Assembly (NCBI GenBank): GCA_947471505.1
Contig: CANIWM010000023.1
Coordinates: forward strand, 1-64,000
DNA length: 64,000 nt
Direction: 5' to 3'
Source: Chthoniobacteraceae bacterium
GTDB taxonomy: Bacteria; Verrucomicrobiota; Verrucomicrobiia; Chthoniobacterales; Chthoniobacteraceae
Position 1 is the first letter of the stretch. Each line of letters begins with the position of its first letter. This document shows positions 1-64,000 of this stretch, piece after piece. Both the position numbers and the translations under genes were made by a program. The notes beneath the pieces were generated by a model. The model was not told the DNA's origin. It saw only the letters and a list, made by a program, of their open reading frames with translations, and did not search any database.

Positions 1-128
1 GGAGCGTCGGAGCGTCGGAGCGTCGGAGCGTCGGAGCGTCGGAGCGTCGGAGCGTCGGAGCGTCGGAGCGTCGGAGCGTCGGAGCGTCGGAGCGTCGGAG
101 CGTCGGAGCGTCGGAGCGTCGGAGCGTT
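1..128. repeat. Octanucleotide tandem array (GGAGCGTC)n
   Basis: Sixteen head-to-tail copies of the 8-bp unit GGAGCGTC fill the left edge. The first fifteen are perfect and the last reads GGAGCGTT. The array runs off the window, so its true length is unknown. Eight is not a multiple of three, so changes in copy number would shift any reading frame crossing it. Perfect copies suggest recent expansion by replication slippage. No spacers are present, so it is not a CRISPR array. Confidence 0.95.
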
Positions 129-227
129 AAGAATAGTTTACGAGCGAGTTTCTTATTGGATGTCGAGCCTCGGGATTCGTCCGAGCGCGGAGGGTGTTTT
201 GTGAACGCTCGCGGAGAGCATGAATGT

Positions 228-251
228 GACACAGCCCGTCCCGGCTGTGTC
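228..251. repeat. Short perfect hairpin
   Basis: GACACAGCC and GGCTGTGTC form a perfect 9-bp stem around a 6-nt loop. No T run follows on either strand, so a REP-like palindrome is more likely than an intrinsic terminator. Confidence 0.6.
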
Positions 252-260
252 GCGCTCTTC

Positions 261-288
261 GCGAAAGTAGTCCCCGACTTTAGTCGGC
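261..288 (+). repeat. 28-bp dispersed element, copy A
   Basis: It begins GCGAAAGTAGTC and ends GACTTTAGTCGGC. It differs from copies B (391-418) and C (20225-20252) at only two adjacent central positions (CC in place of AG). Its right half holds the palindrome CGACTTTAGTCG. It lies in inverted orientation to copy B, with about 100 bp between them. Confidence 0.85.
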
Positions 289-390
289 ACGACGAAGTGA
301 GTAGAAAACGGGTGAAACTCGCGGAGTGCCTGTATGGAAAATCTGTGCAGCGGATTGCGAGCACGGCGCATCCACTCGGCACAACGACTC

Positions 391-418
391 GCCGACTAAA
401 GTCGCTGACTACTTTCGC
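391..418 (-). repeat. 28-bp dispersed element, copy B
   Basis: Read on the minus strand, this is identical over 28 of 28 bases to copy C, which lies about 20 kb away inside a permease gene. It directly abuts the 21-bp tandem array. Confidence 0.9.
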
Positions 419-419
419 C

Positions 420-735
420 ACAGAGGCATTCTCCGGCGCGACGGAGGCCCGAACTTTTCCCGCAGAGCCATTCTCTGCGGCGCAAGTTGCCCTCTCCGCC
501 ACCGCAGAGGCCCCCTCTTTCGCCGTAGAGACGTTCTCCTGCATCGCGGAGAAGCGCTCCGCCACCGCAGAGGCTCAAACTCTCGCGACAGAGAGCCGCA
601 CCTTCGCCACAGAGAAGCGCACCTTCCGCGCAGAGAAGCGCACCTTCCGCGCAGAGAAGCTCTCCGGCGCGGCAGAGACGTTCTCTGCCTCACAGAGAAG
701 CTCTCTGTCGCACAGAGACTACTCCCCATCAGGAC
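420..735. repeat. Degenerate 21-bp tandem array (about 15 units)
   Basis: Units follow a loose consensus GCAGAGAAGCGCACCTTCCG plus one base. Adjacent units near 616-660 are almost identical, and the outer ones are diverged. In one frame the array reads as heptads such as TEKRTFR, AEKRTFR and AEKLSGA. The 21-bp period keeps several frames open, so the heptads may be a by-product rather than a protein. No ribosome binding site or recognisable domain supports translation. Confidence 0.7.
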
Positions 736-809
736 TTTACGCAAAAACAGCCCCGCACGCCTGAGCGCCGCACTATCAGAACAAAAACCAACACAAAATA
801 CCAACTACA

Positions 810-1427
810 ATGGCAACAGACATGATCCCACACTCGTTCAAAAACCTCCGCGACTGGCTCAAGCTCCAGATTGATGAAGTCGCCGGCATCGGCTCCTCAT
901 GCGGCATGACCAGCCCGGAAATAGTCACCTACCTCGCGTCGGCGAATCTCCTGCACCCCAAGGTCGCCGAAATCGTCACCCTCATGGAGACGCTGGAGGA
1001 AAAAACCAACGACCTAGAGCCGCACCTCGCCACGCAACTCCCGCTCCTGCGCAAAGCCATCGCCCGCGCCAAAACGCACCCCGGCTGCGTGCCAAGCACC
1101 GTTTTGGCAATGCAGTGGAAGGGCGATTCCACAGAGTTCAACCCCGAGACCGCACGCCCCAATATCAAGCTCACCGCCATGAATGGCCGCGTGAAAGTGG
1201 AAGGCAACAAACCCGGCTTCGAGGCATATAACCTCTACTCCCGCATCAAAGGCCAAGTCGCATGGAAGGCCATCGCCATCCGCAAACGCAAATTCCCCTA
1301 CTACGACGACTCCGCCCTCGCCGTGCCTAACACCCCCGAAGTCCGCGAATACATGGCGATGGGCGTCATCAACGACGAGGAAGTGGGCGTGCCGAGTGAG
1401 ATCAAAGAGGTGGTGTACGCGGGCTAA
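810..1427 (+). CDS. Conserved hypothetical protein with possible C-terminal Fn3-like module
   Basis: A 205-residue protein with no signal peptide and no membrane segment. Residues 1-90 look helical, and a lysine-rich stretch (AIARAKTH) leads into a beta-type C-terminal half. The C-terminal segment around residues 135-200 (YNLYSRIKG, then FPYYDDSALAVPNTPEVREY, then VPSEIKEVVY) resembles the Fn3-like tail of a group of short hypothetical proteins I recall from Verrucomicrobia. There the pattern 'PYVDNRPL..PGTPEVREYRA...GD..IG..S' recurs. I infer a small cytoplasmic protein of unknown role. The start is the ATG after the repeat region; the sequence just before it has no strong Shine-Dalgarno motif. 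Confidence 0.7.
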   Translation: MATDMIPHSFKNLRDWLKLQIDEVAGIGSSCGMTSPEIVTYLASANLLHPKVAEIVTLMETLEEKTNDLEPHLATQLPLLRKAIARAKTHPGCVPSTVLAMQWKGDSTEFNPETARPNIKLTAMNGRVKVEGNKPGFEAYNLYSRIKGQVAWKAIAIRKRKFPYYDDSALAVPNTPEVREYMAMGVINDEEVGVPSEIKEVVYAG

Positions 1428-1446
1428 ATCGAAAGGACTTTATTTT

Positions 1447-1536
1447 ATGAAAATACTACTCGCCGGTGCCCCCCAGAAGACCAAGCGGCGGCACACCCCC
1501 GCCGCCCGCACCGCCGACGCCATAATACACCTATGA
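1447..1536 (+). CDS. Possible 29-aa upstream peptide coupled to the next gene
   Basis: An ATG about 10 nt after AAAGG opens a 29-codon frame (MKILLAGAPQ...). Its TGA stop overlaps the ATG of the next gene as ATGA. The spacing and overlap suggest translational coupling, but the peptide has no recognisable motif and may be only a leader. Confidence 0.35.
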   Translation: MKILLAGAPQKTKRRHTPAARTADAIIHL

Positions 1537-1721
1537 CAACAAGCACGGCTGAAAAAAACGGTTACGTATGTCCAATATGCCACCAACGCCTTGCGCGCGA
1601 CCGCGTCGGACGTGGATACGTTCGTCACCTGTCCAAGCGTAATGATAACACTTACTGTGATTACGAGCGCGGTGATTGGGACGGAAGTCAGCAGACCGAT
1701 TTGCCGAGAAAAGAAAACTGA
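1533..1721 (+). CDS. Small putative zinc-binding protein
   Basis: A 62-residue protein with a CPIC pair at residues 13-16. A basic segment with GRGYVRHL follows, then a third cysteine in TYCDYERGD. Spaced Cys and His residues in so short a protein suggest a zinc-ribbon-like fold. I recall similar small 'C-x2-C ... GRG-VRHL ... C--GRGERD' proteins in other bacteria. The function is unknown; nucleic-acid or protein binding is only an inference. The start overlaps the preceding small frame (ATGA), and the stop lies 5 nt before the next ATG, so the two are probably co-transcribed. Confidence 0.65.
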   Translation: MTTSTAEKNGYVCPICHQRLARDRVGRGYVRHLSKRNDNTYCDYERGDWDGSQQTDLPRKEN

Positions 1722-1726
1722 GATTT

Positions 1727-3370
1727 ATGGAACAATTTTTCATCATGGAAGGCGAGGAGCAGAAAGGCCCCTTCACGCCAGCAAATCTCCAAATCCTCCG
1801 CAAGAGTGGACGCATTTCAGGAGACACAATGGTGTGGCGGGAGGGAATGGACGATTGGAAACCGCTGGATGAAGTGCAGCCGGTTCCTGAACCTCAGCCG
1901 AGGGATTCCGCAGCTACCAATGCAGCTCCACCCCCATACTCTCCCCAGCCGACCTCCTCGTCCAAGACACCAACGACGAAGGGCGTGGAGCTTTACCAAA
2001 AGCATGTCCTATCAAGGTTCCCGTGGCTCAGACCCAAGTGGCTCCTTGCTTCCCTGGGGATAATTGCCGCACTGGCTAGCGGTGCATTATTCTACAATTC
2101 GACTCCCTCCGAAGCCGAATTGCGGAACGCCGTTGAGGAGAGCATCCCAGAGTTGAGGTTGGGGTTTCCCGTCACCATGGAGGGATACACCGTCTCCAAT
2201 AAATATCCGACCTCCATTCAAGGAGAGAGCCGACTTGTCTATGACATGGAAGTCCGAATCCGACCGACCGTAAACCTGATCGGTAGCGAGAAACCTGCGC
2301 TGCACTATCGGGCGGTAGTCCAGTATGCGAAACGCGGAAGGCTATGGTATCACTGGACCGCAATCGCTGATCGAGACGTGCTTGCGAAGCAGATCAGCGC
2401 TACACTTGCGAAAGGCGTCGCAGAGGTAGAAAGCAAAAATGCCGAAGACCTGAAGCTGCAACAAAAGAAGCAGGAGCTACTTATCGCAGCGGGAAAGGTA
2501 GAACTCCTGCGCAAGGACGCGGAAGACAGAAAAAGAGAAAACGAAGCCCAAGCAGCCCGACGCGCCCAAGACGAGTTGGACAATCAAAAGCGTGAATTTG
2601 AGCGCGCAAAAGAAGCGAGGGCCGAAAAGGCTCGCATGGAGGCTGAACAGATCAAACTCGAGGAGGAGCAGCGAATCACCATGCAAAAGAATGCCGAACT
2701 GGCAAAAAAAGCGGACCTCGCAAAGAAGCAAGAGCAAGAGCAACGCGCTGCGTTTGCGGCCAAATTGTTTTCTCGCCTGGATACGTTGGTGGTTCTTTCT
2801 GCAACGTTAAAAAAGCAGAATGTCACCATTGAATATCGAGGCTCCGGGGTAGAGGGATTCGAGTCATTCTTTAAGAACCGCGACCATTTGAAGTTCATTA
2901 ACTTCCTTACCGGGAAATCGTACGTCGAGTATCCTCCAGAGAAAGAAATCGAAGCTGCGATTAAGGGCGGCGGTTCGCGGGATTTTAAGATACTGCTCAA
3001 AACAAAACTGCGCACTGACGCCGAGGGAAATGACCTTTGGTTGCTCTCCTTTCCGGGTTCGAATCGCGATCCTTTCTGGAAAAATGGTTCCATCATGCAA
3101 GAAAAGCGAGACGGGGAATTGCATCCAGATGGGATTGGCTATCTCTTTAATTGGTCCCCCTCCGTTGAACCAAATATTTTTGTTGTCGGAGATAGCAGGT
3201 CAGTGAGCTCGCCAATCGATGAAGCAACCCGATATGAACGAAAAGAGGTCGAGTTTTTGGAGAAGAAGAAAAGCCTCGGTGAGATCGATGAAGCGACCTA
3301 CGTCACGCGAGTGACGGAACTTCGAAAAAAGAACCGCGATACAATGCGCAAGTGGGCGTTGAGCAGATAA
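1727..3370 (+). CDS. GYF_2/DUF4339-domain membrane protein with long coiled coil
   Basis: A 547-residue protein. Residues 1-50 form a GYF_2 (DUF4339) domain with the typical GPFTPANLQ and MVWREGMDDWKPL features. A Pro/Ser-rich linker and one transmembrane segment near residues 105-124 (WLLASLGIIAALASGALF) follow. Next come a folded domain of about 120 residues and a highly charged coiled coil (about residues 240-345, rich in EKARMEAEQ-type heptads). The C-terminal domain ends in a short segment (KSLGEIDEATY) reminiscent of SHOCT. I use the ATG at 1727; an in-frame ATG lies 51 nt upstream but overlaps the previous gene. Base composition here is visibly more AT-rich than in the housekeeping genes, which hints at horizontal acquisition. 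Its role is unknown. Confidence 0.75.
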   Translation: MEQFFIMEGEEQKGPFTPANLQILRKSGRISGDTMVWREGMDDWKPLDEVQPVPEPQPRDSAATNAAPPPYSPQPTSSSKTPTTKGVELYQKHVLSRFPWLRPKWLLASLGIIAALASGALFYNSTPSEAELRNAVEESIPELRLGFPVTMEGYTVSNKYPTSIQGESRLVYDMEVRIRPTVNLIGSEKPALHYRAVVQYAKRGRLWYHWTAIADRDVLAKQISATLAKGVAEVESKNAEDLKLQQKKQELLIAAGKVELLRKDAEDRKRENEAQAARRAQDELDNQKREFERAKEARAEKARMEAEQIKLEEEQRITMQKNAELAKKADLAKKQEQEQRAAFAAKLFSRLDTLVVLSATLKKQNVTIEYRGSGVEGFESFFKNRDHLKFINFLTGKSYVEYPPEKEIEAAIKGGGSRDFKILLKTKLRTDAEGNDLWLLSFPGSNRDPFWKNGSIMQEKRDGELHPDGIGYLFNWSPSVEPNIFVVGDSRSVSSPIDEATRYERKEVEFLEKKKSLGEIDEATYVTRVTELRKKNRDTMRKWALSR

Positions 3371-3410
3371 AGCAGGGGTGACGCTGGCTTCAGCGTGAAA
3401 GCGGTTCAGC

Positions 3411-3532
3411 GTGCTAAAAGCGTTCAAATATGCCACGCAAAAATAGATGGATGAAATGCGGCTAAATGATGTTTTCTTTGTCGCCCAAAGCAGCGAGTTG
3501 ACGCCCCGCAGGACTTCGGGCATTTTCCGCGC
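3411..3532 (+). promoter_or_regulatory. Leader of toxin-antitoxin operon, duplicated at 38869
   Basis: This 122-bp segment matches 38869-38993 over its whole length at roughly 70% identity by eye. The last 40 bases (GAGTTGACGCC, then GCAGGACTTCGGGCATTTTC) are almost identical. TTGACG could be a -35 box. Since the block sits directly before an antitoxin-like start in both places, I infer a promoter or operator. Confidence 0.55.
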
Positions 3533-3751
3533 ATGAGCATCACATTGGCTGTTGAGAAAGATTCGATCAAACTCCCTGCTGGGGTTCACTTGCTGGATGG
3601 GACGATGGTGCAGGTCACGCTCCCTGACGAAGTCCCTCCCAAGAATGATGGGAAGTGGATGCTGGAGTTTGCCGGGATTGCTGATGATGTGCCTTCGGAT
3701 CTCGCTCGCAATTTGGACCACTACGTTCACGGGCAACCTCGGAAACCGTGA
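3533..3751 (+). CDS. Antitoxin-like protein (VapB position)
   Basis: A 72-residue protein (MSITLAVEKDSIKLPAGVHL...) encoded immediately before a PIN-domain protein. Their frames overlap as GTGA, the usual tightly coupled toxin-antitoxin layout. The N-terminus has the beta-strand character of small DNA-binding antitoxins (KLPAGVHLLDGTMVQVTLP). The C-terminal part (SDLARNLDHYVHG) would be the toxin-binding tail. By analogy it should neutralise the PIN toxin and autorepress from the leader just upstream. Confidence 0.7.
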   Translation: MSITLAVEKDSIKLPAGVHLLDGTMVQVTLPDEVPPKNDGKWMLEFAGIADDVPSDLARNLDHYVHGQPRKP

Positions 3752-4149
3752 GGTATTTTGCGGACGCATTTTTCTACGTGGCGCTGTTCAATCGGCATGA
3801 CGAATATCATCCGAGAGTCGTCGAGTGGGTAGAGGGCTTTGTGGGGGAGATTGTGACGACCCAATGGATTCTGACGGAGGTGGCGGATGCGTTTTCAAGT
3901 TCGCAGGTGCGGCGAAGCTTGCCCGGGATTTTCAGCAAGCTGAAGCAAAGCCCGAACACCAGAATCGTGGCCGCATCGCCCGAGTATTTCGCAAGGGGAA
4001 TGAAGCTCTACGACGAGCGTCCAGATAAGGAATGGTCGCTCACGGACTGTATCTCCCTCGTGGTGATGGCGGATGAGGGGCTCACCGAGGCGCTGACTCA
4101 CGATCATCATTTTGAGCAGGCGGGATTCACGGCGGTGTTCGCCGATTGA
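3748..4149 (+). CDS. vapC: PIN-domain ribonuclease toxin, VapC-like
   Basis: A 133-residue protein with PIN-domain architecture. The acidic residues expected to bind Mg2+ or Mn2+ are present: Asp in RYFADAFF, Glu in LTEVADAF, Asp in SLTDCISL and Asp in THDHHF. Such toxins cleave RNA, often tRNA or rRNA. The GTG start overlaps the antitoxin stop (GTGA), so translation is coupled. Its stop lies 16 nt before mnmE; this is the last accessory gene before a housekeeping block. The target cannot be predicted from sequence. Confidence 0.85.
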   Translation: MRYFADAFFYVALFNRHDEYHPRVVEWVEGFVGEIVTTQWILTEVADAFSSSQVRRSLPGIFSKLKQSPNTRIVAASPEYFARGMKLYDERPDKEWSLTDCISLVVMADEGLTEALTHDHHFEQAGFTAVFAD

Positions 4150-4165
4150 TTCGGATGCAGTGAAC

Positions 4166-5491
4166 ATGGATACCATCGCAGCCATCAGCACCGCACCGGC
4201 AGAAGCCGCCATCGCGCTCATCCGCATGAGCGGGCCGGAGGCGCTCGCGATTGCCGAACTGCTCTGGCGGGGGAAAAAGACCGTCGCCACGTTGCCGCCG
4301 CGCTTTGCCGCGTATGGCAGCATCGTGGAGGACGGCGCGAAGCTCGACGATGTGCTGCTCACCACCTTTCGCGGCCCCGCCAGCTACACGGGCGAAGACA
4401 TGGTGGAGATTGCCTGTCACGGCGGCGTGCTCGTCTCCCGCCGCATCCTCGCCGCGTTGCTACGGCGCGGAGCGCGGAGTGCGGAGCCGGGCGAGTTCAC
4501 CCAGCGTGCTTATATGAACGGCAAGCTGGACCTCACGCAGGCCGAAGCCGTCATGGACCTCATCGGCGCGCAGACGGAACTCGCGCTGCAAGCCGCCGCC
4601 GAGCAGCTCGAAGGCCGACTCGGCGACCGCATCCGCGCTTTGCGCCAGCAAGTGCTAGAGATTCTCGCGCATGTGGAGGCGTATATTGATTTTCCCGACG
4701 AAGATATTTCCCCCGATGTCGGCGCGGCCCTGCAAGCGCGCATGGATTCCGCGAAGGCGGAAATCGAACGCCTCCTCGCGACTGCCAGCCAAGGCAGGCT
4801 CATGCGCGAGGGCGTCCGCACCGTCATCTACGGCGCACCCAACGTCGGCAAATCCTCGCTGCTCAATCTCCTTCTCGGCTTCGAGCGCGCCATCGTCAAC
4901 GCCCGCCCCGGCACGACCCGCGATGTGCTAGAAGAAACCGTGAATTTACGCGGCATTCCCGTCCGCCTCATGGACACCGCAGGCGTCCGCGACACTGAGG
5001 ATGAAATCGAACGCGCAGGCATCGAGCGCACCCGCCGCGCGCTGGAGCGCGCCGACCTCGTGCTGCATCTCTTCGACGCCAGTGCACCGCCGACCGACGA
5101 GCTGCCGACGACTCCCGGCAAAGTGCTGCGTATCATCAACAAGGCCGACCTCGGCCAACACGCAGCGTGGGCGGGCGCAGAAATCGCCCGCATCTCGTGC
5201 CTGCAAAACACCGGCCTCGACGAACTCACCGACGCTATTTTCTCCGCAGTCACCGCCGGCGCAGGGCGGAGCGATTGGAGCGTCGCCATCAACGCACGGC
5301 ACCAGTCATGTCTGGAAAAAGCACGCGACTCGCTAGTCGTCGCGCAGCAAGCCTTGGCGGACGGGCTCTCGCCCGAGTTCGTCGCCGAAGACCTGCGAGC
5401 CACGATGAACGCCGTCGGCGATGTCGTTGGCCGCCCCGATACCGAAGATGTGCTGGGGGTGATCTTCGCTTCCTTCTGCATCGGTAAATAG
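4166..5491 (+). CDS. mnmE: tRNA uridine-5-carboxymethylaminomethyl modification GTPase MnmE
   Basis: A 441-residue GTPase that, with MnmG, modifies wobble uridine 34 of certain tRNAs. The N-terminal tetrahydrofolate-binding domain begins MDTIAAISTAPAEAAIALIR. The helical domain is interrupted by the G domain, with GAPNVGKSS (about residues 222-230), GTTRD, DTAG and NKAD. The C-terminus carries the diagnostic FCIGK, whose Cys is essential in characterised MnmE. The length matches the family. I chose the ATG at 4166 because the family N-terminus starts there; a longer frame would overlap vapC. A strong terminator follows about 110 bp downstream. Confidence 0.97.
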   Translation: MDTIAAISTAPAEAAIALIRMSGPEALAIAELLWRGKKTVATLPPRFAAYGSIVEDGAKLDDVLLTTFRGPASYTGEDMVEIACHGGVLVSRRILAALLRRGARSAEPGEFTQRAYMNGKLDLTQAEAVMDLIGAQTELALQAAAEQLEGRLGDRIRALRQQVLEILAHVEAYIDFPDEDISPDVGAALQARMDSAKAEIERLLATASQGRLMREGVRTVIYGAPNVGKSSLLNLLLGFERAIVNARPGTTRDVLEETVNLRGIPVRLMDTAGVRDTEDEIERAGIERTRRALERADLVLHLFDASAPPTDELPTTPGKVLRIINKADLGQHAAWAGAEIARISCLQNTGLDELTDAIFSAVTAGAGRSDWSVAINARHQSCLEKARDSLVVAQQALADGLSPEFVAEDLRATMNAVGDVVGRPDTEDVLGVIFASFCIGK

Positions 5492-5603
5492 GGCGCTAAA
5501 ATCGTTAGGTAAATTTCCTGAAACATTCCTTGCGTGAACGCAGAACTCGACGATGCTTCGAGCCAGAAGGTCGCCCTTCAACAATTCCTCTACCCGAACA
5601 TAA

Positions 5604-5649
5604 ATGCGGTCCGCAGCGCGCCCAGTGCTGCGGACCGCATAATTTTTTT
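5604..5649 (+). terminator. Rho-independent terminator after mnmE
   Basis: A perfect 13-bp stem (ATGCGGTCCGCAG and CTGCGGACCGCAT) with an 11-nt loop is followed by AATTTTTTT. It marks the end of the mnmE transcript. It also argues against starting the next protein at the in-frame ATG at 5534, since that frame would run through the terminator. Confidence 0.92.
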
Positions 5650-5701
5650 AAACCGATACGTCGTTCCATTTCCCTCCCTCGACGCTATAGTCCCATCCGC
5701 G

Positions 5702-6709
5702 ATGCCACAGGACGCTCCATACAAAATCCGCAACGCGGTGTTCGGCCTTCTCTCGGGCTCTGCCGTACTCATCGCCGCATGGTCGTTGAGCGACTCCCCT
5801 TCCCCGTCCGCGCAGGAGGTCGCGGCTTATTACGAAAGCACCGTCTCGCCGCTCCTTGATGAGTCCGCTCGCCGAGACCGCGCTGCTGCGGATGCGGCGA
5901 TGGAAAGGCTGCACGCGCATTTCCAACGATTTCACGGCGGCATCCCTGCCTTTGCCGAAGATATCACTGGCTGGGGCACGCGCTTCGGAATCGTCGGGCG
6001 CTCGGTAAAAGACTTGTGGACGAAGTTTTGGGAAGACGCGACGCGTGCTACCGCGACCAAGCAATACGTGAACGCGAAGTTCCGCGATCACATTGTTTCG
6101 GAGGTGAAGTTGAACGCAGCCATCGCCGACACACTGGGCGTTTTCCACGAAGCCATCACAGCAAACCGCAACCGCACGCTGGCGGAAGTGCAACTCGCCC
6201 TCACCATGTCGGAATGCCCTGTACAACTTCCCCCGCTCCGCATCGAAGCGCTGATGCGCGAATCCGCCGCCGCCGCCGAGAAACTCTCCGCGAAGCAAGG
6301 CGGCGACACCGTCGTCAGCGGCATCGCGACCTTGGCCGTGGGAACCGCCGCCGGCGAGGCAACCACGCGCCTCGCAGCATCGCTCCTCGCACGACTCGCC
6401 GCGACAACCGCAGCCACCATCGCTACGGAAGGCTCCGCAGCAGCAGGCGCAACGGCCACCGGCGGTGCAGCGGGAACTGTGGGCGGCCCGGCCGGAACCA
6501 TCATCGGCATCGGCGTCGGCATCGTCGCAGGAGTGATCATGGATTGGTGGATGACGGACTCCTTCAAAACAAAACTCCACGAGCAATGCGGCAGCTTCCT
6601 GACAAAACTCGAGGGCGAACTCGCCGCCAGTCTGCGCAAACCGCTCGAAGACGCAGCCACTACGAACCACGCTGCATTTCGCGCTGCACTCCAGCGCTCA
6701 CTGCCATGA
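5702..6709 (+). CDS. Hypothetical membrane protein with glycine-zipper segment
   Basis: A 335-residue protein of unrecognised family. An N-terminal hydrophobic segment (NAVFGLLSGSAVLIAAW) is a membrane anchor or signal. A long helical region follows (about residues 40-220). Then comes a Gly/Ala-rich hydrophobic stretch (about 240-290) with small-residue spacing (GTVGGPAGTIIGIGVGIVAG), typical of glycine zippers that insert in membranes, and finally a charged C-terminus. The start is ATG 5702, beyond the terminator. The stop overlaps the next ATG (ATGA), so the two proteins are made together. It may be a membrane-inserting partner of the next protein; no function is assigned. Confidence 0.6.
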   Translation: MPQDAPYKIRNAVFGLLSGSAVLIAAWSLSDSPSPSAQEVAAYYESTVSPLLDESARRDRAAADAAMERLHAHFQRFHGGIPAFAEDITGWGTRFGIVGRSVKDLWTKFWEDATRATATKQYVNAKFRDHIVSEVKLNAAIADTLGVFHEAITANRNRTLAEVQLALTMSECPVQLPPLRIEALMRESAAAAEKLSAKQGGDTVVSGIATLAVGTAAGEATTRLAASLLARLAATTAATIATEGSAAAGATATGGAAGTVGGPAGTIIGIGVGIVAGVIMDWWMTDSFKTKLHEQCGSFLTKLEGELAASLRKPLEDAATTNHAAFRAALQRSLP

Positions 6710-7524
6710 AACTCTTCGTCCTCATCGCCTGCCTCGCCACTACCGCGCTCGCCCAGGTCGGCAGCGTCGCCACAGAACTCACGGAAGCTGTCCTGAAAAA
6801 GATGGCGCAATCCTCCGCCAAAGAACTCGCCGAAATCGGCGGCGACGCCACCGTACGCGCCGTCCTCAGCAAAGCCGCCGCAGAGGGCGGTGAAACCGCG
6901 GCCCGCGAAGCCGCCACACTCTGCGAGCGCTTCGGCCCCGCCGCAGTGCAGGCCATGAAAGCATCGCCTGCCCGCATGGCGCAAAGCCTCAGTAAAATGC
7001 CCGACGACCTCGCCGCCGCCGCCGTCCGTGCCGCCAGTCGCGAGCCCGAACTAATCGGAAAACTTGTCGCCACACTCGGCGACGACGCACTTCTCATCGC
7101 CGCAAAACATCCCGGTGTCGGCACGACCATCGCCGAGAAACTCAGCGCAGAAGGCGTCGCCCTCGCCAAGCAACTCCCCACGGCCGACGCCATCCGTCTC
7201 GCCCGCGCCGCCGACGACATCGCGACAGTGGCTAGGGCCGAACGTCCCGCCGTATTCGCAAAGCTTCAGCGGACCGGGGGCAAAGGGCTCGACTTCCTGG
7301 AACGCCACCCGCGCATTCTCCTCACGTCCGCCGGAGTGGCCCTATTCCTCGCGGTGAAGGACGACATTCTCGGCACCAAAGACGCCCCCGGTCTCATCGA
7401 GCGCACGCTCGAAAAGTTTCGCAATCCACTGAGCATCTTCCTCGTCACCATCGCCGCGCTCATCTTTGCCCGCGTGGGTTTCATCATCACCCGCATCATC
7501 CGTTACCGACGCTCAAAGAAGTAA
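6706..7524 (+). CDS. Hypothetical secreted or membrane protein with helical repeats
   Basis: A 272-residue protein with a clear signal peptide (MKLFVLIACLATTALA). An alanine-rich domain of short helical repeats spans about residues 20-195 and looks HEAT-like or alpha-solenoid-like (for example LSKMPDDLAAAAVRAA, then ELIGKLVATLGDDAL). Two membrane segments lie near the C-terminus (RILLTSAGVALFLAV and LSIFLVTIAALIFARVGF), with a basic tail (RYRRSKK). It is translationally coupled to the preceding glycine-zipper protein. I do not recognise the family. The arrangement suggests a soluble domain held outside the inner membrane by a two-helix anchor. Confidence 0.6.
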   Translation: MKLFVLIACLATTALAQVGSVATELTEAVLKKMAQSSAKELAEIGGDATVRAVLSKAAAEGGETAAREAATLCERFGPAAVQAMKASPARMAQSLSKMPDDLAAAAVRAASREPELIGKLVATLGDDALLIAAKHPGVGTTIAEKLSAEGVALAKQLPTADAIRLARAADDIATVARAERPAVFAKLQRTGGKGLDFLERHPRILLTSAGVALFLAVKDDILGTKDAPGLIERTLEKFRNPLSIFLVTIAALIFARVGFIITRIIRYRRSKK

Positions 7525-7599
7525 GCAATTTGTCGTCCACGACATATTCACAGAAATGCTTTGCGGTAGGATGGCGAAATACGGTTCGCTCTGCCGCCT

Positions 7600-9819
7600 G
7601 TGGGTGCCAATTATGCAAAGGTATTGCTCGATGATTCCGGAGGCCGAGCGTTCGACTACGGGGTGCCGGAAGGGCTCGCTGCGGTCGTAGGCTCGCGCGT
7701 CCGCGTGCCGGTGCGAATGCGGACGCTGCTCGGCACCATCATCGCACTTTCCGAGACGACGGAGGCTGATGGCGTAAGGATGATCTCGGAGCTGGTCGGC
7801 GATGAGCCTGCCTTGAGTCCCGGTCTCATCGGCCTGGCGCAGTGGATGGCGAATTACTATTGCTGCCCGCTTGAAGCGGCGATGAAGACGGTGCTGCCAA
7901 ACGTAATCCGCAAAGCGGAAGTGGGGCATAAAGTGCGGCTCTTTGCTCAGCTGGCGCGCGAAGTTTCCGACGAGGAACTCGCCGAACTGGAGAAGAAAGC
8001 GCCGAAGCAATCGGACGTGGTTTCCGTCCTCCGACAAGCGGCGAAACCTATCGCGGTCGCCGAGCTGTGCGAGCAGTGCGGAGTCGCGCATCAAACCGTG
8101 CAGACGATGGCAAAGAAAGGCTGGCTGGTCGTTGAGCCGGAGACGGTGGAGCGCGACCCATTTGGAAAAGAGCAGTTTGTTTCCAGCGGGAAGCTGGAGC
8201 TGAATGACGAGCAACGCACCGTCTTTGCGAGGGTCGCGGCGGCGATTGATGGATCTGTAGATGCAATGAAGCCCTTCCTCCTCCACGGCGTGACGGGCAG
8301 CGGGAAGACGGAGATTTACCTGCAAGGAATCGACCGCGCGCTGGAGCTGGGGATGGGCGCGATTTTACTCGTGCCGGAGATCTCCCTCACGCCGCAAACG
8401 GTCGAGCGTTTTAAGAGCCGCTTCGCAGCGACGAATCACGAGGTCGCCGTGCTGCACTCGCATCTCAGCGAAGGCGAGCGACACGATGAATGGCACCGCA
8501 TCCGCAGCGGCAAGGCGCGTATCGTCATCGGAGCAAGATCGGCCATTTTTGCGCCGGTGGAAAAGCTCGGCATCATCATCGTCGATGAGGAGCACGAGAA
8601 CACTTACAAGCAGGAGGAAATGCCCCGCTACCACGGGCGCGACCTCGCCGTGTTGCGCGGGCATTTGGAAAAGTGCGTCGTCGTCCTCGGCAGCGCCACG
8701 CCTTCGCTGGAGAGCGCTTACAACGCCCACATCGGCAAGTATGAGCTGCTGCAACTCACCATGCGCGTGGACGACCAAAAGATGCCGTTTATCCGCATCG
8801 TGGATATGCGGCTGGAAGCGAAAAAGTCGTCACCCATCATCAGCGACCCGCTCGCCAAAGCCATCACTTCGCGGCTGGAGAAAAAGGAGCAGGTCATCCT
8901 CTTCCTCAACCGTCGCGGCTTCTCCACCACGCTGCTGTGCAACAAATGCGGCTACGTCGCCGAGTGCCCGAATTGCTCCGTCTCGCTCACCTTTCACCGC
9001 GCGCAAAACCGCATCGTCTGCCACATGTGCGGACACCTCGCCGTCGCGCCGACGAAGTGCCCGGACTGCAAGGACCCCGGCATCAAATACAGCGGCACTG
9101 GCACCGAAAAGGTCGAGGACACCGTGCAGAAATTTTTCCCCACCGCCGTCGTAAAGCGCATGGACGCCGACGTGATGCAGAAGAAGGAAAGCTACCGCGA
9201 AGCCCTCGGAGCCTTCCGCGCGGGGAAAATAGACATTCTCGTCGGCACGCAGATGATCGCGAAAGGGCTGCACTTTCCAAACGTCACGCTTGTCGGAATT
9301 ATCAACGCCGACATGGGCCTGCACCTCCCCGATTTTCGCGCCAGCGAGCGCACGTTCCAGCTCCTCACGCAGGTCGCCGGACGCGCCGGACGCGGCGATG
9401 TCTCGGGCGAAGTCGTCGTGCAGAGCTACACGCCGTTTCACCCCGCCATCCAGTTTGCGCGGCATCACGACTTCGCGGGATTTTACGAGCAGGAGATCGA
9501 GTGGCGGGAAAAGATGGTGCAGCCGCCGTTCACGCATTTCGTGCTCATCACCGTCCGGTCGCCGCACGAAGAGCGGGCGAAACTCAGCATCGAGACGCTC
9601 CACCGCCGCCTCAAGGAAGTGCTGCCGCCGGGCGTCACGCTCGGCGAGCCCTCCCCTGCCCCGCTGGAGAAATCGCACGGCAACTTCCGCTTTCACCTCT
9701 CCCTCCGCTCCCGCGCCGTGCTGAAACTCAGCCGCGCCATCCGCGCCGTGCTGGATAAGAATCCGCTGCCCGAAGACGTCTTCGCCGTCGTGGATGTGGA
9801 CGCTCACCAGCTCATGTGA
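7600..9819 (+). CDS. priA: Primosomal protein N' (replication restart helicase PriA)
   Basis: A 739-residue DNA helicase that rebuilds replication forks at stalled or recombined DNA. The N-terminal DNA-binding region is followed by Walker A GVTGSGKT (about residues 229-236) and the DEEH box near residue 327. The eight-cysteine zinc-binding insertion starts CNKCGYVAECPNC near residue 447 and ends in CPDC near 490. Helicase motif VI lies in QVAGRAGRG. The start is GTG at 7600, which gives the conserved N-terminus; no better ATG exists in frame. It lies 48 bp upstream of lysA on the same strand. Confidence 0.96.
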   Translation: MGANYAKVLLDDSGGRAFDYGVPEGLAAVVGSRVRVPVRMRTLLGTIIALSETTEADGVRMISELVGDEPALSPGLIGLAQWMANYYCCPLEAAMKTVLPNVIRKAEVGHKVRLFAQLAREVSDEELAELEKKAPKQSDVVSVLRQAAKPIAVAELCEQCGVAHQTVQTMAKKGWLVVEPETVERDPFGKEQFVSSGKLELNDEQRTVFARVAAAIDGSVDAMKPFLLHGVTGSGKTEIYLQGIDRALELGMGAILLVPEISLTPQTVERFKSRFAATNHEVAVLHSHLSEGERHDEWHRIRSGKARIVIGARSAIFAPVEKLGIIIVDEEHENTYKQEEMPRYHGRDLAVLRGHLEKCVVVLGSATPSLESAYNAHIGKYELLQLTMRVDDQKMPFIRIVDMRLEAKKSSPIISDPLAKAITSRLEKKEQVILFLNRRGFSTTLLCNKCGYVAECPNCSVSLTFHRAQNRIVCHMCGHLAVAPTKCPDCKDPGIKYSGTGTEKVEDTVQKFFPTAVVKRMDADVMQKKESYREALGAFRAGKIDILVGTQMIAKGLHFPNVTLVGIINADMGLHLPDFRASERTFQLLTQVAGRAGRGDVSGEVVVQSYTPFHPAIQFARHHDFAGFYEQEIEWREKMVQPPFTHFVLITVRSPHEERAKLSIETLHRRLKEVLPPGVTLGEPSPAPLEKSHGNFRFHLSLRSRAVLKLSRAIRAVLDKNPLPEDVFAVVDVDAHQLM

Positions 9820-9867
9820 GGGCTGGACACGCACGCTGCGATTCCCCATCTTCCGCGCCCTTTTTCC

Positions 9868-11142
9868 ATGAAGCACGACACCGCATTTATCCGCTCCATC
9901 GCCGCCAAAGTCGGCACGCCGTTCTGGCTCTACGACGCTGGCGTCATCCGTCAACGCATCGCCGACATTCAGTTCATGTCCAGCGCACCAAATGTGCAGG
10001 CGCGCTTCGCCATGAAGGCATGTCCTGCCACAAAAGTGCTGCGCGAAATGGCGGCGGCGGGCATCTGGATTGACGCCGTCTCCGGCAACGAAGCCCTCCG
10101 CGCTCTCCGCGCTGGGCACGCTTCGGGGAACACTCCGCCTGTCGTCTGCTTCACCGCCGATGTGTTTCGCGACAATGCGCTGGACGTTGTTTTAAAGAAC
10201 GGACTGCTCCCGAATATCGGCTCGCCCGGCATGGTGCAGCAGCTCCGGGCGGCAGGCTACGCGGGCCCCGTGAGCTTGCGCGTGAATCCCGGCTTTGGCC
10301 ACGGGCATGTGAACACTTGCGACACCGGCGGGCCGTCCTCGAAGCACGGCATCTGGTATCAGCGCATCATCACCGCGCGTGATGCCGCAGTGAGTGCGGG
10401 GATGCGCGTCGTCATGCTCCACTCGCACATCGGCAGCGGACCCAAGCACCAGGAGCTCCACGACAATCTCGAGCGTCTCGCCACGGAGTTCGCAGAGATG
10501 GTTCCTCTTTTCCCCGATGTGGAAGCCGTCAGTCTAGGCGGCGGTATCCCGCACAACTACCGCGACCCAGCGGCGCAAATCGCCATCGAGCCGCTGCGCG
10601 ATCTTTTTACCCGATGCCAGCAGCGCATCAGCGCAGCGGCGAAACGGACTATCCGCCTCGAAATCGAACCGGGCCGTTACTACGTCGCACCGGGCTGCAC
10701 GCTCATCACGCAGGTCCACGACGTCAAAGAAACCACCACAAACGAGAAAGGCGCGGGAGCCACGTTCGCGATGGTGGATGCGGGCTTCGTGGACCTCGTC
10801 CGTCCGGCGATGTATGGCAGCTACCACCGCATCGAAATCCTCGACTCCACCGCCGAGCCCGAGCCCATCGTCCTCGCCGGACCGCTGTGTGAAAGCGGCG
10901 ACGTCTTCACCCGAGGTGGTGCCGACGAGGAACTCCAGCCACGCATGTTGCCCCGCCCGAAAGTCGGCGACCTCGTGGCCATCTACGACGCCGGCGCTTA
11001 CGGCGCCGCGATGAGCAGCAACTACAACTCCATCGGTCGCGCCCCACAAGTGTGGGTCGAGCCCGACGGCACATGCGAGCTCATCAGCCGCCGCGAGACG
11101 CTCGACGACCTCCTAAAAGCCGAGACGAGCGAGCGGTTGTAA
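9868..11142 (+). CDS. lysA: Diaminopimelate decarboxylase
   Basis: A 424-residue fold-type III PLP enzyme for the last step of lysine synthesis (meso-diaminopimelate to lysine). The PLP lysine is K50 in RFAMKACP. The HSHIGSG and LGGGIPHNYRDP glycine loops bind the phosphate. The C-terminal barrel has CESGDVF and AYGAAMSSNYNS, as in LysA, where the tyrosine contacts substrate and PLP. Other members of this decarboxylase family (ornithine, carboxynorspermidine) are less likely, given the C-terminal motifs and length. Only 48 bp separate it from priA, so co-transcription is possible. Confidence 0.88.
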   Translation: MKHDTAFIRSIAAKVGTPFWLYDAGVIRQRIADIQFMSSAPNVQARFAMKACPATKVLREMAAAGIWIDAVSGNEALRALRAGHASGNTPPVVCFTADVFRDNALDVVLKNGLLPNIGSPGMVQQLRAAGYAGPVSLRVNPGFGHGHVNTCDTGGPSSKHGIWYQRIITARDAAVSAGMRVVMLHSHIGSGPKHQELHDNLERLATEFAEMVPLFPDVEAVSLGGGIPHNYRDPAAQIAIEPLRDLFTRCQQRISAAAKRTIRLEIEPGRYYVAPGCTLITQVHDVKETTTNEKGAGATFAMVDAGFVDLVRPAMYGSYHRIEILDSTAEPEPIVLAGPLCESGDVFTRGGADEELQPRMLPRPKVGDLVAIYDAGAYGAAMSSNYNSIGRAPQVWVEPDGTCELISRRETLDDLLKAETSERL

Positions 11143-11185
11143 AGGGCACTAGTTTTTAAGCCCGAAGTGTGCTTACTTTAGCCTC

Positions 11186-12574
11186 ATGAATAGCCACTTC
11201 ACTCGTCGAACGTTTCTCAAGGGCATCGGGGCAGTCGTCGCACTGCCGATGCTAGAGTCCTTCGCCGCCAACACGCCCGCGCCCATCCGCATGGCGCACC
11301 TTTATATGGCGAATGGAGTGCACCCCGACCAATGGACGCCCGTCGGCACGGGCCGCGACTTCCAACTCTCGCCCACGCTCGCGCCCTTGGCTGGAGTGAA
11401 AGACGACATCCTTGTCCTCAGCGAACTCTGGAACGCCGCCAGCAACACCGGCGACGGCCATTATGTCAAAACCAGCGGCTACCTCACCAGCACCACCATC
11501 ACTCGCACGACGGGCGACGCGCTGAACAGCAACGGCGTCTCCATGGACCAGCTCGCTGCGCGAAAAGTCGGCATCCTCACCCCGCTCCCATCGCTCGAAC
11601 TCGGGCTAGAGCCCCCCGCCACCGGAGTGGATACGAACGTCGGCTACACCCAGCTCTACGGCGCGCACATCGCCTGGAACCAGCCCACCATCCCGCTTTC
11701 TAAAGAGATCAGCCCACGGCAAGCGTTCGACCGCATGTTCCGCCCAAAAGCCACCACCTCTCGCGAAGCTGCCGACCTCGCTGCGGGCCGCGACCGCAGC
11801 GTCCTTGACCTCGTCTCCGCAGACGCCAAACGCCTCCAGCAAAAGCTCGGCAACGCCGACCGCGCCAAGCTCGACGAATACCTCGACAGCGTCCGCGCCG
11901 TAGAGCGCCGCATCGAGTGGGACGCCAAGCGCCAGCGCGAAACCGTCCTCGGCGACGCCACCGCCCGCGCCGCCATCGAGGCACTCGGACGCCGCGTGGA
12001 TGCCTACAGCGACCCCGCCAGCGCCAGCGAACGCCAAGGCGACCACACCGAGCACGCCCGCCTAATGCTCGACCTCATGGCCCACGCCTTTTGGACGGAT
12101 ACCACGCGCATCTCGACGTTCATGTTTGGCAACGCCGTCAGCGGGCGCAGCTTCGCATTTCTCGGCGCAGGCTTCGGCGGGCACCACGAGACTTCGCACC
12201 ACGAGAACAAAGCCGAAAAACTCGCCATGTACCAGCGCATCAACCAATGGCACGTCGAGCAATACGCCTACCTCATCGAGAAGCTCCGCAGCATCCGCGA
12301 AGGGCAAGGGACACTCCTCGATAACTGCATGATTACCCTCGGAGCCGGGATGCGCGACGGCAACGCCCACAGCCCGAAGAACCTCCCCATCATCCTCGCA
12401 GGCCGCGCTGGCGGCACCATCGCGACAGGCCGCCACATCGCCTACGCTCCCAAGACCCCGCTCGCAAATCTCTGGCGCGGAATGCTCCGCCGCATCGACA
12501 CCCCCGTGAACGAATTCGCCGACAGCACAGGCGAACTCGCGGGCCTCGACGACCCGAACTACAAGGGCGCGTAA
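11186..12574 (+). CDS. DUF1552 Tat-exported protein
   Basis: A 462-residue protein with a twin-arginine signal (TRRTFLKGIGAVVALPMLES). The body is a DUF1552 domain: LYMANGVHPDQWTP, LSELWNAA, SMDQLAARK, and a C-terminal GHHETSHH with NLPIILAGRAGG. DUF1552 proteins are abundant in Planctomycetes and Verrucomicrobia and usually sit beside a cytochrome-type DUF1592/DUF1587 partner. Their function is unproven; an alkaline-phosphatase-like or sulfatase-like fold has been suggested for the related DUF1501 group. Here no DUF1592 partner is adjacent, which is unusual. It is expected in the periplasm. Confidence 0.88.
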   Translation: MNSHFTRRTFLKGIGAVVALPMLESFAANTPAPIRMAHLYMANGVHPDQWTPVGTGRDFQLSPTLAPLAGVKDDILVLSELWNAASNTGDGHYVKTSGYLTSTTITRTTGDALNSNGVSMDQLAARKVGILTPLPSLELGLEPPATGVDTNVGYTQLYGAHIAWNQPTIPLSKEISPRQAFDRMFRPKATTSREAADLAAGRDRSVLDLVSADAKRLQQKLGNADRAKLDEYLDSVRAVERRIEWDAKRQRETVLGDATARAAIEALGRRVDAYSDPASASERQGDHTEHARLMLDLMAHAFWTDTTRISTFMFGNAVSGRSFAFLGAGFGGHHETSHHENKAEKLAMYQRINQWHVEQYAYLIEKLRSIREGQGTLLDNCMITLGAGMRDGNAHSPKNLPIILAGRAGGTIATGRHIAYAPKTPLANLWRGMLRRIDTPVNEFADSTGELAGLDDPNYKGA

Positions 12575-12583
12575 GCCCCGCAG

Positions 12584-13654
12584 CTAGTTCAGGATCGCGG
12601 TGCCGGTGCTATCGCAGACGCGGAGTTGAAACTCCCACTCCACCGTCCATTGCTCCGTCTGCTCGTTCTGGCAGGCTTTCACGAGAATGGTGTTCGCTCC
12701 CTTCTTCAGATGCGCCTTCATCGTGTATTGGTCCATCTTTTGCCCACGATGATACTCGTCGCGGCTGAAGAGCAGTTCCCCATTTAGCCACACCTTCCAC
12801 GCATTCTTGCAGCCCAGCCGCAGTTCGGCCTCGCGCTCGGTCGCGGAGTCGAAGGTCGTCACGGCGTAGGCGGTGACTTCCTTTTTCGCGCCGAGTGGTT
12901 TGTTGATGTCGAGCTTCCCGTAATCGTCCGCGCTCTCGACAGGCTGCCACTTCACCTGCCCGTTTTTACCGTCGTAGGTGGCGTCGAGCATCACTTCCTT
13001 TTCCGGCGGGAAAACGGTGTCGAAGCCTTTGCGCTCGGTGTTGTCGAAAGGGCCGATCACATTCCACTTCATGAGGAATCCGAAGTGGCGCGGCAGGTCC
13101 ACTTTCACCCCGAGTTTCTCCAACGCCGAGGCGATGACTTTCGTCTGATCCTCATCGCGCACGGCTTCCAGCGCCTTCGTGTAAAGCGCCTTCGCATCCC
13201 CGCTCTTCGCCGCGTCGATGACTCGCTGGACCGCCCCGCGCCGCAACGCTTGCACCGGGTCGCTAATCAGCGAGGGCTCCACTGTGTCCGCAGCCGCCGC
13301 ATCGGCCTGCCGCAGGAGGTCAAACGCCAGCACGCGCGCCGCCGCCGGATGCGACGTGTCTTTTAGAAAAGCGAGCGAGGGTGCCGCTGCGTCCGCCTTT
13401 CTCTCCGCGCCGGAAACAATCGCATCCCCCGCCAGCCGCAGCCAATTATCCGCCACGGGATTTCCCTTCCCCGCTGCCGCGAGTAGCGCAGGGATAGCGG
13501 ACGTCCCCACATTTACCACCTCGCGCCACGCGGCACTAGCGGCGTCGTTCCCCTTCCCTTCGCGACCCACAGAAGCGAGCGCTTTTACAGATTCATCGAG
13601 CCCGGCGTGGAGTGGAACGGCGGCGGCGAGCATGGCAGCAAAGACGAGTTTCAT
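12584..13654 (-). CDS. Secreted HEAT-like protein with C-terminal beta-sandwich domain
   Basis: A 356-residue protein. I place the start at MKLVFAAMLAAAVPLHA, a clear signal peptide; a longer frame adds 12 residues before it. Residues 20-195 are alanine-rich helical repeats (IPALLAAAGKG, VQALRRGAVQRVID), like HEAT or Armadillo solenoids. From about residue 205 (NVIGPFDNTERKGFDTVFPPE) a jelly-roll-like domain follows, with WKVWLNGELLFSRDEYHRGQ and GANTILVKACQNE. I associate that pattern with exported carbohydrate-binding or PA14-like modules of planctomycetes and verrucomicrobia. No catalytic motif is visible, and the ligand is unknown. It converges on the DUF1552 gene with only about 10 bp between the stops. 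Confidence 0.7.
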   Translation of the reverse strand: MKLVFAAMLAAAVPLHAGLDESVKALASVGREGKGNDAASAAWREVVNVGTSAIPALLAAAGKGNPVADNWLRLAGDAIVSGAERKADAAAPSLAFLKDTSHPAAARVLAFDLLRQADAAAADTVEPSLISDPVQALRRGAVQRVIDAAKSGDAKALYTKALEAVRDEDQTKVIASALEKLGVKVDLPRHFGFLMKWNVIGPFDNTERKGFDTVFPPEKEVMLDATYDGKNGQVKWQPVESADDYGKLDINKPLGAKKEVTAYAVTTFDSATEREAELRLGCKNAWKVWLNGELLFSRDEYHRGQKMDQYTMKAHLKKGANTILVKACQNEQTEQWTVEWEFQLRVCDSTGTAILN

Positions 13655-13782
13655 GCCGCGCTGGATACGCAACCGCGCTCGCTGCGTCACGCTAGGAATT
13701 GGGGATACCGAGAGTCCGCCGACTGATTGTAACCCACATTTCGTTCGCCAGCGAAAGGCTCGCGGTATTCAGTTCCCCCGCC

Positions 13783-14199
13783 ATGAAACTGCACACACTC
13801 ATCGTAGCCGCTCTTCTATTTACGCCGCTCGCTTTCGCCGAGGACAAGAAACCCGAGGAACCCGCAAAGCCCGCCGAGCCTGTTGCCGAGAAGGTCTTCG
13901 CGCCCACAGCGCTCGAAGAACTCAAGCCGATGAAGGGCAAGAAAGTCATCATCGAAGGCCCCATCGTCGTCCAAGGCGAAAACAAGTCGGGCTCAATTCG
14001 CTATTTGAACTTCACGGCAAAATTCCGCGAGTCCGTGTCGCTCACCTTTTTCACCAGCGGGGCCGACAACAAGTTCACCAAGGAAAAGCTCGCCGAGTTT
14101 GTCGGCAAGAAAGTCCGCGTGACCGGCGAGCTGGGCGAGTTCAACGGCTCGCTGCAAATCAAAGTGACCTCGCTCGACCAGCTCAAAATCGTCGAATGA
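13783..14199 (+). CDS. Small secreted protein, possible OB-fold
   Basis: A 138-residue protein with a signal peptide (MKLHTLIVAALLFTPLAFA) and a Pro/Glu/Lys-rich linker (DKKPEEPAKPAEPVAEK). A domain of about 85 residues follows with the strand pattern KKVIIEGPIVVQGENKSG, then VGKKVRVTGELGEF and SLQIKVTSLDQLKIV. The 'K.V.VEG.V......G....LNF' plus 'GK.V.V.G....' pattern resembles OB-fold proteins (tRNA_anti-like or YdeI-like). Its stop overlaps the ATG of the S1/P1 nuclease gene (ATGA), so the two are co-translated. This suggests a helper in periplasmic nucleic-acid handling, which is inference. Confidence 0.65.
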   Translation: MKLHTLIVAALLFTPLAFAEDKKPEEPAKPAEPVAEKVFAPTALEELKPMKGKKVIIEGPIVVQGENKSGSIRYLNFTAKFRESVSLTFFTSGADNKFTKEKLAEFVGKKVRVTGELGEFNGSLQIKVTSLDQLKIVE

Positions 14200-15092
14200 A
14201 CCGGGTGCTCCTTTTCGCAGCCTGCACTCTCACCGCCCGCGCTTGGGACCCTGCTGGGCACATGCTCGTGGGGCAAATCGCCTGGGAATTTATGACGCCT
14301 GCCGCTCGTGCCAAAGCAGCGGAATTAGTGGCGAAGATTGACGGCAAGTTTAATGGCGGCCAGCCGTATCACTTCGTCACCGTCGGCTGCTGGATGGACG
14401 ACCTCCGCTCGCTGCCGAAGAAAGATTATTCGTGGAGCAAATGGCACTACGTGGATGCCGAGAAGACCGCAGACGGCACCGCATTCAAACTCCCCGAACC
14501 GCCGCACGTCGTCTCCGCGATTGGCGATTCGCTGAGCATCCTCAAAGACTCCGCCGCAACGCCAGAGAAGCGCGCCGAGGCGCTCGGGCAGTTGATTCAC
14601 TGGGTCGGCGATGTCCACCAGCCGCTCCACGCGACGACTTGGAACAACGACCGTGGCGGCAACTCGTATCTCATCTACGGCGTCCCCTTCAGCGACCTCT
14701 TCGTCGGGCAAACATCAAACCTGCATTCTTATTGGGACAAGGCGTTCCGCTTCGACGCCGCCGACGGCAAGATCATCGAAGCATGGAAATCCGCCGACCG
14801 CCCAAAAGCCCCCGGCGATGGCACCATCGCCGAGCACGCGAAAGAACTCATCGCAGCCCTCCCAACCTCCGATCTGGACGAACTCAAGCTCCCCAAAAAC
14901 GCCGAGGCTTGGGCGCGAGAAAGCCACATCATCGGCTGCACCAAAGCCTATCCGCCGGGCGATCACCCCACCGACACCGAAGTGCGCAAGCTCGACCCCG
15001 AGTGGGTAAAAACCACCCGCAAACTCGCCGAGCGCCGCATCGTCATCGCCGGCCACCGCCTCGCCACGCTGCTGAACGACGCGCTGCAATAG
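14196..15092 (+). CDS. S1/P1-type nuclease
   Basis: A 298-residue secreted zinc nuclease. The signal peptide (MNRVLLFAACTLTARA) is predicted to be cut before WDPAGHMLVGQIA, placing the conserved N-terminal Trp as a zinc ligand, as in S1/P1 nucleases. Other typical ligand motifs are HYVD, LGQLIHWVGDVHQPLHA (His and Asp), and GNSYLIYG with NLHSYWDKAF. These enzymes degrade single-stranded DNA and RNA and release 5'-nucleotides, here probably for scavenging in the periplasm or outside the cell. The stop directly abuts the stop of the convergent downstream gene, leaving no intergenic base. Confidence 0.92.
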   Translation: MNRVLLFAACTLTARAWDPAGHMLVGQIAWEFMTPAARAKAAELVAKIDGKFNGGQPYHFVTVGCWMDDLRSLPKKDYSWSKWHYVDAEKTADGTAFKLPEPPHVVSAIGDSLSILKDSAATPEKRAEALGQLIHWVGDVHQPLHATTWNNDRGGNSYLIYGVPFSDLFVGQTSNLHSYWDKAFRFDAADGKIIEAWKSADRPKAPGDGTIAEHAKELIAALPTSDLDELKLPKNAEAWARESHIIGCTKAYPPGDHPTDTEVRKLDPEWVKTTRKLAERRIVIAGHRLATLLNDALQ

Positions 15093-17663
15093 TTACCCAG
15101 CCTGCGCGTGGCGGAAAGTTGCCCCGTTGAGCTTGCGAGTGCCGGGGCCTCCGAAGCGGATGTCTAGGCGCGGGTCGCCGCTTGCTTTGCCTTCGATGCG
15201 GATGCGGTGCAGTCCTTTCGCCAGCGGCGCGGGAACATACCACCATGCGCCGCCGCGCGGCCAGTCGAGGGGCTGGCCATCTACGGAGATGCTGAGTTTT
15301 TCGGGGCCGAGCAGTTGAAATTGAAAGGTGTCATCGCTCGCGACGTCCACCCACGCCTCCACGGCAAACTCGCCATCGCGCTGCACGCCCGCTTTTGCCA
15401 GCCAATCCCCGCCGCTCTCCTGCACGACTACTGCGGACATACCGAGGGGGACAATGCGGAAGCCAGGCTGGAGGACTTGCCCCGCCGCCAGCGCGCTGGC
15501 CGGGATGAGCTTCGGCGGGGTGATGTTGAGGACGACGGGCGCGGCCCACGTTTCCTTTTTGTCGGGATAAATCGCAACAGCGAGGATGCGCACGTTCCCC
15601 TGCCCCAGCGTGCGCGGGTCCACGGTGATTTTGCCGTCTGCGCCTTGCACTTGCCCTAGCGCACGCAGGTTGTGGAAAAATGCGATGCCGCTCGCTCCAG
15701 GCCCGCTGGCCTTGAGTTCCAGCGGCTTGTCCCACGGCCAATCGCCGGACGGAGCGATGACTTGAATGGCAGCTTCGCGGTTCTTGATGACGACGGGCAC
15801 AACGACGCTGCCGCGCGAGGCCAGCGCGTCGCCAGCGGTGGCGATGACGGTCAGCTCGTGCGCGCCGTCGGGTGCCAGCGTGGTGTCAAAGACGAGTGGC
15901 TCGCCGGGCTTTGCGATGGCGACGCGGCGTCCGTCGAATAGAAGCTCGATGAGCGCGGGAGAAAGACCATCGGGTGACTGCACGGCGGGCGTGAGCTTCA
16001 ACGTGCCCTTCAGCACTTTGCCAGCGGGGAGGTCTGCGACAGTCGGAACGATGCGCTTTTTCCACGGCGCACAGAGCCCATCGCCCAAGACAATGAGCTG
16101 ATACGGCGCGGCGACGGACTGGTAAAACGCCTCCGCCAACGTGCATCCTTGCGCGTAGTGCCAGTGGATGAATGGCGTGGGAAACTTCGCCTGGATCGCG
16201 TAGGGCTCCGTCACCGCGCCGCTCGATCCCCCTGCGCCTGCGCGCAGAAATGCCGTGAGCGGCGTCTGCCCCGCGCCGTCCTCCAGCGCTCCGCCGAAAC
16301 TCGTGAGGTGCTCGCAAATCGCACCGGGCAGGATGGTGCTCCCGCTTTTCGCCCAATCGAAATCCGCAATACCGACAACGGCACCAGCGACGTCGTTTTT
16401 GCCGATGGGCAACACGCCGCGCTCCACAGATGCTGCGATGCCGATCGACTGAAGCTTCTCAGCAGCGCGTGCGATTCCCCACTCGCGCGTCGTCGATCGC
16501 ACATCGCTGTTCTCCATAAAATAGATCGTCCCCTTTGGATGCGAGCCGTCTGCCGAAATGCTGCGGCGCAGGTTCGCGATGGACTCCGCCACGCTAAGCC
16601 CGCGCCCACTCGTCTGTGCGAGGACGACGGGGAGCAAGTAGCGCAGCCCTTTCTCCGGCACCGTCGGCTGCCCCGTGGGGAGCCAGCCCACGCTGGAGCG
16701 AAAGCCGCTCGTCGGCCAAAGGTCGAACTTCACGTCCTTCACTCGGACCTCGAGTAGCTTGAAATCCGGGCGCTCATGGAGGGAGCGCAGATCGGTGTCG
16801 CGCCGTGCGTGCGCCATATCCCACCAGCCGTTATCCATGGCCTCGCGGAGGTACTCCATCGCAGCATCGGGCTCACCGGACAGCGCGCGCAGACAGGCGA
16901 GATTGTAGAGCAACTCGGTGTGCGCGGGATGCTTCGCCTTCAGTTCCACAAGCACGGAACCAGCGGCGCGCAAGGCGGCGAGTTCCTTTGCCACCGCGTC
17001 GGGCTCGCGCTTTTCCACGAAGGGGACACGGCCCGCCTTCTTCGCATCGGCCTCCTCTTTTTCTCGCGAGAGCCGCTCCTGCTCGCGCCGCGCGGCAAAC
17101 TCCTGGAGCGTCCGAATCGCAGGCTGGTAGCGCTGCATCTCGTCCTCCGGCCAGCGCGGCTCCATCGTCGTCTGCGCGATTTGGCGGAAGTAAAAGTTCG
17201 TATTCATCCCGAGGTAGCCGGGATTTTTCGACAGCGCGAACTGGTAGAAAAACGTGAGCCCCGTCAACGATGCGGGCTGCGTAATCAGCTTGGGAAACTG
17301 CTTTCCCGCCATGTCCTCCGTGACGTCCACCGCCGTAGGAAAATCGGAGCTATAAAGCACGTAGTCCACCTGCTTCGCGATGCCGCGTTGCTCCGCCGTG
17401 CGCACGAGCGGTTGGAGAATCCTCTGCCGGAAATCCTCCACTCCAATCCGCTCGAACGATGGGATGTCCTTCAAATAAACCACGTTGGAATGCGGGATGC
17501 CGCGCCCCTCAATATATGCGTTCGCCACAGCCATCGATGCCCAACTGTCCGCATTCACCACCACAAGCGCATTCTCGGGCCCGCCAGCGATCGCTGAGTT
17601 ACGCAGGGCGCAAGCGCAGACGATTTGGAGCGTTGTGGCGAGTGTGATTCGGACTTTGGACAT
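15093..17663 (-). CDS. TIGR03790-family secreted protein
   Basis: An 856-residue protein. I start at MSKVRITLATTLQIVCACAL, which gives a signal peptide; the frame extends 17 codons further. The TIGR03790 pattern is visible: NALVVVNADSWASMAVANAYIEGRGI, HSNVVYLKD, VDYVLYSSDFPTAVD, and later GTIYFMENSDVRSTTREW and HWHYAQGCTLAEAFYQSVAAPYQLIVLGD. A charged helical insertion and a TPR-like segment (LLYNLACLRALSGEPDAAMEYL) occupy about residues 200-300. The C-terminal 300 residues are beta-rich. The family is common in planctomycetes, verrucomicrobia and acidobacteria and has no known function. Confidence 0.82.
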   Translation of the reverse strand: MSKVRITLATTLQIVCACALRNSAIAGGPENALVVVNADSWASMAVANAYIEGRGIPHSNVVYLKDIPSFERIGVEDFRQRILQPLVRTAEQRGIAKQVDYVLYSSDFPTAVDVTEDMAGKQFPKLITQPASLTGLTFFYQFALSKNPGYLGMNTNFYFRQIAQTTMEPRWPEDEMQRYQPAIRTLQEFAARREQERLSREKEEADAKKAGRVPFVEKREPDAVAKELAALRAAGSVLVELKAKHPAHTELLYNLACLRALSGEPDAAMEYLREAMDNGWWDMAHARRDTDLRSLHERPDFKLLEVRVKDVKFDLWPTSGFRSSVGWLPTGQPTVPEKGLRYLLPVVLAQTSGRGLSVAESIANLRRSISADGSHPKGTIYFMENSDVRSTTREWGIARAAEKLQSIGIAASVERGVLPIGKNDVAGAVVGIADFDWAKSGSTILPGAICEHLTSFGGALEDGAGQTPLTAFLRAGAGGSSGAVTEPYAIQAKFPTPFIHWHYAQGCTLAEAFYQSVAAPYQLIVLGDGLCAPWKKRIVPTVADLPAGKVLKGTLKLTPAVQSPDGLSPALIELLFDGRRVAIAKPGEPLVFDTTLAPDGAHELTVIATAGDALASRGSVVVPVVIKNREAAIQVIAPSGDWPWDKPLELKASGPGASGIAFFHNLRALGQVQGADGKITVDPRTLGQGNVRILAVAIYPDKKETWAAPVVLNITPPKLIPASALAAGQVLQPGFRIVPLGMSAVVVQESGGDWLAKAGVQRDGEFAVEAWVDVASDDTFQFQLLGPEKLSISVDGQPLDWPRGGAWWYVPAPLAKGLHRIRIEGKASGDPRLDIRFGGPGTRKLNGATFRHAQAG

Positions 17664-17742
17664 CTGCCCCCTTTGCTCGCTGCTGCGGCAAGGAAATGAA
17701 AGCCCGGACTTCACTTCAACCTCACACGACGCGAACGACGCG

Positions 17743-18690
17743 TCACTTCGGCCCCTCTGGAAGACGCGGGAGATACTTCTGGATGAAATACTCGACCGCC
17801 GGGACGCCGTCGGGATGCTCGTTCAAGCGATGGGCGTGTACAAGTTCCGCGGGCAACACCCGCCAGCCACGGATGACGGGCTTCGTATCCGGCTTCACCT
17901 GATCCCGCACCGTGGCAGAAAAAGCGGACGGCATTCCCGAGTGACTGGCATGGAAGAACATCGAGATGTAGCCCTCCACATAGTCAGCCGTCGCCTCATC
18001 ACTCGTGTAACGGAACGTGAGAATCTGCGGCCAGTCGTCCTCCATCAGCACAGCGCGAAAGGAATCCACGAGAATCCCGCGCGTGTTGAAGTTCCGGCCC
18101 GAGAGCTGTAGCGCACCGTCGCGCCATTGCATGATCAGCAGGCCGACCTCGATTCGCCCGTCGCGATGCCGGACAATATCGACCCAGTAATCACACGCCT
18201 CCTTTTGCAAAATCCGGTAGCGCGAAATCGCCGCCGTCGTAATCTTCGCGACGAGAAACCCGGTGATGCAGATGCCGGCAATCGCGTGAATCGAAGAGAC
18301 CAATCGCGACCAACCAACGGGCCGGATGTCGCCGTAACCCACGGTCGCCTGCGTCACGAGTGAAAAGTAAAAGTAGTCATACCAAGCCAGCGGCGGTTCG
18401 CCCGGAGGGCCGACGAGTCCGTGTTGCGGCGCGACGTGATCGATCCCGGCGTAGATTCCGCCAAAGGCAGCAACGACCGCAAACGTCCCAGCAAGAATAA
18501 GCCAAAAGGGAACACGATCGAGCAGCAGCGGTGATGTGACGGATGGCACGGAGGCACGCTGCCGAAGTCCTTTTGCAGAATGAAGAAAAATCGCCAAAGC
18601 CCGGACCCCGGTCCGCGGTGGGTTCGCGGCACCGCCTGAACGTCTCCGCAGATCGCAAAAGCACGCGCAACGTCTGTCCGATGCCACCAA
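17743..18690 (-). CDS. Two-TM potassium channel with novel cytosolic domain
   Basis: A protein of up to 315 residues. Two membrane helices (FWLILAGTFAVVAAFGGIYAG and IHAIAGICITGFLVAKITTAA) flank a pore loop with the K+ selectivity filter TVGYGD, encoded near 18328-18345. It is therefore an Ion_trans_2 (2TM) channel. The C-terminal portion of about 165 residues begins RYRILQKEACDYWVDIV and is unlike RCK domains. It resembles the beta-sandwich of Kir-type channels only in layout. The start is uncertain: the first 50 residues are Cys/Arg-rich and look non-coding, so a later GTG or TTG may be used. It lies 79 bp upstream of the TIGR03790 gene on the same strand. Confidence 0.82.
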   Translation of the reverse strand: MVASDRRCACFCDLRRRSGGAANPPRTGVRALAIFLHSAKGLRQRASVPSVTSPLLLDRVPFWLILAGTFAVVAAFGGIYAGIDHVAPQHGLVGPPGEPPLAWYDYFYFSLVTQATVGYGDIRPVGWSRLVSSIHAIAGICITGFLVAKITTAAISRYRILQKEACDYWVDIVRHRDGRIEVGLLIMQWRDGALQLSGRNFNTRGILVDSFRAVLMEDDWPQILTFRYTSDEATADYVEGYISMFFHASHSGMPSAFSATVRDQVKPDTKPVIRGWRVLPAELVHAHRLNEHPDGVPAVEYFIQKYLPRLPEGPK

Positions 18691-18755
18691 AGTCTGATGA
18701 TTGATTTACAAATACGTGACATCTAGGGGGCGAAACTTAGTAGGTTCAGCGCGTC

Positions 18756-19181
18756 ATGAAAACGACATCTACTCGCTCTGCTCCTTTCACCCGCACTCGC
18801 TCCTTTGACATCATTGAGCGCATCCATTTTTCGCGCCGAGTGTTCCTTGCCGTCTGGCTGACAATCGGGCTGATGTTTCCCGCAATAGCGAAACGTTCAG
18901 CGCCGCTGGAACTGAAAGAGATCACGATCGGCGCGGTGATCTATTCCGCGCCGCATGACGCGATGGGCTTTGTCGTGGCGACCAATGGGGAAACGAAAAA
19001 GGAGCTGTGGCGTGTGCGCATTTACGAGGTGAAAAAAGACCCAAAACTCGAAGGCGATGTTCAGGATGTGTTCATCACCAGCCTCGTCAAAGACGGCGAA
19101 TCGCTGATCGTGACGAACGAACAAGGGAAGAAGTTTCGCCTAGATCTCGCGACACAAAAGGTAACGGCGACGGAAAAGTGA
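18756..19181 (+). CDS. Hypothetical secreted protein
   Basis: A 141-residue protein. A basic N-terminus precedes a hydrophobic segment (VFLAVWLTIGLMFPAIA) that acts as a late signal peptide or anchor. The remaining 95 residues are beta-rich (LKEITIGAVIYSAPHD, ELWRVRIYEVKKDPKLEGDVQDVFITSLVKDGESLIVTNEQGK). No family is recognised. The long N-terminal region before the hydrophobic segment means the true start could lie at a later codon. It stands alone on the plus strand, 17 bp from a convergent permease gene. Confidence 0.6.
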   Translation: MKTTSTRSAPFTRTRSFDIIERIHFSRRVFLAVWLTIGLMFPAIAKRSAPLELKEITIGAVIYSAPHDAMGFVVATNGETKKELWRVRIYEVKKDPKLEGDVQDVFITSLVKDGESLIVTNEQGKKFRLDLATQKVTATEK

Positions 19182-19198
19182 ACGTGGGAGACTGGGCA

Positions 19199-21454
19199 TC
19201 ACGCCTCGTTTTTGACGAGCGCCTGATTCTCTAAAAACGCACCGCTCATCAGCGCCGCCGCTTCGTTTTTGAAAAGGCGACGACTCGCGAGCCACATCGC
19301 GAAGAGCGCCATGAGCACACTGCCGACGATTCCCGCCGCCAGCGTGCCGCTTTTTACCACGAAGAGAAACTCCGTCCCGCCTGTCGCGCCGCTCCACACG
19401 CCGCCGAGCGCGTGCAGCACGGCCTTCGTGTAAAGCGCCGCTCCGCTAACGCCGAGCAGTGCGCCGATGAGCGCGAGCAGTGCGCCTTCTTTGAGGAAGA
19501 GCCGTCGCACTTGCTTGCGCGTCCAGCCGACGGCGAGGAGCAGGCCCGCTTCGGCGGCGCGTTGCTCGATGGTGAAGGTGAACAGCAGCCCGGTGAGCAC
19601 GGGGGCGGCGGCGATGAGGAAGAACGAAAACGACGCGAAGAGCTGGCCGAAATCGACCGGCGCATCCGTCGCGGCGAGGGCTTGCTCGCGGAGATTCACG
19701 ACGCGGAAGCCGAGCGCTTTTGGGTCTATAAAGGCGGCGATGCGCTCGACTTGCTCGCGCTTTGTGCGAGCGGGGTAGCGGATGCTGGTGAGGTTCCCCC
19801 AGCGGTTACCCCACATTTCCTGACCGACTTTGAGGTTGATGAATGCCTTGGGCGTGCCGCGATGTTCGGCCCAGTATTCCTCGTCCTTTTTGCGGATGCG
19901 CTTGGAGTCAAACGGGAAGCCGGGCTTCCATTTGCTGAAGCTGTCTTTGTCCGGGACGTTGGGGAAATCGGGCATCCACGAGCTGTCGAGTTGCGGCTCT
20001 TCCATCTCGATGATGGGCGCGAGGATGGTGAAAGTGCGCGTCTTTTCCACCAACTCGCGCCGCTCGCCCATGACGTTGTAGCGCAGCGTGACTTTGTCGC
20101 CGGGCTGCACGGCAAGGTCGTCGGCGAGCCAGCGGGAGATTTGGATTTCGTCATCGGCAAGCTCGGCCTGCACGAAGCCGGAAGAGGGGGCGTCAATGGC
20201 TGTGACCATCGAATACGGAGTTGAGCGAAAGTAGTCAGCGACTTTAGTCGGCGCAGCGTCTGGAGTCTTTGCGGGCGCTGGAACGGCGGGATCGCCCGTG
20301 CTGATTTCGGTGACGAAGTAGGTGAGGGAGTCGAGGCCAGGGGGAATCGATGAATGCATTACGGCGAAAAACGAATTGGATACGCCCTTTTCGTTGCGGC
20401 GGGCGGCTGAAGTAACGGCACCATCAATAAAGATGTGAGGCGTACGAAGTTCGATTCCGCGTCCGGCTGGCAACTCTCCTACAGTAAGCGCAGTGCTTTC
20501 CAGCAACTCGCGAAAGGCAGGCAGTAAGAACAAGCCTCTTCCATCCGCGTTTACAAAAACCGCGTTATGGTGAGTTTCCTCGGGCCGCTGATGGGCCACT
20601 CGACGGCTCGGTGGAGGCTCCACTTGCCGGTTGAACAACCAAGTGGTGAAACGCCACCACAGACTCGGCTCTTCGCCCGTGCCGTATATTTTCGGGTCAT
20701 TGAAACTCGCCACCACATTCACCTTCTCCCCCAAACCCACCTTCCCCTGCAACGCCGCGAGCGGCACAAACACCGTATTCGGCGGCACTTGGCTGGCGGT
20801 GAGCGCAAAGCGCCCGAAGTCCGCATCGCCCACGATGCGCCCGACCCGCGCCTTCACCGTGACGAGCGAGTCTTCCTCGCCCGAGAGCGGCGCGTCTTTG
20901 GAAAACGCACCGGGCTTTTCCACGTAGAGCGAAAGCTCGTCGCCCACTTTTGCGGAGAGCTGGGCGGCGAGGCGTTGGTTGAGCGCGATATGGACGACTT
21001 GGACAGATTGGACTTCATGGACGCGCTTGCCGCCGTCCATCGCGTCCATCTTGTCCATGCCGTCCATCGAGCGCGGCGCGAGCTTCCAGAAATCCTCATC
21101 CACCCCGACCACCTGCACCTTGTTCGCCCGCGCCTTGCCATCCGCGCGACTCGCAGAGCCTTGCATGAGCAGCACGCCCGCCGCGTTTTCTCCGGGGAAA
21201 AACATCCGCGCCACGACCGCCGGTCGCTTCGCCTTATCCGTCGGCCACGGCACGAAGCGCTCGCCACACAGCAGCGCATCCCCGATTTTCCCCACCCGGG
21301 CCTCCGCCTGCGCCTTGAGCGTCCCCTTCACCGAATCGCCCACCATGAGCGCCCCCGTGAGCACGAGCGCCGCCAGCGCGACGCCGAGGACGACACCGAG
21401 ATGCGTGCGCCAGTTGTGGCGGATGCTTTGCGTGAGCAGGCGGCGGGCGGTCAC
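19199..21454 (-). CDS. FtsX-like ABC transporter permease, with two inserted repeats
   Basis: A 751-residue MacB/FtsX-type permease. The GTG start at 21454 overlaps the TGA of the upstream Uma2 gene (GTGA). The first membrane helix (THLGVVLGVALAALVLTGALMVGD) is followed by an extracytoplasmic domain of about 500 residues. Three C-terminal helices follow (FASFSFFLIAAAPVLTGLLF, EGALLALIGALLGVSGAALY, TLAAGIVGSVLMALFAMWL). With the ATPase encoded at 22049-22699 it should form a lipoprotein- or peptide-handling mechanotransmission transporter. The extracytoplasmic domain contains two foreign-looking in-frame insertions: a hairpin of 9-bp repeats (20991-21070) and a 28-bp dispersed element (20225-20252). 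Confidence 0.88.
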   Translation of the reverse strand: MTARRLLTQSIRHNWRTHLGVVLGVALAALVLTGALMVGDSVKGTLKAQAEARVGKIGDALLCGERFVPWPTDKAKRPAVVARMFFPGENAAGVLLMQGSASRADGKARANKVQVVGVDEDFWKLAPRSMDGMDKMDAMDGGKRVHEVQSVQVVHIALNQRLAAQLSAKVGDELSLYVEKPGAFSKDAPLSGEEDSLVTVKARVGRIVGDADFGRFALTASQVPPNTVFVPLAALQGKVGLGEKVNVVASFNDPKIYGTGEEPSLWWRFTTWLFNRQVEPPPSRRVAHQRPEETHHNAVFVNADGRGLFLLPAFRELLESTALTVGELPAGRGIELRTPHIFIDGAVTSAARRNEKGVSNSFFAVMHSSIPPGLDSLTYFVTEISTGDPAVPAPAKTPDAAPTKVADYFRSTPYSMVTAIDAPSSGFVQAELADDEIQISRWLADDLAVQPGDKVTLRYNVMGERRELVEKTRTFTILAPIIEMEEPQLDSSWMPDFPNVPDKDSFSKWKPGFPFDSKRIRKKDEEYWAEHRGTPKAFINLKVGQEMWGNRWGNLTSIRYPARTKREQVERIAAFIDPKALGFRVVNLREQALAATDAPVDFGQLFASFSFFLIAAAPVLTGLLFTFTIEQRAAEAGLLLAVGWTRKQVRRLFLKEGALLALIGALLGVSGAALYTKAVLHALGGVWSGATGGTEFLFVVKSGTLAAGIVGSVLMALFAMWLASRRLFKNEAAALMSGAFLENQALVKNEA
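20225..20252 (+). repeat. 28-bp dispersed element, copy C, inside a coding region
   Basis: It is identical to the reverse complement of 391-418 and differs by two bases from 261-288. On the minus strand it is read in frame within the permease as PTKVADYFR, in a Pro/Ala-rich linker of the extracytoplasmic domain, so the insertion leaves the frame intact. Confidence 0.93.
20991..21070. repeat. Inverted arrays of a 9-bp repeat inside the permease gene
   Basis: On the plus strand four 9-bp units beginning TGGAC (20991-21026) are followed, after 8 bp, by four units beginning GTCCAT (21035-21070). The halves are complementary at the fixed bases, so the whole can fold as a hairpin. On the minus strand it is translated as MDGMDKMDAMDG, then VHEVQSVQVVH, a low-complexity insert in an otherwise normal domain. 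Confidence 0.85.
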
Positions 21455-22017
21455 AAGCCAGTCCGCGCGTAAATCGCGTCGAGCGATACGGTGAACTCCA
21501 GCTCGGGAATCGAGAGCGTGGCGCCGCCGGTGAGGATGGTGCGCGTCCAATCGGTAGCGGTGCGGCGATAGACGGTCACTTCGCGTTTATCCTGCGCGGC
21601 GAGGATGTAGGTGTGAAAGCTGGGAATGAGGCGGTAGGCGAAAAATTTCTCCCGGCGGTCTTTTTCCTCCGTGGCCTCGGAGAGCACTTCGATAATCACG
21701 GAGGGCGTGTCGCAGTGGTGCTTGTGCTGCCCGGCTGGGTCGCAATTCACAAAGACATCGGGGTAGTAAAACCAATCCTCATCGGCAGTGTGGATGTGGA
21801 CTTTCATATCGGCCATGAACGGCTCGCAGGGCTTCCCTTGCAAGTGAGCATTGAGCACCGACGCAAAAGCCATCGAGATTCGGTTATGCGGCGTGCTAGC
21901 CCCAGCCATCGCCTCGACCCTGCCCGCGTAATACTCATGGCGGACATCGCTGAGGAGTTCCCCTGCGATGTATTCTTCTGGCGAGATTAAGACTTCTCGG
22001 ACGGCGACAGTGCTCAT
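21451..22017 (-). CDS. Uma2-family (DUF820) putative restriction endonuclease, copy 1
   Basis: A 188-residue protein with the Uma2/DUF820 fold of the PD-(D/E)XK superfamily. Motifs are YEAxx-type HEYYAGRVEAMAGAS, then DWFYYPDVFVNCD (Asp) and PSVIIEVLSEAT (E-x-L, position of the catalytic Glu and Lys). The start MSTVAVREVLISPEEY fits the family; a longer frame would overlap the ABC ATPase gene. The gene sits between an ABC ATPase and its permease, and its stop overlaps the permease GTG (GTGA). It is a close paralogue of the gene at 27845; both end DAIYARTGL. The function of Uma2 proteins is unproven. Confidence 0.88.
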   Translation of the reverse strand: MSTVAVREVLISPEEYIAGELLSDVRHEYYAGRVEAMAGASTPHNRISMAFASVLNAHLQGKPCEPFMADMKVHIHTADEDWFYYPDVFVNCDPAGQHKHHCDTPSVIIEVLSEATEEKDRREKFFAYRLIPSFHTYILAAQDKREVTVYRRTATDWTRTILTGGATLSIPELEFTVSLDAIYARTGL

Positions 22018-22048
22018 TTGCAAATAGTGGCTGAGTTCAAATGTAGCG

Positions 22049-22699
22049 TCAAACCAACTTCCCCGCCCGCAGTTCCAACACACGCCCCATCTTCCCCGCA
22101 AGCTCCGGCGCGTGTGTGACCATGATGACGGCGACTTTTAGCTCCGCGAGAAGCTCGGTAAAACGGGCGGCGTTCTCGCGGTCGAGTGCGCCGGTGGGCT
22201 CGTCGGCGAGGAGGAGTTTTGGCGAGGTGATCAATGCACGGGCGACGGCGGCGCGCTGGCGTTCGCCGCCGGAGAGTTGGCCGGGGCGATGTGTGAGCCG
22301 ATGCGTAAGCCCCACTGCCTCCAGCAAGTGTGCCGCGCGGTCGCGGAAGGCGGCGCACTCGGCTTTCGACGCCTTGCGAGCGAGCGTGGGGACTAGCACA
22401 TTCTCCATCACCGAGCAGTGCGGGAGCAAATGGTGGAGCTGAAAGATGAAGCCGACTTCCGTGTTGCGGAACTCGGCGAGTTCATCGGGCTTGAGCGTCG
22501 CGAGATTTCTCCCGGCAACGATGACTTCGCCGCTCTCCGGCTGGTCGAGCGCGCCGATGAGGTTGAGCAGCGTGCTCTTCCCCGACCCGCTGGGCCCGAC
22601 GATGGCGACGGTCTCGCCCTCCGCGATAGAAAAGTCGCAAGCCGCGAGCACGGGCACGGCGGCGTAGGATTTAGTGACGTTGCGAAGTTCAGCGAGCAT
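22049..22699 (-). CDS. ABC transporter ATP-binding protein, LolD/MacB type
   Basis: A 216-residue ATPase. Walker A is GPSGSGKS (residues 35-42), the Q-loop lies in GFIFQLHHLLPH, the signature is LSGGERQR, Walker B and the D-loop are LLLADEPTGALD, and the H-loop is VTHAPEL. The FIFQ.HHLLP segment and small size are typical of LolD/MacB/FtsE-class ATPases, which pair with FtsX-like permeases. The expected partner is the permease at 19199-21454. A Uma2 gene lies between them. It starts 24 bp after the oxidoreductase gene, so it probably belongs to the same transcript. Confidence 0.92.
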   Translation of the reverse strand: MLAELRNVTKSYAAVPVLAACDFSIAEGETVAIVGPSGSGKSTLLNLIGALDQPESGEVIVAGRNLATLKPDELAEFRNTEVGFIFQLHHLLPHCSVMENVLVPTLARKASKAECAAFRDRAAHLLEAVGLTHRLTHRPGQLSGGERQRAAVARALITSPKLLLADEPTGALDRENAARFTELLAELKVAVIMVTHAPELAGKMGRVLELRAGKLV

Positions 22700-22723
22700 T
22701 GGCGTGTGTTTAGAGGACGGAGG

Positions 22724-24103
22724 CTATCCCGCAAGCTCCTCCGCCGGATACCCCCATATTTCACTCAACGTCGGGTGGTAATGCGGCACGCTGGCGAGCT
22801 GCGCCGCCGTCGCGCGGAAGTGCATGGCAACGGCAATTTCGTGAATCAGCTCCGTGGCGTGTGGGCCTACGACTGCGCCGCCGAGAATCTCGCCACTCTC
22901 GGCTGCGGCGATGAGTTTCACGAAGCCATCCGTCTCGCCCATGCACATGGATTTGCCGTGGTCGTTGAACGGATACTTCGCGCTGCGAAAGGGGATGCCG
23001 CTTGCCGTGAGCTCGCGCTCGGAGGCTCCGACGACGGCGACTTCCGGCTCGGAAAAAATGCCGTAGAGCCGCAAACGATAGTCCGTTTCCTCCATCGCCA
23101 CGCTGCCCGCGATGAAACGCCCGGCGTTGCGCGCGGCGATCTCGCCTTGCTGGATGGCGATGTGGACGATCTCGTAAGGCCCTGCGACATCGCCCGCTGC
23201 GAAAATGTGCGGCTGGTTCGTCTGCTGCGTCGCGCGCACCGTGGGTCGTCCGCTTTCGGTAATGCCAGCGGCGGCTAAGTCCAGCCCGGCGATATTCGGC
23301 TCGCGTCCGAGGGTGTGGAGAATCTGCTCGGCCTCCACGGATTGCTCGCCGCTCGCGTGCGAAAAAGTGATGCGCTTGCCGCCCGCAGTGCACTCGGCGG
23401 TGAGGAGCTTTGTGCCGGTGAAGAGCTTCACTCCGCGCCGACGCAGCCCTTCGGCGAGCGCATCGGCGATGTCTTCGTCTGTGCCTTTTAGCAGATGCTC
23501 GCTGCGCTGGATGATCGTCACTTCGCGCCCCAGCCCGGCGTAGTACGTGGCAAACTCAACCGCCGTCGCCCCTCCTCCGAGGATGATGACGCTCGCAGGA
23601 ATCTCCTCGCTATCGAGCACGTCGTCCGTCGTCCAAAAACCCACATCATTCAGCGAAGGAATCGGCACAGCGCTCACCCGCGAACCTGTGGCGATGAGAA
23701 AAGTGCGCGCTGTGATGCGCTGCTCGCTTTCCCCCACGACGACCGTATGCGCATCCACAAATCGCGCCTGCCCACGGACGAGGTCGAAGCGCCCATCTTG
23801 CAACTGCCCGGCGCGATATTCCGCGAAGCCGGCGATGAGCTGCCGCTTGCGAGCGATGATCGCAGCGCCGTCGAACGCCAGCCCCGTCGCACTCAGCCCG
23901 AACTGCCCCGCGTGCCGCATCGCCGCGAAGCGCGTGGAGGAGGCGAGCAGCGTCTTGCTCGGCATACAGCCGCGCAAAATGCAGAGCCCGCCAAGTTCGC
24001 GAGCACCATCCACGACGCACGTTTTAAGTCCAGCCGCCGCTGCCGTCCGCGCCGCCGCGTAGCCCGCGCTGCCGCCGCCGATGATGAGAAAGTCGTAGTT
24101 CAT
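22724..24103 (-). CDS. FAD-dependent disulfide oxidoreductase (dihydrolipoamide dehydrogenase-like)
   Basis: A 459-residue class I pyridine-nucleotide disulfide oxidoreductase. It has the FAD motif GGGSAGYAAA, the redox disulfide C41-x4-C46 in GGLCILRGCMPSK, the NAD(P) motif GGGATAVEFA, the FAD site FAAGDV, and a C-terminal HYHPTLSE (the His-Glu pair of lipoamide dehydrogenases). The GGLCILRGC version differs from the classic GGTCLNVGC of Lpd, so this is a side branch, perhaps mercuric-reductase-like or soluble-transhydrogenase-like. The Cys-Cys pair near the C-terminus of MerA is absent. The ATG overlaps the stop of the upstream STT3-like gene (ATGA). The substrate cannot be told from sequence. 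Confidence 0.85.
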   Translation of the reverse strand: MNYDFLIIGGGSAGYAAARTAAAAGLKTCVVDGARELGGLCILRGCMPSKTLLASSTRFAAMRHAGQFGLSATGLAFDGAAIIARKRQLIAGFAEYRAGQLQDGRFDLVRGQARFVDAHTVVVGESEQRITARTFLIATGSRVSAVPIPSLNDVGFWTTDDVLDSEEIPASVIILGGGATAVEFATYYAGLGREVTIIQRSEHLLKGTDEDIADALAEGLRRRGVKLFTGTKLLTAECTAGGKRITFSHASGEQSVEAEQILHTLGREPNIAGLDLAAAGITESGRPTVRATQQTNQPHIFAAGDVAGPYEIVHIAIQQGEIAARNAGRFIAGSVAMEETDYRLRLYGIFSEPEVAVVGASERELTASGIPFRSAKYPFNDHGKSMCMGETDGFVKLIAAAESGEILGGAVVGPHATELIHEIAVAMHFRATAAQLASVPHYHPTLSEIWGYPAEELAG

Positions 24104-25818
24104 GGTGTGTTTGGTATTTGCACTTCGTAGAGCTGGAGGAACTGAGGGACGTAAAATTCCATGGGCGGCGGCAGCGGCTCATCGCTCTTCTTTTGCGCCA
24201 TCGTGAGCACCAGCCCGCGCTCCCTCGGCGTGATGAATCGCAGCCACGGCGGCGTCTTGCGCGGGCTCTCGGCGAGGCTATACGCCAGCGGCTCCAGCGG
24301 AGCTTCCGTGCCGAGGATATTGGCAGAATTGATGACGGCGGGATACTTCCGCGCGTCGCGCTCCACGGGGAGATCGTGGATGACGACGTAGCGCACGCCG
24401 CGCTCGCGGAGGATTGCCGTCTCCTCATCCTCCGACTCCGAAAGGAAAAAGCGCGCACTATCCACGATGCCGGGGAAGCTCTGGTGGCTCGTGCCCGCGA
24501 TTCCCGGCTGGCCGGACCAATAGGCGAGCTGCGGGGAGTGCCACCACACCGCGAGAAAGGGCCGCTTTTCCGGCGCGCGCATGAGCAACGCGATGCGGCG
24601 AAGCTCATCCTGCACGGCACGGTCTTGCGCCTGCGATTCCTCGCGCCGCTCTCGCTCGTCGAGCGGCGGGTGCAGACGTTCCTTCCACTCAAGAGCCATC
24701 GGGAAAAGCGCCGCCAACCCCACAACCCAGCCCAGCCAGCAAAGCCGCAACGCACCGAGCTGCCACGGGATGCTCATCGCCACGGCCAGCGCGGAGAAGT
24801 AGCCCCAGCGCCGCTGCCAGACCGTCAGCACGATCATCACGACGACCAGCCCGAGGATGCTCAGCGAGCGACGATCCATCCGCCGCGCCACCCAAAGCAG
24901 CACAGGCGCAGAAACCCAAAACGCCCCGAACCAAAACCACGGCATCGCCCCTCTGAGGCTCATCATTTTTAGCTCCCCAATCGTCCGGCTCCACGCCACC
25001 AGCCGCTCGCGCAACGCGGCATCCGGCAGGGTGAAGCGCCAGCCATCCACCAGCAGCGCCACCAGCAGCACCGCCCCGAGCGCCCACCACCGAGGGCGCA
25101 CCGCACGCGCAGTCAGCGCCATTTTTCCCGCGAGGAAATGCCACGCGATGGCCCCGGCGAAAGCGACCGCTGGCTCGTAGAGCGAAGTCCACAGCGCCAG
25201 CCCCCACGCCACTCCCGCGAGCAGGCTCCACCGCTTCGCGCGCCGCGCGGACATCCCGGAATCCGCCAGCGCCAGTTCCGCGCCCATCGCCATCGCAAGC
25301 AGCAACAGCAGGAGCGATTGGTGATCCGGCCTTCCGAGCAGCGTCCCGTGGACAAGGATCGGACTCACGGCGAAAAACAAAGTCATCAGCTCCCGATACG
25401 GCAGCCCCAGTCTCCCAGCCCACCACCACAGCCATAGCACCGTCGCGATTCCGAGCAGCGGCGACACCCACGCGCCCGCCAGCTCCATATCGCGGTCCTC
25501 GATCCCCCCCGCGAACGGGCGGAACGCATAGCGCATTCCCGCGATCAACCAGTCCATCGGCGCAGTCGTGTGCGGCGTGGTTCCGGCAGGCCAGTTCTCG
25601 AAGTCATGATGCCGGATGACGAGCTGCCCCTCCGTGACCAGCTTCACCCGCGTCATCCGCGAGTAGCAGTCGCCTTCCAGAAAGTAGATTTCGCCGCCGC
25701 GAAAAATGTCCGCACGATTGTGCGTGCGCGCAGCGACCGTCAGCGCCACGAGCAGCAGCAGCACGAGGCGCGACAGCCAGCACTTCCAACTCGGTAGAGA
25801 CTTTTCAGATTCGGGCAT
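24100..25818 (-). CDS. STT3/PglB-like membrane glycosyltransferase (GT66-like)
   Basis: A 572-residue protein with about eleven membrane helices in the first 370 residues and a soluble C-terminal domain. Features recall oligosaccharyltransferase catalytic subunits: an acidic EGDCYSRMTR just after the first helix (metal-binding D-x-Y..R position), then TTAPMDW and GRPDHQSLLL. A C-terminal VWWHSPQLAYWSG stands where the WWDxG acceptor-binding motif would be. I infer transfer of a lipid-linked glycan or related polyprenyl-sugar chemistry at the outer face of the membrane. The WWD motif is not canonical, so another GT-C enzyme is possible. Its stop overlaps the next gene start (ATGA). Confidence 0.65.
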   Translation of the reverse strand: MPESEKSLPSWKCWLSRLVLLLLVALTVAARTHNRADIFRGGEIYFLEGDCYSRMTRVKLVTEGQLVIRHHDFENWPAGTTPHTTAPMDWLIAGMRYAFRPFAGGIEDRDMELAGAWVSPLLGIATVLWLWWWAGRLGLPYRELMTLFFAVSPILVHGTLLGRPDHQSLLLLLLAMAMGAELALADSGMSARRAKRWSLLAGVAWGLALWTSLYEPAVAFAGAIAWHFLAGKMALTARAVRPRWWALGAVLLVALLVDGWRFTLPDAALRERLVAWSRTIGELKMMSLRGAMPWFWFGAFWVSAPVLLWVARRMDRRSLSILGLVVVMIVLTVWQRRWGYFSALAVAMSIPWQLGALRLCWLGWVVGLAALFPMALEWKERLHPPLDERERREESQAQDRAVQDELRRIALLMRAPEKRPFLAVWWHSPQLAYWSGQPGIAGTSHQSFPGIVDSARFFLSESEDEETAILRERGVRYVVIHDLPVERDARKYPAVINSANILGTEAPLEPLAYSLAESPRKTPPWLRFITPRERGLVLTMAQKKSDEPLPPPMEFYVPQFLQLYEVQIPNTP

Positions 25819-25914
25819 CGGTCAAAACAGGGACTACACTCTGCCCCGCCCCGGTTCATCAAGCATTCGTCCGATTATTTCGCGCCGAACGATGAAAGCA
25901 GACAAGCGTCTGCT

Positions 25915-26586
25915 CTACGCCGCTGGCGTGAAGCCCATCACTACATCAAACTTCGCCGCAAGTTCCCCCGCCTTCGCGCCCGACATTGGGGCGAAGTCGG
26001 GCGTGATGGATGCGCGTGCGGCCTCATCCTTGACGCTCTTCCAGATGCCGTCCCTTTCGTTCCCCGCGTGCCCTTTGATGTAGCACTGCGTCGTCCACCT
26101 CTCGCGGCCCTTCATCTTTACCGCGACGTGGATGTGCGGCGCACGCCCCGTGTATGGGACGGGCTTGATCGTGCGGAACAAATACTCCCCGCTCGCCCCC
26201 GTCAGGAAGCGCCCGAAGCCTTGGAAATTCTTGTCCTTTTTCTCCGTCGCACCACCGCTCTTGCTGTGGATGTAAACGCCACTCGCATCGCACTGCCAAA
26301 TCTCCACGAGCGCCCCGCGAATCGGCGCTCCATCAGGCCCGAGGATGCGCCCGCTGAGGTAAGTCACCTCGCCGACAGCGGGTGTGATGCCGTCGTTGAT
26401 GACGAGCAAATCGTTGTCCGTATCGAGCGGCAAATGGTCAGGGTAAAACGGCCCTTCCGTCTGCTTCGGCGTGCGCAAGAGCTCCTCGGCAAAGACGCCC
26501 GGTGCAGTGAGAAACGCGAGGCCCATCGCAGTGCGGCTGAGAAATTTGCGACGGTGAATCCAGGACGGAGAAAGATTGATGTTCAT
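25915..26586 (-). CDS. Tat-exported intradiol-dioxygenase-like protein
   Basis: A 223-residue protein. A twin-arginine-type signal (HRRKFLSRTAMGLAFLTAPGVFA) precedes the intradiol ring-cleavage dioxygenase core. Visible features are TEGPFYPDHLPLDTDND, SGRILGPDGAPIRGALVEIWQCDASGVY (first iron Tyr) and KPVPYTGRAPHIHVAV (second Tyr and the His-x-His pair). The fold and iron ligands of protocatechuate or catechol dioxygenases are therefore present. Exported single-domain forms are common in soil bacteria and their substrates are mostly unknown. I start at ATG 26586; the open frame upstream continues antisense into the next gene and is spurious. It is divergent from the aminotransferase gene across 84 bp. 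Confidence 0.88.
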   Translation of the reverse strand: MNINLSPSWIHRRKFLSRTAMGLAFLTAPGVFAEELLRTPKQTEGPFYPDHLPLDTDNDLLVINDGITPAVGEVTYLSGRILGPDGAPIRGALVEIWQCDASGVYIHSKSGGATEKKDKNFQGFGRFLTGASGEYLFRTIKPVPYTGRAPHIHVAVKMKGRERWTTQCYIKGHAGNERDGIWKSVKDEAARASITPDFAPMSGAKAGELAAKFDVVMGFTPAA

Positions 26587-26670
26587 GCGGGTGAAACTGA
26601 CCGCTCGCTCGAAAGTTCCGAGCAAAATGTTTCCTCGCGAAGAATACGCACTTCCCGCAAAAGGAGCCTC

Positions 26671-27801
26671 ATGTTTACTGAATCCGAACGCCTCGCGCTC
26701 TTTCCCGTCGCACGCAAACTGCGCTTCTTCTCCCATGCCGCCGTCGCCGCTTTCCCAGCGCCCGTCGCAGATGCAATGAGTGCCCACATCCGCGAATCCT
26801 GCGAAGGTCCGCAGGAGTTTGCGCAAACGCTCCGCGACATCAAAGCCATGCGGGCACTCTGCGCGCGGTTCATCGGTGCCGAGGCGGACGAGATCGCCCT
26901 GCTCGGCCCCACTTCGCTCGGCCTGTCGCTCTTCGCAAACGGCATCCCGTGGGAGGCTGGCGACGAAATCCTCTGCTACGCGGGCGACTACCCGGCGAAC
27001 GTCTATCCTTGGCTGGAGCTGCGCCGCCGGGGCGTCGTCGTCACCATGCTCCAGCCGCAGAGCCCCGGCGAACTTACCCCGGAACTCGTCGAAGCCGCGC
27101 TCACCCCGCGCACCCGCCTCGTCGCCCTCGCGAGCTGCCATTTCTTCACCGGATACCGCATTGACGTGAGCGCCATCGGACGCCTCCTCCACGCACGCGG
27201 CGTCCTCTTTTCCGTAGATGCCATCCAGACGCTCGGCGCGTTCCCGATGGATGTAGAGCACGTGGATTTCCTCAGCGCCGACGCGCATAAATGGATGCTC
27301 GGCCCGTGCGCCATCGGCATCGTGTATGTCAAAAGAAAGCACCACGACTTCTGCCGCCCGACCCTGCTCGGCGCGTGGAACGTCCACTCGCCCAACTTCA
27401 TCGCCCAGCCCGAGCTGCGCTTCGTCCACGGCGCGCAACGCTACGAGCCCGGCGTGCTGAATATCGTCGGCTGCTACGGCATGAACGCCGCCATCGAGCT
27501 ATTCATGCGCTTCGGGCTCGACGCCATCGCCGCGCGCATCCTCGCGCTCAAGCAACACCTCGTCGCCGCGCTCCGCACCAAGGGCTACGACATCACCGGC
27601 CCCGCCGAGGGGCCGAATGCAAGCGGCATCACCACCTTCCGCCACCCGACCAAAAGCGCCACGGAGCTATACGGCAGCTTGGAAAAAGCGGGCATCTCCT
27701 GCTCGCTGCGCCACGACCCACAAGGCCGCGACTACCTGCGCTTCAGCCCGCATTTTTACAACACCGAGGCCGAGCTGGACTACGCGCTGGAGCTGCTGTG
27801 A
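26671..27801 (+). CDS. Class V aminotransferase (PLP enzyme)
   Basis: A 376-residue fold-type I PLP enzyme. The cofactor lysine is K207 in SADAHKWMLGP. SVDAIQTLG carries the Asp that contacts the pyridine ring, and LLGPTSLGLSLFANGI lies in the N-terminal binding region. It resembles the cysteine-desulfurase/isopenicillin-epimerase-like subgroup. No catalytic Cys loop typical of IscS or NifS is obvious, so a desulfurase role is unproven. A good Shine-Dalgarno (AAGGAG) lies 7 nt before the ATG. It is the first gene of a plus-strand run with a Uma2 gene 43 bp downstream and an AAA ATPase after that. Confidence 0.88.
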   Translation: MFTESERLALFPVARKLRFFSHAAVAAFPAPVADAMSAHIRESCEGPQEFAQTLRDIKAMRALCARFIGAEADEIALLGPTSLGLSLFANGIPWEAGDEILCYAGDYPANVYPWLELRRRGVVVTMLQPQSPGELTPELVEAALTPRTRLVALASCHFFTGYRIDVSAIGRLLHARGVLFSVDAIQTLGAFPMDVEHVDFLSADAHKWMLGPCAIGIVYVKRKHHDFCRPTLLGAWNVHSPNFIAQPELRFVHGAQRYEPGVLNIVGCYGMNAAIELFMRFGLDAIAARILALKQHLVAALRTKGYDITGPAEGPNASGITTFRHPTKSATELYGSLEKAGISCSLRHDPQGRDYLRFSPHFYNTEAELDYALELL

Positions 27802-27844
27802 AGCCGTTGACACTCCATCACCCATCCGGCACCGTCCAAAAATC

Positions 27845-28414
27845 ATGAGCGCCGTACGCATTAACGAAATCTGGATGAGCCCCGAGGCTTACCTCGAGTG
27901 GCAACTCCACCAAGAGCACCGCTACGAGTATCTCGCTGGCGAAGTCCACATGATGGGCGGCGCGAGCACCGAGCACAATCGCATCGCGGGAAACATCTTC
28001 GCAGACCTCCATGTCCATCTCCGTGGCAAAAAGTGCGAGCCCTTCATGAACGACATGAAGGCCCACATCCACGATGCCGGAGACGACTGGTTTTACTTCC
28101 CCGACATCATGGTGAACTGCGACCCAGCCGGGCAGCACAAGCTCTACTGCGACACCCCGTCCCTCATCGTCGAAGTCCTCTCGCCCAGCACCGAGCAGAC
28201 AGACCGCCGCGAGAAACGCCTCTCCTACGAACGCCTGCCGAGCCTCCACACCTACATCCTCGTCTCGCAGGAAAAACGCGAACTCACCGTCTTTCGGCGA
28301 AAGGATTTCACTTGGGACAAAAGCATCCTCACCGACCCCCACGGCGTCCTCGATATTCCGCAACTGGAGTTCGCCATCTCCATGGACGCCATCTACGCGC
28401 GGACGGGATTGTAG
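27845..28414 (+). CDS. Uma2-family (DUF820) putative restriction endonuclease, copy 2
   Basis: A 189-residue Uma2 protein with YEYLAGEVHMMGGAS, DWFYFPDIMVNCD and PSLIVEVLSPSTE, in the PD-(D/E)XK pattern. It matches the protein encoded at 21451-22017 over its whole length, with long shared segments (KCEPFMNDMK against PCEPFMADMK, CDPAGQHK, DAIYARTGL), so the two are recent paralogues. It lies between an aminotransferase and an AAA ATPase gene; the stop is 5 bp before the next ATG. Uma2 genes are multiplied in many cyanobacterial and verrucomicrobial genomes and their role is unknown. Confidence 0.9.
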   Translation: MSAVRINEIWMSPEAYLEWQLHQEHRYEYLAGEVHMMGGASTEHNRIAGNIFADLHVHLRGKKCEPFMNDMKAHIHDAGDDWFYFPDIMVNCDPAGQHKLYCDTPSLIVEVLSPSTEQTDRREKRLSYERLPSLHTYILVSQEKRELTVFRRKDFTWDKSILTDPHGVLDIPQLEFAISMDAIYARTGL

Positions 28415-28419
28415 AACCG

Positions 28420-30132
28420 ATGACTCCGCTACCACTCCGCTCTTGGGCCTTAGAATTTGCGCGCCGCTGGAACGCCGGCACGCACACCATCTTCCTCGTC
28501 CACGGCAACATCCACGACATCTTCGCCGTCCCCGGCGGCTACGAACCGCTCAAGGGATTCCTCATGCGCCGCCTTTTACCGGGGCGGCCTTGGATGCTCT
28601 TTTACGACATCGGCGACGGCCTCTCCTTCGGCTCGCCCGACATGCAGAAGCGCTTTTACGAATGGCTCGAAGTCTTCGATACCGTCGAGGGCACCAGCTA
28701 CCGCATCACCGGCTTGCCGCGCAATTTCACCCAGCTCGCTCCCCTGCTCCGCCGCTTCTTTTTAGCCACCGGCGAGGATGCAAAGATGCCGCGCGGCGTC
28801 ACTCTCGTCATTGATTTCCCGGAGAAAATCATCCCTGCTGCCGAGGAGTCCGGCGCTTCTGTGGATGAGCGGATGGCGCTCGTCACGTTGCTCAAATGGG
28901 CCGCCTCCCCCGAGCTTCGCAGCCGCGATGTCGGCATCCTCCTCGTCGCCGAGAGCGCGGGCGAATTGCACTCCGACCTCCTGCAAAATCCCCACGTCGC
29001 GCAGATGCGCATAGATCTCCCCGACCTCGACGACCGCACCGCCTACCTCGCCAATGATCCCGAGGCAAACTCAAGCGACCTCCCGCTCGAACAACTCGCC
29101 CAGCGCACCGCCGGACTCAGCCTCCTGCGCATCCACCACCTCCTCGCCGAGGCGGTGAAAAACGGCAAGCGCGTCACCAGCGAACACGTCTCCGCCGCCA
29201 AGAAACGCCTCATCGAAGAATACTGCCAAGGGCTCGTCCGCTTCAAAGACCCGAAGCCCGGCGTATCGCTCGACCGCGTCGCCACCCACACCGCCGCGAA
29301 GGCCAAACTCCGCGACGTCGCCCGCCTTTTCCGCGAGGGAAAAAGCGACGTCATCGAGCGTGGCATCCTCGTCCCCGGTCGCGTCGGCGTAGGAAAATCC
29401 TTCCTCATCGACTGCTTCGCCAGCGAGTGCGGCCTGCCCGTGCTGGAGCTGGGCGAATTCCGCAGCAAATGGGTCGGCGACACCGAGCGCCAGCAAGCCC
29501 GCATCCTCATGACCATCCGCGCCCTCGGCCCCGTCATCGTCGTCGTAGATGAAGCCGACGCCGTCTTCGGCAACCGCAGCGGCGACGGCGATGCCGGCGT
29601 CAGCACCCGCGTCTTCGCAGCCTTCGCCGCCCACCTCGGCGACTCCTCGCTGCGTGGCCGCGAAGTCTGGGTCGCGATGACCTCCCGCCCCGATCTCCTC
29701 GCCATCGACATGAAGCGCCAAGGCCGCTTCGGCCTCTCCCTCCCGCTCTTCCCCGCGCAAGGCCCGGACGACGTCGTCACCTTGTTCAAAGTGATCGCCG
29801 GAATCCGAAAGATCGCCCTCACCGAAGAAGTCATCGCCTTCGCCCGCGAAAAACTCGGCACCCGCGCCCTCACCGGCAGCGACGTCGAAGCCGTCGTCAC
29901 CCGTGCCAAAGAAAGCGCCGTCCTCGCCGGGCGCGACAACGACGTGCAACTCGCAGACTTCACCGGAGCAGTGGACTCCTTCATTGACCCCCTCGACCCC
30001 CAACTCCTCCGCCTGCAAGAATACGCCGCTATTTTGTCCTGCTCCGACTCCCGATTCCTCCCCGAAAACTACCGCACCCTCGACCGCGCCACTCTCGCCA
30101 CCGAGTTCGAGCACCTCAAGCGCACACGATAA
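28420..30132 (+). CDS. Ycf46-like AAA ATPase
   Basis: A 570-residue protein with two parts. The N-terminal half (FLVHGNIHDIFAVPGGY, LVIDFPEKIIPA, ILLVAESAGELHSDLL) looks like a degenerate, nucleotide-free AAA module, as in Ycf46. The C-terminal half is an active AAA domain: Walker A GRVGVGKS (about residues 324-331), Walker B VIVVVDEADAVFG, sensor AMTSRPDLLAID and an arginine in KRQGRFGLS, followed by a helical lid. Ycf46 proteins are linked to inorganic-carbon regulation in cyanobacteria, but in this phylum the role is unknown. The start ATG overlaps nothing and lies 5 bp after the Uma2 stop, so they are co-transcribed. Confidence 0.82.
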   Translation: MTPLPLRSWALEFARRWNAGTHTIFLVHGNIHDIFAVPGGYEPLKGFLMRRLLPGRPWMLFYDIGDGLSFGSPDMQKRFYEWLEVFDTVEGTSYRITGLPRNFTQLAPLLRRFFLATGEDAKMPRGVTLVIDFPEKIIPAAEESGASVDERMALVTLLKWAASPELRSRDVGILLVAESAGELHSDLLQNPHVAQMRIDLPDLDDRTAYLANDPEANSSDLPLEQLAQRTAGLSLLRIHHLLAEAVKNGKRVTSEHVSAAKKRLIEEYCQGLVRFKDPKPGVSLDRVATHTAAKAKLRDVARLFREGKSDVIERGILVPGRVGVGKSFLIDCFASECGLPVLELGEFRSKWVGDTERQQARILMTIRALGPVIVVVDEADAVFGNRSGDGDAGVSTRVFAAFAAHLGDSSLRGREVWVAMTSRPDLLAIDMKRQGRFGLSLPLFPAQGPDDVVTLFKVIAGIRKIALTEEVIAFAREKLGTRALTGSDVEAVVTRAKESAVLAGRDNDVQLADFTGAVDSFIDPLDPQLLRLQEYAAILSCSDSRFLPENYRTLDRATLATEFEHLKRTR

Positions 30133-30144
30133 AGCGTGTCGTAG

Positions 30145-30218
30145 CTGCGACGCCCTCGTCGCAGTTGGTGCCAGCGGCGCCTCGCCGCTCCTCCCAAAGC
30201 TGCGACGAGGCGTCGCAG
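30145..30218. repeat. REP-like pair of palindromes between convergent genes
   Basis: CTGCGACG-CCCT-CGTCGCAG (30145-30164) and CTGCGACG-AGG-CGTCGCAG (30200-30218) are each 8-bp-stem hairpins. They are also near-perfect reverse complements of each other, so a larger stem can form. They lie between two convergent genes and could end both transcripts. No T runs follow, so a REP-type element is the better description. Confidence 0.75.
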
Positions 30219-30256
30219 GCACTTACTGCGCCGAATGTGACCGGACCTCTCCCGGT

Positions 30257-31300
30257 CTACCGCTGATAGATCGGCAGGAAGTGGTTCTTTACCGCCAGCG
30301 AGAGCACGGCGAGCGAGGTCGCGTACACTTTTCCGCCCTGCCGTTCTTCGCCGCCTTCGCCTTCCCACGAGCCGTCGGCGCGCTGGAGCGGGAGGACGGC
30401 GTCCATAATGGCGCGGCGGCCCTCGGTGGCGAACTTGTCGCCGCGCTGATACATGCCCTGCGCCATGTAGTAGGCGGTGTAAAAAAACCATTTATCGCCT
30501 TGCTTGAGTCCTTTTTGGAGCAAGCGCTCGCTCGCGCCTTTCACTTCCTCGGATTCGTATTCCCCGCACACTTGCAGCGCGAGAAGTCCCTCGGCAGTAG
30601 TAGAAATTTCCGTTCCCTTGCTTGCGTAGCCGAAGCCGCCCGCGGCCCCTTTGCGCTCGCCGCTGGAATAGAGACTCTTGATGTACCGGACGGCGAGATC
30701 GATGGATTCCTTCGGCACATCCATCCCCGCATTACGCGCCGCGCGGAGGGCCATGACTTGCCAGCACGTCACGGACATATCGCTATCGGCAGCGTCGGGC
30801 GTGTAGCGCCAACCGCCTCGATTTGCCTCATTCTTCGGAAGCCGCTGAGACCGCAAAATGAGCTCGATGGCCTTGCGAGAATGATCGCGAATGCCGGCGT
30901 CCTGTTTCTCGTCGCCGCCCATCCCGAGCATCTCTGCAAGCATCAGGGAGATGATGCCGTGGCCATACATCCGGGAGCCATCCGTCTTGCCGTAATAGCC
31001 ATCCGGCTCTTGCTGGCCGGGCTTAAGCACAAATTCGAGCGCCTTCTTCATCGCACGACCTTCGGGCGTCGGGTCGGCAGGTTGGTGCCCCATCGCGCTC
31101 ATCGCGAGGACGGCGAGGGAGGTCATCGTCACGTCTGGGCGCACACCTTTTTCGGCGATGGCTCCGGTGTCTTGCTGCTGGCTCACGAGGAAGTCTGCCG
31201 CCTTTTTCAGCGCAGCATCTACGCGCTGCTTCTGCGGGTCTTGCGCGTGGAGCGCGGTGGTGGAAAAGACGAGGGCTGCGAGGATGGCGAGTCGGTTCAT
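30257..31300 (-). CDS. Squalene-cyclase/prenyltransferase-repeat secreted protein
   Basis: A 347-residue protein with a signal peptide (MNRLAILAALVFSTTALHA). Tandem alpha-alpha barrel repeats of the squalene-hopene-cyclase/prenyltransferase type follow. Repeat cores include QDTGAIAEKGVRPDVTMTSLAVLAM, MYGHGIISLMLAEMLG, GGWRYTPDAADSDMSVTCWQVMAL and ADGSWEGEGG with TSLAVLSLAV. The DxDD catalytic motif of cyclases is not seen, so an enzyme role is doubtful. Family members in PVC bacteria lie next to DUF4175 or MoxR-type genes, as here: the giant protein gene ends 4 bp upstream. Periplasmic scaffold is my best guess. Confidence 0.82.
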   Translation of the reverse strand: MNRLAILAALVFSTTALHAQDPQKQRVDAALKKAADFLVSQQQDTGAIAEKGVRPDVTMTSLAVLAMSAMGHQPADPTPEGRAMKKALEFVLKPGQQEPDGYYGKTDGSRMYGHGIISLMLAEMLGMGGDEKQDAGIRDHSRKAIELILRSQRLPKNEANRGGWRYTPDAADSDMSVTCWQVMALRAARNAGMDVPKESIDLAVRYIKSLYSSGERKGAAGGFGYASKGTEISTTAEGLLALQVCGEYESEEVKGASERLLQKGLKQGDKWFFYTAYYMAQGMYQRGDKFATEGRRAIMDAVLPLQRADGSWEGEGGEERQGGKVYATSLAVLSLAVKNHFLPIYQR

Positions 31301-31304
31301 CGTG

Positions 31305-34300
31305 CTATTTCTTCTGCTCTTTCGCCTTCTCCGCGATCACTTTGTAATACGTCTCGACCGCCTGCCGGTAGTCGCCCGCGATGGCCTCTTGCTGGCCCTT
31401 GGTGAGTTGGTCGGCGAGCTTCTTGGGCAACTTGCCCCAATCGCCCTTTTTGAGCCCTTGCGTGTTGGTGCCGAGCTTGTAGTCGAGGCCTGGAGCGTTG
31501 GCCTGTGCGCCGCCGAGCGACTTCTCGCTCTGCGATTGGCTGAGGAGGCTGCCGGGGGTCTGCGACATCCCTTGCTGTGCGCGGCCTTGGCGCATGGATG
31601 CTTGGGCCGCTTGGGCCGCTTGGGCCATTGCAGCAGCCGCAGCGGATGGAGGGCCTGGCTGCCCTTGCCCTTGTCCCTGCTCGGGCGAAGGTTGTCCGGG
31701 CTGGCCGGGCTGCCCCTGCTGCGGCTCCCCAGCTTGGGCAGACTGTTCGCCCGCTGCTGGAGCGGCAGCGTTGAGTTGCTGGTCGAGCGCATCCAGCGCA
31801 CGAGCCATCGCCTGCTGTTCCGCGGGCGTCGATGGCTGGCCCGCATCAGGCTGCCCGGCTTGCGGCTGGCCGGCTTGCGGTTGGCCGGCTTGCGGTTGGC
31901 CTGCCTGCGGTTGACCAGCTTGCGGTTGGCCTGCCTGCGGTTGGCCTGCTTGCGGCTGACCTGCTTGCGGCTGCCCGGCTTGCGGTTCGCCTGCCTGTGG
32001 TTGGCCTGCTTGCGGCTCGCCTTGCGGGGTTTGGCCGGCGGCGGGCGATGGCTGCTGGCCGCCTTGCTGGGCGTTCTTTAATTGGGCGAGTTCACTTGCG
32101 AGCTCGGCTGCGGCGTTTTGGACGGCGGGGTTTGCGTCAGCGGCTTTCGCTGCCTGCGCGAGGGCTTTTTGCGCGGCAGGAACATCGCTCTTCGCGGTAT
32201 CCTGAATCTCATTACCAAGCTTCGCCAGTTGCTCGCCTTGCTGATTGCCAAGGCGCATCTCGTGACGACCAGCGCGGGCAGTATCCTCTCCGGCTTCCTG
32301 CGCATTCTGCGCGATGGGCTGCTGTTGCTGTGCGGCATTGGCGAGCTGCTGATTCTGCTGAGCGGCCGCGGCCTTTGCTGCGTTTGCAGCTTGCTGAGCT
32401 TGGGCTTGCGCTTGCTTCGCGGCTTGCGCGGCTGCTTGGGCTTGCTGCTTCGCTTCGCCCGCTTGCTGAGCGGCTTGCTGATTCTCGCCCTGTTTTTCTC
32501 CACCTGCTTGCGCGGCTTGCTGTGCTGCTTGCTCCGCATTCTGCGCGGCGGCGGCGGCCTTCTCGGCAGCTTGCGCGGCTTCGCCTGCTTTGTTGGCAGC
32601 GGCTTGCGCGGCGTCGGCGGCTTGCTGTGGGCTGGCGGACGCGGCTGCTTTCTGAGCGTCCTGCGCGGCAGCCTGTGCGGCTTGTGCGGCTTTGGCTGCG
32701 TCGTTGCCAGCGGCGTCGGCTTGCTTGGCGGCTTCTTGGTTTCCCGCGTTGTTCGCCTGCGCTTCGGCGGCCTCGGCGGCTTTTTGTGCGGCCTGCGCTG
32801 CTTGGGCTGCTTTCTCGGCGGACTTCGCTGCTTCGTTGGCGGCGTTAGCTACCGGGTTTTGGGCGACCTGCGGAGTTTGAAGTGCTTGCTGGGCGAGCGC
32901 GGCGGCTTTGTTCGCAGCTTCGGCGGCTTTCTTCGCCTGCGCTGCGGCTTCACCGGCTTGCTGAGCTGATTGCTGATTGGCGGCCTGCTTCTCGCCGGGA
33001 GTTTGCGCGGCTTGCTTGGCGGCTGCTTGGGCTTGCTCTGCTTGAGCAGCAGCTTGGTTGGCTTTCTGTGCGGCTTGTGCGGCCTTATCGGCGACTCGTT
33101 GTGCGGACTTCGCAGCTTCCTCGGGATTGGCGGCAGTGGCGAGCTTCTCGGCGGCTTCTGCGGCTTTGCCTGCTTCCTTCGCTGCATCCTTAGCCGACTC
33201 AGCGGCTTGGTCGGCGAGCGCTTTCGCGCCGTCGTTCTTCGCGGCGTCGGCTTGTTGCTCGGCGTTCTTGGCTGCTTGCTGAGCGGCCTCTGCGGCCTTC
33301 TGTGCTTCCTTGGCGGCTTCGGCGGCTGCTTGGGCCGGGCTCTTCGGTGTGGCCTGCGGGTCTTTGGACTGCGCGGCAATTTGATTCGCGACGGCGGCTT
33401 CTTGTTTGGCTGCTTGGTCGAGCTTTTTCTCGGCGTTGGCCAGCGCGTCCTTCGTGATGTCGCTCAGCTCTTTTTGCATCTCGGGGTTTTGCGGCAGCTT
33501 GGCTTCGAGTTCCTTCAAGAGTTGCTCAGGATTCTTCTGCGCCATCTCGGCGAGCATCTGCGCGTGGGCGAGTTGCTCGTCGAGTTCCGCCTTGATGCCC
33601 AGCTCCTTCTCCGCCTCGCGCAGTTCGGCGCGCGTCTCCGCAAGGTCTTTGCCTTTCTCCACTGCGTCGTAGTGCTTGGCGACCTGCTGGAGCGCATCCT
33701 GAAGTTTCTGCTGCTGCTCGGTCGCGCGCTCAAGGTCGGCCTTTTTCTGTGCATCGGCATCCTTCGTCGCATCCTGAAGCGCCTGCTCGGCCTTTGGCGG
33801 CGGGTCTTTGAGCATCGCGAGCGCATCATCCGCGTCGCGCATCGCTTCACGTTGTTCCTTTTTCAAAATGTCCTGCTTGTTCGCTTCTGCACGAATCAAG
33901 TCCTTCAACGCCTCGACCTTCGCATCGAGCTTCTGCTGCTCGGCGAGCTTCGGTGCGGCGGCATCGGGCTTCTCCGCCTTCGCCTGCGCTTCGGTTTCTT
34001 TCTTAATCTCTTCCTGCTCCTTCGCGAGAGCTGCGGCGAGTTCCGCGATGGTCGGCGCGAGCTTCTCCATCCGCTTGCGTGCTTCGTTCATGTGGGGGCG
34101 AAGTAAATTGAGCGCCAGCTTCACTTGGCCCGCCAGTACTTCGGCATCGGCCTTCGCGCTCACTGGGACGCGCTCGACGTTCGCACGCTGCTCCATCTCC
34201 TGAGTCATCGTCCGCCAATTCGTCCCGCTGCCCGCCGTCCACAAAATCTTCTGCGCGCCCTCAAACGCGGTGCGCGCCGCGACCTCCGTCTCACCGCGCT

Positions 34301-37169
34301 GGTCGAAGTATTGCTTCGCCCGCGCCATCTCGGCGGGGATTTCCCGCAAGCGACGCTCCAGCCAGCGCCAGTCCATCGGCGACTGCGTGCGTGCGCTAAG
34401 ATTGCGAATATCCCAACGCTCGTTCGTCGCGACGAAGTTCAGCCCGTCGAATGCTTCCTGCAAATTGTGCCCGCTCTCCAAGATGCGCAGGCTCCGGTCG
34501 AGTTCGGAAAAGCGCTCATCGATCTTCGCCTTGTCCTCACCCGCGATGAGCTGCTTCACCGCATCCAACGCGGTCGTCGCCATACGCAAGTCGCCGACAA
34601 ATTGATTATCCGCACTCGTCCGCAACTCCTCCAAATCCCCGTGCGACTTAATCCCCTCGCTCCGCGAAACCCAGCGCTGTTCAATCAACAACTCACGAGC
34701 CGCCGCATCCAAATTCGCCCGAGCCTTTACCTGCTGAATGTCCTCCCGAATCTTCGCCACGTGGCCGTAGGTCGGCCCGACATCTAACAGAACTTGGTCA
34801 ATCGACTGCATCGGACGCTCGGACAACTCGCGGTGCCAGCTTGCAAACTCCCGAACATTATCCCGAACAACACGCGTCAAATCCATCGTCGGCGTGAGCA
34901 TGGACTTCGCGCTCGGCTCTGGCGCAAGCAGAGCTGTCTCCAGCTTCACTCGCGGCTTGGAAAATTCGCCAATCATCCGCTTCGCACGGTCCTTTGCGGG
35001 GCTGTTTGCACGTTTGGCGATGGGCTCCATGAGCTCTTCTAAAGAGCGCGCCTGAGTCATCGCCACCCGCAGCCGAGGCACAAGGGAAGCCCACTTCCGA
35101 GGGTCATCGCCGCTTGCCGCCGCCAGTTCCATCACTCGCTGCTGCTCTCGGGAAACGACCTGCGCATTCTCCGAAAGCGCTGCCAATTCCTCCTGCGTCG
35201 TGAACGCCTCCATCGCTGAACTCGCCAGCCGGGCGCGCTTGTGGATGTTCCAGCCAAGGTCGTTCACCGCCGTCGCAAATTCCTTTGCGTTCGCCCCCGT
35301 CGGGCTCGCGTTCACCAGCTCAAAACTCGCCCGCACCTCCGCCACAGAACTGTGCGTCAGTCGCGACATCTCGCGCCCGAACAACACCAACTCCGCGCTT
35401 ACGTGACCCTGCCCCGCGTCTTTTAGCGCTGCCCCGAGCGTGCCCCAGCATTCCGCCGACTTCGTCTCGAACTCACTCAGCAGCCCACCGTAAGCAAGAG
35501 CCGCCTGACGCCGCTCTGCCGCATCCTCCGTGCGTTGGAACGTATCGCGCAACGCCCCGCCCGCTTTCGTCAAAGCATCTACTTTGTCCGCCAGCGCAGT
35601 GGTCGTATCATTCAAAGCGCGAAGCGTTTCCAGCGACTGCATCCGCCGCAGCTCGAAGCCATCGGCTGCGATCGTGATTTGTAGCGGACGCGACTCACCG
35701 CGATTCCCTTTCAGGTCTGTCGCTACGAGTTTCATCACCATCATATCGCCCGGCTTTGCCTTCTGTTCGTAGAGGTCCCAGCGATGCTCGATGCGCTGTT
35801 TCTGCCCCAGCCCGTCCTTCTTGAGAACCGTCTCGCGCCAAGGTCCGTCGTTCACTTTTACCATCTGCGAGATCTTGGCCAGTGCGAGGTCATCGGTGGC
35901 ATTGCCGACGAGGTCGAGCAGCTCGTTATTGGGTAAAATGAGGTCGTGCTTCGGACTCTCCAGATCAATCGACGGCACGAGGTCGGGCTCTGCGCGCATC
36001 TCATTCTCAGGGCTAAACTTGTTCTCAAATCCCGTCTCCGCCGCGACAAGGAACACGCGATACGAACCGCTTGCATTCAGCGGCAGACGAGCGCCCAGCC
36101 GTCCATCGGCGAGCTTCTCCAGCGGGATTGTGCTGCTCTTCTTCCCCTGCTCCAGCCGCAACTCGGCAGTCTTCACGGGCTGATTCGGCTTGAGCTTCAA
36201 GTCGATCTCCGTGCCGTCGAGCGCAACCAACGCGCCGTCTTGCTCGGTCGCCGTCTTGTCTGGGAGGAGGCTGTATTTTGGATAATGATACGTCTTTTCA
36301 AACTCCGTGATGAAAGGTCGCTCGCGCGCATCCAGCACATAGTAGCGCGTCACTGCATCGCCCGCCTCGATGCGGTAGCGGACGTTCTCGCGCCCCACAT
36401 TCACCGTCGCGGCAAATCGGTCGCCGCCGAGCGGCTGCATGTCTGCCGCCTGCCAGCCGTCTTTGCCCGTCTCGGTGATCATGTGCGCCTTGCTCGCCCG
36501 CTCGCCGCCCAGCTCCACCACGATGCGCACGGTGTCGCCCTGCGGCACCAGCTTGTTGCCGCCCTCGGGCTCCACGAGGATGACTTTCGTCCGTGAGATG
36601 CGGTCGAGATTTGCCGAAGGCCAAAGCGCGCGCAGCAGAAGCGTGGGGAACTGCCAGCCCGTCGCCGCAATCATCGCGCCGACCACACACAGCACCGCGA
36701 CCGTGTAGCCGATGTAGCGCCGCACGAGCTTCACGGGGAGCAGCGTCTTCATCTCCATGCGCTCCATTTTGCCCGCCACATCGTCCTGCAAAAGCGTGCG
36801 GAATTGCTCCGAATCGAATATCTCGCCCTTCGTCTGCCCCAGCTCCACCGCCGAGAGCAAATCCTCACGCAGCCTTGGTTCCGCGTGCTCGATGAGCCGC
36901 GCAAGCTGCCGCGAATCTGGCGCATGAAGCAGCCAAGTGAGGCACTGCCGCCAAGCGATCACGAGCACCGCCGTGTAGGCCGAGCCGGACAGCGCCCAGC
37001 GCAGCCAATCCGGCATCCGCACCGAGAGATCGATCCCCGCGATGATGAGCATGGTGAGTAGTAACATCGCCAACGCAGCGAAGACTCCGCGCGTGACGAT
37101 GAGCCGCCGCCTGCGATTGGCAAAAGCGGTGAGTTTTTCCTGAATGACGGGATCGAGATGTGTGCTCAT
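31305..37169 (-). CDS. Giant DUF4175-like membrane protein with Ala/Gln-rich low-complexity region
   Basis: A 1954-residue protein starting MSTHLDPVIQEKLTAF; the open frame extends 16 codons further upstream. The N-terminus has three membrane helices (ALAMLLLTMLIIAGIDL, ALSGSAYTAVLVIAW, IGYTVAVLCVVGAMIAAT). A long extracytoplasmic domain follows, with Ig-like parts (about residues 190-480), then helical regions (500-1120) and a charged coiled coil. About residues 1250-1700 are extreme low-complexity Ala/Gln/Lys helix (AAEKAAQAAQ-type heptads). A block of GQPQA pentapeptides follows, then a C-terminal region ending KGDWGKLPKKLADQLTKG and a PPI-like tail. The C-terminal motif and layout match the DUF4175-like proteins of PVC genomes. 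It is co-transcribed with the cyclase-repeat gene downstream. Confidence 0.8.
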   Translation of the reverse strand: MSTHLDPVIQEKLTAFANRRRRLIVTRGVFAALAMLLLTMLIIAGIDLSVRMPDWLRWALSGSAYTAVLVIAWRQCLTWLLHAPDSRQLARLIEHAEPRLREDLLSAVELGQTKGEIFDSEQFRTLLQDDVAGKMERMEMKTLLPVKLVRRYIGYTVAVLCVVGAMIAATGWQFPTLLLRALWPSANLDRISRTKVILVEPEGGNKLVPQGDTVRIVVELGGERASKAHMITETGKDGWQAADMQPLGGDRFAATVNVGRENVRYRIEAGDAVTRYYVLDARERPFITEFEKTYHYPKYSLLPDKTATEQDGALVALDGTEIDLKLKPNQPVKTAELRLEQGKKSSTIPLEKLADGRLGARLPLNASGSYRVFLVAAETGFENKFSPENEMRAEPDLVPSIDLESPKHDLILPNNELLDLVGNATDDLALAKISQMVKVNDGPWRETVLKKDGLGQKQRIEHRWDLYEQKAKPGDMMVMKLVATDLKGNRGESRPLQITIAADGFELRRMQSLETLRALNDTTTALADKVDALTKAGGALRDTFQRTEDAAERRQAALAYGGLLSEFETKSAECWGTLGAALKDAGQGHVSAELVLFGREMSRLTHSSVAEVRASFELVNASPTGANAKEFATAVNDLGWNIHKRARLASSAMEAFTTQEELAALSENAQVVSREQQRVMELAAASGDDPRKWASLVPRLRVAMTQARSLEELMEPIAKRANSPAKDRAKRMIGEFSKPRVKLETALLAPEPSAKSMLTPTMDLTRVVRDNVREFASWHRELSERPMQSIDQVLLDVGPTYGHVAKIREDIQQVKARANLDAAARELLIEQRWVSRSEGIKSHGDLEELRTSADNQFVGDLRMATTALDAVKQLIAGEDKAKIDERFSELDRSLRILESGHNLQEAFDGLNFVATNERWDIRNLSARTQSPMDWRWLERRLREIPAEMARAKQYFDQRGETEVAARTAFEGAQKILWTAGSGTNWRTMTQEMEQRANVERVPVSAKADAEVLAGQVKLALNLLRPHMNEARKRMEKLAPTIAELAAALAKEQEEIKKETEAQAKAEKPDAAAPKLAEQQKLDAKVEALKDLIRAEANKQDILKKEQREAMRDADDALAMLKDPPPKAEQALQDATKDADAQKKADLERATEQQQKLQDALQQVAKHYDAVEKGKDLAETRAELREAEKELGIKAELDEQLAHAQMLAEMAQKNPEQLLKELEAKLPQNPEMQKELSDITKDALANAEKKLDQAAKQEAAVANQIAAQSKDPQATPKSPAQAAAEAAKEAQKAAEAAQQAAKNAEQQADAAKNDGAKALADQAAESAKDAAKEAGKAAEAAEKLATAANPEEAAKSAQRVADKAAQAAQKANQAAAQAEQAQAAAKQAAQTPGEKQAANQQSAQQAGEAAAQAKKAAEAANKAAALAQQALQTPQVAQNPVANAANEAAKSAEKAAQAAQAAQKAAEAAEAQANNAGNQEAAKQADAAGNDAAKAAQAAQAAAQDAQKAAASASPQQAADAAQAAANKAGEAAQAAEKAAAAAQNAEQAAQQAAQAGGEKQGENQQAAQQAGEAKQQAQAAAQAAKQAQAQAQQAANAAKAAAAQQNQQLANAAQQQQPIAQNAQEAGEDTARAGRHEMRLGNQQGEQLAKLGNEIQDTAKSDVPAAQKALAQAAKAADANPAVQNAAAELASELAQLKNAQQGGQQPSPAAGQTPQGEPQAGQPQAGEPQAGQPQAGQPQAGQPQAGQPQAGQPQAGQPQAGQPQAGQPQAGQPDAGQPSTPAEQQAMARALDALDQQLNAAAPAAGEQSAQAGEPQQGQPGQPGQPSPEQGQGQGQPGPPSAAAAAMAQAAQAAQASMRQGRAQQGMSQTPGSLLSQSQSEKSLGGAQANAPGLDYKLGTNTQGLKKGDWGKLPKKLADQLTKGQQEAIAGDYRQAVETYYKVIAEKAKEQKK
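31845..32028 (-). repeat. 15-bp tandem repeats encoding GQPQA pentapeptides
   Basis: About twelve consecutive 15-bp units, with mainly third-position changes, encode (A)GQPQ or GEPQ pentapeptides inside the giant DUF4175-like protein. The period is a multiple of three, so copy number can vary without breaking the frame. Confidence 0.9.
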
Positions 37170-37262
37170 GGATATGATTGGCCGGGGGCTGACGGTGGAT
37201 AACCAGCCACATCGCAAAGGCTTTGGGGAGGAAATGACGAATACCGAGAACTTCGGCAGTCC

Positions 37263-38453
37263 CTATTTCCGCCGATACCCCTGCACGCGCCCGCCGTTGC
37301 CGCTGAGATACACCTGCCGCAGGTCCTCCAGATGCGAGAGCACCCACGGGTTCGCGGCGTTGTCGCCGTTTTTCGTGAACACGATGTCGTCCGCGATGAA
37401 GACGCAACTGTGGAACGCTTGCAGCGTCGGCCCTTCGAGGAAAAAGAGCACGTCACCATAACGATACGGCCCATCGACTTGCGAGAAGTTCTCCATCACA
37501 TGAGACGCCGCCAAGCGCGTATCGATATAGTATTCGCGCGGCTCGTAGTTGAAGAAATTCAGCGAGCTCCAGTGGCAATCCGGCATCCGCCCGTGCATCG
37601 CCAACTCGAGCCGAGGGTAGCTATAGAGCAACTTGCGCGGAAGCGGCGGCAGCATATGGATGAGGTCGAGATAATCCGCGCCCGGAGCCTCGGCCACGCT
37701 TTTGAGCATTGTGAGCACGTCTTTGCGCCGCCCGCCCTTCGACCAATATGCAGCGAGCGTCGCGTAGTCCGTCGTAGGCGTGAGCCGCAGCCGTGCGACC
37801 AGTGTGCGCGTGCGCGTGCAGAGCTTAAAGAGACGCCGCACTTCAGAGTCGTCGCTCGCCCGCGCCAACAGTGCCGGGATGTCCGAGAAGCACAGCACAT
37901 GGCCGCGCCGATAGCACATCCGCTCGAACCACTCCACATGCGCGGCTGAGATGTCCGTGTTGCGCAGAAAATCCCTCACGTCACCGCCTGTAATAAACAC
38001 CGGGTCTTTGTGAAAACTGTTCCCCTCCCACTGCGCAAGAACCGCGTAAAGCTCACCGCGCTGCACAGGGCTTAGCGCCTCGACTTCGGCAATGGTCGGC
38101 AGAACATGAATTACCCCGTTTTGCTCCAAAAGCTCCCCTTTCATCCAACGCTCAATGCTCGGGCCCGAAATCCCCACCTTCACAAAAATCGCACATACCT
38201 CCTCACGGCTTAATCCGGGAAAACTCCAACGAGGAACCGCCGATGGCATCTGAAACACGTCCACCAAGTCCTGCGACGCTTCCAGATACAAGTAATGATA
38301 CTCGATCGCCCCCCAAGGCCCCGCCGCACACGCCTTGAGAAGACTCTTTCGCGGTGCGGGAGTTTCGACTGCCTTCGGTGAATTGACATAGGAAAACGCG
38401 GAAGCGTTTTGTTGCGGGCGAACTCGTAACCCGGAGTTTAGTGAATGTGGCAT
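37263..38453 (-). CDS. Hypothetical protein with putative NlpC/P60-like C-terminal domain
   Basis: A 396-residue protein. Residues 1-270 are helical and unrecognised. The C-terminal segment has MPDCHWSSLNFFNYEP (a Cys in the place of the catalytic Cys of DCSG-type motifs). About 50 residues later come YGDVLFFLEGP and FHSCVFIADDIVFTKNGDN (a His followed by a strand), then NPWVLSHLEDLRQVYL. This order (D-C...GD...H..VYIADD..FTKNG) fits a papain-like NlpC/P60 peptidase or amidase fold. That is inference from motif order, since the overall sequence is diverged. No signal peptide is visible. It lies 93 bp upstream of the giant DUF4175-like gene on the same strand. Confidence 0.6.
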   Translation of the reverse strand: MPHSLNSGLRVRPQQNASAFSYVNSPKAVETPAPRKSLLKACAAGPWGAIEYHYLYLEASQDLVDVFQMPSAVPRWSFPGLSREEVCAIFVKVGISGPSIERWMKGELLEQNGVIHVLPTIAEVEALSPVQRGELYAVLAQWEGNSFHKDPVFITGGDVRDFLRNTDISAAHVEWFERMCYRRGHVLCFSDIPALLARASDDSEVRRLFKLCTRTRTLVARLRLTPTTDYATLAAYWSKGGRRKDVLTMLKSVAEAPGADYLDLIHMLPPLPRKLLYSYPRLELAMHGRMPDCHWSSLNFFNYEPREYYIDTRLAASHVMENFSQVDGPYRYGDVLFFLEGPTLQAFHSCVFIADDIVFTKNGDNAANPWVLSHLEDLRQVYLSGNGGRVQGYRRK

Positions 38454-38906
38454 CGGTGCATTGGGACTACCCTCACGCGTTCAGCAGCACCACTAACATC
38501 GCAGTAATCAGCGTTACGATTTGGTGCCCCTGTCGCCAAACAGCCTAAAAACGGCGCTGGAACCTCACACAAAGGCACAAAGCAGAGAGGCTGAAGATAC
38601 CCTATCAGCCAATGATACCATCTGCCAAAAACAAAGGACCTCTCGCGGAGACGGGTCGTAAAGGAACGGCGTGCTTCTAGTCGCCGCCTCTTCACGCGAA
38701 GCGCAAATCAAATAGACGTGGCACGCGGAAAAGATCAGGCGCTTCGCGCGATCGGTGGGGCGGCGGCTGGAAGCGCGGCGTTCCTTTACGCCTCCTTTCC
38801 TTCGCTCGTTTTCAATCGCGGAGTTCAGGTTAATATGCGCTGTGCGAGTTGATGCAAGCCGGGGTCAGGCTGCCAAAAGCGTTCAAAATCGGCAGCGAAG
38901 AAGTGG
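38454..38906. other. Intergenic region with long inverted repeat
   Basis: About 450 bp with no convincing gene. Short frames on both strands share the peptide RRLEARRSFT only because they read the two arms of an inverted repeat (38657-38790). The right end merges into a copy of the toxin-antitoxin leader seen at 3411. Confidence 0.65.
38657..38790. repeat. Imperfect inverted repeat with 34-bp arms
   Basis: The left arm (38657-38690, beginning CGTAAAGGAACG) and right arm (38757-38790, ending CGTTCCTTTACG) are complementary at 29 of 34 positions. A further shorter palindrome (CGCGAAGCGC against GCGCTTCGCG) sits in the 66-bp centre. It resembles a small non-autonomous element or a REP-type structure. 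No transposase gene is adjacent. Confidence 0.8.
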
Positions 38907-38993
38907 ATGGATGAAAAGCGACAAACTCACGTTTTCCTCGCCGCTCAAACCCCTGAGTTGACGCCCCCGCAGGACTTCAGGCATTTTCCACGC
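38869..38993 (+). promoter_or_regulatory. Second copy of toxin-antitoxin leader
   Basis: It is homologous to 3411-3532, with identical blocks AAAAGCGTTCAAA, TGGATGAAA and GAGTTGACGCCCC, then GCAGGACTTC and GGCATTTTCC. As at 3411, it ends at the first codon of an antitoxin-like frame. Here that codon is ATC where the first copy has ATG. Confidence 0.6.
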
Positions 38994-39185
38994 ATCAGCA
39001 CAGTTTTCGAAATCGAAACCGCCTTCCGATCTTTGCCGCCCCGCGAGCAAGATGTGTTCGTTGAACGGCTGGAGGAAATCTGCGATTACCACTTGGAGCT
39101 TTCGGATGAGTATCAGGCCAGATTTGAGCGCGCAGGGCAGCAACTTGCGGAGGAGCTTAGCCCCGTCCGCCAGCCGAAGGCGTGA
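38907..39185 (+). pseudogene. Antitoxin-like protein, start codon apparently lost
   Basis: The conserved protein part, STVFEIETAFRSLPPREQDVFVERLEEICDYH and onward, starts at 38994. By alignment with the leader at 3411, codon 38994-38996 should be ATG but reads ATC. The frame is open upstream to an ATG at 38907, whose first 29 codons lie within the leader and so are probably not native. The C-terminus (SPVRQPKA) resembles small antitoxins of verrucomicrobia. Either it is a decaying antitoxin, or ATC or the upstream ATG is used. No toxin gene follows. Confidence 0.5.
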
Positions 39186-39304
39186 AGCCGAACCATGCAC
39201 AGCATATCTATCTGCCGGAGTCTGATGAATTTGACAGACTCACAGTTGCCCCACAGTTGCTCAAAGTTGCTGCTCCCGGTCGAGAAAGTGCCCGCGTGTC
39301 GTGA
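39182..39304 (+). other. 40-codon frame overlapping the antitoxin remnant stop
   Basis: A GTG at 39182 overlaps the remnant's TGA (GTGA), exactly as in the vapBC pair at 3748. It opens a frame of 40 codons (VKPNHAQHIYLPESDEFDRL...). No PIN motif is visible. It may be a truncated toxin start or chance. Confidence 0.25.
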
Positions 39305-39366
39305 ATTCGTGCTTGTTAAGAAATGCCTGTGAGGCAAGTGGTGGAGTCTTTCCTACTCTCCATAAA

Positions 39367-39687
39367 ATGTCCGCTGTCGTCTTGCTGCTCACCACCTTCC
39401 CAGACATCGCCGTCGCCCGCCAGGCGGTCCGCAAGCTGGTTGAGGAACGGCTCGTGGCTTGCGGGAGTATCATGCCGGGTGTGGAGTCGATTTACCGGTG
39501 GCAGGGCTCGGTGGAGACGAGCGCTGAGGTGATGGTGTTTTTTAAGACGACGAGCGATTGCGCCGATGCAGCGCAGGTGCGACTGCGCGACTTGCACCCT
39601 TACGAGGTGCCGGAAATATTGCATCTGCCCGTGGACGGCGGCTGGCCGCCGTATCTCGACTGGGTGCGGGACGAAACGAACCGTTGA
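39367..39687 (+). CDS. cutA: Divalent-cation tolerance protein CutA
   Basis: A 106-residue CutA1 trimeric protein (ferredoxin-like fold). Visible family features are LLLTTFPDIAVARQAVRKLVEERLVACGSIMPGVESIYRWQGSVE, VMVFFKTT, HPYEVPEILHLPVDGG and a C-terminal YLDWV. The length is normal. CutA is linked to copper and other metal tolerance, but its biochemical role is debated. I start at the ATG of MSAVVLLL, as in the family. A strong bidirectional terminator follows. Confidence 0.95.
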   Translation: MSAVVLLLTTFPDIAVARQAVRKLVEERLVACGSIMPGVESIYRWQGSVETSAEVMVFFKTTSDCADAAQVRLRDLHPYEVPEILHLPVDGGWPPYLDWVRDETNR

Positions 39688-39722
39688 TAACGTAAACTCG
39701 CCTGTGAATCTCGGTGCAACAA

Positions 39723-39750
39723 AACGCCCGGAGTGGTGGCTCCGGGCGTT
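39723..39750. terminator. Bidirectional intrinsic terminator
   Basis: AACGCCCGGAG and CTCCGGGCGTT form a perfect 11-bp stem around a 6-nt loop. It is followed by CTGCTCTTTGTTTG on the plus strand and by TTTGTTG on the minus strand. It sits between convergent cutA and the large azurin-fusion gene and can end both. Confidence 0.88.
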
Positions 39751-39773
39751 CTGCTCTTTGTTTGTGATTGGAC

Positions 39774-42700
39774 TTACTTCTTCTCGTGCCCGTGCGGCGC
39801 TCCGCTTGGAGCAGCGGTAGCACTGGCGGCTAGAGCGGCGTCCACGTTTTTGGTGACGATGAGTTTGCCCCACATCACGACGAAGTGACCGGGCATGGTG
39901 CAGACGTATTCGTATTCGCCTTCTTCCACCGGCGCTTTGACTTTGAGCGTCTCTTTTTGGCCGGGCTCGATGACTTTGGTCGCTTCGAGGATTTCCTTCT
40001 CCCAGTCTTTCGGGATGTAGCCGCGACCTTGTTTGTCGAGCTTGTCGGGCGTCATGGTGGCGGCAGCGGTGCCGATTTTTTCGTGTTGGCCGGGTTTTAC
40101 GATGACGAGGTTGTGCGGCATGGTATCGCCGTTTTCGAGAATCAGCTCGAAGGGTTTGCCCGCCTCCACAACGATGCGCGTGTTGTCGTACCGCATCTGC
40201 TCGTGGACGGTGTGGATGACGAAGACCGGGACGCCGAGCGAGCGCAGTTCTTTGCGGATGCGCGCGGCGTCGGCGGTGAGCCCGGCGAGTTCGGCGGCGG
40301 CGCTGGTCGTTTCGATGTAGTCCTGCTTCGTGCGGTCGCCTGCGGGGACGGTCTTGGCCCAAGCCACAACAGCTTCGGCAACGGGACCAGCGGCATCTTT
40401 GTTCCACGAATCGCGCGGAAGCTGCATGAGCGCACGAGCTGCTGCGGAGCGGTCCTGGCCGGTGCGGAGGGCGTTGGCGAGGACGGTGAAGTTTGCTGCG
40501 GCGTTTTCCGCGCCCATGAGTGGCATCGCCTTAAATGCGGATGCGCGGGTGGCTCCGTCGGCGATGGCTGCTGCGAGCATCGACTGGAACTTGGCGCGGA
40601 GCGGAGGGTTCGCGATCAGCGCGAGCGAGTCGAGCACGCGGTTTTTCGCGGCTGCGTCGGTTGCGGAATTCCACACGGCGGTGGCATTGTCATCTGCGGT
40701 GATGAGCGATGCGTAAATCGCGCGCCCCACTCCGCCGGAAGGGTTGTTTTTAAGAGCAGCTTCGAGCGCAGGGCGGGCAGCCTTGAGTTCTGCAGCACTT
40801 GCAGTGACGAGCAGTTTGCCTAGTTCGTCGGCGCTTGCGGCTCCGCGGGATAGTGCGCTGACGGCTTCGATGGCTTTGCTCGTGCCTTTGAGCTTTGCGA
40901 GCTTCGCGAGAGCCTGATCCCGCTTTGTGGCCTCGGTGCCTTTGCGGTCGATGCGGGCGAGGAGCACGGGCTCCAAGTCCGGCGCGCCGTTCAACGCTTT
41001 GTCGTCCATCTTGCCGATGTAGGCTGCGATGATGGCGGGATCTTTCGGGAAGTAAGGCTCCTTGGTCAGCGTGTTGAGCTGCTTGAGCGTCTCTTTGAAC
41101 GTGTAGTCGAGGTAGTAGTCCGTGTCCTTGGTGAGGATGGAATACGCGACGTCGAGCGCGGTGGTCACGTCGGCTCCGTTGAAGAAGCTCGCGGCGCGAA
41201 CGGCGTGGAGACGGACGCGCGGGTCTTCGTCAACCGCTGCCTTCTTGAGCAAGTCGAGCGTGCCGGGAACGCGGTCGCGCCAGTAGCCGAGAACACGCAC
41301 CGCGGCAGCGCGGGCGCGGGGTTCGGGCGACGAGAGAACGCGCTTGAGCAGGTCCACATCGACAAGATTGTTCCATTGGCGGACCCAAAGGGCTTCGAGC
41401 AATTGATGCTCAATTTCCTTGTCGTTCTTATCGAGCGACGCGACCCACTTCTTCAGGGCCTCGGAGATTTTGACGGGATCGTGTTTGCTGATTTCGACTT
41501 TCGCGAGTTCGCGGGTGCCGTCTTCGTGGATTTTCAAAACATCGAGCAGCGCTTCGAGCGGCTGTCCGTCGATTTTTGGCGCCTTCACGAGGTCGCGGCC
41601 TTCATAGGTGATGCGGTAAATCGTGCCATGCTGGTGGTCGCGGTTCGGGTCGCGGAGATTGTGCTGCAAGTGACCGATGATCGTCTGCGCCCAGTCGCCG
41701 AAATAGATCGCGCCATCCGGTCCCGTGCTCACGCTGATTGGCCGGAACGTCGGCAACTCCGCCGGGTCGCCCGAGACGATGTGCTCCACCGTCGTGCCTT
41801 TGATGCCCGAGCCGTCCTGCGTCACATCCACCCGCGTCACCGCTTGCAAACCGATGACGTTCAGGTTCATGAAATCGCCCTGCCAGTCATCCGGGAAATG
41901 GCGCGATGAAATCGTGCCGGTAGCCGGACATGGACGGGATGGGCGCTGCCAGAATTCTTTGTATCCGCCGTGCTTCCCGTTCTCCAGATAGCCTGAAAAC
42001 GCCACGTCGAAATAGTTCGCGTTGCCGGTCGCGTCGGTGATGACGCCGTTGCCCCAACGGTCCCAAGTCTTGCCGTGTGGATTCGCGTAGCCGTAAGGCG
42101 CGTATTGCTCGAACTTCCCGGTCACCGGCTCAAAGCGCCAGATGATGCCGTCGCTATGCCGCTTCGGCCCCACCGCCGTCTCCACCTGAGTGCGATGAAA
42201 CACACCGTCGCTCAAATAAATCGCGCCGCCCGGATCGTGGCCGAGGGCATTCGTCGTGTGGTGTGAGTCGGCGCTGTCCATGCCCATGATGAGACGCTCC
42301 TTCGTGTCCGCCTTGCCGTCGCCATCCGTGTCGCGCAGGAAAACCAAGTCCGGCGCCTGCATCAAAATCACACCATCCTTGTGGAAAGTGAAGCCCGTCG
42401 GGCCATTCAGCTTGTCCACGAAAGTCGTGCATTTATCAGCCTTGCCGTCGTGGTCGGTATCTTCGAGCACGATCAGCTTGTCCCAGTTCTTCGTCGTCGG
42501 CCAGGCCTCTGGATACGTCGTCCACGCTGCCACCCAAAGGCGGCCCTTCGTGTCCCACGCCTGCTGCACGGGGTTGATCAGATCGGGAAACTGTGACTCG
42601 TCCGCAAAGACGTTCACCTTCACGCCCGGCGCGTGCTTCATCCGGTCGAGCACCTGCGCAGCGGTCGGGTAAGTCCACGAGCCGTCCGGCTTGTCGCCCG

Positions 42701-43709
42701 GCTTGTTCGTTTCCACCTTCACCACATCCGGGAGATTGTCGTCTTTCACCACCAAGTCGCCGCCCTTTGCCACAGCCCAAACGCGCTTGTCGCGATTTGC
42801 CGTCATCACATCGCGCTGCTGCATTTCCTGCTGCATCACTTCGTTGTTCACGAAAGCGCGGCCCTCCTTGCCCTCCTTGTCCTTCGACTTGTAGCTCATG
42901 CGCGAGCGGCCGCCATAGACGTTGTAGCCGTCGATGGTCCGGTAGCGCTGATGCCACTGCCAGTTCTTCTCCGTCACCGCCGAGTTGAGCTTCGCATTGG
43001 CCGCAGGGGCGTCTTCTCCGAAGAGCTGTTTGAAAGCGAGAGGCGCGAGTGCTTTCTCGCCGTCATCGGTGAGATGGAGCCCGTTCATCGTGAGCGATTT
43101 TCCTTTTGCCGCCGCGTCTTTATAGAGCTGCTGCGATGGCGTGTAGAGGTCCACAAATTGCACGCCGTTTGCCTTCGCCACATCAGCCATTGCCGCCACG
43201 TAGTTCTGCAAGCGGTCGTTGATTTCCTTCGGGTCGGGGAAGTTCGCATCCTGATGCCGCTCGGCCGCAATCGGTGAAAACAGCACAATCTTCGGCGCGC
43301 CTTTTCCGCCATAGTTTTTCGTCGCCGACTCCTTGATGAACTTCTCCAGATTCTCCTTAAACTTCGCCACGCCTTCGTATCCGGCGAACGATTCGTTAAA
43401 GCCATAGAACGCAAAAATCACATCCGTCGCAGTCCACGTCAGCCACGCATCGCGCGAGCCGAACTCCTCCGAGCGGTGCCACGTATTCACCTCGTCCGTG
43501 GCCACGGCGAGATTGCGGAAAACGAGATCCTTGTCGGCAAACTTCTGGGCGATCAGCGTCTCCAGCCAGCCGGAGTGCTGCATCCGGTCCGCGAGAGCGT
43601 TGCCGAGGAAAGTGACGTGAGTATCCTTCGCCAGTTCAAGCTTCTGAGCGTGAGCGACAGAAGCGCAAGCGGCGACAAGGGCGATAGGTGCGAATGTTCG
43701 TAGGTTCAT
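39774..43709 (-). CDS. Multidomain secreted protein: SGNH hydrolase, PVC-type beta-propeller, HEAT repeats, azurin-like copper domain
   Basis: A 1311-residue protein with a signal peptide (MNLRTFAPIALVAACASVAHA). Residues 25-235 are SGNH/GDSL-like (FLGNALADRMQHSGW, DVIFAFYGFNESF, MNGLHLTDDG), with Gly-Asn and Asp-x-x-His-type blocks, though the nucleophilic GDS Ser looks replaced by GNA. About 370-770 is the PVC-type glucose/sorbosone-dehydrogenase-like propeller (FPDLINPVQQAWDTKGRLWVAAW, LEDTDHDGKADKCTTF, YFGDWAQTIIGH). About 780-1160 is HEAT-like. The C-terminus is a cupredoxin with type 1 copper ligands H1199, C1270, H1275 and M1279 in azurin spacing (CTMPGHFVVM). No CxxCH haem motif was found. 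It is likely a periplasmic electron-transfer-coupled oxidoreductase. Confidence 0.88.
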   Translation of the reverse strand: MNLRTFAPIALVAACASVAHAQKLELAKDTHVTFLGNALADRMQHSGWLETLIAQKFADKDLVFRNLAVATDEVNTWHRSEEFGSRDAWLTWTATDVIFAFYGFNESFAGYEGVAKFKENLEKFIKESATKNYGGKGAPKIVLFSPIAAERHQDANFPDPKEINDRLQNYVAAMADVAKANGVQFVDLYTPSQQLYKDAAAKGKSLTMNGLHLTDDGEKALAPLAFKQLFGEDAPAANAKLNSAVTEKNWQWHQRYRTIDGYNVYGGRSRMSYKSKDKEGKEGRAFVNNEVMQQEMQQRDVMTANRDKRVWAVAKGGDLVVKDDNLPDVVKVETNKPGDKPDGSWTYPTAAQVLDRMKHAPGVKVNVFADESQFPDLINPVQQAWDTKGRLWVAAWTTYPEAWPTTKNWDKLIVLEDTDHDGKADKCTTFVDKLNGPTGFTFHKDGVILMQAPDLVFLRDTDGDGKADTKERLIMGMDSADSHHTTNALGHDPGGAIYLSDGVFHRTQVETAVGPKRHSDGIIWRFEPVTGKFEQYAPYGYANPHGKTWDRWGNGVITDATGNANYFDVAFSGYLENGKHGGYKEFWQRPSRPCPATGTISSRHFPDDWQGDFMNLNVIGLQAVTRVDVTQDGSGIKGTTVEHIVSGDPAELPTFRPISVSTGPDGAIYFGDWAQTIIGHLQHNLRDPNRDHQHGTIYRITYEGRDLVKAPKIDGQPLEALLDVLKIHEDGTRELAKVEISKHDPVKISEALKKWVASLDKNDKEIEHQLLEALWVRQWNNLVDVDLLKRVLSSPEPRARAAAVRVLGYWRDRVPGTLDLLKKAAVDEDPRVRLHAVRAASFFNGADVTTALDVAYSILTKDTDYYLDYTFKETLKQLNTLTKEPYFPKDPAIIAAYIGKMDDKALNGAPDLEPVLLARIDRKGTEATKRDQALAKLAKLKGTSKAIEAVSALSRGAASADELGKLLVTASAAELKAARPALEAALKNNPSGGVGRAIYASLITADDNATAVWNSATDAAAKNRVLDSLALIANPPLRAKFQSMLAAAIADGATRASAFKAMPLMGAENAAANFTVLANALRTGQDRSAAARALMQLPRDSWNKDAAGPVAEAVVAWAKTVPAGDRTKQDYIETTSAAAELAGLTADAARIRKELRSLGVPVFVIHTVHEQMRYDNTRIVVEAGKPFELILENGDTMPHNLVIVKPGQHEKIGTAAATMTPDKLDKQGRGYIPKDWEKEILEATKVIEPGQKETLKVKAPVEEGEYEYVCTMPGHFVVMWGKLIVTKNVDAALAASATAAPSGAPHGHEKK

Positions 43710-43814
43710 TTTTGATTTGTGTGGCGGGAGAATCCCGCGACGGCAAGAGCGTTAGCAGAGAAATGTTATACGTTGCCGCTTGGCTCTGTGAGCGCACATC
43801 GCTACTGCGGGGAT

Positions 43815-44777
43815 ATGCGCTCTCTTATCCTACTCCTCTGCATCAGTGTATCCCTCCGTGCGGCGGAACTTGAACTCCAGCCCGGCACGATGCTTGTATT
43901 GCCATCGGCAAAAGAAGCGACGGTGCTTCTGGCTAAAGAGGACGCCTATTTGAAACGCATGAGCCCCTTCGATCGCGCCGCGCGCATCGTCCGCGCGGAG
44001 CCGCCTCCGGTGGCGGAGTTTGCGGCGTATGTCGGCGCGCAGGCTCTGGATTTCTCCAACGCGGAAATCGCCACGGTGACTGAATCTATCAAGGCCTTCC
44101 GTTCGGCCTTTGGCGCACTCAAGCTCTCCCTCCCTCCGACGATCACACTCGCAAAGACGAATGGCAGGGAGGACATCGGCGCGCCGTATTGCCGTGGGCC
44201 TCTCATCGTCATGCCTGCCAGCCATCTCGGGAAGCCGGAGCTTGGCGACATCCTGATTCACGAACTCTTCCACGTCTTCTCCTCGCACCATCCCGAACTG
44301 CGCGATCAACTCTACGGACTACTCGGATTCCTCCCGTGCGCGGAGCCACCGCTCCCGGCGAGCGTGGACGCGCGGCGCTTCACGAATCCCGACGCGATGG
44401 GGATGAACTACTACACGATCCTCCGCCACGAGGACCGCGACATCGCGATGATGCCCGCGCTCTTGGCGCAAAAGCCGACATTCGACATGGCGCGGAAAAA
44501 CAGCGTGTTCGACCAGATCGAGTTCGTCCTGCTGGAACTGACCATCGTCGATGGAAAAGCCGCGCTCGTTTTGAAAGACGGCGAACCCCTGATGCGCCCC
44601 GCGAACACTGTGCCCGCATTTCTCCGCGCCATGTCGCGCAACACGAACTACATCTGGCACCCCGAGGAAGTGCTCGCGGATAATTTCGTCCGCGCCCTGC
44701 GACCCCGACGGAAACTCAACGCGCCCGAGCTACCAGGCAAGCTCGTGGAAGTCATGCAGACCGCCGCCACGCGATAG
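43815..44777 (+). CDS. Putative secreted HEXXH metallopeptidase
   Basis: A 320-residue protein with a signal peptide (MRSLILLLCISVSLRA). The zinc motif HELFH (H149, E150, H153) lies in DILIHELFHVFSSHHPEL. About 160 residues later WHPEEVLADNFVRAL supplies Glu and Asp residues suitable as the third ligand, in the manner of gluzincins. No known peptidase family is obvious from the rest. I chose ATG 43815 because it gives a signal peptide; the frame is open further upstream. It is divergent from the azurin-fusion gene across about 100 bp and lies 38 bp before the next propeller gene, so a transcriptional link is likely. Confidence 0.75.
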   Translation: MRSLILLLCISVSLRAAELELQPGTMLVLPSAKEATVLLAKEDAYLKRMSPFDRAARIVRAEPPPVAEFAAYVGAQALDFSNAEIATVTESIKAFRSAFGALKLSLPPTITLAKTNGREDIGAPYCRGPLIVMPASHLGKPELGDILIHELFHVFSSHHPELRDQLYGLLGFLPCAEPPLPASVDARRFTNPDAMGMNYYTILRHEDRDIAMMPALLAQKPTFDMARKNSVFDQIEFVLLELTIVDGKAALVLKDGEPLMRPANTVPAFLRAMSRNTNYIWHPEEVLADNFVRALRPRRKLNAPELPGKLVEVMQTAATR

Positions 44778-44815
44778 CACTCAAAGATTTTCTTTCACTC
44801 ACGATTCACCATCCC

Positions 44816-46582
44816 ATGCGACACATCATCCTATCCGCCACCATCGCCACCGTAGCCTTTGCCGCCTCGCCTCTCGACGACAAAGGCCGCCCCGTCGCCA
44901 GCGATCCTTCGCGCACCCCGGCAGAGACGGCGGCGATGATGAAAGTGCCGCCGGGCTTCAAAGTGCAAGTCGTCACGTCCGAGCCCGATGTCGTCCAGCC
45001 CATCGCGATGACGCAGGACGACCGGGGGCGACTGTGGGTGCTCACGAATACGAACTACCCCGTCTGCCCCGGCGAGAAAAAGGACAGCATTCTGATTTTC
45101 GAGGACACCGACGGCGACGGACGCGCGGACAAGCGCACGGTGTTTTACGACAAGCTCACGTTCTCCAGCGGCATCGAAGTCGGCCACGGAGGCGTCTGGG
45201 TCGGAGCGCCGCCGAACCTCCTTTTTATCGCGGATAAAAACGGCGACGACAAACCCGACGCCGAGCCGGAGGCCGTGCTCGATGGCTGGGCATGGGAGGA
45301 CACGCACGAGACGCTGAACGACTTCACTTGGGGCCCAGACGGATGGCTCTACGGCACACATGGCGTCTTCACTTTTAGCAACGTCGGAAAGCCCGGCACG
45401 CCGAAGAACGAGCGCGTGGGAATCAACGCCGCGATCTGGCGGCTGCACCCCGTGACGCGGAAATTTGAGCGTTGGGCGGAAGGCGCGAGCAACCAGTGGG
45501 GCGTGGACTGGAACGACCACGGCGAGGCGTTCTTCGAGGCGTGCGTCATCCCCCACATGTGGCACGCCATCCAAGGCGCGCGCTACCAGCGGCAAGGCGG
45601 GCAGCACTTCGAGCAGCACACGTACGAGGACATCAAAACGATTGCGTGGGGACGCTACGAAAAGGCGGCGTATTCGGGGATGATGGTCTATCTCGGCGGG
45701 CTCTTCCCGGCGGAGTATCGCGACACACTTTTCTTCCACGACATCCACATGAACAAGCAGCGCAACGAGCGCGTCGTGCGCAGTGGCAGCGGCTACAAGA
45801 GCGAGAAAAACGGCGACTTCATGGTCAGCGAAGACAAGTGGTTTCGCGGGCTCCAGCCGCAATACGGGCCGGACGGCAGCGTGTTCGTGAACGACTGGTA
45901 TGACAAAGTCCCCTGCCACCAACAACGCGACTTCACCGACCGCAGTAACGGGCGCATCTACAAAATCACGACCGACGCAGTGAAGCCCGTGCAAGTCAAT
46001 CTGGGCAAAGCGAGCGAGGCCGAGCTAGTCGCGCATCAGCTCAATGCAAACGACTGGTACGTCCGCCACGCCCGCCGCATCCTGCAAGAGCGCGGACTCA
46101 GCGAGGAAGGCGTCGCCGCGCTGGAAAAGATACTCTTTGAAAACACCGACGACACTCGCCAACTCCGCGCGCTATGGGCGCTGCATGGTTGCGGGAAATT
46201 GAGCGAATCTTCGCTCCATAAAACCCTGCACGCAAAGAGCGAGTATGTGCGCGGCTGGGCAGTGACCCTTGCCTGCGAAAGCAGCACGCCGAGCGACGCA
46301 ACGCTCGGCGAGATGACGCGCCTTGCAGCAGGCGACGCCGCCATCGTCCGCCTCCGCATCGCCGGAGCACTCCAGCGCGTCCCTTTAGAAAAACGCTGGC
46401 CCATCCTCACCGTGCTCGCTGGCCACGAAGCCGATGCGAAGGACCAAAACCTCCCGCTCATGATCTGGTATGCCGCCGAGCCCGCCGTCGCGGCAGACCC
46501 TGCGAAAGCGACAGAGCTCCTCGCGAGCAGTAAAATCCCCAAACTCACCGAGTTCATCGCCCGCCGGATGGCCTCGAAATAA
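44816..46582 (+). CDS. PVC-type beta-propeller (TIGR02604-like) protein with HEAT repeats
   Basis: A 588-residue exported protein (signal MRHIILSATIATVAFA). The membrane-bound-dehydrogenase-like propeller covers residues 40-390. It shows PPGFKVQVVTSEPDVVQPIAMTQDDRGRLWV, LIFEDTDGDGRADKRTVF, VWVGAPPNLLFIADKNGD, NDFTWGPDGWLYGTHG and VFVNDWYDKVPCH. A short HEAT region (residues 410-588) follows and the protein ends at KIPKLTEFIARRMASK. Many homologues continue with more HEAT repeats and a cytochrome c domain. This one lacks any CxxCH, so it is a short version and needs a separate electron partner, if it is an enzyme. Confidence 0.88.
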   Translation: MRHIILSATIATVAFAASPLDDKGRPVASDPSRTPAETAAMMKVPPGFKVQVVTSEPDVVQPIAMTQDDRGRLWVLTNTNYPVCPGEKKDSILIFEDTDGDGRADKRTVFYDKLTFSSGIEVGHGGVWVGAPPNLLFIADKNGDDKPDAEPEAVLDGWAWEDTHETLNDFTWGPDGWLYGTHGVFTFSNVGKPGTPKNERVGINAAIWRLHPVTRKFERWAEGASNQWGVDWNDHGEAFFEACVIPHMWHAIQGARYQRQGGQHFEQHTYEDIKTIAWGRYEKAAYSGMMVYLGGLFPAEYRDTLFFHDIHMNKQRNERVVRSGSGYKSEKNGDFMVSEDKWFRGLQPQYGPDGSVFVNDWYDKVPCHQQRDFTDRSNGRIYKITTDAVKPVQVNLGKASEAELVAHQLNANDWYVRHARRILQERGLSEEGVAALEKILFENTDDTRQLRALWALHGCGKLSESSLHKTLHAKSEYVRGWAVTLACESSTPSDATLGEMTRLAAGDAAIVRLRIAGALQRVPLEKRWPILTVLAGHEADAKDQNLPLMIWYAAEPAVAADPAKATELLASSKIPKLTEFIARRMASK

Positions 46583-46584
46583 AC

Positions 46585-46941
46585 TCAGCCTTTTCGCCGC
46601 CGCGAGAGCAGGTCGGCGGCGATGCAGCCCGCGATATTTGCCGCCATGTCGCCGTAGTCGAACGTGCGACCAGGCACCCAGCGTTGCGAGATTTCCTCGG
46701 CGGTGAGCACGATGCCGATGACGAGACTGCCGAGCAAAACGGGGCCGAGCTTCCGGCAACTCAACGCTTGGTTGAACAAATAGCCGAGCGTGCCGACGAG
46801 GATGAAATGGCAGACCTTGTCCGACATCGGAATGCTCTGGAGGAAGCTCAAGACCCAAGCCAAGTGCCCCGTATCCGCCAATGCAATGATCGTCGCGACC
46901 ATCGCAAGCCAGCCTGCAAAAAACCACCAGCGGCGTGGCAT
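46585..46941 (-). CDS. VanZ-like membrane protein
   Basis: A 118-residue protein with three to four membrane helices. The VanZ pattern is present: SIPMSDKVCHFILVGTLGYLF at the start of the second helix, and EEISQRWVPGRTFDYGDMAANIAG near the end, where the Asp and Asn residues are conserved. VanZ confers low-level teicoplanin resistance in enterococci, but most family members have no known role. I use ATG 46941 (MPRRWWFFAGWLAMVATII). The longer frame overlaps the exonuclease gene and is unlikely. It starts 2 bp after the exonuclease stop, so it is the last gene of a minus-strand operon. Confidence 0.82.
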   Translation of the reverse strand: MPRRWWFFAGWLAMVATIIALADTGHLAWVLSFLQSIPMSDKVCHFILVGTLGYLFNQALSCRKLGPVLLGSLVIGIVLTAEEISQRWVPGRTFDYGDMAANIAGCIAADLLSRRRKG

Positions 46942-46943
46942 GG

Positions 46944-47882
46944 CTAAAATAGTTCCCCTTGCGCAGGCATAGGCGCTGCCGCTTGCGCCACAGTGGTCCC
47001 GGCAGCAGCCGCCTCGGCGCGGACTTCGGCGGTCAGCCCGCGAAACTCGCATCGTTCCATCGCCGCGACCATCTCTGCGTAGCGTGGCTCGATGCGGAGG
47101 TCATCGAGCGGGACGGGGAGCGGCAAATCCAGATCGAGCCGCACCATCTCGCGATTCTTCGCGATGTTCTCGACGTTCGCTGTGAGGTTCTCGCGCGCAC
47201 GCTTCGCCTTCACGGAGGCGAGATTCTTCAAAAGATTGTCGAGAGTTCCGAACTCGGTGAGGAGCGTGACCGCCGTCTTCTCGCCGATGCCGGGGACGCC
47301 GGGGATGTTGTCCACATGGTCGCCGATGAGCGCGAGGACTTCGCCGATTTGCGCCGGTGGCACGCCCCATTTTGCCTGCACCTTTGCGGCATCGAGCAGC
47401 GCGTGCGGGGCTTTCGGGTCGGGCAGGTCCGTCTTGTTCGTGGAATAAACGAAGCACTTCTCATCCACGAGCTGGAAGAGGTCTTTGTCGTTCGTGGCGA
47501 GGATCACTTCATCTCCGCGCGCCCTCGCGACGGTGGCGTATGTCGCCATCAAATCGTCCGCCTCCGTGTCCGGCACGCCGATAGACTTCAGGCCAAAATC
47601 CGCGACCATTTCGCGCAGCGCATCAATCTGCGGGCGAAGGTCCGGCGGTGTCTCCGTGCGCGTCGCCTTATAGTCGGGCTGGAGCGTCGTGCGGCGGAGC
47701 GGGAGCCCCTCGTCCCACAACACCGCCGCTAAATCGGGGCGCAAATCCTTGAGCATTTTGCGCATCGTTTTGATAAAGCCGAAGATCGCATTCGTGCTTT
47801 CGCCCCGCGAATTCGTCAGCCCCCGAATCGCGTAAAACGAGCGGTAGCAGTAGTAGTGTCCATCAATCAGCAACAAGCGCAT
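46944..47882 (-). CDS. Stand-alone 5'-3' exonuclease (PolA-like 5' nuclease domain)
   Basis: A 312-residue protein corresponding to the 5' nuclease domain of DNA polymerase I without the polymerase part. Features are the metal-binding Asp of MRLLLIDGHYYCYRSFYAIRG, TEADDLMATYA, ATNDKDLFQLV, and the DNA-binding helix-hairpin-helix DNIPGVPGIGEKTAVTLL. It should remove 5' flaps and RNA primers during replication or repair. I start at MRLLLIDG, which is the family start; a longer frame overlaps the ABC ATPase gene. It lies between the ABC ATPase gene and vanZ on the same strand. Confidence 0.92.
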   Translation of the reverse strand: MRLLLIDGHYYCYRSFYAIRGLTNSRGESTNAIFGFIKTMRKMLKDLRPDLAAVLWDEGLPLRRTTLQPDYKATRTETPPDLRPQIDALREMVADFGLKSIGVPDTEADDLMATYATVARARGDEVILATNDKDLFQLVDEKCFVYSTNKTDLPDPKAPHALLDAAKVQAKWGVPPAQIGEVLALIGDHVDNIPGVPGIGEKTAVTLLTEFGTLDNLLKNLASVKAKRARENLTANVENIAKNREMVRLDLDLPLPVPLDDLRIEPRYAEMVAAMERCEFRGLTAEVRAEAAAAGTTVAQAAAPMPAQGELF

Positions 47883-47922
47883 GGCATTCACGTAGTCAGG
47901 AATCGCCGCCTGTGAACAGCGA

Positions 47923-48669
47923 TCATTTTCCCCGCTCGCGCCCAGCGTCTTCGGCATCGACGAGGGCGAGGAATACGCTTTCGAGTGCGCCTTTATCGGT
48001 GCTGCTGGCGCGGAGTTCTTCGACGGTGCCGAGAGCGATGAGACGGCCTTGATGGATGATGCCGATGCGGTCGGCGAGTTCTTCGGCGACGGAGAGTTGG
48101 TGTGTGCTGAGGAAGATGGTCATCCCGGCGGAGGCCCGGGCGCGGAACTCGTCTTTCACAATGCGCGCGTGCATCGGGTCGAGCCCGACCATGGGTTCGT
48201 CGATGACTAGGACGCGAGGCTCGTGGAGCAGCGCGCTGGAGATGACGAGGCGCTGGCGGGTGCCGTGGGAGAGGTTTTCGGTGAGCTCGTGCCGGTAGTC
48301 GTGCAGGTGAAATTTACCGAATAGGGCGTCGGTGCGGGAGTCAATGTCGGCGGTGGCGAGGCCGAAGATGTCGCCGACAAAGTTCATAAACTCGATGCAG
48401 GTGAGCTTGTCGTAGGTAAAGGGAAAGTCGGGCACGTAAGCGAGCTGCGCCTTGGCTTTCTCGGGCTCTTTTTGAATATCGAAGCCGCCGATGAGGGCGC
48501 TGCCACCAGTCGGTTTCAAAAGGCCAGCGAGGAGTTTGATGGTGGTGGTTTTTCCCGCGCCGTTCGGTCCGAGGAAGGCGAAGAACTCGCCCTGGCCAAC
48601 TTCAAGATTTAGATCTTCGACCGCGCAGAGGCTGCCGAAGTGTTTGGAGAGTCCGCGTATGGAAATCAT
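47923..48669 (-). CDS. ABC transporter ATP-binding protein (multidrug/CcmA-type)
   Basis: A 248-residue ATPase with Walker A GPNGAGKT (residues 34-41), Q-loop AYVPDFPF, signature NLSHGTRQR (a variant of LSGGQ), Walker B VLVIDEPMVGLD and H-loop LSTHQLS. This is the class of ATPases for ABC-2-type exporters. No permease gene lies beside it in the window, so its partner is encoded elsewhere or has been lost. It is the first gene of a minus-strand run with the exonuclease gene 40 bp downstream. Confidence 0.9.
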   Translation of the reverse strand: MISIRGLSKHFGSLCAVEDLNLEVGQGEFFAFLGPNGAGKTTTIKLLAGLLKPTGGSALIGGFDIQKEPEKAKAQLAYVPDFPFTYDKLTCIEFMNFVGDIFGLATADIDSRTDALFGKFHLHDYRHELTENLSHGTRQRLVISSALLHEPRVLVIDEPMVGLDPMHARIVKDEFRARASAGMTIFLSTHQLSVAEELADRIGIIHQGRLIALGTVEELRASSTDKGALESVFLALVDAEDAGRERGK

Positions 48670-48808
48670 GTGACGCTTCTTCTATGCGGATGCATTCCCA
48701 GCCGCCAAGCGTTCTCGCTTAATTGAGCTGGCAGAGGCGGGCAAAAATAGTTGAAAAAATTATAGCATGCACGCCGCTCCTCCCAATAGAACCTATCTAC
48801 CGCGCTTT

Positions 48809-48872
48809 AGAAGGCTGGGGATGTCTGGGTCGGATTCTGGGGGGAACAACTGATTCGGCTCCCCAGCCTTCT
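48809..48872 (+). promoter_or_regulatory. Long-range hairpin in the leader before a glycosyltransferase gene
   Basis: AGAAGGCTGGGGA (48809-48821) and TCCCCAGCCTTCT (48860-48872) are perfectly complementary over 13 bp with a 38-nt loop. A T-rich CTTTTCTTT follows within 20 nt. It could be a transcription attenuator or the terminator of a short leader RNA. It also argues against the coding start at 48723. Confidence 0.55.
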
Positions 48873-48947
48873 GAAACGCGGCTTTTCTTTGCCCGCATGG
48901 CATTTTTGCTTCGCAACCTGCTCCGCTTTGTCGGATTCAATGCGGCC

Positions 48948-50120
48948 ATGAAGCGAAAGCGTATTGTTGTCATGGGGTTTCAAGGCGGCTGCCCGATTGC
49001 GGGCGTCGTCTGGCAGCACATTCATTACATCGTCGGGCTCCAGCGGCTCGGACACGAGGTTTACTACGTCGAAGACTCGGCGCGGTATCCCTACAACCCG
49101 GTGACTTACGAAGAGAACGAGAATTACGCCTACGCCGCCGAGGTTCTGGAACGACTCTCCCGGCAGTTTGGATTTGAAGATCGATGGAGCTATTGCGCCC
49201 GGTTTCTTCCGGGGAACCCCACGGCCGGCATGCCTTTGGAGAAGGTGCGCGAGCTTTATCGCACGGCCGACGCCGTTCTGAACGTGTGCGGTGCGCAGGA
49301 GTTCAACGAAGACCTGCTTCAGTGCCACAACCTTCTCTACGTAGAGAGCGACCCCGGCGTGGAGCAAATCAAGGTGGATAAAGGAGACGAGAAGACGCGA
49401 GCCTACCTCGACCGGCATCGCGCGCTATTCACTTTCGGCGAAAACATCGGCACTCCGCACTTCCCCGTGCCACTTCACAACGCCCGATGGCTCCCCACGC
49501 GGCAGCCCGTGGTCACGGATTTCTGGAAGACAGACGCCCGGCCTGCGGATGATGCAGTTTTCACCACCATCGCCAACTGGAACACCAGCGGGCGCAAGGA
49601 TATCGACTGGCACGGCGAGAAGTATCTCTGGAGCAAGTCGCTCGAATTTCTGAAATTCATCGAGGCTCCGCGGCGCTCCGGCGAGTGGTTCGAGATGGCC
49701 ACGACGATCCGCGACGAAGCGACCTGTGCGCAGTTCGCCGAGAATCACTGGCGGCTCGTCTCACCCGACCAAATGAGTATCGAGTGGGACGGCTACCTGA
49801 ATTACATCCAGAGTTCGCGTGGCGAATTCACCGTCGCGAAAGATCAATACGTCCGGCTGAAGACCGGCTGGTTCAGCGACCGCACCGCATGCTATCTGGC
49901 TGCCGGGCGACCTGCGATCACGCAGGAGACAGGATTCACGCGTCTCTACGGCGGCGACAAAGGGCTGCTCTCTTTTGAGAATCTCGAACAAATCGTCGAG
50001 CACGTCCACGCCATCCGTGCCGACTACGCCGCCCATTCGCGCGCTGCATTTGAAGTGGCAGCGGAACACTTCGAAGCCACCACTGTCCTTTCCAAAATGC
50101 TCGAAACTGCGGGCGTCTAA
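48948..50120 (+). CDS. Glycosyltransferase-like protein
   Basis: A 390-residue protein starting MKRKRIVVMGFQGGCPIAGVVWQHIHYIVGLQRLGHEVYYVEDS. The N-terminus has the GT-B Rossmann pattern, with a Gly-rich loop then a helix with GLQRLGHEVYYVED, as in glycosyltransferase family 1-like proteins. Later parts (TFGENIGT, NTSGRKDIDWHGEKYLW, GWFSDRTACYLAAGRPAITQETGF) resemble the nucleotide-sugar-binding half. I chose this start because an upstream hairpin and non-conserved sequence precede it; an ATG at 48897 would add 17 residues. The donor and acceptor are unknown. It is followed after 6 bp by the M16 protease gene, so the two are probably co-transcribed. Confidence 0.72.
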   Translation: MKRKRIVVMGFQGGCPIAGVVWQHIHYIVGLQRLGHEVYYVEDSARYPYNPVTYEENENYAYAAEVLERLSRQFGFEDRWSYCARFLPGNPTAGMPLEKVRELYRTADAVLNVCGAQEFNEDLLQCHNLLYVESDPGVEQIKVDKGDEKTRAYLDRHRALFTFGENIGTPHFPVPLHNARWLPTRQPVVTDFWKTDARPADDAVFTTIANWNTSGRKDIDWHGEKYLWSKSLEFLKFIEAPRRSGEWFEMATTIRDEATCAQFAENHWRLVSPDQMSIEWDGYLNYIQSSRGEFTVAKDQYVRLKTGWFSDRTACYLAAGRPAITQETGFTRLYGGDKGLLSFENLEQIVEHVHAIRADYAAHSRAAFEVAAEHFEATTVLSKMLETAGV

Positions 50121-50126
50121 ACTTCC

Positions 50127-52820
50127 ATGAAACTCATCGTCTCCATCCTAGCCATGTCCACTGCCGCACTCATCGCCGAACCCATCAAAGCCGACGGCTT
50201 CTCCCACGTCCGCACCGTCGGCGGGATCGACGAATACACCCTCGACTCCAACGGCCTCCGCGTCCTTCTGCTCCCGCAGAAATCCGTCCCGGTCGTCACC
50301 TTCATGATCACGTATCACGTCGGCTCACGCAATGAAGTCACCGGCACCACAGGCGCGACGCATCTCCTCGAGCACCTCATGTTTAAGGGCACGGAGAAAT
50401 ACAACCGCAGCAAAGGCACCGGCTTCGATCAACTCCTCGAACGAGTCGGCGCGGAAACAAACGCCACGACTTGGCTCGACCGCACGAACTACTTCGCCAC
50501 CGTCCCATCGAACGCGCTCCCGCTCCTCGTCGAAGTTGAAGCCGACCGGATGCGCAACCTCACTCTCGCCGAGGAAGATCGGAAGCCCGAGATGACCGTC
50601 GTGCGCAACGAATTCGAGCGCGGCGAAAACGACCCGCGCAGTGCTTTGGAGAAGGAACTGTGGGCGTCCGCGTTCATGGCGCACCCTTACCACCACGACA
50701 CGATCGGGTGGCGCAGCGACATCGAGCGTGTGCCGATCACCAAGCTCCGCGCATTCTACGACACCTTTTATTGGCCCAACAACGCCACCGCCACGCTCAT
50801 CGGCGACTTCGAGCCTGGAGCCGCGCTCGCTCTCATCCGGGAGAAATACGGCGTCATCCCAAAAGCCCCGCATCCCTTCCCGGAAATGTACACCGAAGAG
50901 CCCGAGCAGACCGCCCAGCGGCGCGTGGGCATCCGGCGCGCCGGCGAGCTCGGCGTCGTCTCCATCGCCCACAAAATCTGCCGCGCCACCGACGCCGACT
51001 GGCCCGCCGTGGAAGTCCTTGGCGCCGTGCTCGCCACGGGCAAAACCAGCCGCCTCTACCGCATCCTCACGGACAAAAATCTCACCACCGAAGTCAGCGC
51101 TTCGTCCGGCTTTAATCGCGACCCCTCGCTCCACACCATCGTCGCCGAACTCGCTGACGGCGCGAAACACGCCGATGTGGAAAAACGCATCGCAGCCTCC
51201 ATCGCTGCCGTAAAAAAGGACGGCGTCACCGCATCCGAAGTCCAAAACGCTGTCGCCGGATTGCTGGCCGAGCGAGCCTTCGAGCGCGACGGCACATTCG
51301 CCCTCGCCTCCATGATCAACGAATGCATCGCCGTCGGGGATTGGACACTTTTCACCACGCTCGATGACAAATTCCGCGCCGTCACCCCCGCCGACGTCCA
51401 GCGCGTGGCAAAGAAATACTTCCTCGATAGACGCAGCGTCGTCGGCTGGTTCGAGCCGGGCGAAGACAAATCCGACGACGAAGCCGCGCCCGCGCCCGTC
51501 GAAGAAAAGTTCGCGCAAAAAGAAGTCCTCCCGCCGAAGCCGCCGGAAAAGGAACTCGACGCGCCCGCATCCACAAACCTCGCAGCACAAGTCGCACGCG
51601 AGGACATCGCCGGGGCCGACGTGCTCGTCTGCAAGACCGGAGTGAAAGACATCGTCACCTTCCACGGCAGCCTGCCCGCGGGCGAGAGCGCCGCGAAGAA
51701 CCGCACACTCGCCGTCCTCGCCGCCGGAATGCTCGACCTCGGCACCACAAAACGCGGCGAGTTTGAAATCGCCGAGTTGCTCGAAAAAGCGGGCGCGCAC
51801 ATCGACTTCCACGCCAACAACGACACCGTCGAATTCACCGGCAAGTGCATCACCAAAGACCTCCCCCTCGTCCTCGAGCTCCTCGTCGAGCAACTGCGCC
51901 ATCCCGCATTCCGCCCCGCCGAGTTCGAGAAGCTCAAAAAGCAATTCGCCAGCGAACTCCAGATGACCCTGGAGGACACCACCCAGCAGGCCGCCGTCGC
52001 ATTTTCCCAAGTCGCATTCCCCGCCGGTCACCCCAACCATCGCGACAGCATCGCCGACCAAATCACCGCCATCACCACCGCGAAGCTCGCCGAAGTCAAA
52101 GCCTTCCACACCGCCAACTACAGCACCAACGGCCTCCACCTCGTCATCGTCGGCGACGCCGATGCCGCCCTCGTAAAACAGAGCCTCGACAAACACTTCG
52201 CCGGGTGGAACTCCATGCAGCCCAAGCGCCCCGACATCGAAAAATCCGTCGCCACCGCCGGGGAAAAACTCGTCAACATCCCCGACAAAACCAGCGTCTC
52301 CGTCCTAATCGGCCAGCCCAACGGACTCCGCGTCGCCGACCCCGACTGGCTCCCGCTCCGCCTCGCCACCGACGTCCTCGGCAAAGGCTTCACCAGCCGC
52401 CTCGTCGGCACCGTCCGCGACCGCGAAGGCCTCACCTACGGCATCGGTGCAACCACAGCTGGCGACACATTTGCCGACGGCGCATGGCTCGTGAAAGCCA
52501 CCTTCTCCCCTGCCCTCCTCGAAAAAGGAATCACCAGCTCCATGCGCGAGATCAACGCATGGCACAAAACCGGCCTCAGCGCCGACGAACTCGCCTACCG
52601 CAAGAGCGCCGCCGCCGGACAATTCGCCGTCGAGATGGAAACCACCGAAGGCCTCGCCGAGCAACTCCTCCACTGCGTCGAGCGCGGCTTCCCCCTCTCA
52701 TGGCTCGACGAATTCCCCGCCAAAATCCGCGCCCTCACCTTGGATCAAGTCAACGGTGCCATCCAAAAACACCTCGACCCCGCAAAGATGGTCACCGTCA
52801 AAGCCGGCACGCTAAAGTAA
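50127..52820 (+). CDS. M16 family zinc protease (two-domain, pitrilysin-like)
   Basis: An 897-residue secreted protein (signal MKLIVSILAMSTAALIA). It contains two M16 halves. The first carries the inverted zinc motif HLLEH (H79, E82, H83, in GATHLLEHLMFKGTEKY), with the distal Glu about 75 residues later in NEFERGEN. The second half (about residues 480-897, ADVLVCKTGVKDIVTFHGSLPAGESA) lacks the HxxEH and serves as the non-catalytic partner. A charged linker (EPGEDKSDDEAAPAPVEEK) joins the halves. It likely degrades peptides in the periplasm. Its stop and that of the convergent DegP-like gene are 1 bp apart. Confidence 0.9.
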   Translation: MKLIVSILAMSTAALIAEPIKADGFSHVRTVGGIDEYTLDSNGLRVLLLPQKSVPVVTFMITYHVGSRNEVTGTTGATHLLEHLMFKGTEKYNRSKGTGFDQLLERVGAETNATTWLDRTNYFATVPSNALPLLVEVEADRMRNLTLAEEDRKPEMTVVRNEFERGENDPRSALEKELWASAFMAHPYHHDTIGWRSDIERVPITKLRAFYDTFYWPNNATATLIGDFEPGAALALIREKYGVIPKAPHPFPEMYTEEPEQTAQRRVGIRRAGELGVVSIAHKICRATDADWPAVEVLGAVLATGKTSRLYRILTDKNLTTEVSASSGFNRDPSLHTIVAELADGAKHADVEKRIAASIAAVKKDGVTASEVQNAVAGLLAERAFERDGTFALASMINECIAVGDWTLFTTLDDKFRAVTPADVQRVAKKYFLDRRSVVGWFEPGEDKSDDEAAPAPVEEKFAQKEVLPPKPPEKELDAPASTNLAAQVAREDIAGADVLVCKTGVKDIVTFHGSLPAGESAAKNRTLAVLAAGMLDLGTTKRGEFEIAELLEKAGAHIDFHANNDTVEFTGKCITKDLPLVLELLVEQLRHPAFRPAEFEKLKKQFASELQMTLEDTTQQAAVAFSQVAFPAGHPNHRDSIADQITAITTAKLAEVKAFHTANYSTNGLHLVIVGDADAALVKQSLDKHFAGWNSMQPKRPDIEKSVATAGEKLVNIPDKTSVSVLIGQPNGLRVADPDWLPLRLATDVLGKGFTSRLVGTVRDREGLTYGIGATTAGDTFADGAWLVKATFSPALLEKGITSSMREINAWHKTGLSADELAYRKSAAAGQFAVEMETTEGLAEQLLHCVERGFPLSWLDEFPAKIRALTLDQVNGAIQKHLDPAKMVTVKAGTLK

Positions 52821-52821
52821 A

Positions 52822-54336
52822 TCAGTTCTCCTTGCGTTCTTCCACGATGACGAACTCCGTCTTCCCCGCGCGGTTCACCCGGAGGCGCACCGTGCTGAGG
52901 TGCTTCACTTCCTCGCTTAGCGCGATGGCTTCGTCGGCACTCTTCACGTCTTTGCCGTTGATGGAGACGATCACGTCGCCGCGTTTGAGTTCCGCATCAG
53001 CACACGCCGAGTCGGGCGCGATCCCCGTCACCAGGGCTCCTCGCACGGTTCCGTCGAGGCCAAGCTGACGCCGGTTTTCCGCCGTAATATCGCCAACCTG
53101 CACGCCGTCCAATACGTCGGGCTCCTTCTTCGCCGGCACTGCCGACGGCTTGGTGCTCGCCTTTGCGATGCTTCCGGAGCGGTCTGCGAGGGTGACGTTG
53201 ATATTCATCTCCTTCCCGTCGCGGATGATTTTAAGTTCCACCTTCGCGCCCGGTTCTGTCGCTGCGATGGAGTTGCGGAAAGCGGTCACGTTCTCGAACT
53301 TCTTCCCGTTCAGTTCAACGATCACGTCTTCCGCTTTCAGCCCCGCCTTCTCCGCCGCACCGCCCTCGACGACGTGTGCAATGATGATCCCTTGGTTGCT
53401 CGCAATCCCCAGACTCTTCGCCAGCGGCTCGGTGATTTCCTTCATCTCAATGCCAAGGAATCCGCGCTGCACTTTCCCAAACTTGATCAGGCTCTGCATC
53501 ACGCTGCGCGCTTGGTTCGAAGGCACCGCGAACCCAATCCCCATATTCCCACCACTTCGTGAGTAAATCGCCGACGGGATCCCCACGAGCCGCCCCTGCG
53601 CATCGATCAGCGCGCCGCCCGAGTTCCCGGGGTTAATCGACGCGTCCGTCTGGATGAAGTTCCCAAACTCGGAGATCCCTGTGCCATCGCGCCCCAGCGC
53701 AGAGATGATCCCTTTCGTCACCGTCTGCCGCAGCGCGAACGGACTGCCGATCGCGATAGCCACATCGCCCACCTTTGTTTTATCGCTGTCTGCAAACGTT
53801 ATCGGGGAAAGCGTCGTCGCCTCGATCTTGATTACGGCGATGTCGCTTCCTTCATCGCTCGCCACCTTCTTCGCCGTATATTCCGTCTTACCATCGGCGA
53901 GCGTCACTTTGATTTCGTCCGCCTCCGCGACGACGTGATGGTTCGTTAAAATATACCCATCCGGGCTGACGATCACGCCACTCCCGAGCCCCGCAGGAAT
54001 CATCTTCTTACTCTTGGGCTCAGCCTTCTTTTTCGGCTGCGTCGCGTCGTCTTCGAGATCCGGCATCCCGAAAAATCGGCGGAACATCGGGTCGTTCATT
54101 CCCCGTTGATTCCCCTTTGCCAGTTTGTCCGCGCGAACCTCCGTCGAAATCGTCACAACGCTTGGTGCCACACGCTCAATCACCGGCGCATAGCTAGAGT
54201 TCTCGTCCCGCTTCAGCGCTTGCTCATCCACACGCAGAGTGGGCATCTTGGCTTCATCGGCAAATGCCATCGTCCCGAGAAAAAGAGGCACGAAGAGAAG
54301 ACTACGGATCGAACGATTAAGGATAGGATGTTTCAT
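52822..54336 (-). CDS. DegP/HtrA-like serine protease with two PDZ domains
   Basis: A 504-residue periplasmic protease. The signal peptide is MKHPILNRSIRSLLFVPLFLGTMAFA. The trypsin-like domain has the catalytic triad H134 (TNHHVV), D165 (GSDIAVIK) and S239 (INPGNSGGAL). Two PDZ domains follow, the first near residues 300-395 (GFLGIEMKEITEPLAKSLGI, VELNGKKFENV) and the second near 415-495 (GALVTGIAPDSACADAELKRGDVIVSINGKDV). It should act as a chaperone and protease for misfolded envelope proteins. I start at ATG 54336; the open frame extends 17 codons upstream with no signal-like character. Regulation is not visible. Confidence 0.95.
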   Translation of the reverse strand: MKHPILNRSIRSLLFVPLFLGTMAFADEAKMPTLRVDEQALKRDENSSYAPVIERVAPSVVTISTEVRADKLAKGNQRGMNDPMFRRFFGMPDLEDDATQPKKKAEPKSKKMIPAGLGSGVIVSPDGYILTNHHVVAEADEIKVTLADGKTEYTAKKVASDEGSDIAVIKIEATTLSPITFADSDKTKVGDVAIAIGSPFALRQTVTKGIISALGRDGTGISEFGNFIQTDASINPGNSGGALIDAQGRLVGIPSAIYSRSGGNMGIGFAVPSNQARSVMQSLIKFGKVQRGFLGIEMKEITEPLAKSLGIASNQGIIIAHVVEGGAAEKAGLKAEDVIVELNGKKFENVTAFRNSIAATEPGAKVELKIIRDGKEMNINVTLADRSGSIAKASTKPSAVPAKKEPDVLDGVQVGDITAENRRQLGLDGTVRGALVTGIAPDSACADAELKRGDVIVSINGKDVKSADEAIALSEEVKHLSTVRLRVNRAGKTEFVIVEERKEN

Positions 54337-54479
54337 AAATAGCGAATGTTGTTTTTTGTTTAACGTTGCTGCGGCTGGATGCCGCATTGGTTTTCACATG
54401 CTCTAGCGCAAGACGCTCGCCTTTTTGTCTAAAAATCTTCGCATTCCTGCATGGCCCGCTTCCCGCTTTCTCCGGGTTC

Positions 54480-54791
54480 ATGGGCAAGACCACTATCAAT
54501 TTGGACGGTTCCGAGACAACGGTCATCAAGGGCCTCGGCTTCATGGGCGCAGAGATCGATGGAGATGCTCTCTTGGCCGCATGCAAGGGGATGGCAGCGA
54601 ACGACCTCATCGACACCCTAAAAGGGCTCATCGATGTCGGCTATGTGGACAGCGAGATCGATGTCTTCTACTCCATGAAGGAGATCAAAAAAGAGAAATT
54701 CCGCATCAACCCCGCCTACCTGAAGGACATCCGCGAAGCCATCGACCCGACCCCCGAGCCCCGCCAAAGCAAGCGCGTACGGCGCGATTAA
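54480..54791 (+). CDS. Small conserved hypothetical protein
   Basis: A 103-residue soluble protein (MGKTTINLDGSETTVIKGLGFMGAEIDGDALL...). The ATG is in a good position, and the frame has strong codon bias and a compact helical pattern (AANDLIDTLKGLIDVGYV, YSMKEIKKEKFRI) ending in a basic tail (RQSKRVRRD). I recall near-identical short proteins in other Verrucomicrobia, so it is probably a lineage-specific conserved gene. The function is unknown; the small helical N-terminal part could be a regulator or partner-binding protein. It is divergent from the degP-like gene. Confidence 0.7.
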   Translation: MGKTTINLDGSETTVIKGLGFMGAEIDGDALLAACKGMAANDLIDTLKGLIDVGYVDSEIDVFYSMKEIKKEKFRINPAYLKDIREAIDPTPEPRQSKRVRRD

Positions 54792-54799
54792 ACCCAACC

Positions 54800-55244
54800 T
54801 CCGCGCCTGCTGTATCGTGCATCCCACCGCAAGCATCGCGCAGAGCCCGACGGTGGCGTTTTCACAAATCAGCGCCCTGTGCTCCAGCTTGTAAGACTCC
54901 GGCGAACAGCCCTTTGAAGTCATCGCAAACGGACCGAGGCGGATCGGTTCGCCCTCCGCATCGTAGCGCCTGAGCGCCTCCGCCATGACCGCCTGCCCGA
55001 GACCATTGAGCGCCCGCTGCAAGCCACGCTCCAAATCCAGCGGAGCCCCGATATTTTCCCGCGCCGGCACCTCAAGTGTCACGGTGATGCGCGTGGTTCC
55101 CGTCGGATACCCGTTCACCACTCGGCGCGAGAGCCAATACGAGAAAGCGCCCGGCACCGTCGCATTCGCAGGAAAATACTCCCGCACCTCCGTCTGCGTC
55201 GCACCTCCAGCGAGCGTCGTGGAGGCCGTGCTCGTCGTCACCAC
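54800..55244 (-). pseudogene. Remnant of an ISKra4-like transposase
   Basis: A minus-strand frame here encodes MVTTSTASTTLAGG, then ITVTLEVPARENIGAPLDLERGLQRALNGLGQAVMAEALRRYDAEGEPIRLGPFAMTSKG. The block 'GQAVMAEALR.YD..G.PI..G....TSKG' resembles the N-terminal part of ISKra4-family transposases, where a YQTPYG.V.V.RHVYQ segment normally follows. Here SYKLEHRALICENATVG replaces it and homology stops. Most of the element, including any terminal repeats, is gone. The family match is from memory and uncertain. The 3' part of the open frame is antisense to the preceding gene. Confidence 0.4.
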
Positions 55245-55704
55245 CTGCCGCGGACAATTCGGAAAACATGGAGCCGTTTTTGAATGGTCAATAAAGATTT
55301 AGGATTTTTTCAAGGCCCACGCATCAAACACGATTTCTCCAATCAGAAGATGCTGGCGCAAGAACGCGGCTCGACTTTCCAATGTCGAGTGAGCGTCGGG
55401 GAAAAGCAGGGCGTTCTCTTTGACGAGGATGGCAAACCTCGACTTTGGAAAGTCGAGCTACGCCGCATTGCGCCCGAGCTATCATGAGAGCGGGGCTTTA
55501 TTTCAGGCAGGTGGTATTACACTGCGAGCAGCTCGGGAACTACTTCGTGGTTCAGGGGAACGGGACGTTCCCCCTCATTGGGGTCGAACCCGTCCATGCG
55601 CTGCTCTCTCTCGCATTTGTCTCTTTATTTCTTGGAGTTGGTATTAGTCGTGAACGAACGCCCCCGCGCTTGCGACCAATCACCAATCACAACGGGCCAC
55701 TACA
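55245..55704. other. Intergenic region with palindromic repeats
   Basis: No convincing gene. Short frames on the plus strand have no family resemblance and no ribosome binding site. The region contains a pair of REP-like palindromes (55369-55458). It lies between a transposase remnant and the 3' end of a DUF58 gene, so it may be debris left by element insertion. Confidence 0.55.
55369..55458. repeat. REP-like pair of CTCGACTTT palindromes
   Basis: GCTCGACTTTCCAATGTCGAG (55369 on) and CTCGACTTTGGAAAGTCGAGC (to 55458) are each near-palindromic. They lie about 46 bp apart and together form a larger inverted repeat. The core CGACTTTGGAAAGTCG is a perfect palindrome. Confidence 0.75.
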
Positions 55705-56607
55705 CTACCGCGCCAAGCGCCTGCTCAAATACGCGGCCAACGCGTTGGCGTAGGGCTCGTCGGTGCAGAAAGGGACTAAGTCCACTTTGTGTCGGCGGCA
55801 CCCGAGCGTCAGTTCTTGGCGGAAGCGGTCGAGATTATCCATGTAGGCCTGCCGGAGCATGACGGGGTCGAGCAGGTGCTTCACCCCGGCGCGCTCCAAG
55901 CACTCGAATTGCGTCCAGCCTTTGAAGGGGAACTCCAGCTCGTCGCGGTCCCAAATCTGGAAGACGACGATCTCGTGCCGCGCATGGCGGAAGTGGGCGA
56001 GCGCCTTGAGGAACTCCGCCACTTCGCCAAAGCAATCGCTGATGATCACGAGCAGCCCGCGCCGGTGCAGCATGGGCACTAGATCATGGAACACGCGGCC
56101 CAGCCCGGTCTCTTCGCCGGGCGTGCTTTGCTCCAGTTCATCGAGGATGACGCGCAGGTGGCTGACCCGCGAGCGGACGGGGATGTAGCGGCGGATTTTC
56201 GTGTCGAAAGTGACGAGGCCCACGCCGTCGGACTGCTGGAGCATGAGGTAGCTGAGGCACGCGGCGAGGCGCGTGGCGTAGTCGAATTTACTCACCTTGC
56301 CGCCCTCCGATTTCCCGTAGGCCATCGAGCCGGAGCGGTCCACGATCAGCGTGCTGCGGAGGTTTGTCTCCTCCTCATACTCGCGGATGTAGTAGCGGTC
56401 GCTGCGCCCATAGACACGCCAGTCGATCTTTCGAATCTCGTCGCCCGGCACGTATTGACGGTGCTGTTTGAACTCTACGGAGAAGCCTTTGTGCGGCGAG
56501 CGATGGAGGCCGGTGGTAAATCCCTCCACGACCTGACGCGCCAGCACTTGAAGATTGCTGATTCGCTGGAGGTCACCCGGCGCGAGAAAATCGGATACAT
56601 GAGACAT
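55705..56607 (-). CDS. DUF58 domain protein (vWA-like)
   Basis: A 300-residue cytoplasmic protein. The DUF58 signature is [26 protein letters not shown]. It is followed by a vWA fold with the metal-site motif D90-x-S92-x-S94 in IVDRSGSM, and later [11 protein letters not shown] with the conserved Asp. DUF58 proteins are usually encoded next to a MoxR AAA ATPase and Bat-type proteins and act in complex assembly or stress responses. None of these partners is adjacent here. The start is ATG 56607 ([17 protein letters not shown]); an in-frame ATG six codons upstream also exists. Confidence 0.92.
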
Positions 56608-56713
56608 GGACGCGGAATGAACCATCGCACGCCGGGCATGTTAGAAAGAACGTCATGCGAGTTTCTCAGAAGTTGCGGTATGCAAATTCCGTGGCACGTT
56701 CGGTGACCATTCA

Positions 56714-59700
56714 ATGCTCCGACACCTACGACTCACCCCATTTCTACTCTCTGCAATCGCGCGCGCTGCTGTCGTCATCAGCGTGGATGTGAATGATGCG
56801 CTCGATACGCCAACAGACACTGCGCCCGGCTTCTCCGTGTATGTGCTGAGCGACAATACGCTGAACGTCGGTGGATTTTCCGTGGACATTAACCCGGCAT
56901 CCGGCGCTGCGCTCGACGATGTGCATCGCGCGACGCCGCTCACGGCGGGAGGGCTCACGCTCGGCGCGCTTTATCGCGACTCGGTTTTTGCGGCGGGGGA
57001 TAATACGACGAACTTTTATCGTGTAGGGATGGACACCGTGATTGGCGGGCTCACGGCGGGGAAGAAATACACGCTCACCGTGTGGAGCTACGACTCCGGT
57101 GTCTCGGGTTCCGTATCGAGCGACTGGAGCGTGCTCGGGCTCGGTGGGCCGCAGTGGGCGGCAAACAATTACCTGATCAATGGAGCGATCCCGCCAGCGA
57201 CGGATACGGCATATCGTTTCACCGTGACGGCGATTGCGGATGCGACGGGAACGCTGGTTTTGCGCGGGCGTCCGGGTGTGCAGTCGGCGACGGCGAGTGT
57301 GTTTCTGAACGGGTTCACGGTGGATGAGCTGGTGAATCCGCCGGTGACTGCCGCTCCGGTGCTGGCGCTGGATTTTAATGACCGAAGCTTCGCGGGCGCG
57401 AGCTACACGGCGGCGGGTTTTACGGAGTTCCTCCTGGATGGGACGACGGCGGTGCAGACTTCGGCGACGCGGACGATTGGGGCGCTGACGGTGACGGTGG
57501 CGGGCAGCGGCGTGACGGTGGATGACCGCGAGCGACTGGGCGTGCCGGCGAACAATGGGGCGTTCACGGAGAACTTGATGCTGCGCGATTTTATCTTCGC
57601 CAGCAGCGGCGCCGCAGGGACGGGGCTGGATGTGACCGTGGGCGGGCTGGCGGCGAATACGCAGTATCTCGTGGAGCTGTGGAACTACGATTCCAGCAGC
57701 GGGGCGACGGTGCGCACGAGCGACTGGACGGTGAACGGCGCGACGCTGTGGGACGACTACGGCTTTAACGGCAACAACCAGCCCGTGACGAATAACGACT
57801 ATAAAATGACGGGCGCTTTCACGACGAATGGCAGCGGGCAATTTGTCATCAGCGGGCGGGTGGTGGTGAACGCGCCTTCGGTGTTCCTCGACGCGCTGCG
57901 CATCTCCACGCTGACGCCCGCAGCGGTGGTGAATTTCGGGCACCCAGTCATCAGCGAGTTCACGGCGGATAATGCGAACGGCATCACGGATGAAGACGGT
58001 GCGACGAGCGACTGGATCGAGATTTCGAATACGACGACCGGTGCGCTGAACCTCGCGGGCTGGACGCTCACGGGCAATGGAGCGCTGCAGACTCCTGTCA
58101 CATGGACGTTTCCAGCGGGCGTCAACATACCGTCGCAAGGATTTCTGCGCGTGTGGGCCTCGGGCAAAAATCGCACGGCAAACCCAGCGGCCCTGCACAC
58201 AAATTTCACGCTGGAGAAAGCAGCGGGAAGCAATCTGTCGCTTGCTCAACCGGGCGGGACCGTCGTTTCCTCATTCTCGAATCTTCCGGTCCAGCGGGCG
58301 AACGTCAGCTACGGTCGCTTCGGCACTGTCGAGCCGCAGACTATCGGCTATTTTCAAGCGCCCACGCCTCTTGCCCAGAACACTGCGGCGCCGGTTCCGG
58401 GATTCGTGAACGACACGACTTTCGACATTAACCGTGGCTTTTTTGCTACAGCGCAGACGGTTCACATCACCTGCACGACACCCGGTGCAACGATTTACTA
58501 CACGACCGATGGAAGCGAGCCGACGACTGCGAGCAGTGTAGTTACCGCCGGCGGCGTGGCGGTCACGACGACGACGATTCTGCGGGCCCGTGCATTCGCG
58601 CCACCTCTCGCCCCGAGCAACACGGATACGCAGACATATATTTTCAAGTCTGACGTTCAAAACCAGCCCGCAGCACCCGCTGGCTGGCCCGCGACTTGGG
58701 GGACAAATTCCGAGGTGAATACGCACGACGGCGTGGGCACCGGGACCGTTTTTGCAGACTACGAAATGGACCCAAACGTGAGCGGCACAACGCTTTCCGG
58801 TTACTCCGTCACTGATGCGTTCAACGCGCTGCCTGCGCTCTCCATCGCGATGTCGCCGTCCGATTTTCTCGGTGCAACCGGCATTTACCAGAATCCACAG
58901 AGCGTCGGCGACGCGTGGGAAAAAGCCTGCTCGTTTGAGTTTCTCGAGACCAACGGCTCCAGCACACACACCAACTGCGGCATCCGCGTCCACGGCAACT
59001 CATCGCGCCGTCCTTACCGGATGCAGAAGCACTCGTTCCGCCTCGCTTTCCGCTCGTCGTACGGCGACGGCTCGCTGGACTACAAGCTGTTCGACGACAC
59101 GACGGTGAAGACGTTCGACAAGCTGGTGCTGCACGCATTTTTCACAGACGGCTGGGGGCTCGCGAGCTGGGATGCGGCGCGCTATCGGCCCCAGACGGCG
59201 CTGAGTTTCCGCGACCCATTCACGAAGCGCAGCTTTGCCGACATGGGCTACGAGCGCATCAGCGGGCGCTACGTCCACCTGTTCATCAACGGCCTCTACT
59301 GGGGCATGTATGAGCTGGGCGAGCGCTTCGATGAACACTACTGCGCCGACCATTTCGGCGGGCTCACGACGGACTACGACGTGATCGCGCCGGGCGAAAC
59401 CGTATATGTGCGAAACGGCACGACGACCGCGTGGGATACGCTCTTTACCTCCGTGAATAACGTCGCCAACGACCTCACCACGCAGGCCGCTTACGCCGCC
59501 GTCGCGGCGCAGCTCGATCTCCCAAACTTCGTGGACTACTACCTTCTTCATTGCCACGGCGACAGCGAGGATTGGCCCCACCACAACGGCTTCGCCTACC
59601 GCAAAACGAGCGGCGCAGATACGCGGTTCAAGTTCGTCGCGTGGGATCAGGAAATCACCTTCGATCCGCTCGTGCTCGTGGACCGACTCGGCCCGACTGC

Positions 59701-61183
59701 TGGGAATACCACGACCGACAAGACCGCCGGTCGCCTTTACCAAAAACTGCGCGTGAACTCCGAGTTCCGCCTGCTCTTCGCCGACCGCGCACACAAGCAC
59801 TTGCACAACGGCGGCGCGCTCTCGCTGGCCGTCGAGCAAGCCCGCTGGCAGTCGTTCGCCGACACGCTCGACAAGGCCATCGTCGCCGAAAGCGCACGCT
59901 GGGGCGACACCGCCGACACCACGCGCTACGACTACCCGCTCGTCCCCGACGGCACGACGTTCAAGCGCGAAACCGACTGGCTCCCGCAAGTCGCAACCGT
60001 GAAAAACTCGCACTTCCCGATGCTCCACAACACAGCGAGCGTGAACGGCACAATCTACGAACTCCGCGCGCAGTCGCCGAAGCTCTACCCAACCACGGAA
60101 GCGCCGGACTTCGCTCAGTTTGGCGGAAATGTGACGTCGAACTACGCGCTCACCATCACCGCCGCAGCGGGGCAAATCTACTACACGACGAACGGCACTG
60201 ACCCACGCACCGCGTACACCGGAGCGGCAGCGGGCACTTTATACAGCGGCCCCGCGACGCTCACCGCGACCGGCACGGTGAAGGCACGCGCGCTGAATGC
60301 GGGCGAATGGAGCGCGCTCACGGAAGCGACGTTCATCGTCGGCACCGCTGCATCTTCCGCGAACCTCGCCGTCACCGAGCTGAACTACAACCCCGCGCCC
60401 GCCGACGAAGAGTTCATCGAGCTGATGAACACCAGCGCCGAGACCATTGACCTCACGGGCGTTCACTTCGAGGGCATCACGTTCACGTTTACCGACGGCA
60501 CATTGCTCGCTCCCGGCGAACGCATCATCATCACGCGCGATGTCGCCGCCTTCACCACGCGCTACGGAGGCACGCCGCGCGTCGCCGGGCAATACACCGG
60601 TGCGCTCGACAACACGGGCGAGGAAATCGTCGTCCTCGCCGCGAGCAACACCGACATCGTGCGCTTCACCTACAACGACAAAGCCCCATGGCCCACCGCC
60701 GCCGACGGTACAGGCCGCTCGCTCATCCTCCGCCGCCCCGCTGCGGTGCAAAATCTCAGCGACGGCGCAGCGTGGCGCAGCAGCATCGCACTCGGCGGCA
60801 ATCCCGGCAGCAGCGACGGCACCACCTTCACCGGCACACCACTCGCCGATGCAGACGGCGATGGCGTCGTCCGGCTCTTCGAGTATCTCCTCGCAGGCGA
60901 AGACAGCATTGCCAACGACACCGCCGCGCCCGTCGCCATCGTGGAAAGCATCACCGTCGCCGGAGTCCCCGCGCCCTACCTCACCATCACCGCCCGCACC
61001 CGAGTCGGAGCCGACGACGCGACGCTCACCGCCGAGTTCTCCAGCAACCTTACGCAGCCGTGGCAGTCCGCGATTTACGTGAGTGAGACGGTGAACCTCG
61101 ACGGCACCGTGTCGCGCAAATGGAGAGCGCCCGCGCCATACAGCGGGTCAGTGCAATTCCTCCGGCTGCGCGCCTCGCTTTAG
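56714..61183 (+). CDS. Large secreted CotH-kinase/lamin-tail protein
   Basis: A 1489-residue exported protein (signal [18 protein letters not shown]). Residues 20-215 and 218-400 are two related beta-rich modules, an internal duplication ([19 protein letters not shown] against [19 protein letters not shown]). A lamin-tail domain (about 410-540, [21 protein letters not shown]) follows, then a chitobiase-C-like segment (about 570-640, [16 protein letters not shown]). The CotH-like protein-kinase domain (about 695-1000) contains [48 protein letters not shown] and [11 protein letters not shown] second chitobiase-like (1145-1205, [14 protein letters not shown]) and a second lamin-tail domain (1218-1320) follow. 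I see no sortase or PEP-CTERM signal. The role is probably cell-surface or matrix-associated. Confidence 0.85.
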
Positions 61184-63369
61184 AAGGGCAGCGGGAAACG
61201 CTTGGTGAACTGCTTCACCTCTTCGCGAATCTTCGCGAGTTCCGCTTCGTTTTCATTCGCTCCGAGCGCGCGGTGGATGAAGTCGGCGATGTCCATCATC
61301 TCTTCTTCCTTCATTCCGCGAGTGGTCGCGGCGGGTGTGCCGACGCGGATACCGCCGCCTTTGCTGATTGGCTCGGTATCGAATGGGATGCCGTTTTTGT
61401 TCACGGTGATTCCTGCTTTGTCGAGCGTGGCGCTGGCAAGGGCTCCGTTGAGTCCTTTTGGGCGGAGATCCACGAGCATGAGATGGTTGTCTGTGCCGCC
61501 GCTGACGATGCGATAGCCGTGGTGCGCGAGGCGTGCTGCGAGGGCTTTGGCGTTGCTCACGACTTGCTGGCTATAGGCTTTGAACGAAGGTTGCAGTGCT
61601 TCGTGAAAGCACACGGCTTTTGCCGCGATGACGTGCTCCAGCGGCCCGCCTTGGATGCCGGGGAACACTTGGCTGTCTATGGCTTTCGCATATTGCGCTT
61701 TGCAAATGATGATGCCGCCGCGTGGCCCGCGCAGGCTCTTGTGCGTGGTCGTGGTGGTGAAGTCGGCCAGCGCGCAAGGGTTCGGGTGTTGCCCGCCTGC
61801 GACGAGCCCAGCGATGTGCGCCATATCTACGAAAAGCAGCGCGCCCACCTTATCCGCGATGGCCCGCATCCGCTCAAAATCAATGATGCGCGGATACGCA
61901 CTCGCTCCGGCGGTGATCATCTTGGGCTGAACTTCCACGGCCATTTTCTCCAGCGCATCGTAATCAATCCGCTCGTCCTTTTCGCTCACGCCATAGTGCG
62001 TCACGGCGTAGAAGCGTCCGCTGAAATTCGCCTTGTGCCCGTGCGTGAGATGCCCGCCGTGCGCGAGGTTCATCGTGAGGATTCGGTCACCGGGTTGCAG
62101 CACGGAGAAATAGACCGCCGTGTTTGCCTGCGAGCCGGAGTGCGGCTGGACGTTCACATGTTCCGCGCCGGGAAAAAGCGCCTTCGCACGGTCAATCGCG
62201 AGCTGCTCGACGACATCCACATTTTCACATCCGCCGTACCAGCGTTTGCCGGGGTAGCCCTCGGCGTATTTGTTCGTGAGGCAAGAGCCCTGCGCCTCCA
62301 TCACTGCGCGGCTGGTGAAGTTTTCCGAGGCGATCAGTTCGATGCCTTCGAGCTGCCGCTTGTGCTCTTCCTGGATGGAGTGAAAAATCGCACTGTCCAC
62401 TTCGGAGAGCGATTTTCCGCCGATGCCCGAGGCGCATCCTTCGATCTTGCCGACGCGGTCCGCGTGGCGTCCGCCTTCAAACTTCGCGGAAAGAAACGCA
62501 TCCACGACTTCCGCCGCTTTGTTTGGCGGGACGTTGGCTGCGCCGAGGCAGAGGACGTTCGAGTTGTTGTGGCGGCGGGTCGTCGAAGCGTCGGAGACGT
62601 TGGTGACGAGTGCAGCGCGGATGCCCGCGTGGCGGTTTGCCGCGATGCTCATGCCGATGCCGGTCGTACACATCAGGATGCCGAAGTCCGCTTCGCCGGA
62701 GAGCACCTGCTTGCACACGAGCCCCGCGTAGTCTGGATAATCCACGGAGTCCTTCGTATTGGTCCCGAGGTCATGCACGACGATTCCTTTCGCCTTGAGT
62801 GCATCGTGGACGGCGCGTTTCACCTCCACTCCGCCGTGGTCTGCGCCGAGCGCGATGCGGAGAGTCTGTGGTGTGGTGGATGGGCTTGTGGTCGGTTCAG
62901 TCATGACGTGTGTATTGATGTGTTTGATAAGGCTGGGGAGCGCTTTAGAAAGATGGTCGCGCGTGGCGATGTAAGCGTGGATGCCCATGCCGATAGGGTC
63001 CGGCACCTCCGGGCGAGCCGCGAGGGAGGGCTCGAACTCGCACGCCAGCCATGCCTTTTCCTCAGCCTCGGGGAAGAAGGTGAGGATCGCATCAAGGTGC
63101 GAATGCGTCATCCCGTAGATGTGCGTCGCCCATTCCACGAGTTCGCTCGTGAGGGGCTGCGAGCGGATGCCGCGAATGTCCACGCCGATCTGTCGGCAAG
63201 CCTCCACGCCGTTCTCGCTCGGGCGCTGCCCGTAGCCTGTCGCGACGCCCGCGCTGGCGACTTCGATGTCACGGCGCGAGCGCGTGGCATGGCGGAGGAG
63301 ACCTTCTGCGATAGGGCTTCGGCAGATGTTTCCGGTGCAGACAAAAAGGACGCGTTTAGTGGTAGCCAC
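61180..63369 (-). CDS. rpiB-glyA: Three-enzyme fusion: low-MW protein phosphatase, ribose-5-phosphate isomerase B, serine hydroxymethyltransferase
   Basis: A single 729-residue frame with a GTG start at 63369. Residues 5-155 are a low-molecular-weight protein phosphatase with CTGNICRS (C11 nucleophile, R17) and the acid loop VPDPIG (D124). The residue at the YwlE specificity gate is Ile, as in tyrosine phosphatases, not Thr. Residues 170-310 are RpiB (ALGADHGG, C234 in [11 protein letters not shown]267 in RRHNNSNVL). Residues 320-729 are SHMT (LIASENF, HSGSQAN, PLP lysine K544 in [15 protein letters not shown]). The RpiB-SHMT junction ([14 protein letters not shown] to LSEVDSAIF) has no Met, so separate translation is unlikely. 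A linker ([11 protein letters not shown]) joins the first two domains. Its stop overlaps that of the convergent CotH gene. Confidence 0.93.
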
Positions 63370-63493
63370 GAGATTTAAGAGCGCGGAACGTAGGGGCCGA
63401 CTCCGGCGCGATCAACTGCCGATTTGCGTGAGTGTCAGGAACTTTGCATTTGCGCTATTCTGCCTGCCCGCTATCCATCGCCGACTTTTACTT

Positions 63494-64000
63494 ATGAGCC
63501 AACGCAGAGTCGTCATCACAGGAATGGGCGTAGTCACGCCCGTAGGATCAGACATTAACACGTTCTGGGACAACATCACCAAAGGCGTCAGCGGCATCGT
63601 GCCGATCACGCAATTCGATGCCGCAGCCTTCGACTGCCGTATCGCGGGTGAAGTCCAAAACTTCGACCCGGCCCTCTATTTTAAGGAAAAGAAAGAAGCT
63701 CGCCGGGCAGACCGTTTCGTCCAGCTCGCCATGGGAGCGGCGACCCACGCGATGAACGACGCGGGCTTCCCCAGCGAGGTCCCGGACCCCGAGCGCTTCG
63801 GCTGCATCGTCGGCAGTGGCATCGGCGGACTGAAAACCACCGAGGACCAGCACACCATCTATATGGAGAAAGGCCCCAGCCGCCTCTCGCCCTTCATGAT
63901 TCCCATGCTCATCGTCAACATGGCCAGCGGCATGATCTCTATGAAGTATGGCATCCAAGGCCCGAACTACGCCCCCGTCAGCGCCTGCGCCACCAGCGCC
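63494..64000 (+). CDS. fabF: Beta-ketoacyl-ACP synthase II (partial, N-terminal 169 codons)
   Basis: The window ends within this gene. The frame starts at ATG 63494 with MSQRRVVITGMGVVTPVGSDINTFW, the usual FabF N-terminus. It continues with GSGIGGLKTTEDQHTIYMEKGPSRLSPFMIPML and NMASGMISMKYGIQGPNYAPVSACATSA. The last segment holds the active-site Cys (SACATS). The enzyme elongates fatty acids by condensing malonyl-ACP with acyl-ACP. FabF is more likely than FabB because of the SRLSPFMIPML segment. It is divergent from the fusion gene across 124 bp. The His-His part of the active site is outside the window. Confidence 0.93.
   Translation, partial: MSQRRVVITGMGVVTPVGSDINTFWDNITKGVSGIVPITQFDAAAFDCRIAGEVQNFDPALYFKEKKEARRADRFVQLAMGAATHAMNDAGFPSEVPDPERFGCIVGSGIGGLKTTEDQHTIYMEKGPSRLSPFMIPMLIVNMASGMISMKYGIQGPNYAPVSACATSA

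Follow-up and report, generated by a model that had tools for sequence, protein, structure and literature searches.

In a genome of the family Verrucomicrobiaceae, a copy of the repeat REP1, the half-unit of a REPIN presumably moved by a RAYT transposase, has very probably ended up in the linker of an FtsX-type ABC permease, where it lies in frame and is tolerated. The repeat was recognized in the window, the whole 64,000-nucleotide stretch of DNA analysed here, as a 28-mer, GCGAAAGTAGTCNNCGACTTTAGTCGGC, which is present in two exact copies at 20225-20252 (plus strand) and 391-418 (minus strand). A third copy at 261-288 (plus strand) differs in 2 of the 28 bases (CC for AG); the sequence relationships given for the three copies in the preliminary description are thus correct. 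A search of the window for GCGAAAGTAGTCNNCGACTTTAGTCGGC with up to 3 mismatches gave no further copies, and none was found in 100 dinucleotide shuffles versus the three in the real sequence. The copy at 20225-20252 is a single REP1 with the layout GCGAAA-GTAG-TCAG-CGACTTTAGTCG-GC. It is located in a permease ORF of 783 amino acids (19199-21550, minus strand), whose codons from 20251 to 20225 (CCG ACT AAA GTC GCT GAC TAC TTT CGC) specify PTKVADYFR, residues 433-441; the reading frame claimed earlier is therefore confirmed, and the peptide is presumably translated. Since the copies at 261-288 and 391-418 lie on opposite strands, they are the left and right partners of an inverted dimer (261-418) with its GTAG ends facing outward. 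The segment 255-424 is predicted to fold into a single extended hairpin (as RNA, -76.9 kcal/mol with z -6.4), whereas the single 28-mer on its own forms a weak hairpin (z -0.45); none of the known RNA families looked for in the window was found. A perfect 8-bp tandem array (GGAGCGTC, 15.9 units) occupies positions 1-127 at the contig end, and degenerate repeats of 20-21 bp (CGCAGAGAAGCGCACCTTC) are found beside the dimer at 489-719.

The family of the 28-mer, REP1, is a GTAG-tagged REP family, and its pairs are REPINs. REP1 consists of GTAG, a short spacer and a hairpin, CGAC-TTYA-GTCG, in which one pair is A-T or G-C in a compensatory manner, and is conserved from 6 bases 5' of GTAG to around 21 bases past its first G, which corresponds to the 28-mer. 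GTAG is kept in 95-100% of the copies, most of it being demanded by the search pattern. The loop reads TT(T/C)A with a free third position. At the variable stem position, 24 of 43 copies have an A-T pair, 17 a G-C pair and 2 the combination A-C (Fisher p 4e-10), and changes on both sides of the stem were counted 14 times compared to 6.4 in shuffles. The exchange of A-T for G-C at this pair is seen in 14 of 34 distinct copies and is absent from most slid controls; the other four stem pairs show little variation. The genome (6.07 Mb, 153 contigs, 96.7% complete) contains 18 matches to the core GTAGTCNNCGACTTTAGTCG at up to 2 mismatches, with 0 for a reversed-pattern control, and 20 REP1 copies once stem variants are allowed. 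Ten of these form five inverted pairs with a start-to-start distance of 107-126 bp and outward-facing GTAG, and the others are singlets. The genome-wide count that the preliminary description had suggested thus revealed one copy, that of the permease, which is in frame in a gene with a recognizable domain; ten other ORFs of 189-502 amino acids that overlap REP1 copies had no Pfam match. Within the genus, which is the same as that of a Prosthecobacter MAG, 5 of 10 genomes have exact REP1 matches, whereas 47 genomes from elsewhere in the family and order have none; most genomes compared are MAGs. Among the named genomes scanned, REP1 was found only in two Verrucomicrobiaceae MAGs, one of which is labelled Prosthecobacter debontii, and a plasmid search was negative. 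The idea of a genome-wide mobile repeat is borne out by the 20 copies, the empty reversed control and the cognate RAYT of a sister species; however, the number of copies is modest, and the repeat is limited to the genus.

This cognate RAYT is encoded in the genome G006, where an ORF for a 223-amino acid Y1 transposase on contig 104 is located between two REP1 dimers and its TAG stop codon falls inside GTAG. The protein matches PF01797 (Y1_Tnp; E 4e-8, score 33.7 against a cut-off of 23), reaches 79 bits for NF047646 (E 3e-22), just below the cut-off of 80, and has a PDB match to TnpA_REP (4er8); the HUH motif and the catalytic tyrosine can be read directly in NHIHALI and YIAQNP. Nine Y1_Tnp loci were checked in the 96.7% complete genome of the window species, and no RAYT with REP1 nearby was found among them; the REP1 copies of this genome may therefore be orphans. 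Four further RAYTs each have a palindrome family of their own, two of which are tagged GGAG, not GTAG: those on contigs 97, 100 and 1 of the window species are flanked by GGAGCGGCGGCATTCCTGCCGCC (belonging to a second family, REP2), GGAGCGGGGCTTTCCTAAGCCCC and AAAGTAGCCCGCGAGTCCCTTCGCGG, respectively, and that on contig 293 of the genome G009 by CAACGTAGGCGAGATTTGTAATCTCGC. One RAYT per REP family is a known pattern (PMC3733652).

The host gene was assigned to the FtsX-type permeases by a C-terminal PF02687 domain (E 1.2e-14). Hydropathy places transmembrane segments at residues of around 46-74, 633-661, 682-711 and 727-756, and PTKVADYFR consequently lies in the large extracytoplasmic part, which supports the earlier assignment to an extracytoplasmic linker of an FtsX-like permease. 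Alignment to relatives (MTTRRLLL.. / VTARRLLT..) suggests a GTG near 21454 as the likely start codon. An ABC ATPase gene is found upstream (22049-22699, minus strand); its ORF contains the Walker A motif GPSGSGKS and the signature motif LSGGE. The ORF 21451-22101 between the two genes, presumably coding for a Uma2-type protein, which it resembles, overlaps both the ORF of the ATPase and the likely start of the permease. Downstream of the insertion, dN/dS is 0.10 versus G006 and 0.15 versus G009, and this part of the permease gene is under purifying selection. Residues 280-405 (about 20335-20710), in contrast, are saturated with changes (dN about 0.7); this extracytoplasmic block is almost unalignable between the window species and G006, while both flanks are nearly identical. 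The permease is thus under selection, but this part of the protein tolerates almost anything. In the window species, G006 and G009, the permease stops after one FtsX domain, and several other members of the genus have open frames of 1166-1459 amino acids; a second half may have been lost.

The variable linker, located approximately at 20217-20310 (minus strand) between the conserved anchors LTYFV and TPYSMV, differs widely in length among species. Seven other members of the genus have LTYFVN...TPYS(M/F)V with around 15 residues between the anchors, and other genera have around 9 to 21, compared to 30 in the window species with PTKVADYFR included. The orthologues read LTYFVNELRAGDGSDAKANATPYSMV and lack this segment, which is carried by one genome only; its presence in distant orthologues, named in the preliminary description as the finding that would speak for ancestral protein sequence, was looked for and not observed. 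The two closest species, G006 and G009, have longer linkers containing an in-frame dimer of REP2 (GGAGCGGCGRCA..., GGAGCGGCGRCAYTCYTGYCGCC), which reads CGGAGCGGCGACACTCCTGTCGCC...GGCGACAAGAGTGTCGCCGCTCC on contig 16 of G006 and CAAGGAGCGGCGGCATTCCTGCCGCC...GGCGGCAGGAATGCCGCCGCTCCTTG on contig 118 of G009. REP2 has 78 matches in the genome of the window species and many across the genus. Since REP1 is found in the window species and REP2 in G006 and G009, two unrelated REP families entered the same linker in three sister species. The REP2 dimers go back either to one shared insertion, later lost in the window species, or to two insertions. Identity is 86% between the window species and G006, 76% between the window species and G009, and 79% between G006 and G009. 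REP2 is also present in an 833-amino acid open frame of the genome G004 (contig 463, 1-2499, minus strand), in which a response-regulator domain follows the repeat; this is possibly a further case of a REP within a gene.

The following course of events is proposed. REP1 would be the half-unit of a REPIN, a non-autonomous mobile palindrome that depends on a transposase acting in trans, a RAYT/TnpA_REP enzyme from the HUH class related to IS200/IS605. This enzyme is predicted to recognize the single-stranded hairpin CGAC-TTYA-GTCG with GTAG as a 5' guide. In the lineage of the window species, one copy would have come to rest antisense between LTYFV and TPYSM, and the frame would have stayed open, so that PTKVADYFR is made as a tolerated, probably functionless insert. 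The insertion of REP1 into the permease is supported by the comparisons described above; from these we infer movement by a RAYT of the G006 type, the act of insertion itself, translation and the neutrality of the peptide. Read from the sequence, three of the six frames of REP1 are open, and an insertion that broke the frame would not persist; the in-frame location hence needs no special explanation. Among the orthologues examined, there is no clean empty site: in the two closest species this position is occupied by a different REP dimer, which hides where the insertion begins and ends and whether host bases were lost. As 28 is not a multiple of three, the change must have exceeded a bare 28-bp insertion.

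An open frame in a conserved gene would also be expected if PTKVADYFR were ancestral protein sequence that matches the repeat by chance, or if the repeat family was born from the gene. However, the seven other members of the genus and all orthologues of other genera lack these residues and have a shorter linker, and the repeat shows compensatory changes in its hairpin as well as a RAYT of its own elsewhere; chance ancestry is ruled out by the orthologues, and this explanation as a whole is extremely improbable. The preliminary description regarded the repeat as exapted, meaning that the peptide was kept because it helps the permease, for instance through linker length, flexibility or recognition. 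REP-derived linker sequence from two families in three sister species is in favour of such a role; however, the residues are wholly different between the species, the saturated block 280-405 is adjacent and most orthologues have no REP in the linker at all. With a hypervariable linker, three of six frames open and nothing to indicate function or conservation of the peptide, which is carried by one genome only, the claim of exaptation is not supported, and a beneficial role is considered improbable.

It is somewhat less improbable, albeit still unlikely, that REP1 arrived by recombination rather than by RAYT transposition, for instance through gene conversion or by taking the place of an older REP2 dimer. 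The permease copy is a singlet, REP2 dimers occupy this site in G006 and G009, and G006 is closer to the window species than G009 is, which fits an older REP2 insertion that was later replaced. On the other hand, the linker of the window species contains no recognizable REP2 remnant, STGD in its left part corresponds to RAGD of the ancestral linker, and the sequence past REP1 is not significantly similar to REP1 spacers (28 of 200 shuffles were as good). Two candidates were discarded: GGAACGGCGGGATCGCCC is suggestive of a REP2 remnant, but its GGCGAT part represents ancestral Gly-Asp codons, and similarity to a larger REP1-derived segment is not significant beyond around 34 bp. Besides the favoured insertion of REP1 by transposition, it can be speculated, though with considerable doubt, that the linker is a recurrent landing site at which REP families insert and replace each other in sister species. 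If this were true, REP turnover might be the main source of linker diversity in the extracytoplasmic part of the permease, a suggestion that is equally tentative.

The insertion of REP1 in the permease is an event of a type already known, a REP within an ORF. Di Nocera et al. (2013, PMC3733652) described GTAG REPs with RAYTs, dimers, GTAG-supplied stop codons and REPs within ORFs, and Opitutus terrae, another member of the Verrucomicrobia, had the most intragenic GTAG repeats. REP1 shares with these elements the GTAG tag, the short palindrome, the association with a RAYT, the GTAG stop codon and the in-ORF copy, and its dimers have outward-facing GTAG like those described there, for which a spacer of 20-100 bp is given. 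It differs from them by its genus and its low copy number (20), and the likeness to the 24 published families is one of description. The inverted pairs, which form one hairpin, also resemble the REPINs of Bertels and Rainey (2011, PMC3116915), in which singlets were read as remnants of doublets; however, REPINs were described as extragenic, whereas the permease copy is a singlet in a gene. The REPtron Mb of Marinomonas group 3 has a 5 bp stem, a TTTA loop and GTAG just 5' of it, as in REP1. SELEX with the TnpA_REP of this group revealed that loop bases 1, 2 and 4 matter and that the third is free (PMC8266576), and the REP1 loop follows this pattern as well (T, T, any, A). The gap between GTAG and the stem is two bases in Marinomonas (PMC8266576) and about three or four in REP1. 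Rickettsia palindromic elements (reviewed in PMC3733652), like the permease copy, are short palindromes in frame in host proteins; however, they are found in many Rickettsia ORFs, compared to 1 of 20 REP1 copies in a recognizable gene. Taken together, the analysis adds RAYT-associated REP families for a genus of the Verrucomicrobiaceae and a clear example of REP DNA in frame inside a conserved gene, and an additional point is that the linker of three sister orthologues harbours REPs of two families unrelated to each other. This natural series of sister species is suited to studying the entry of selfish palindromes into proteins and the question of whether loops are safe landing zones for them.
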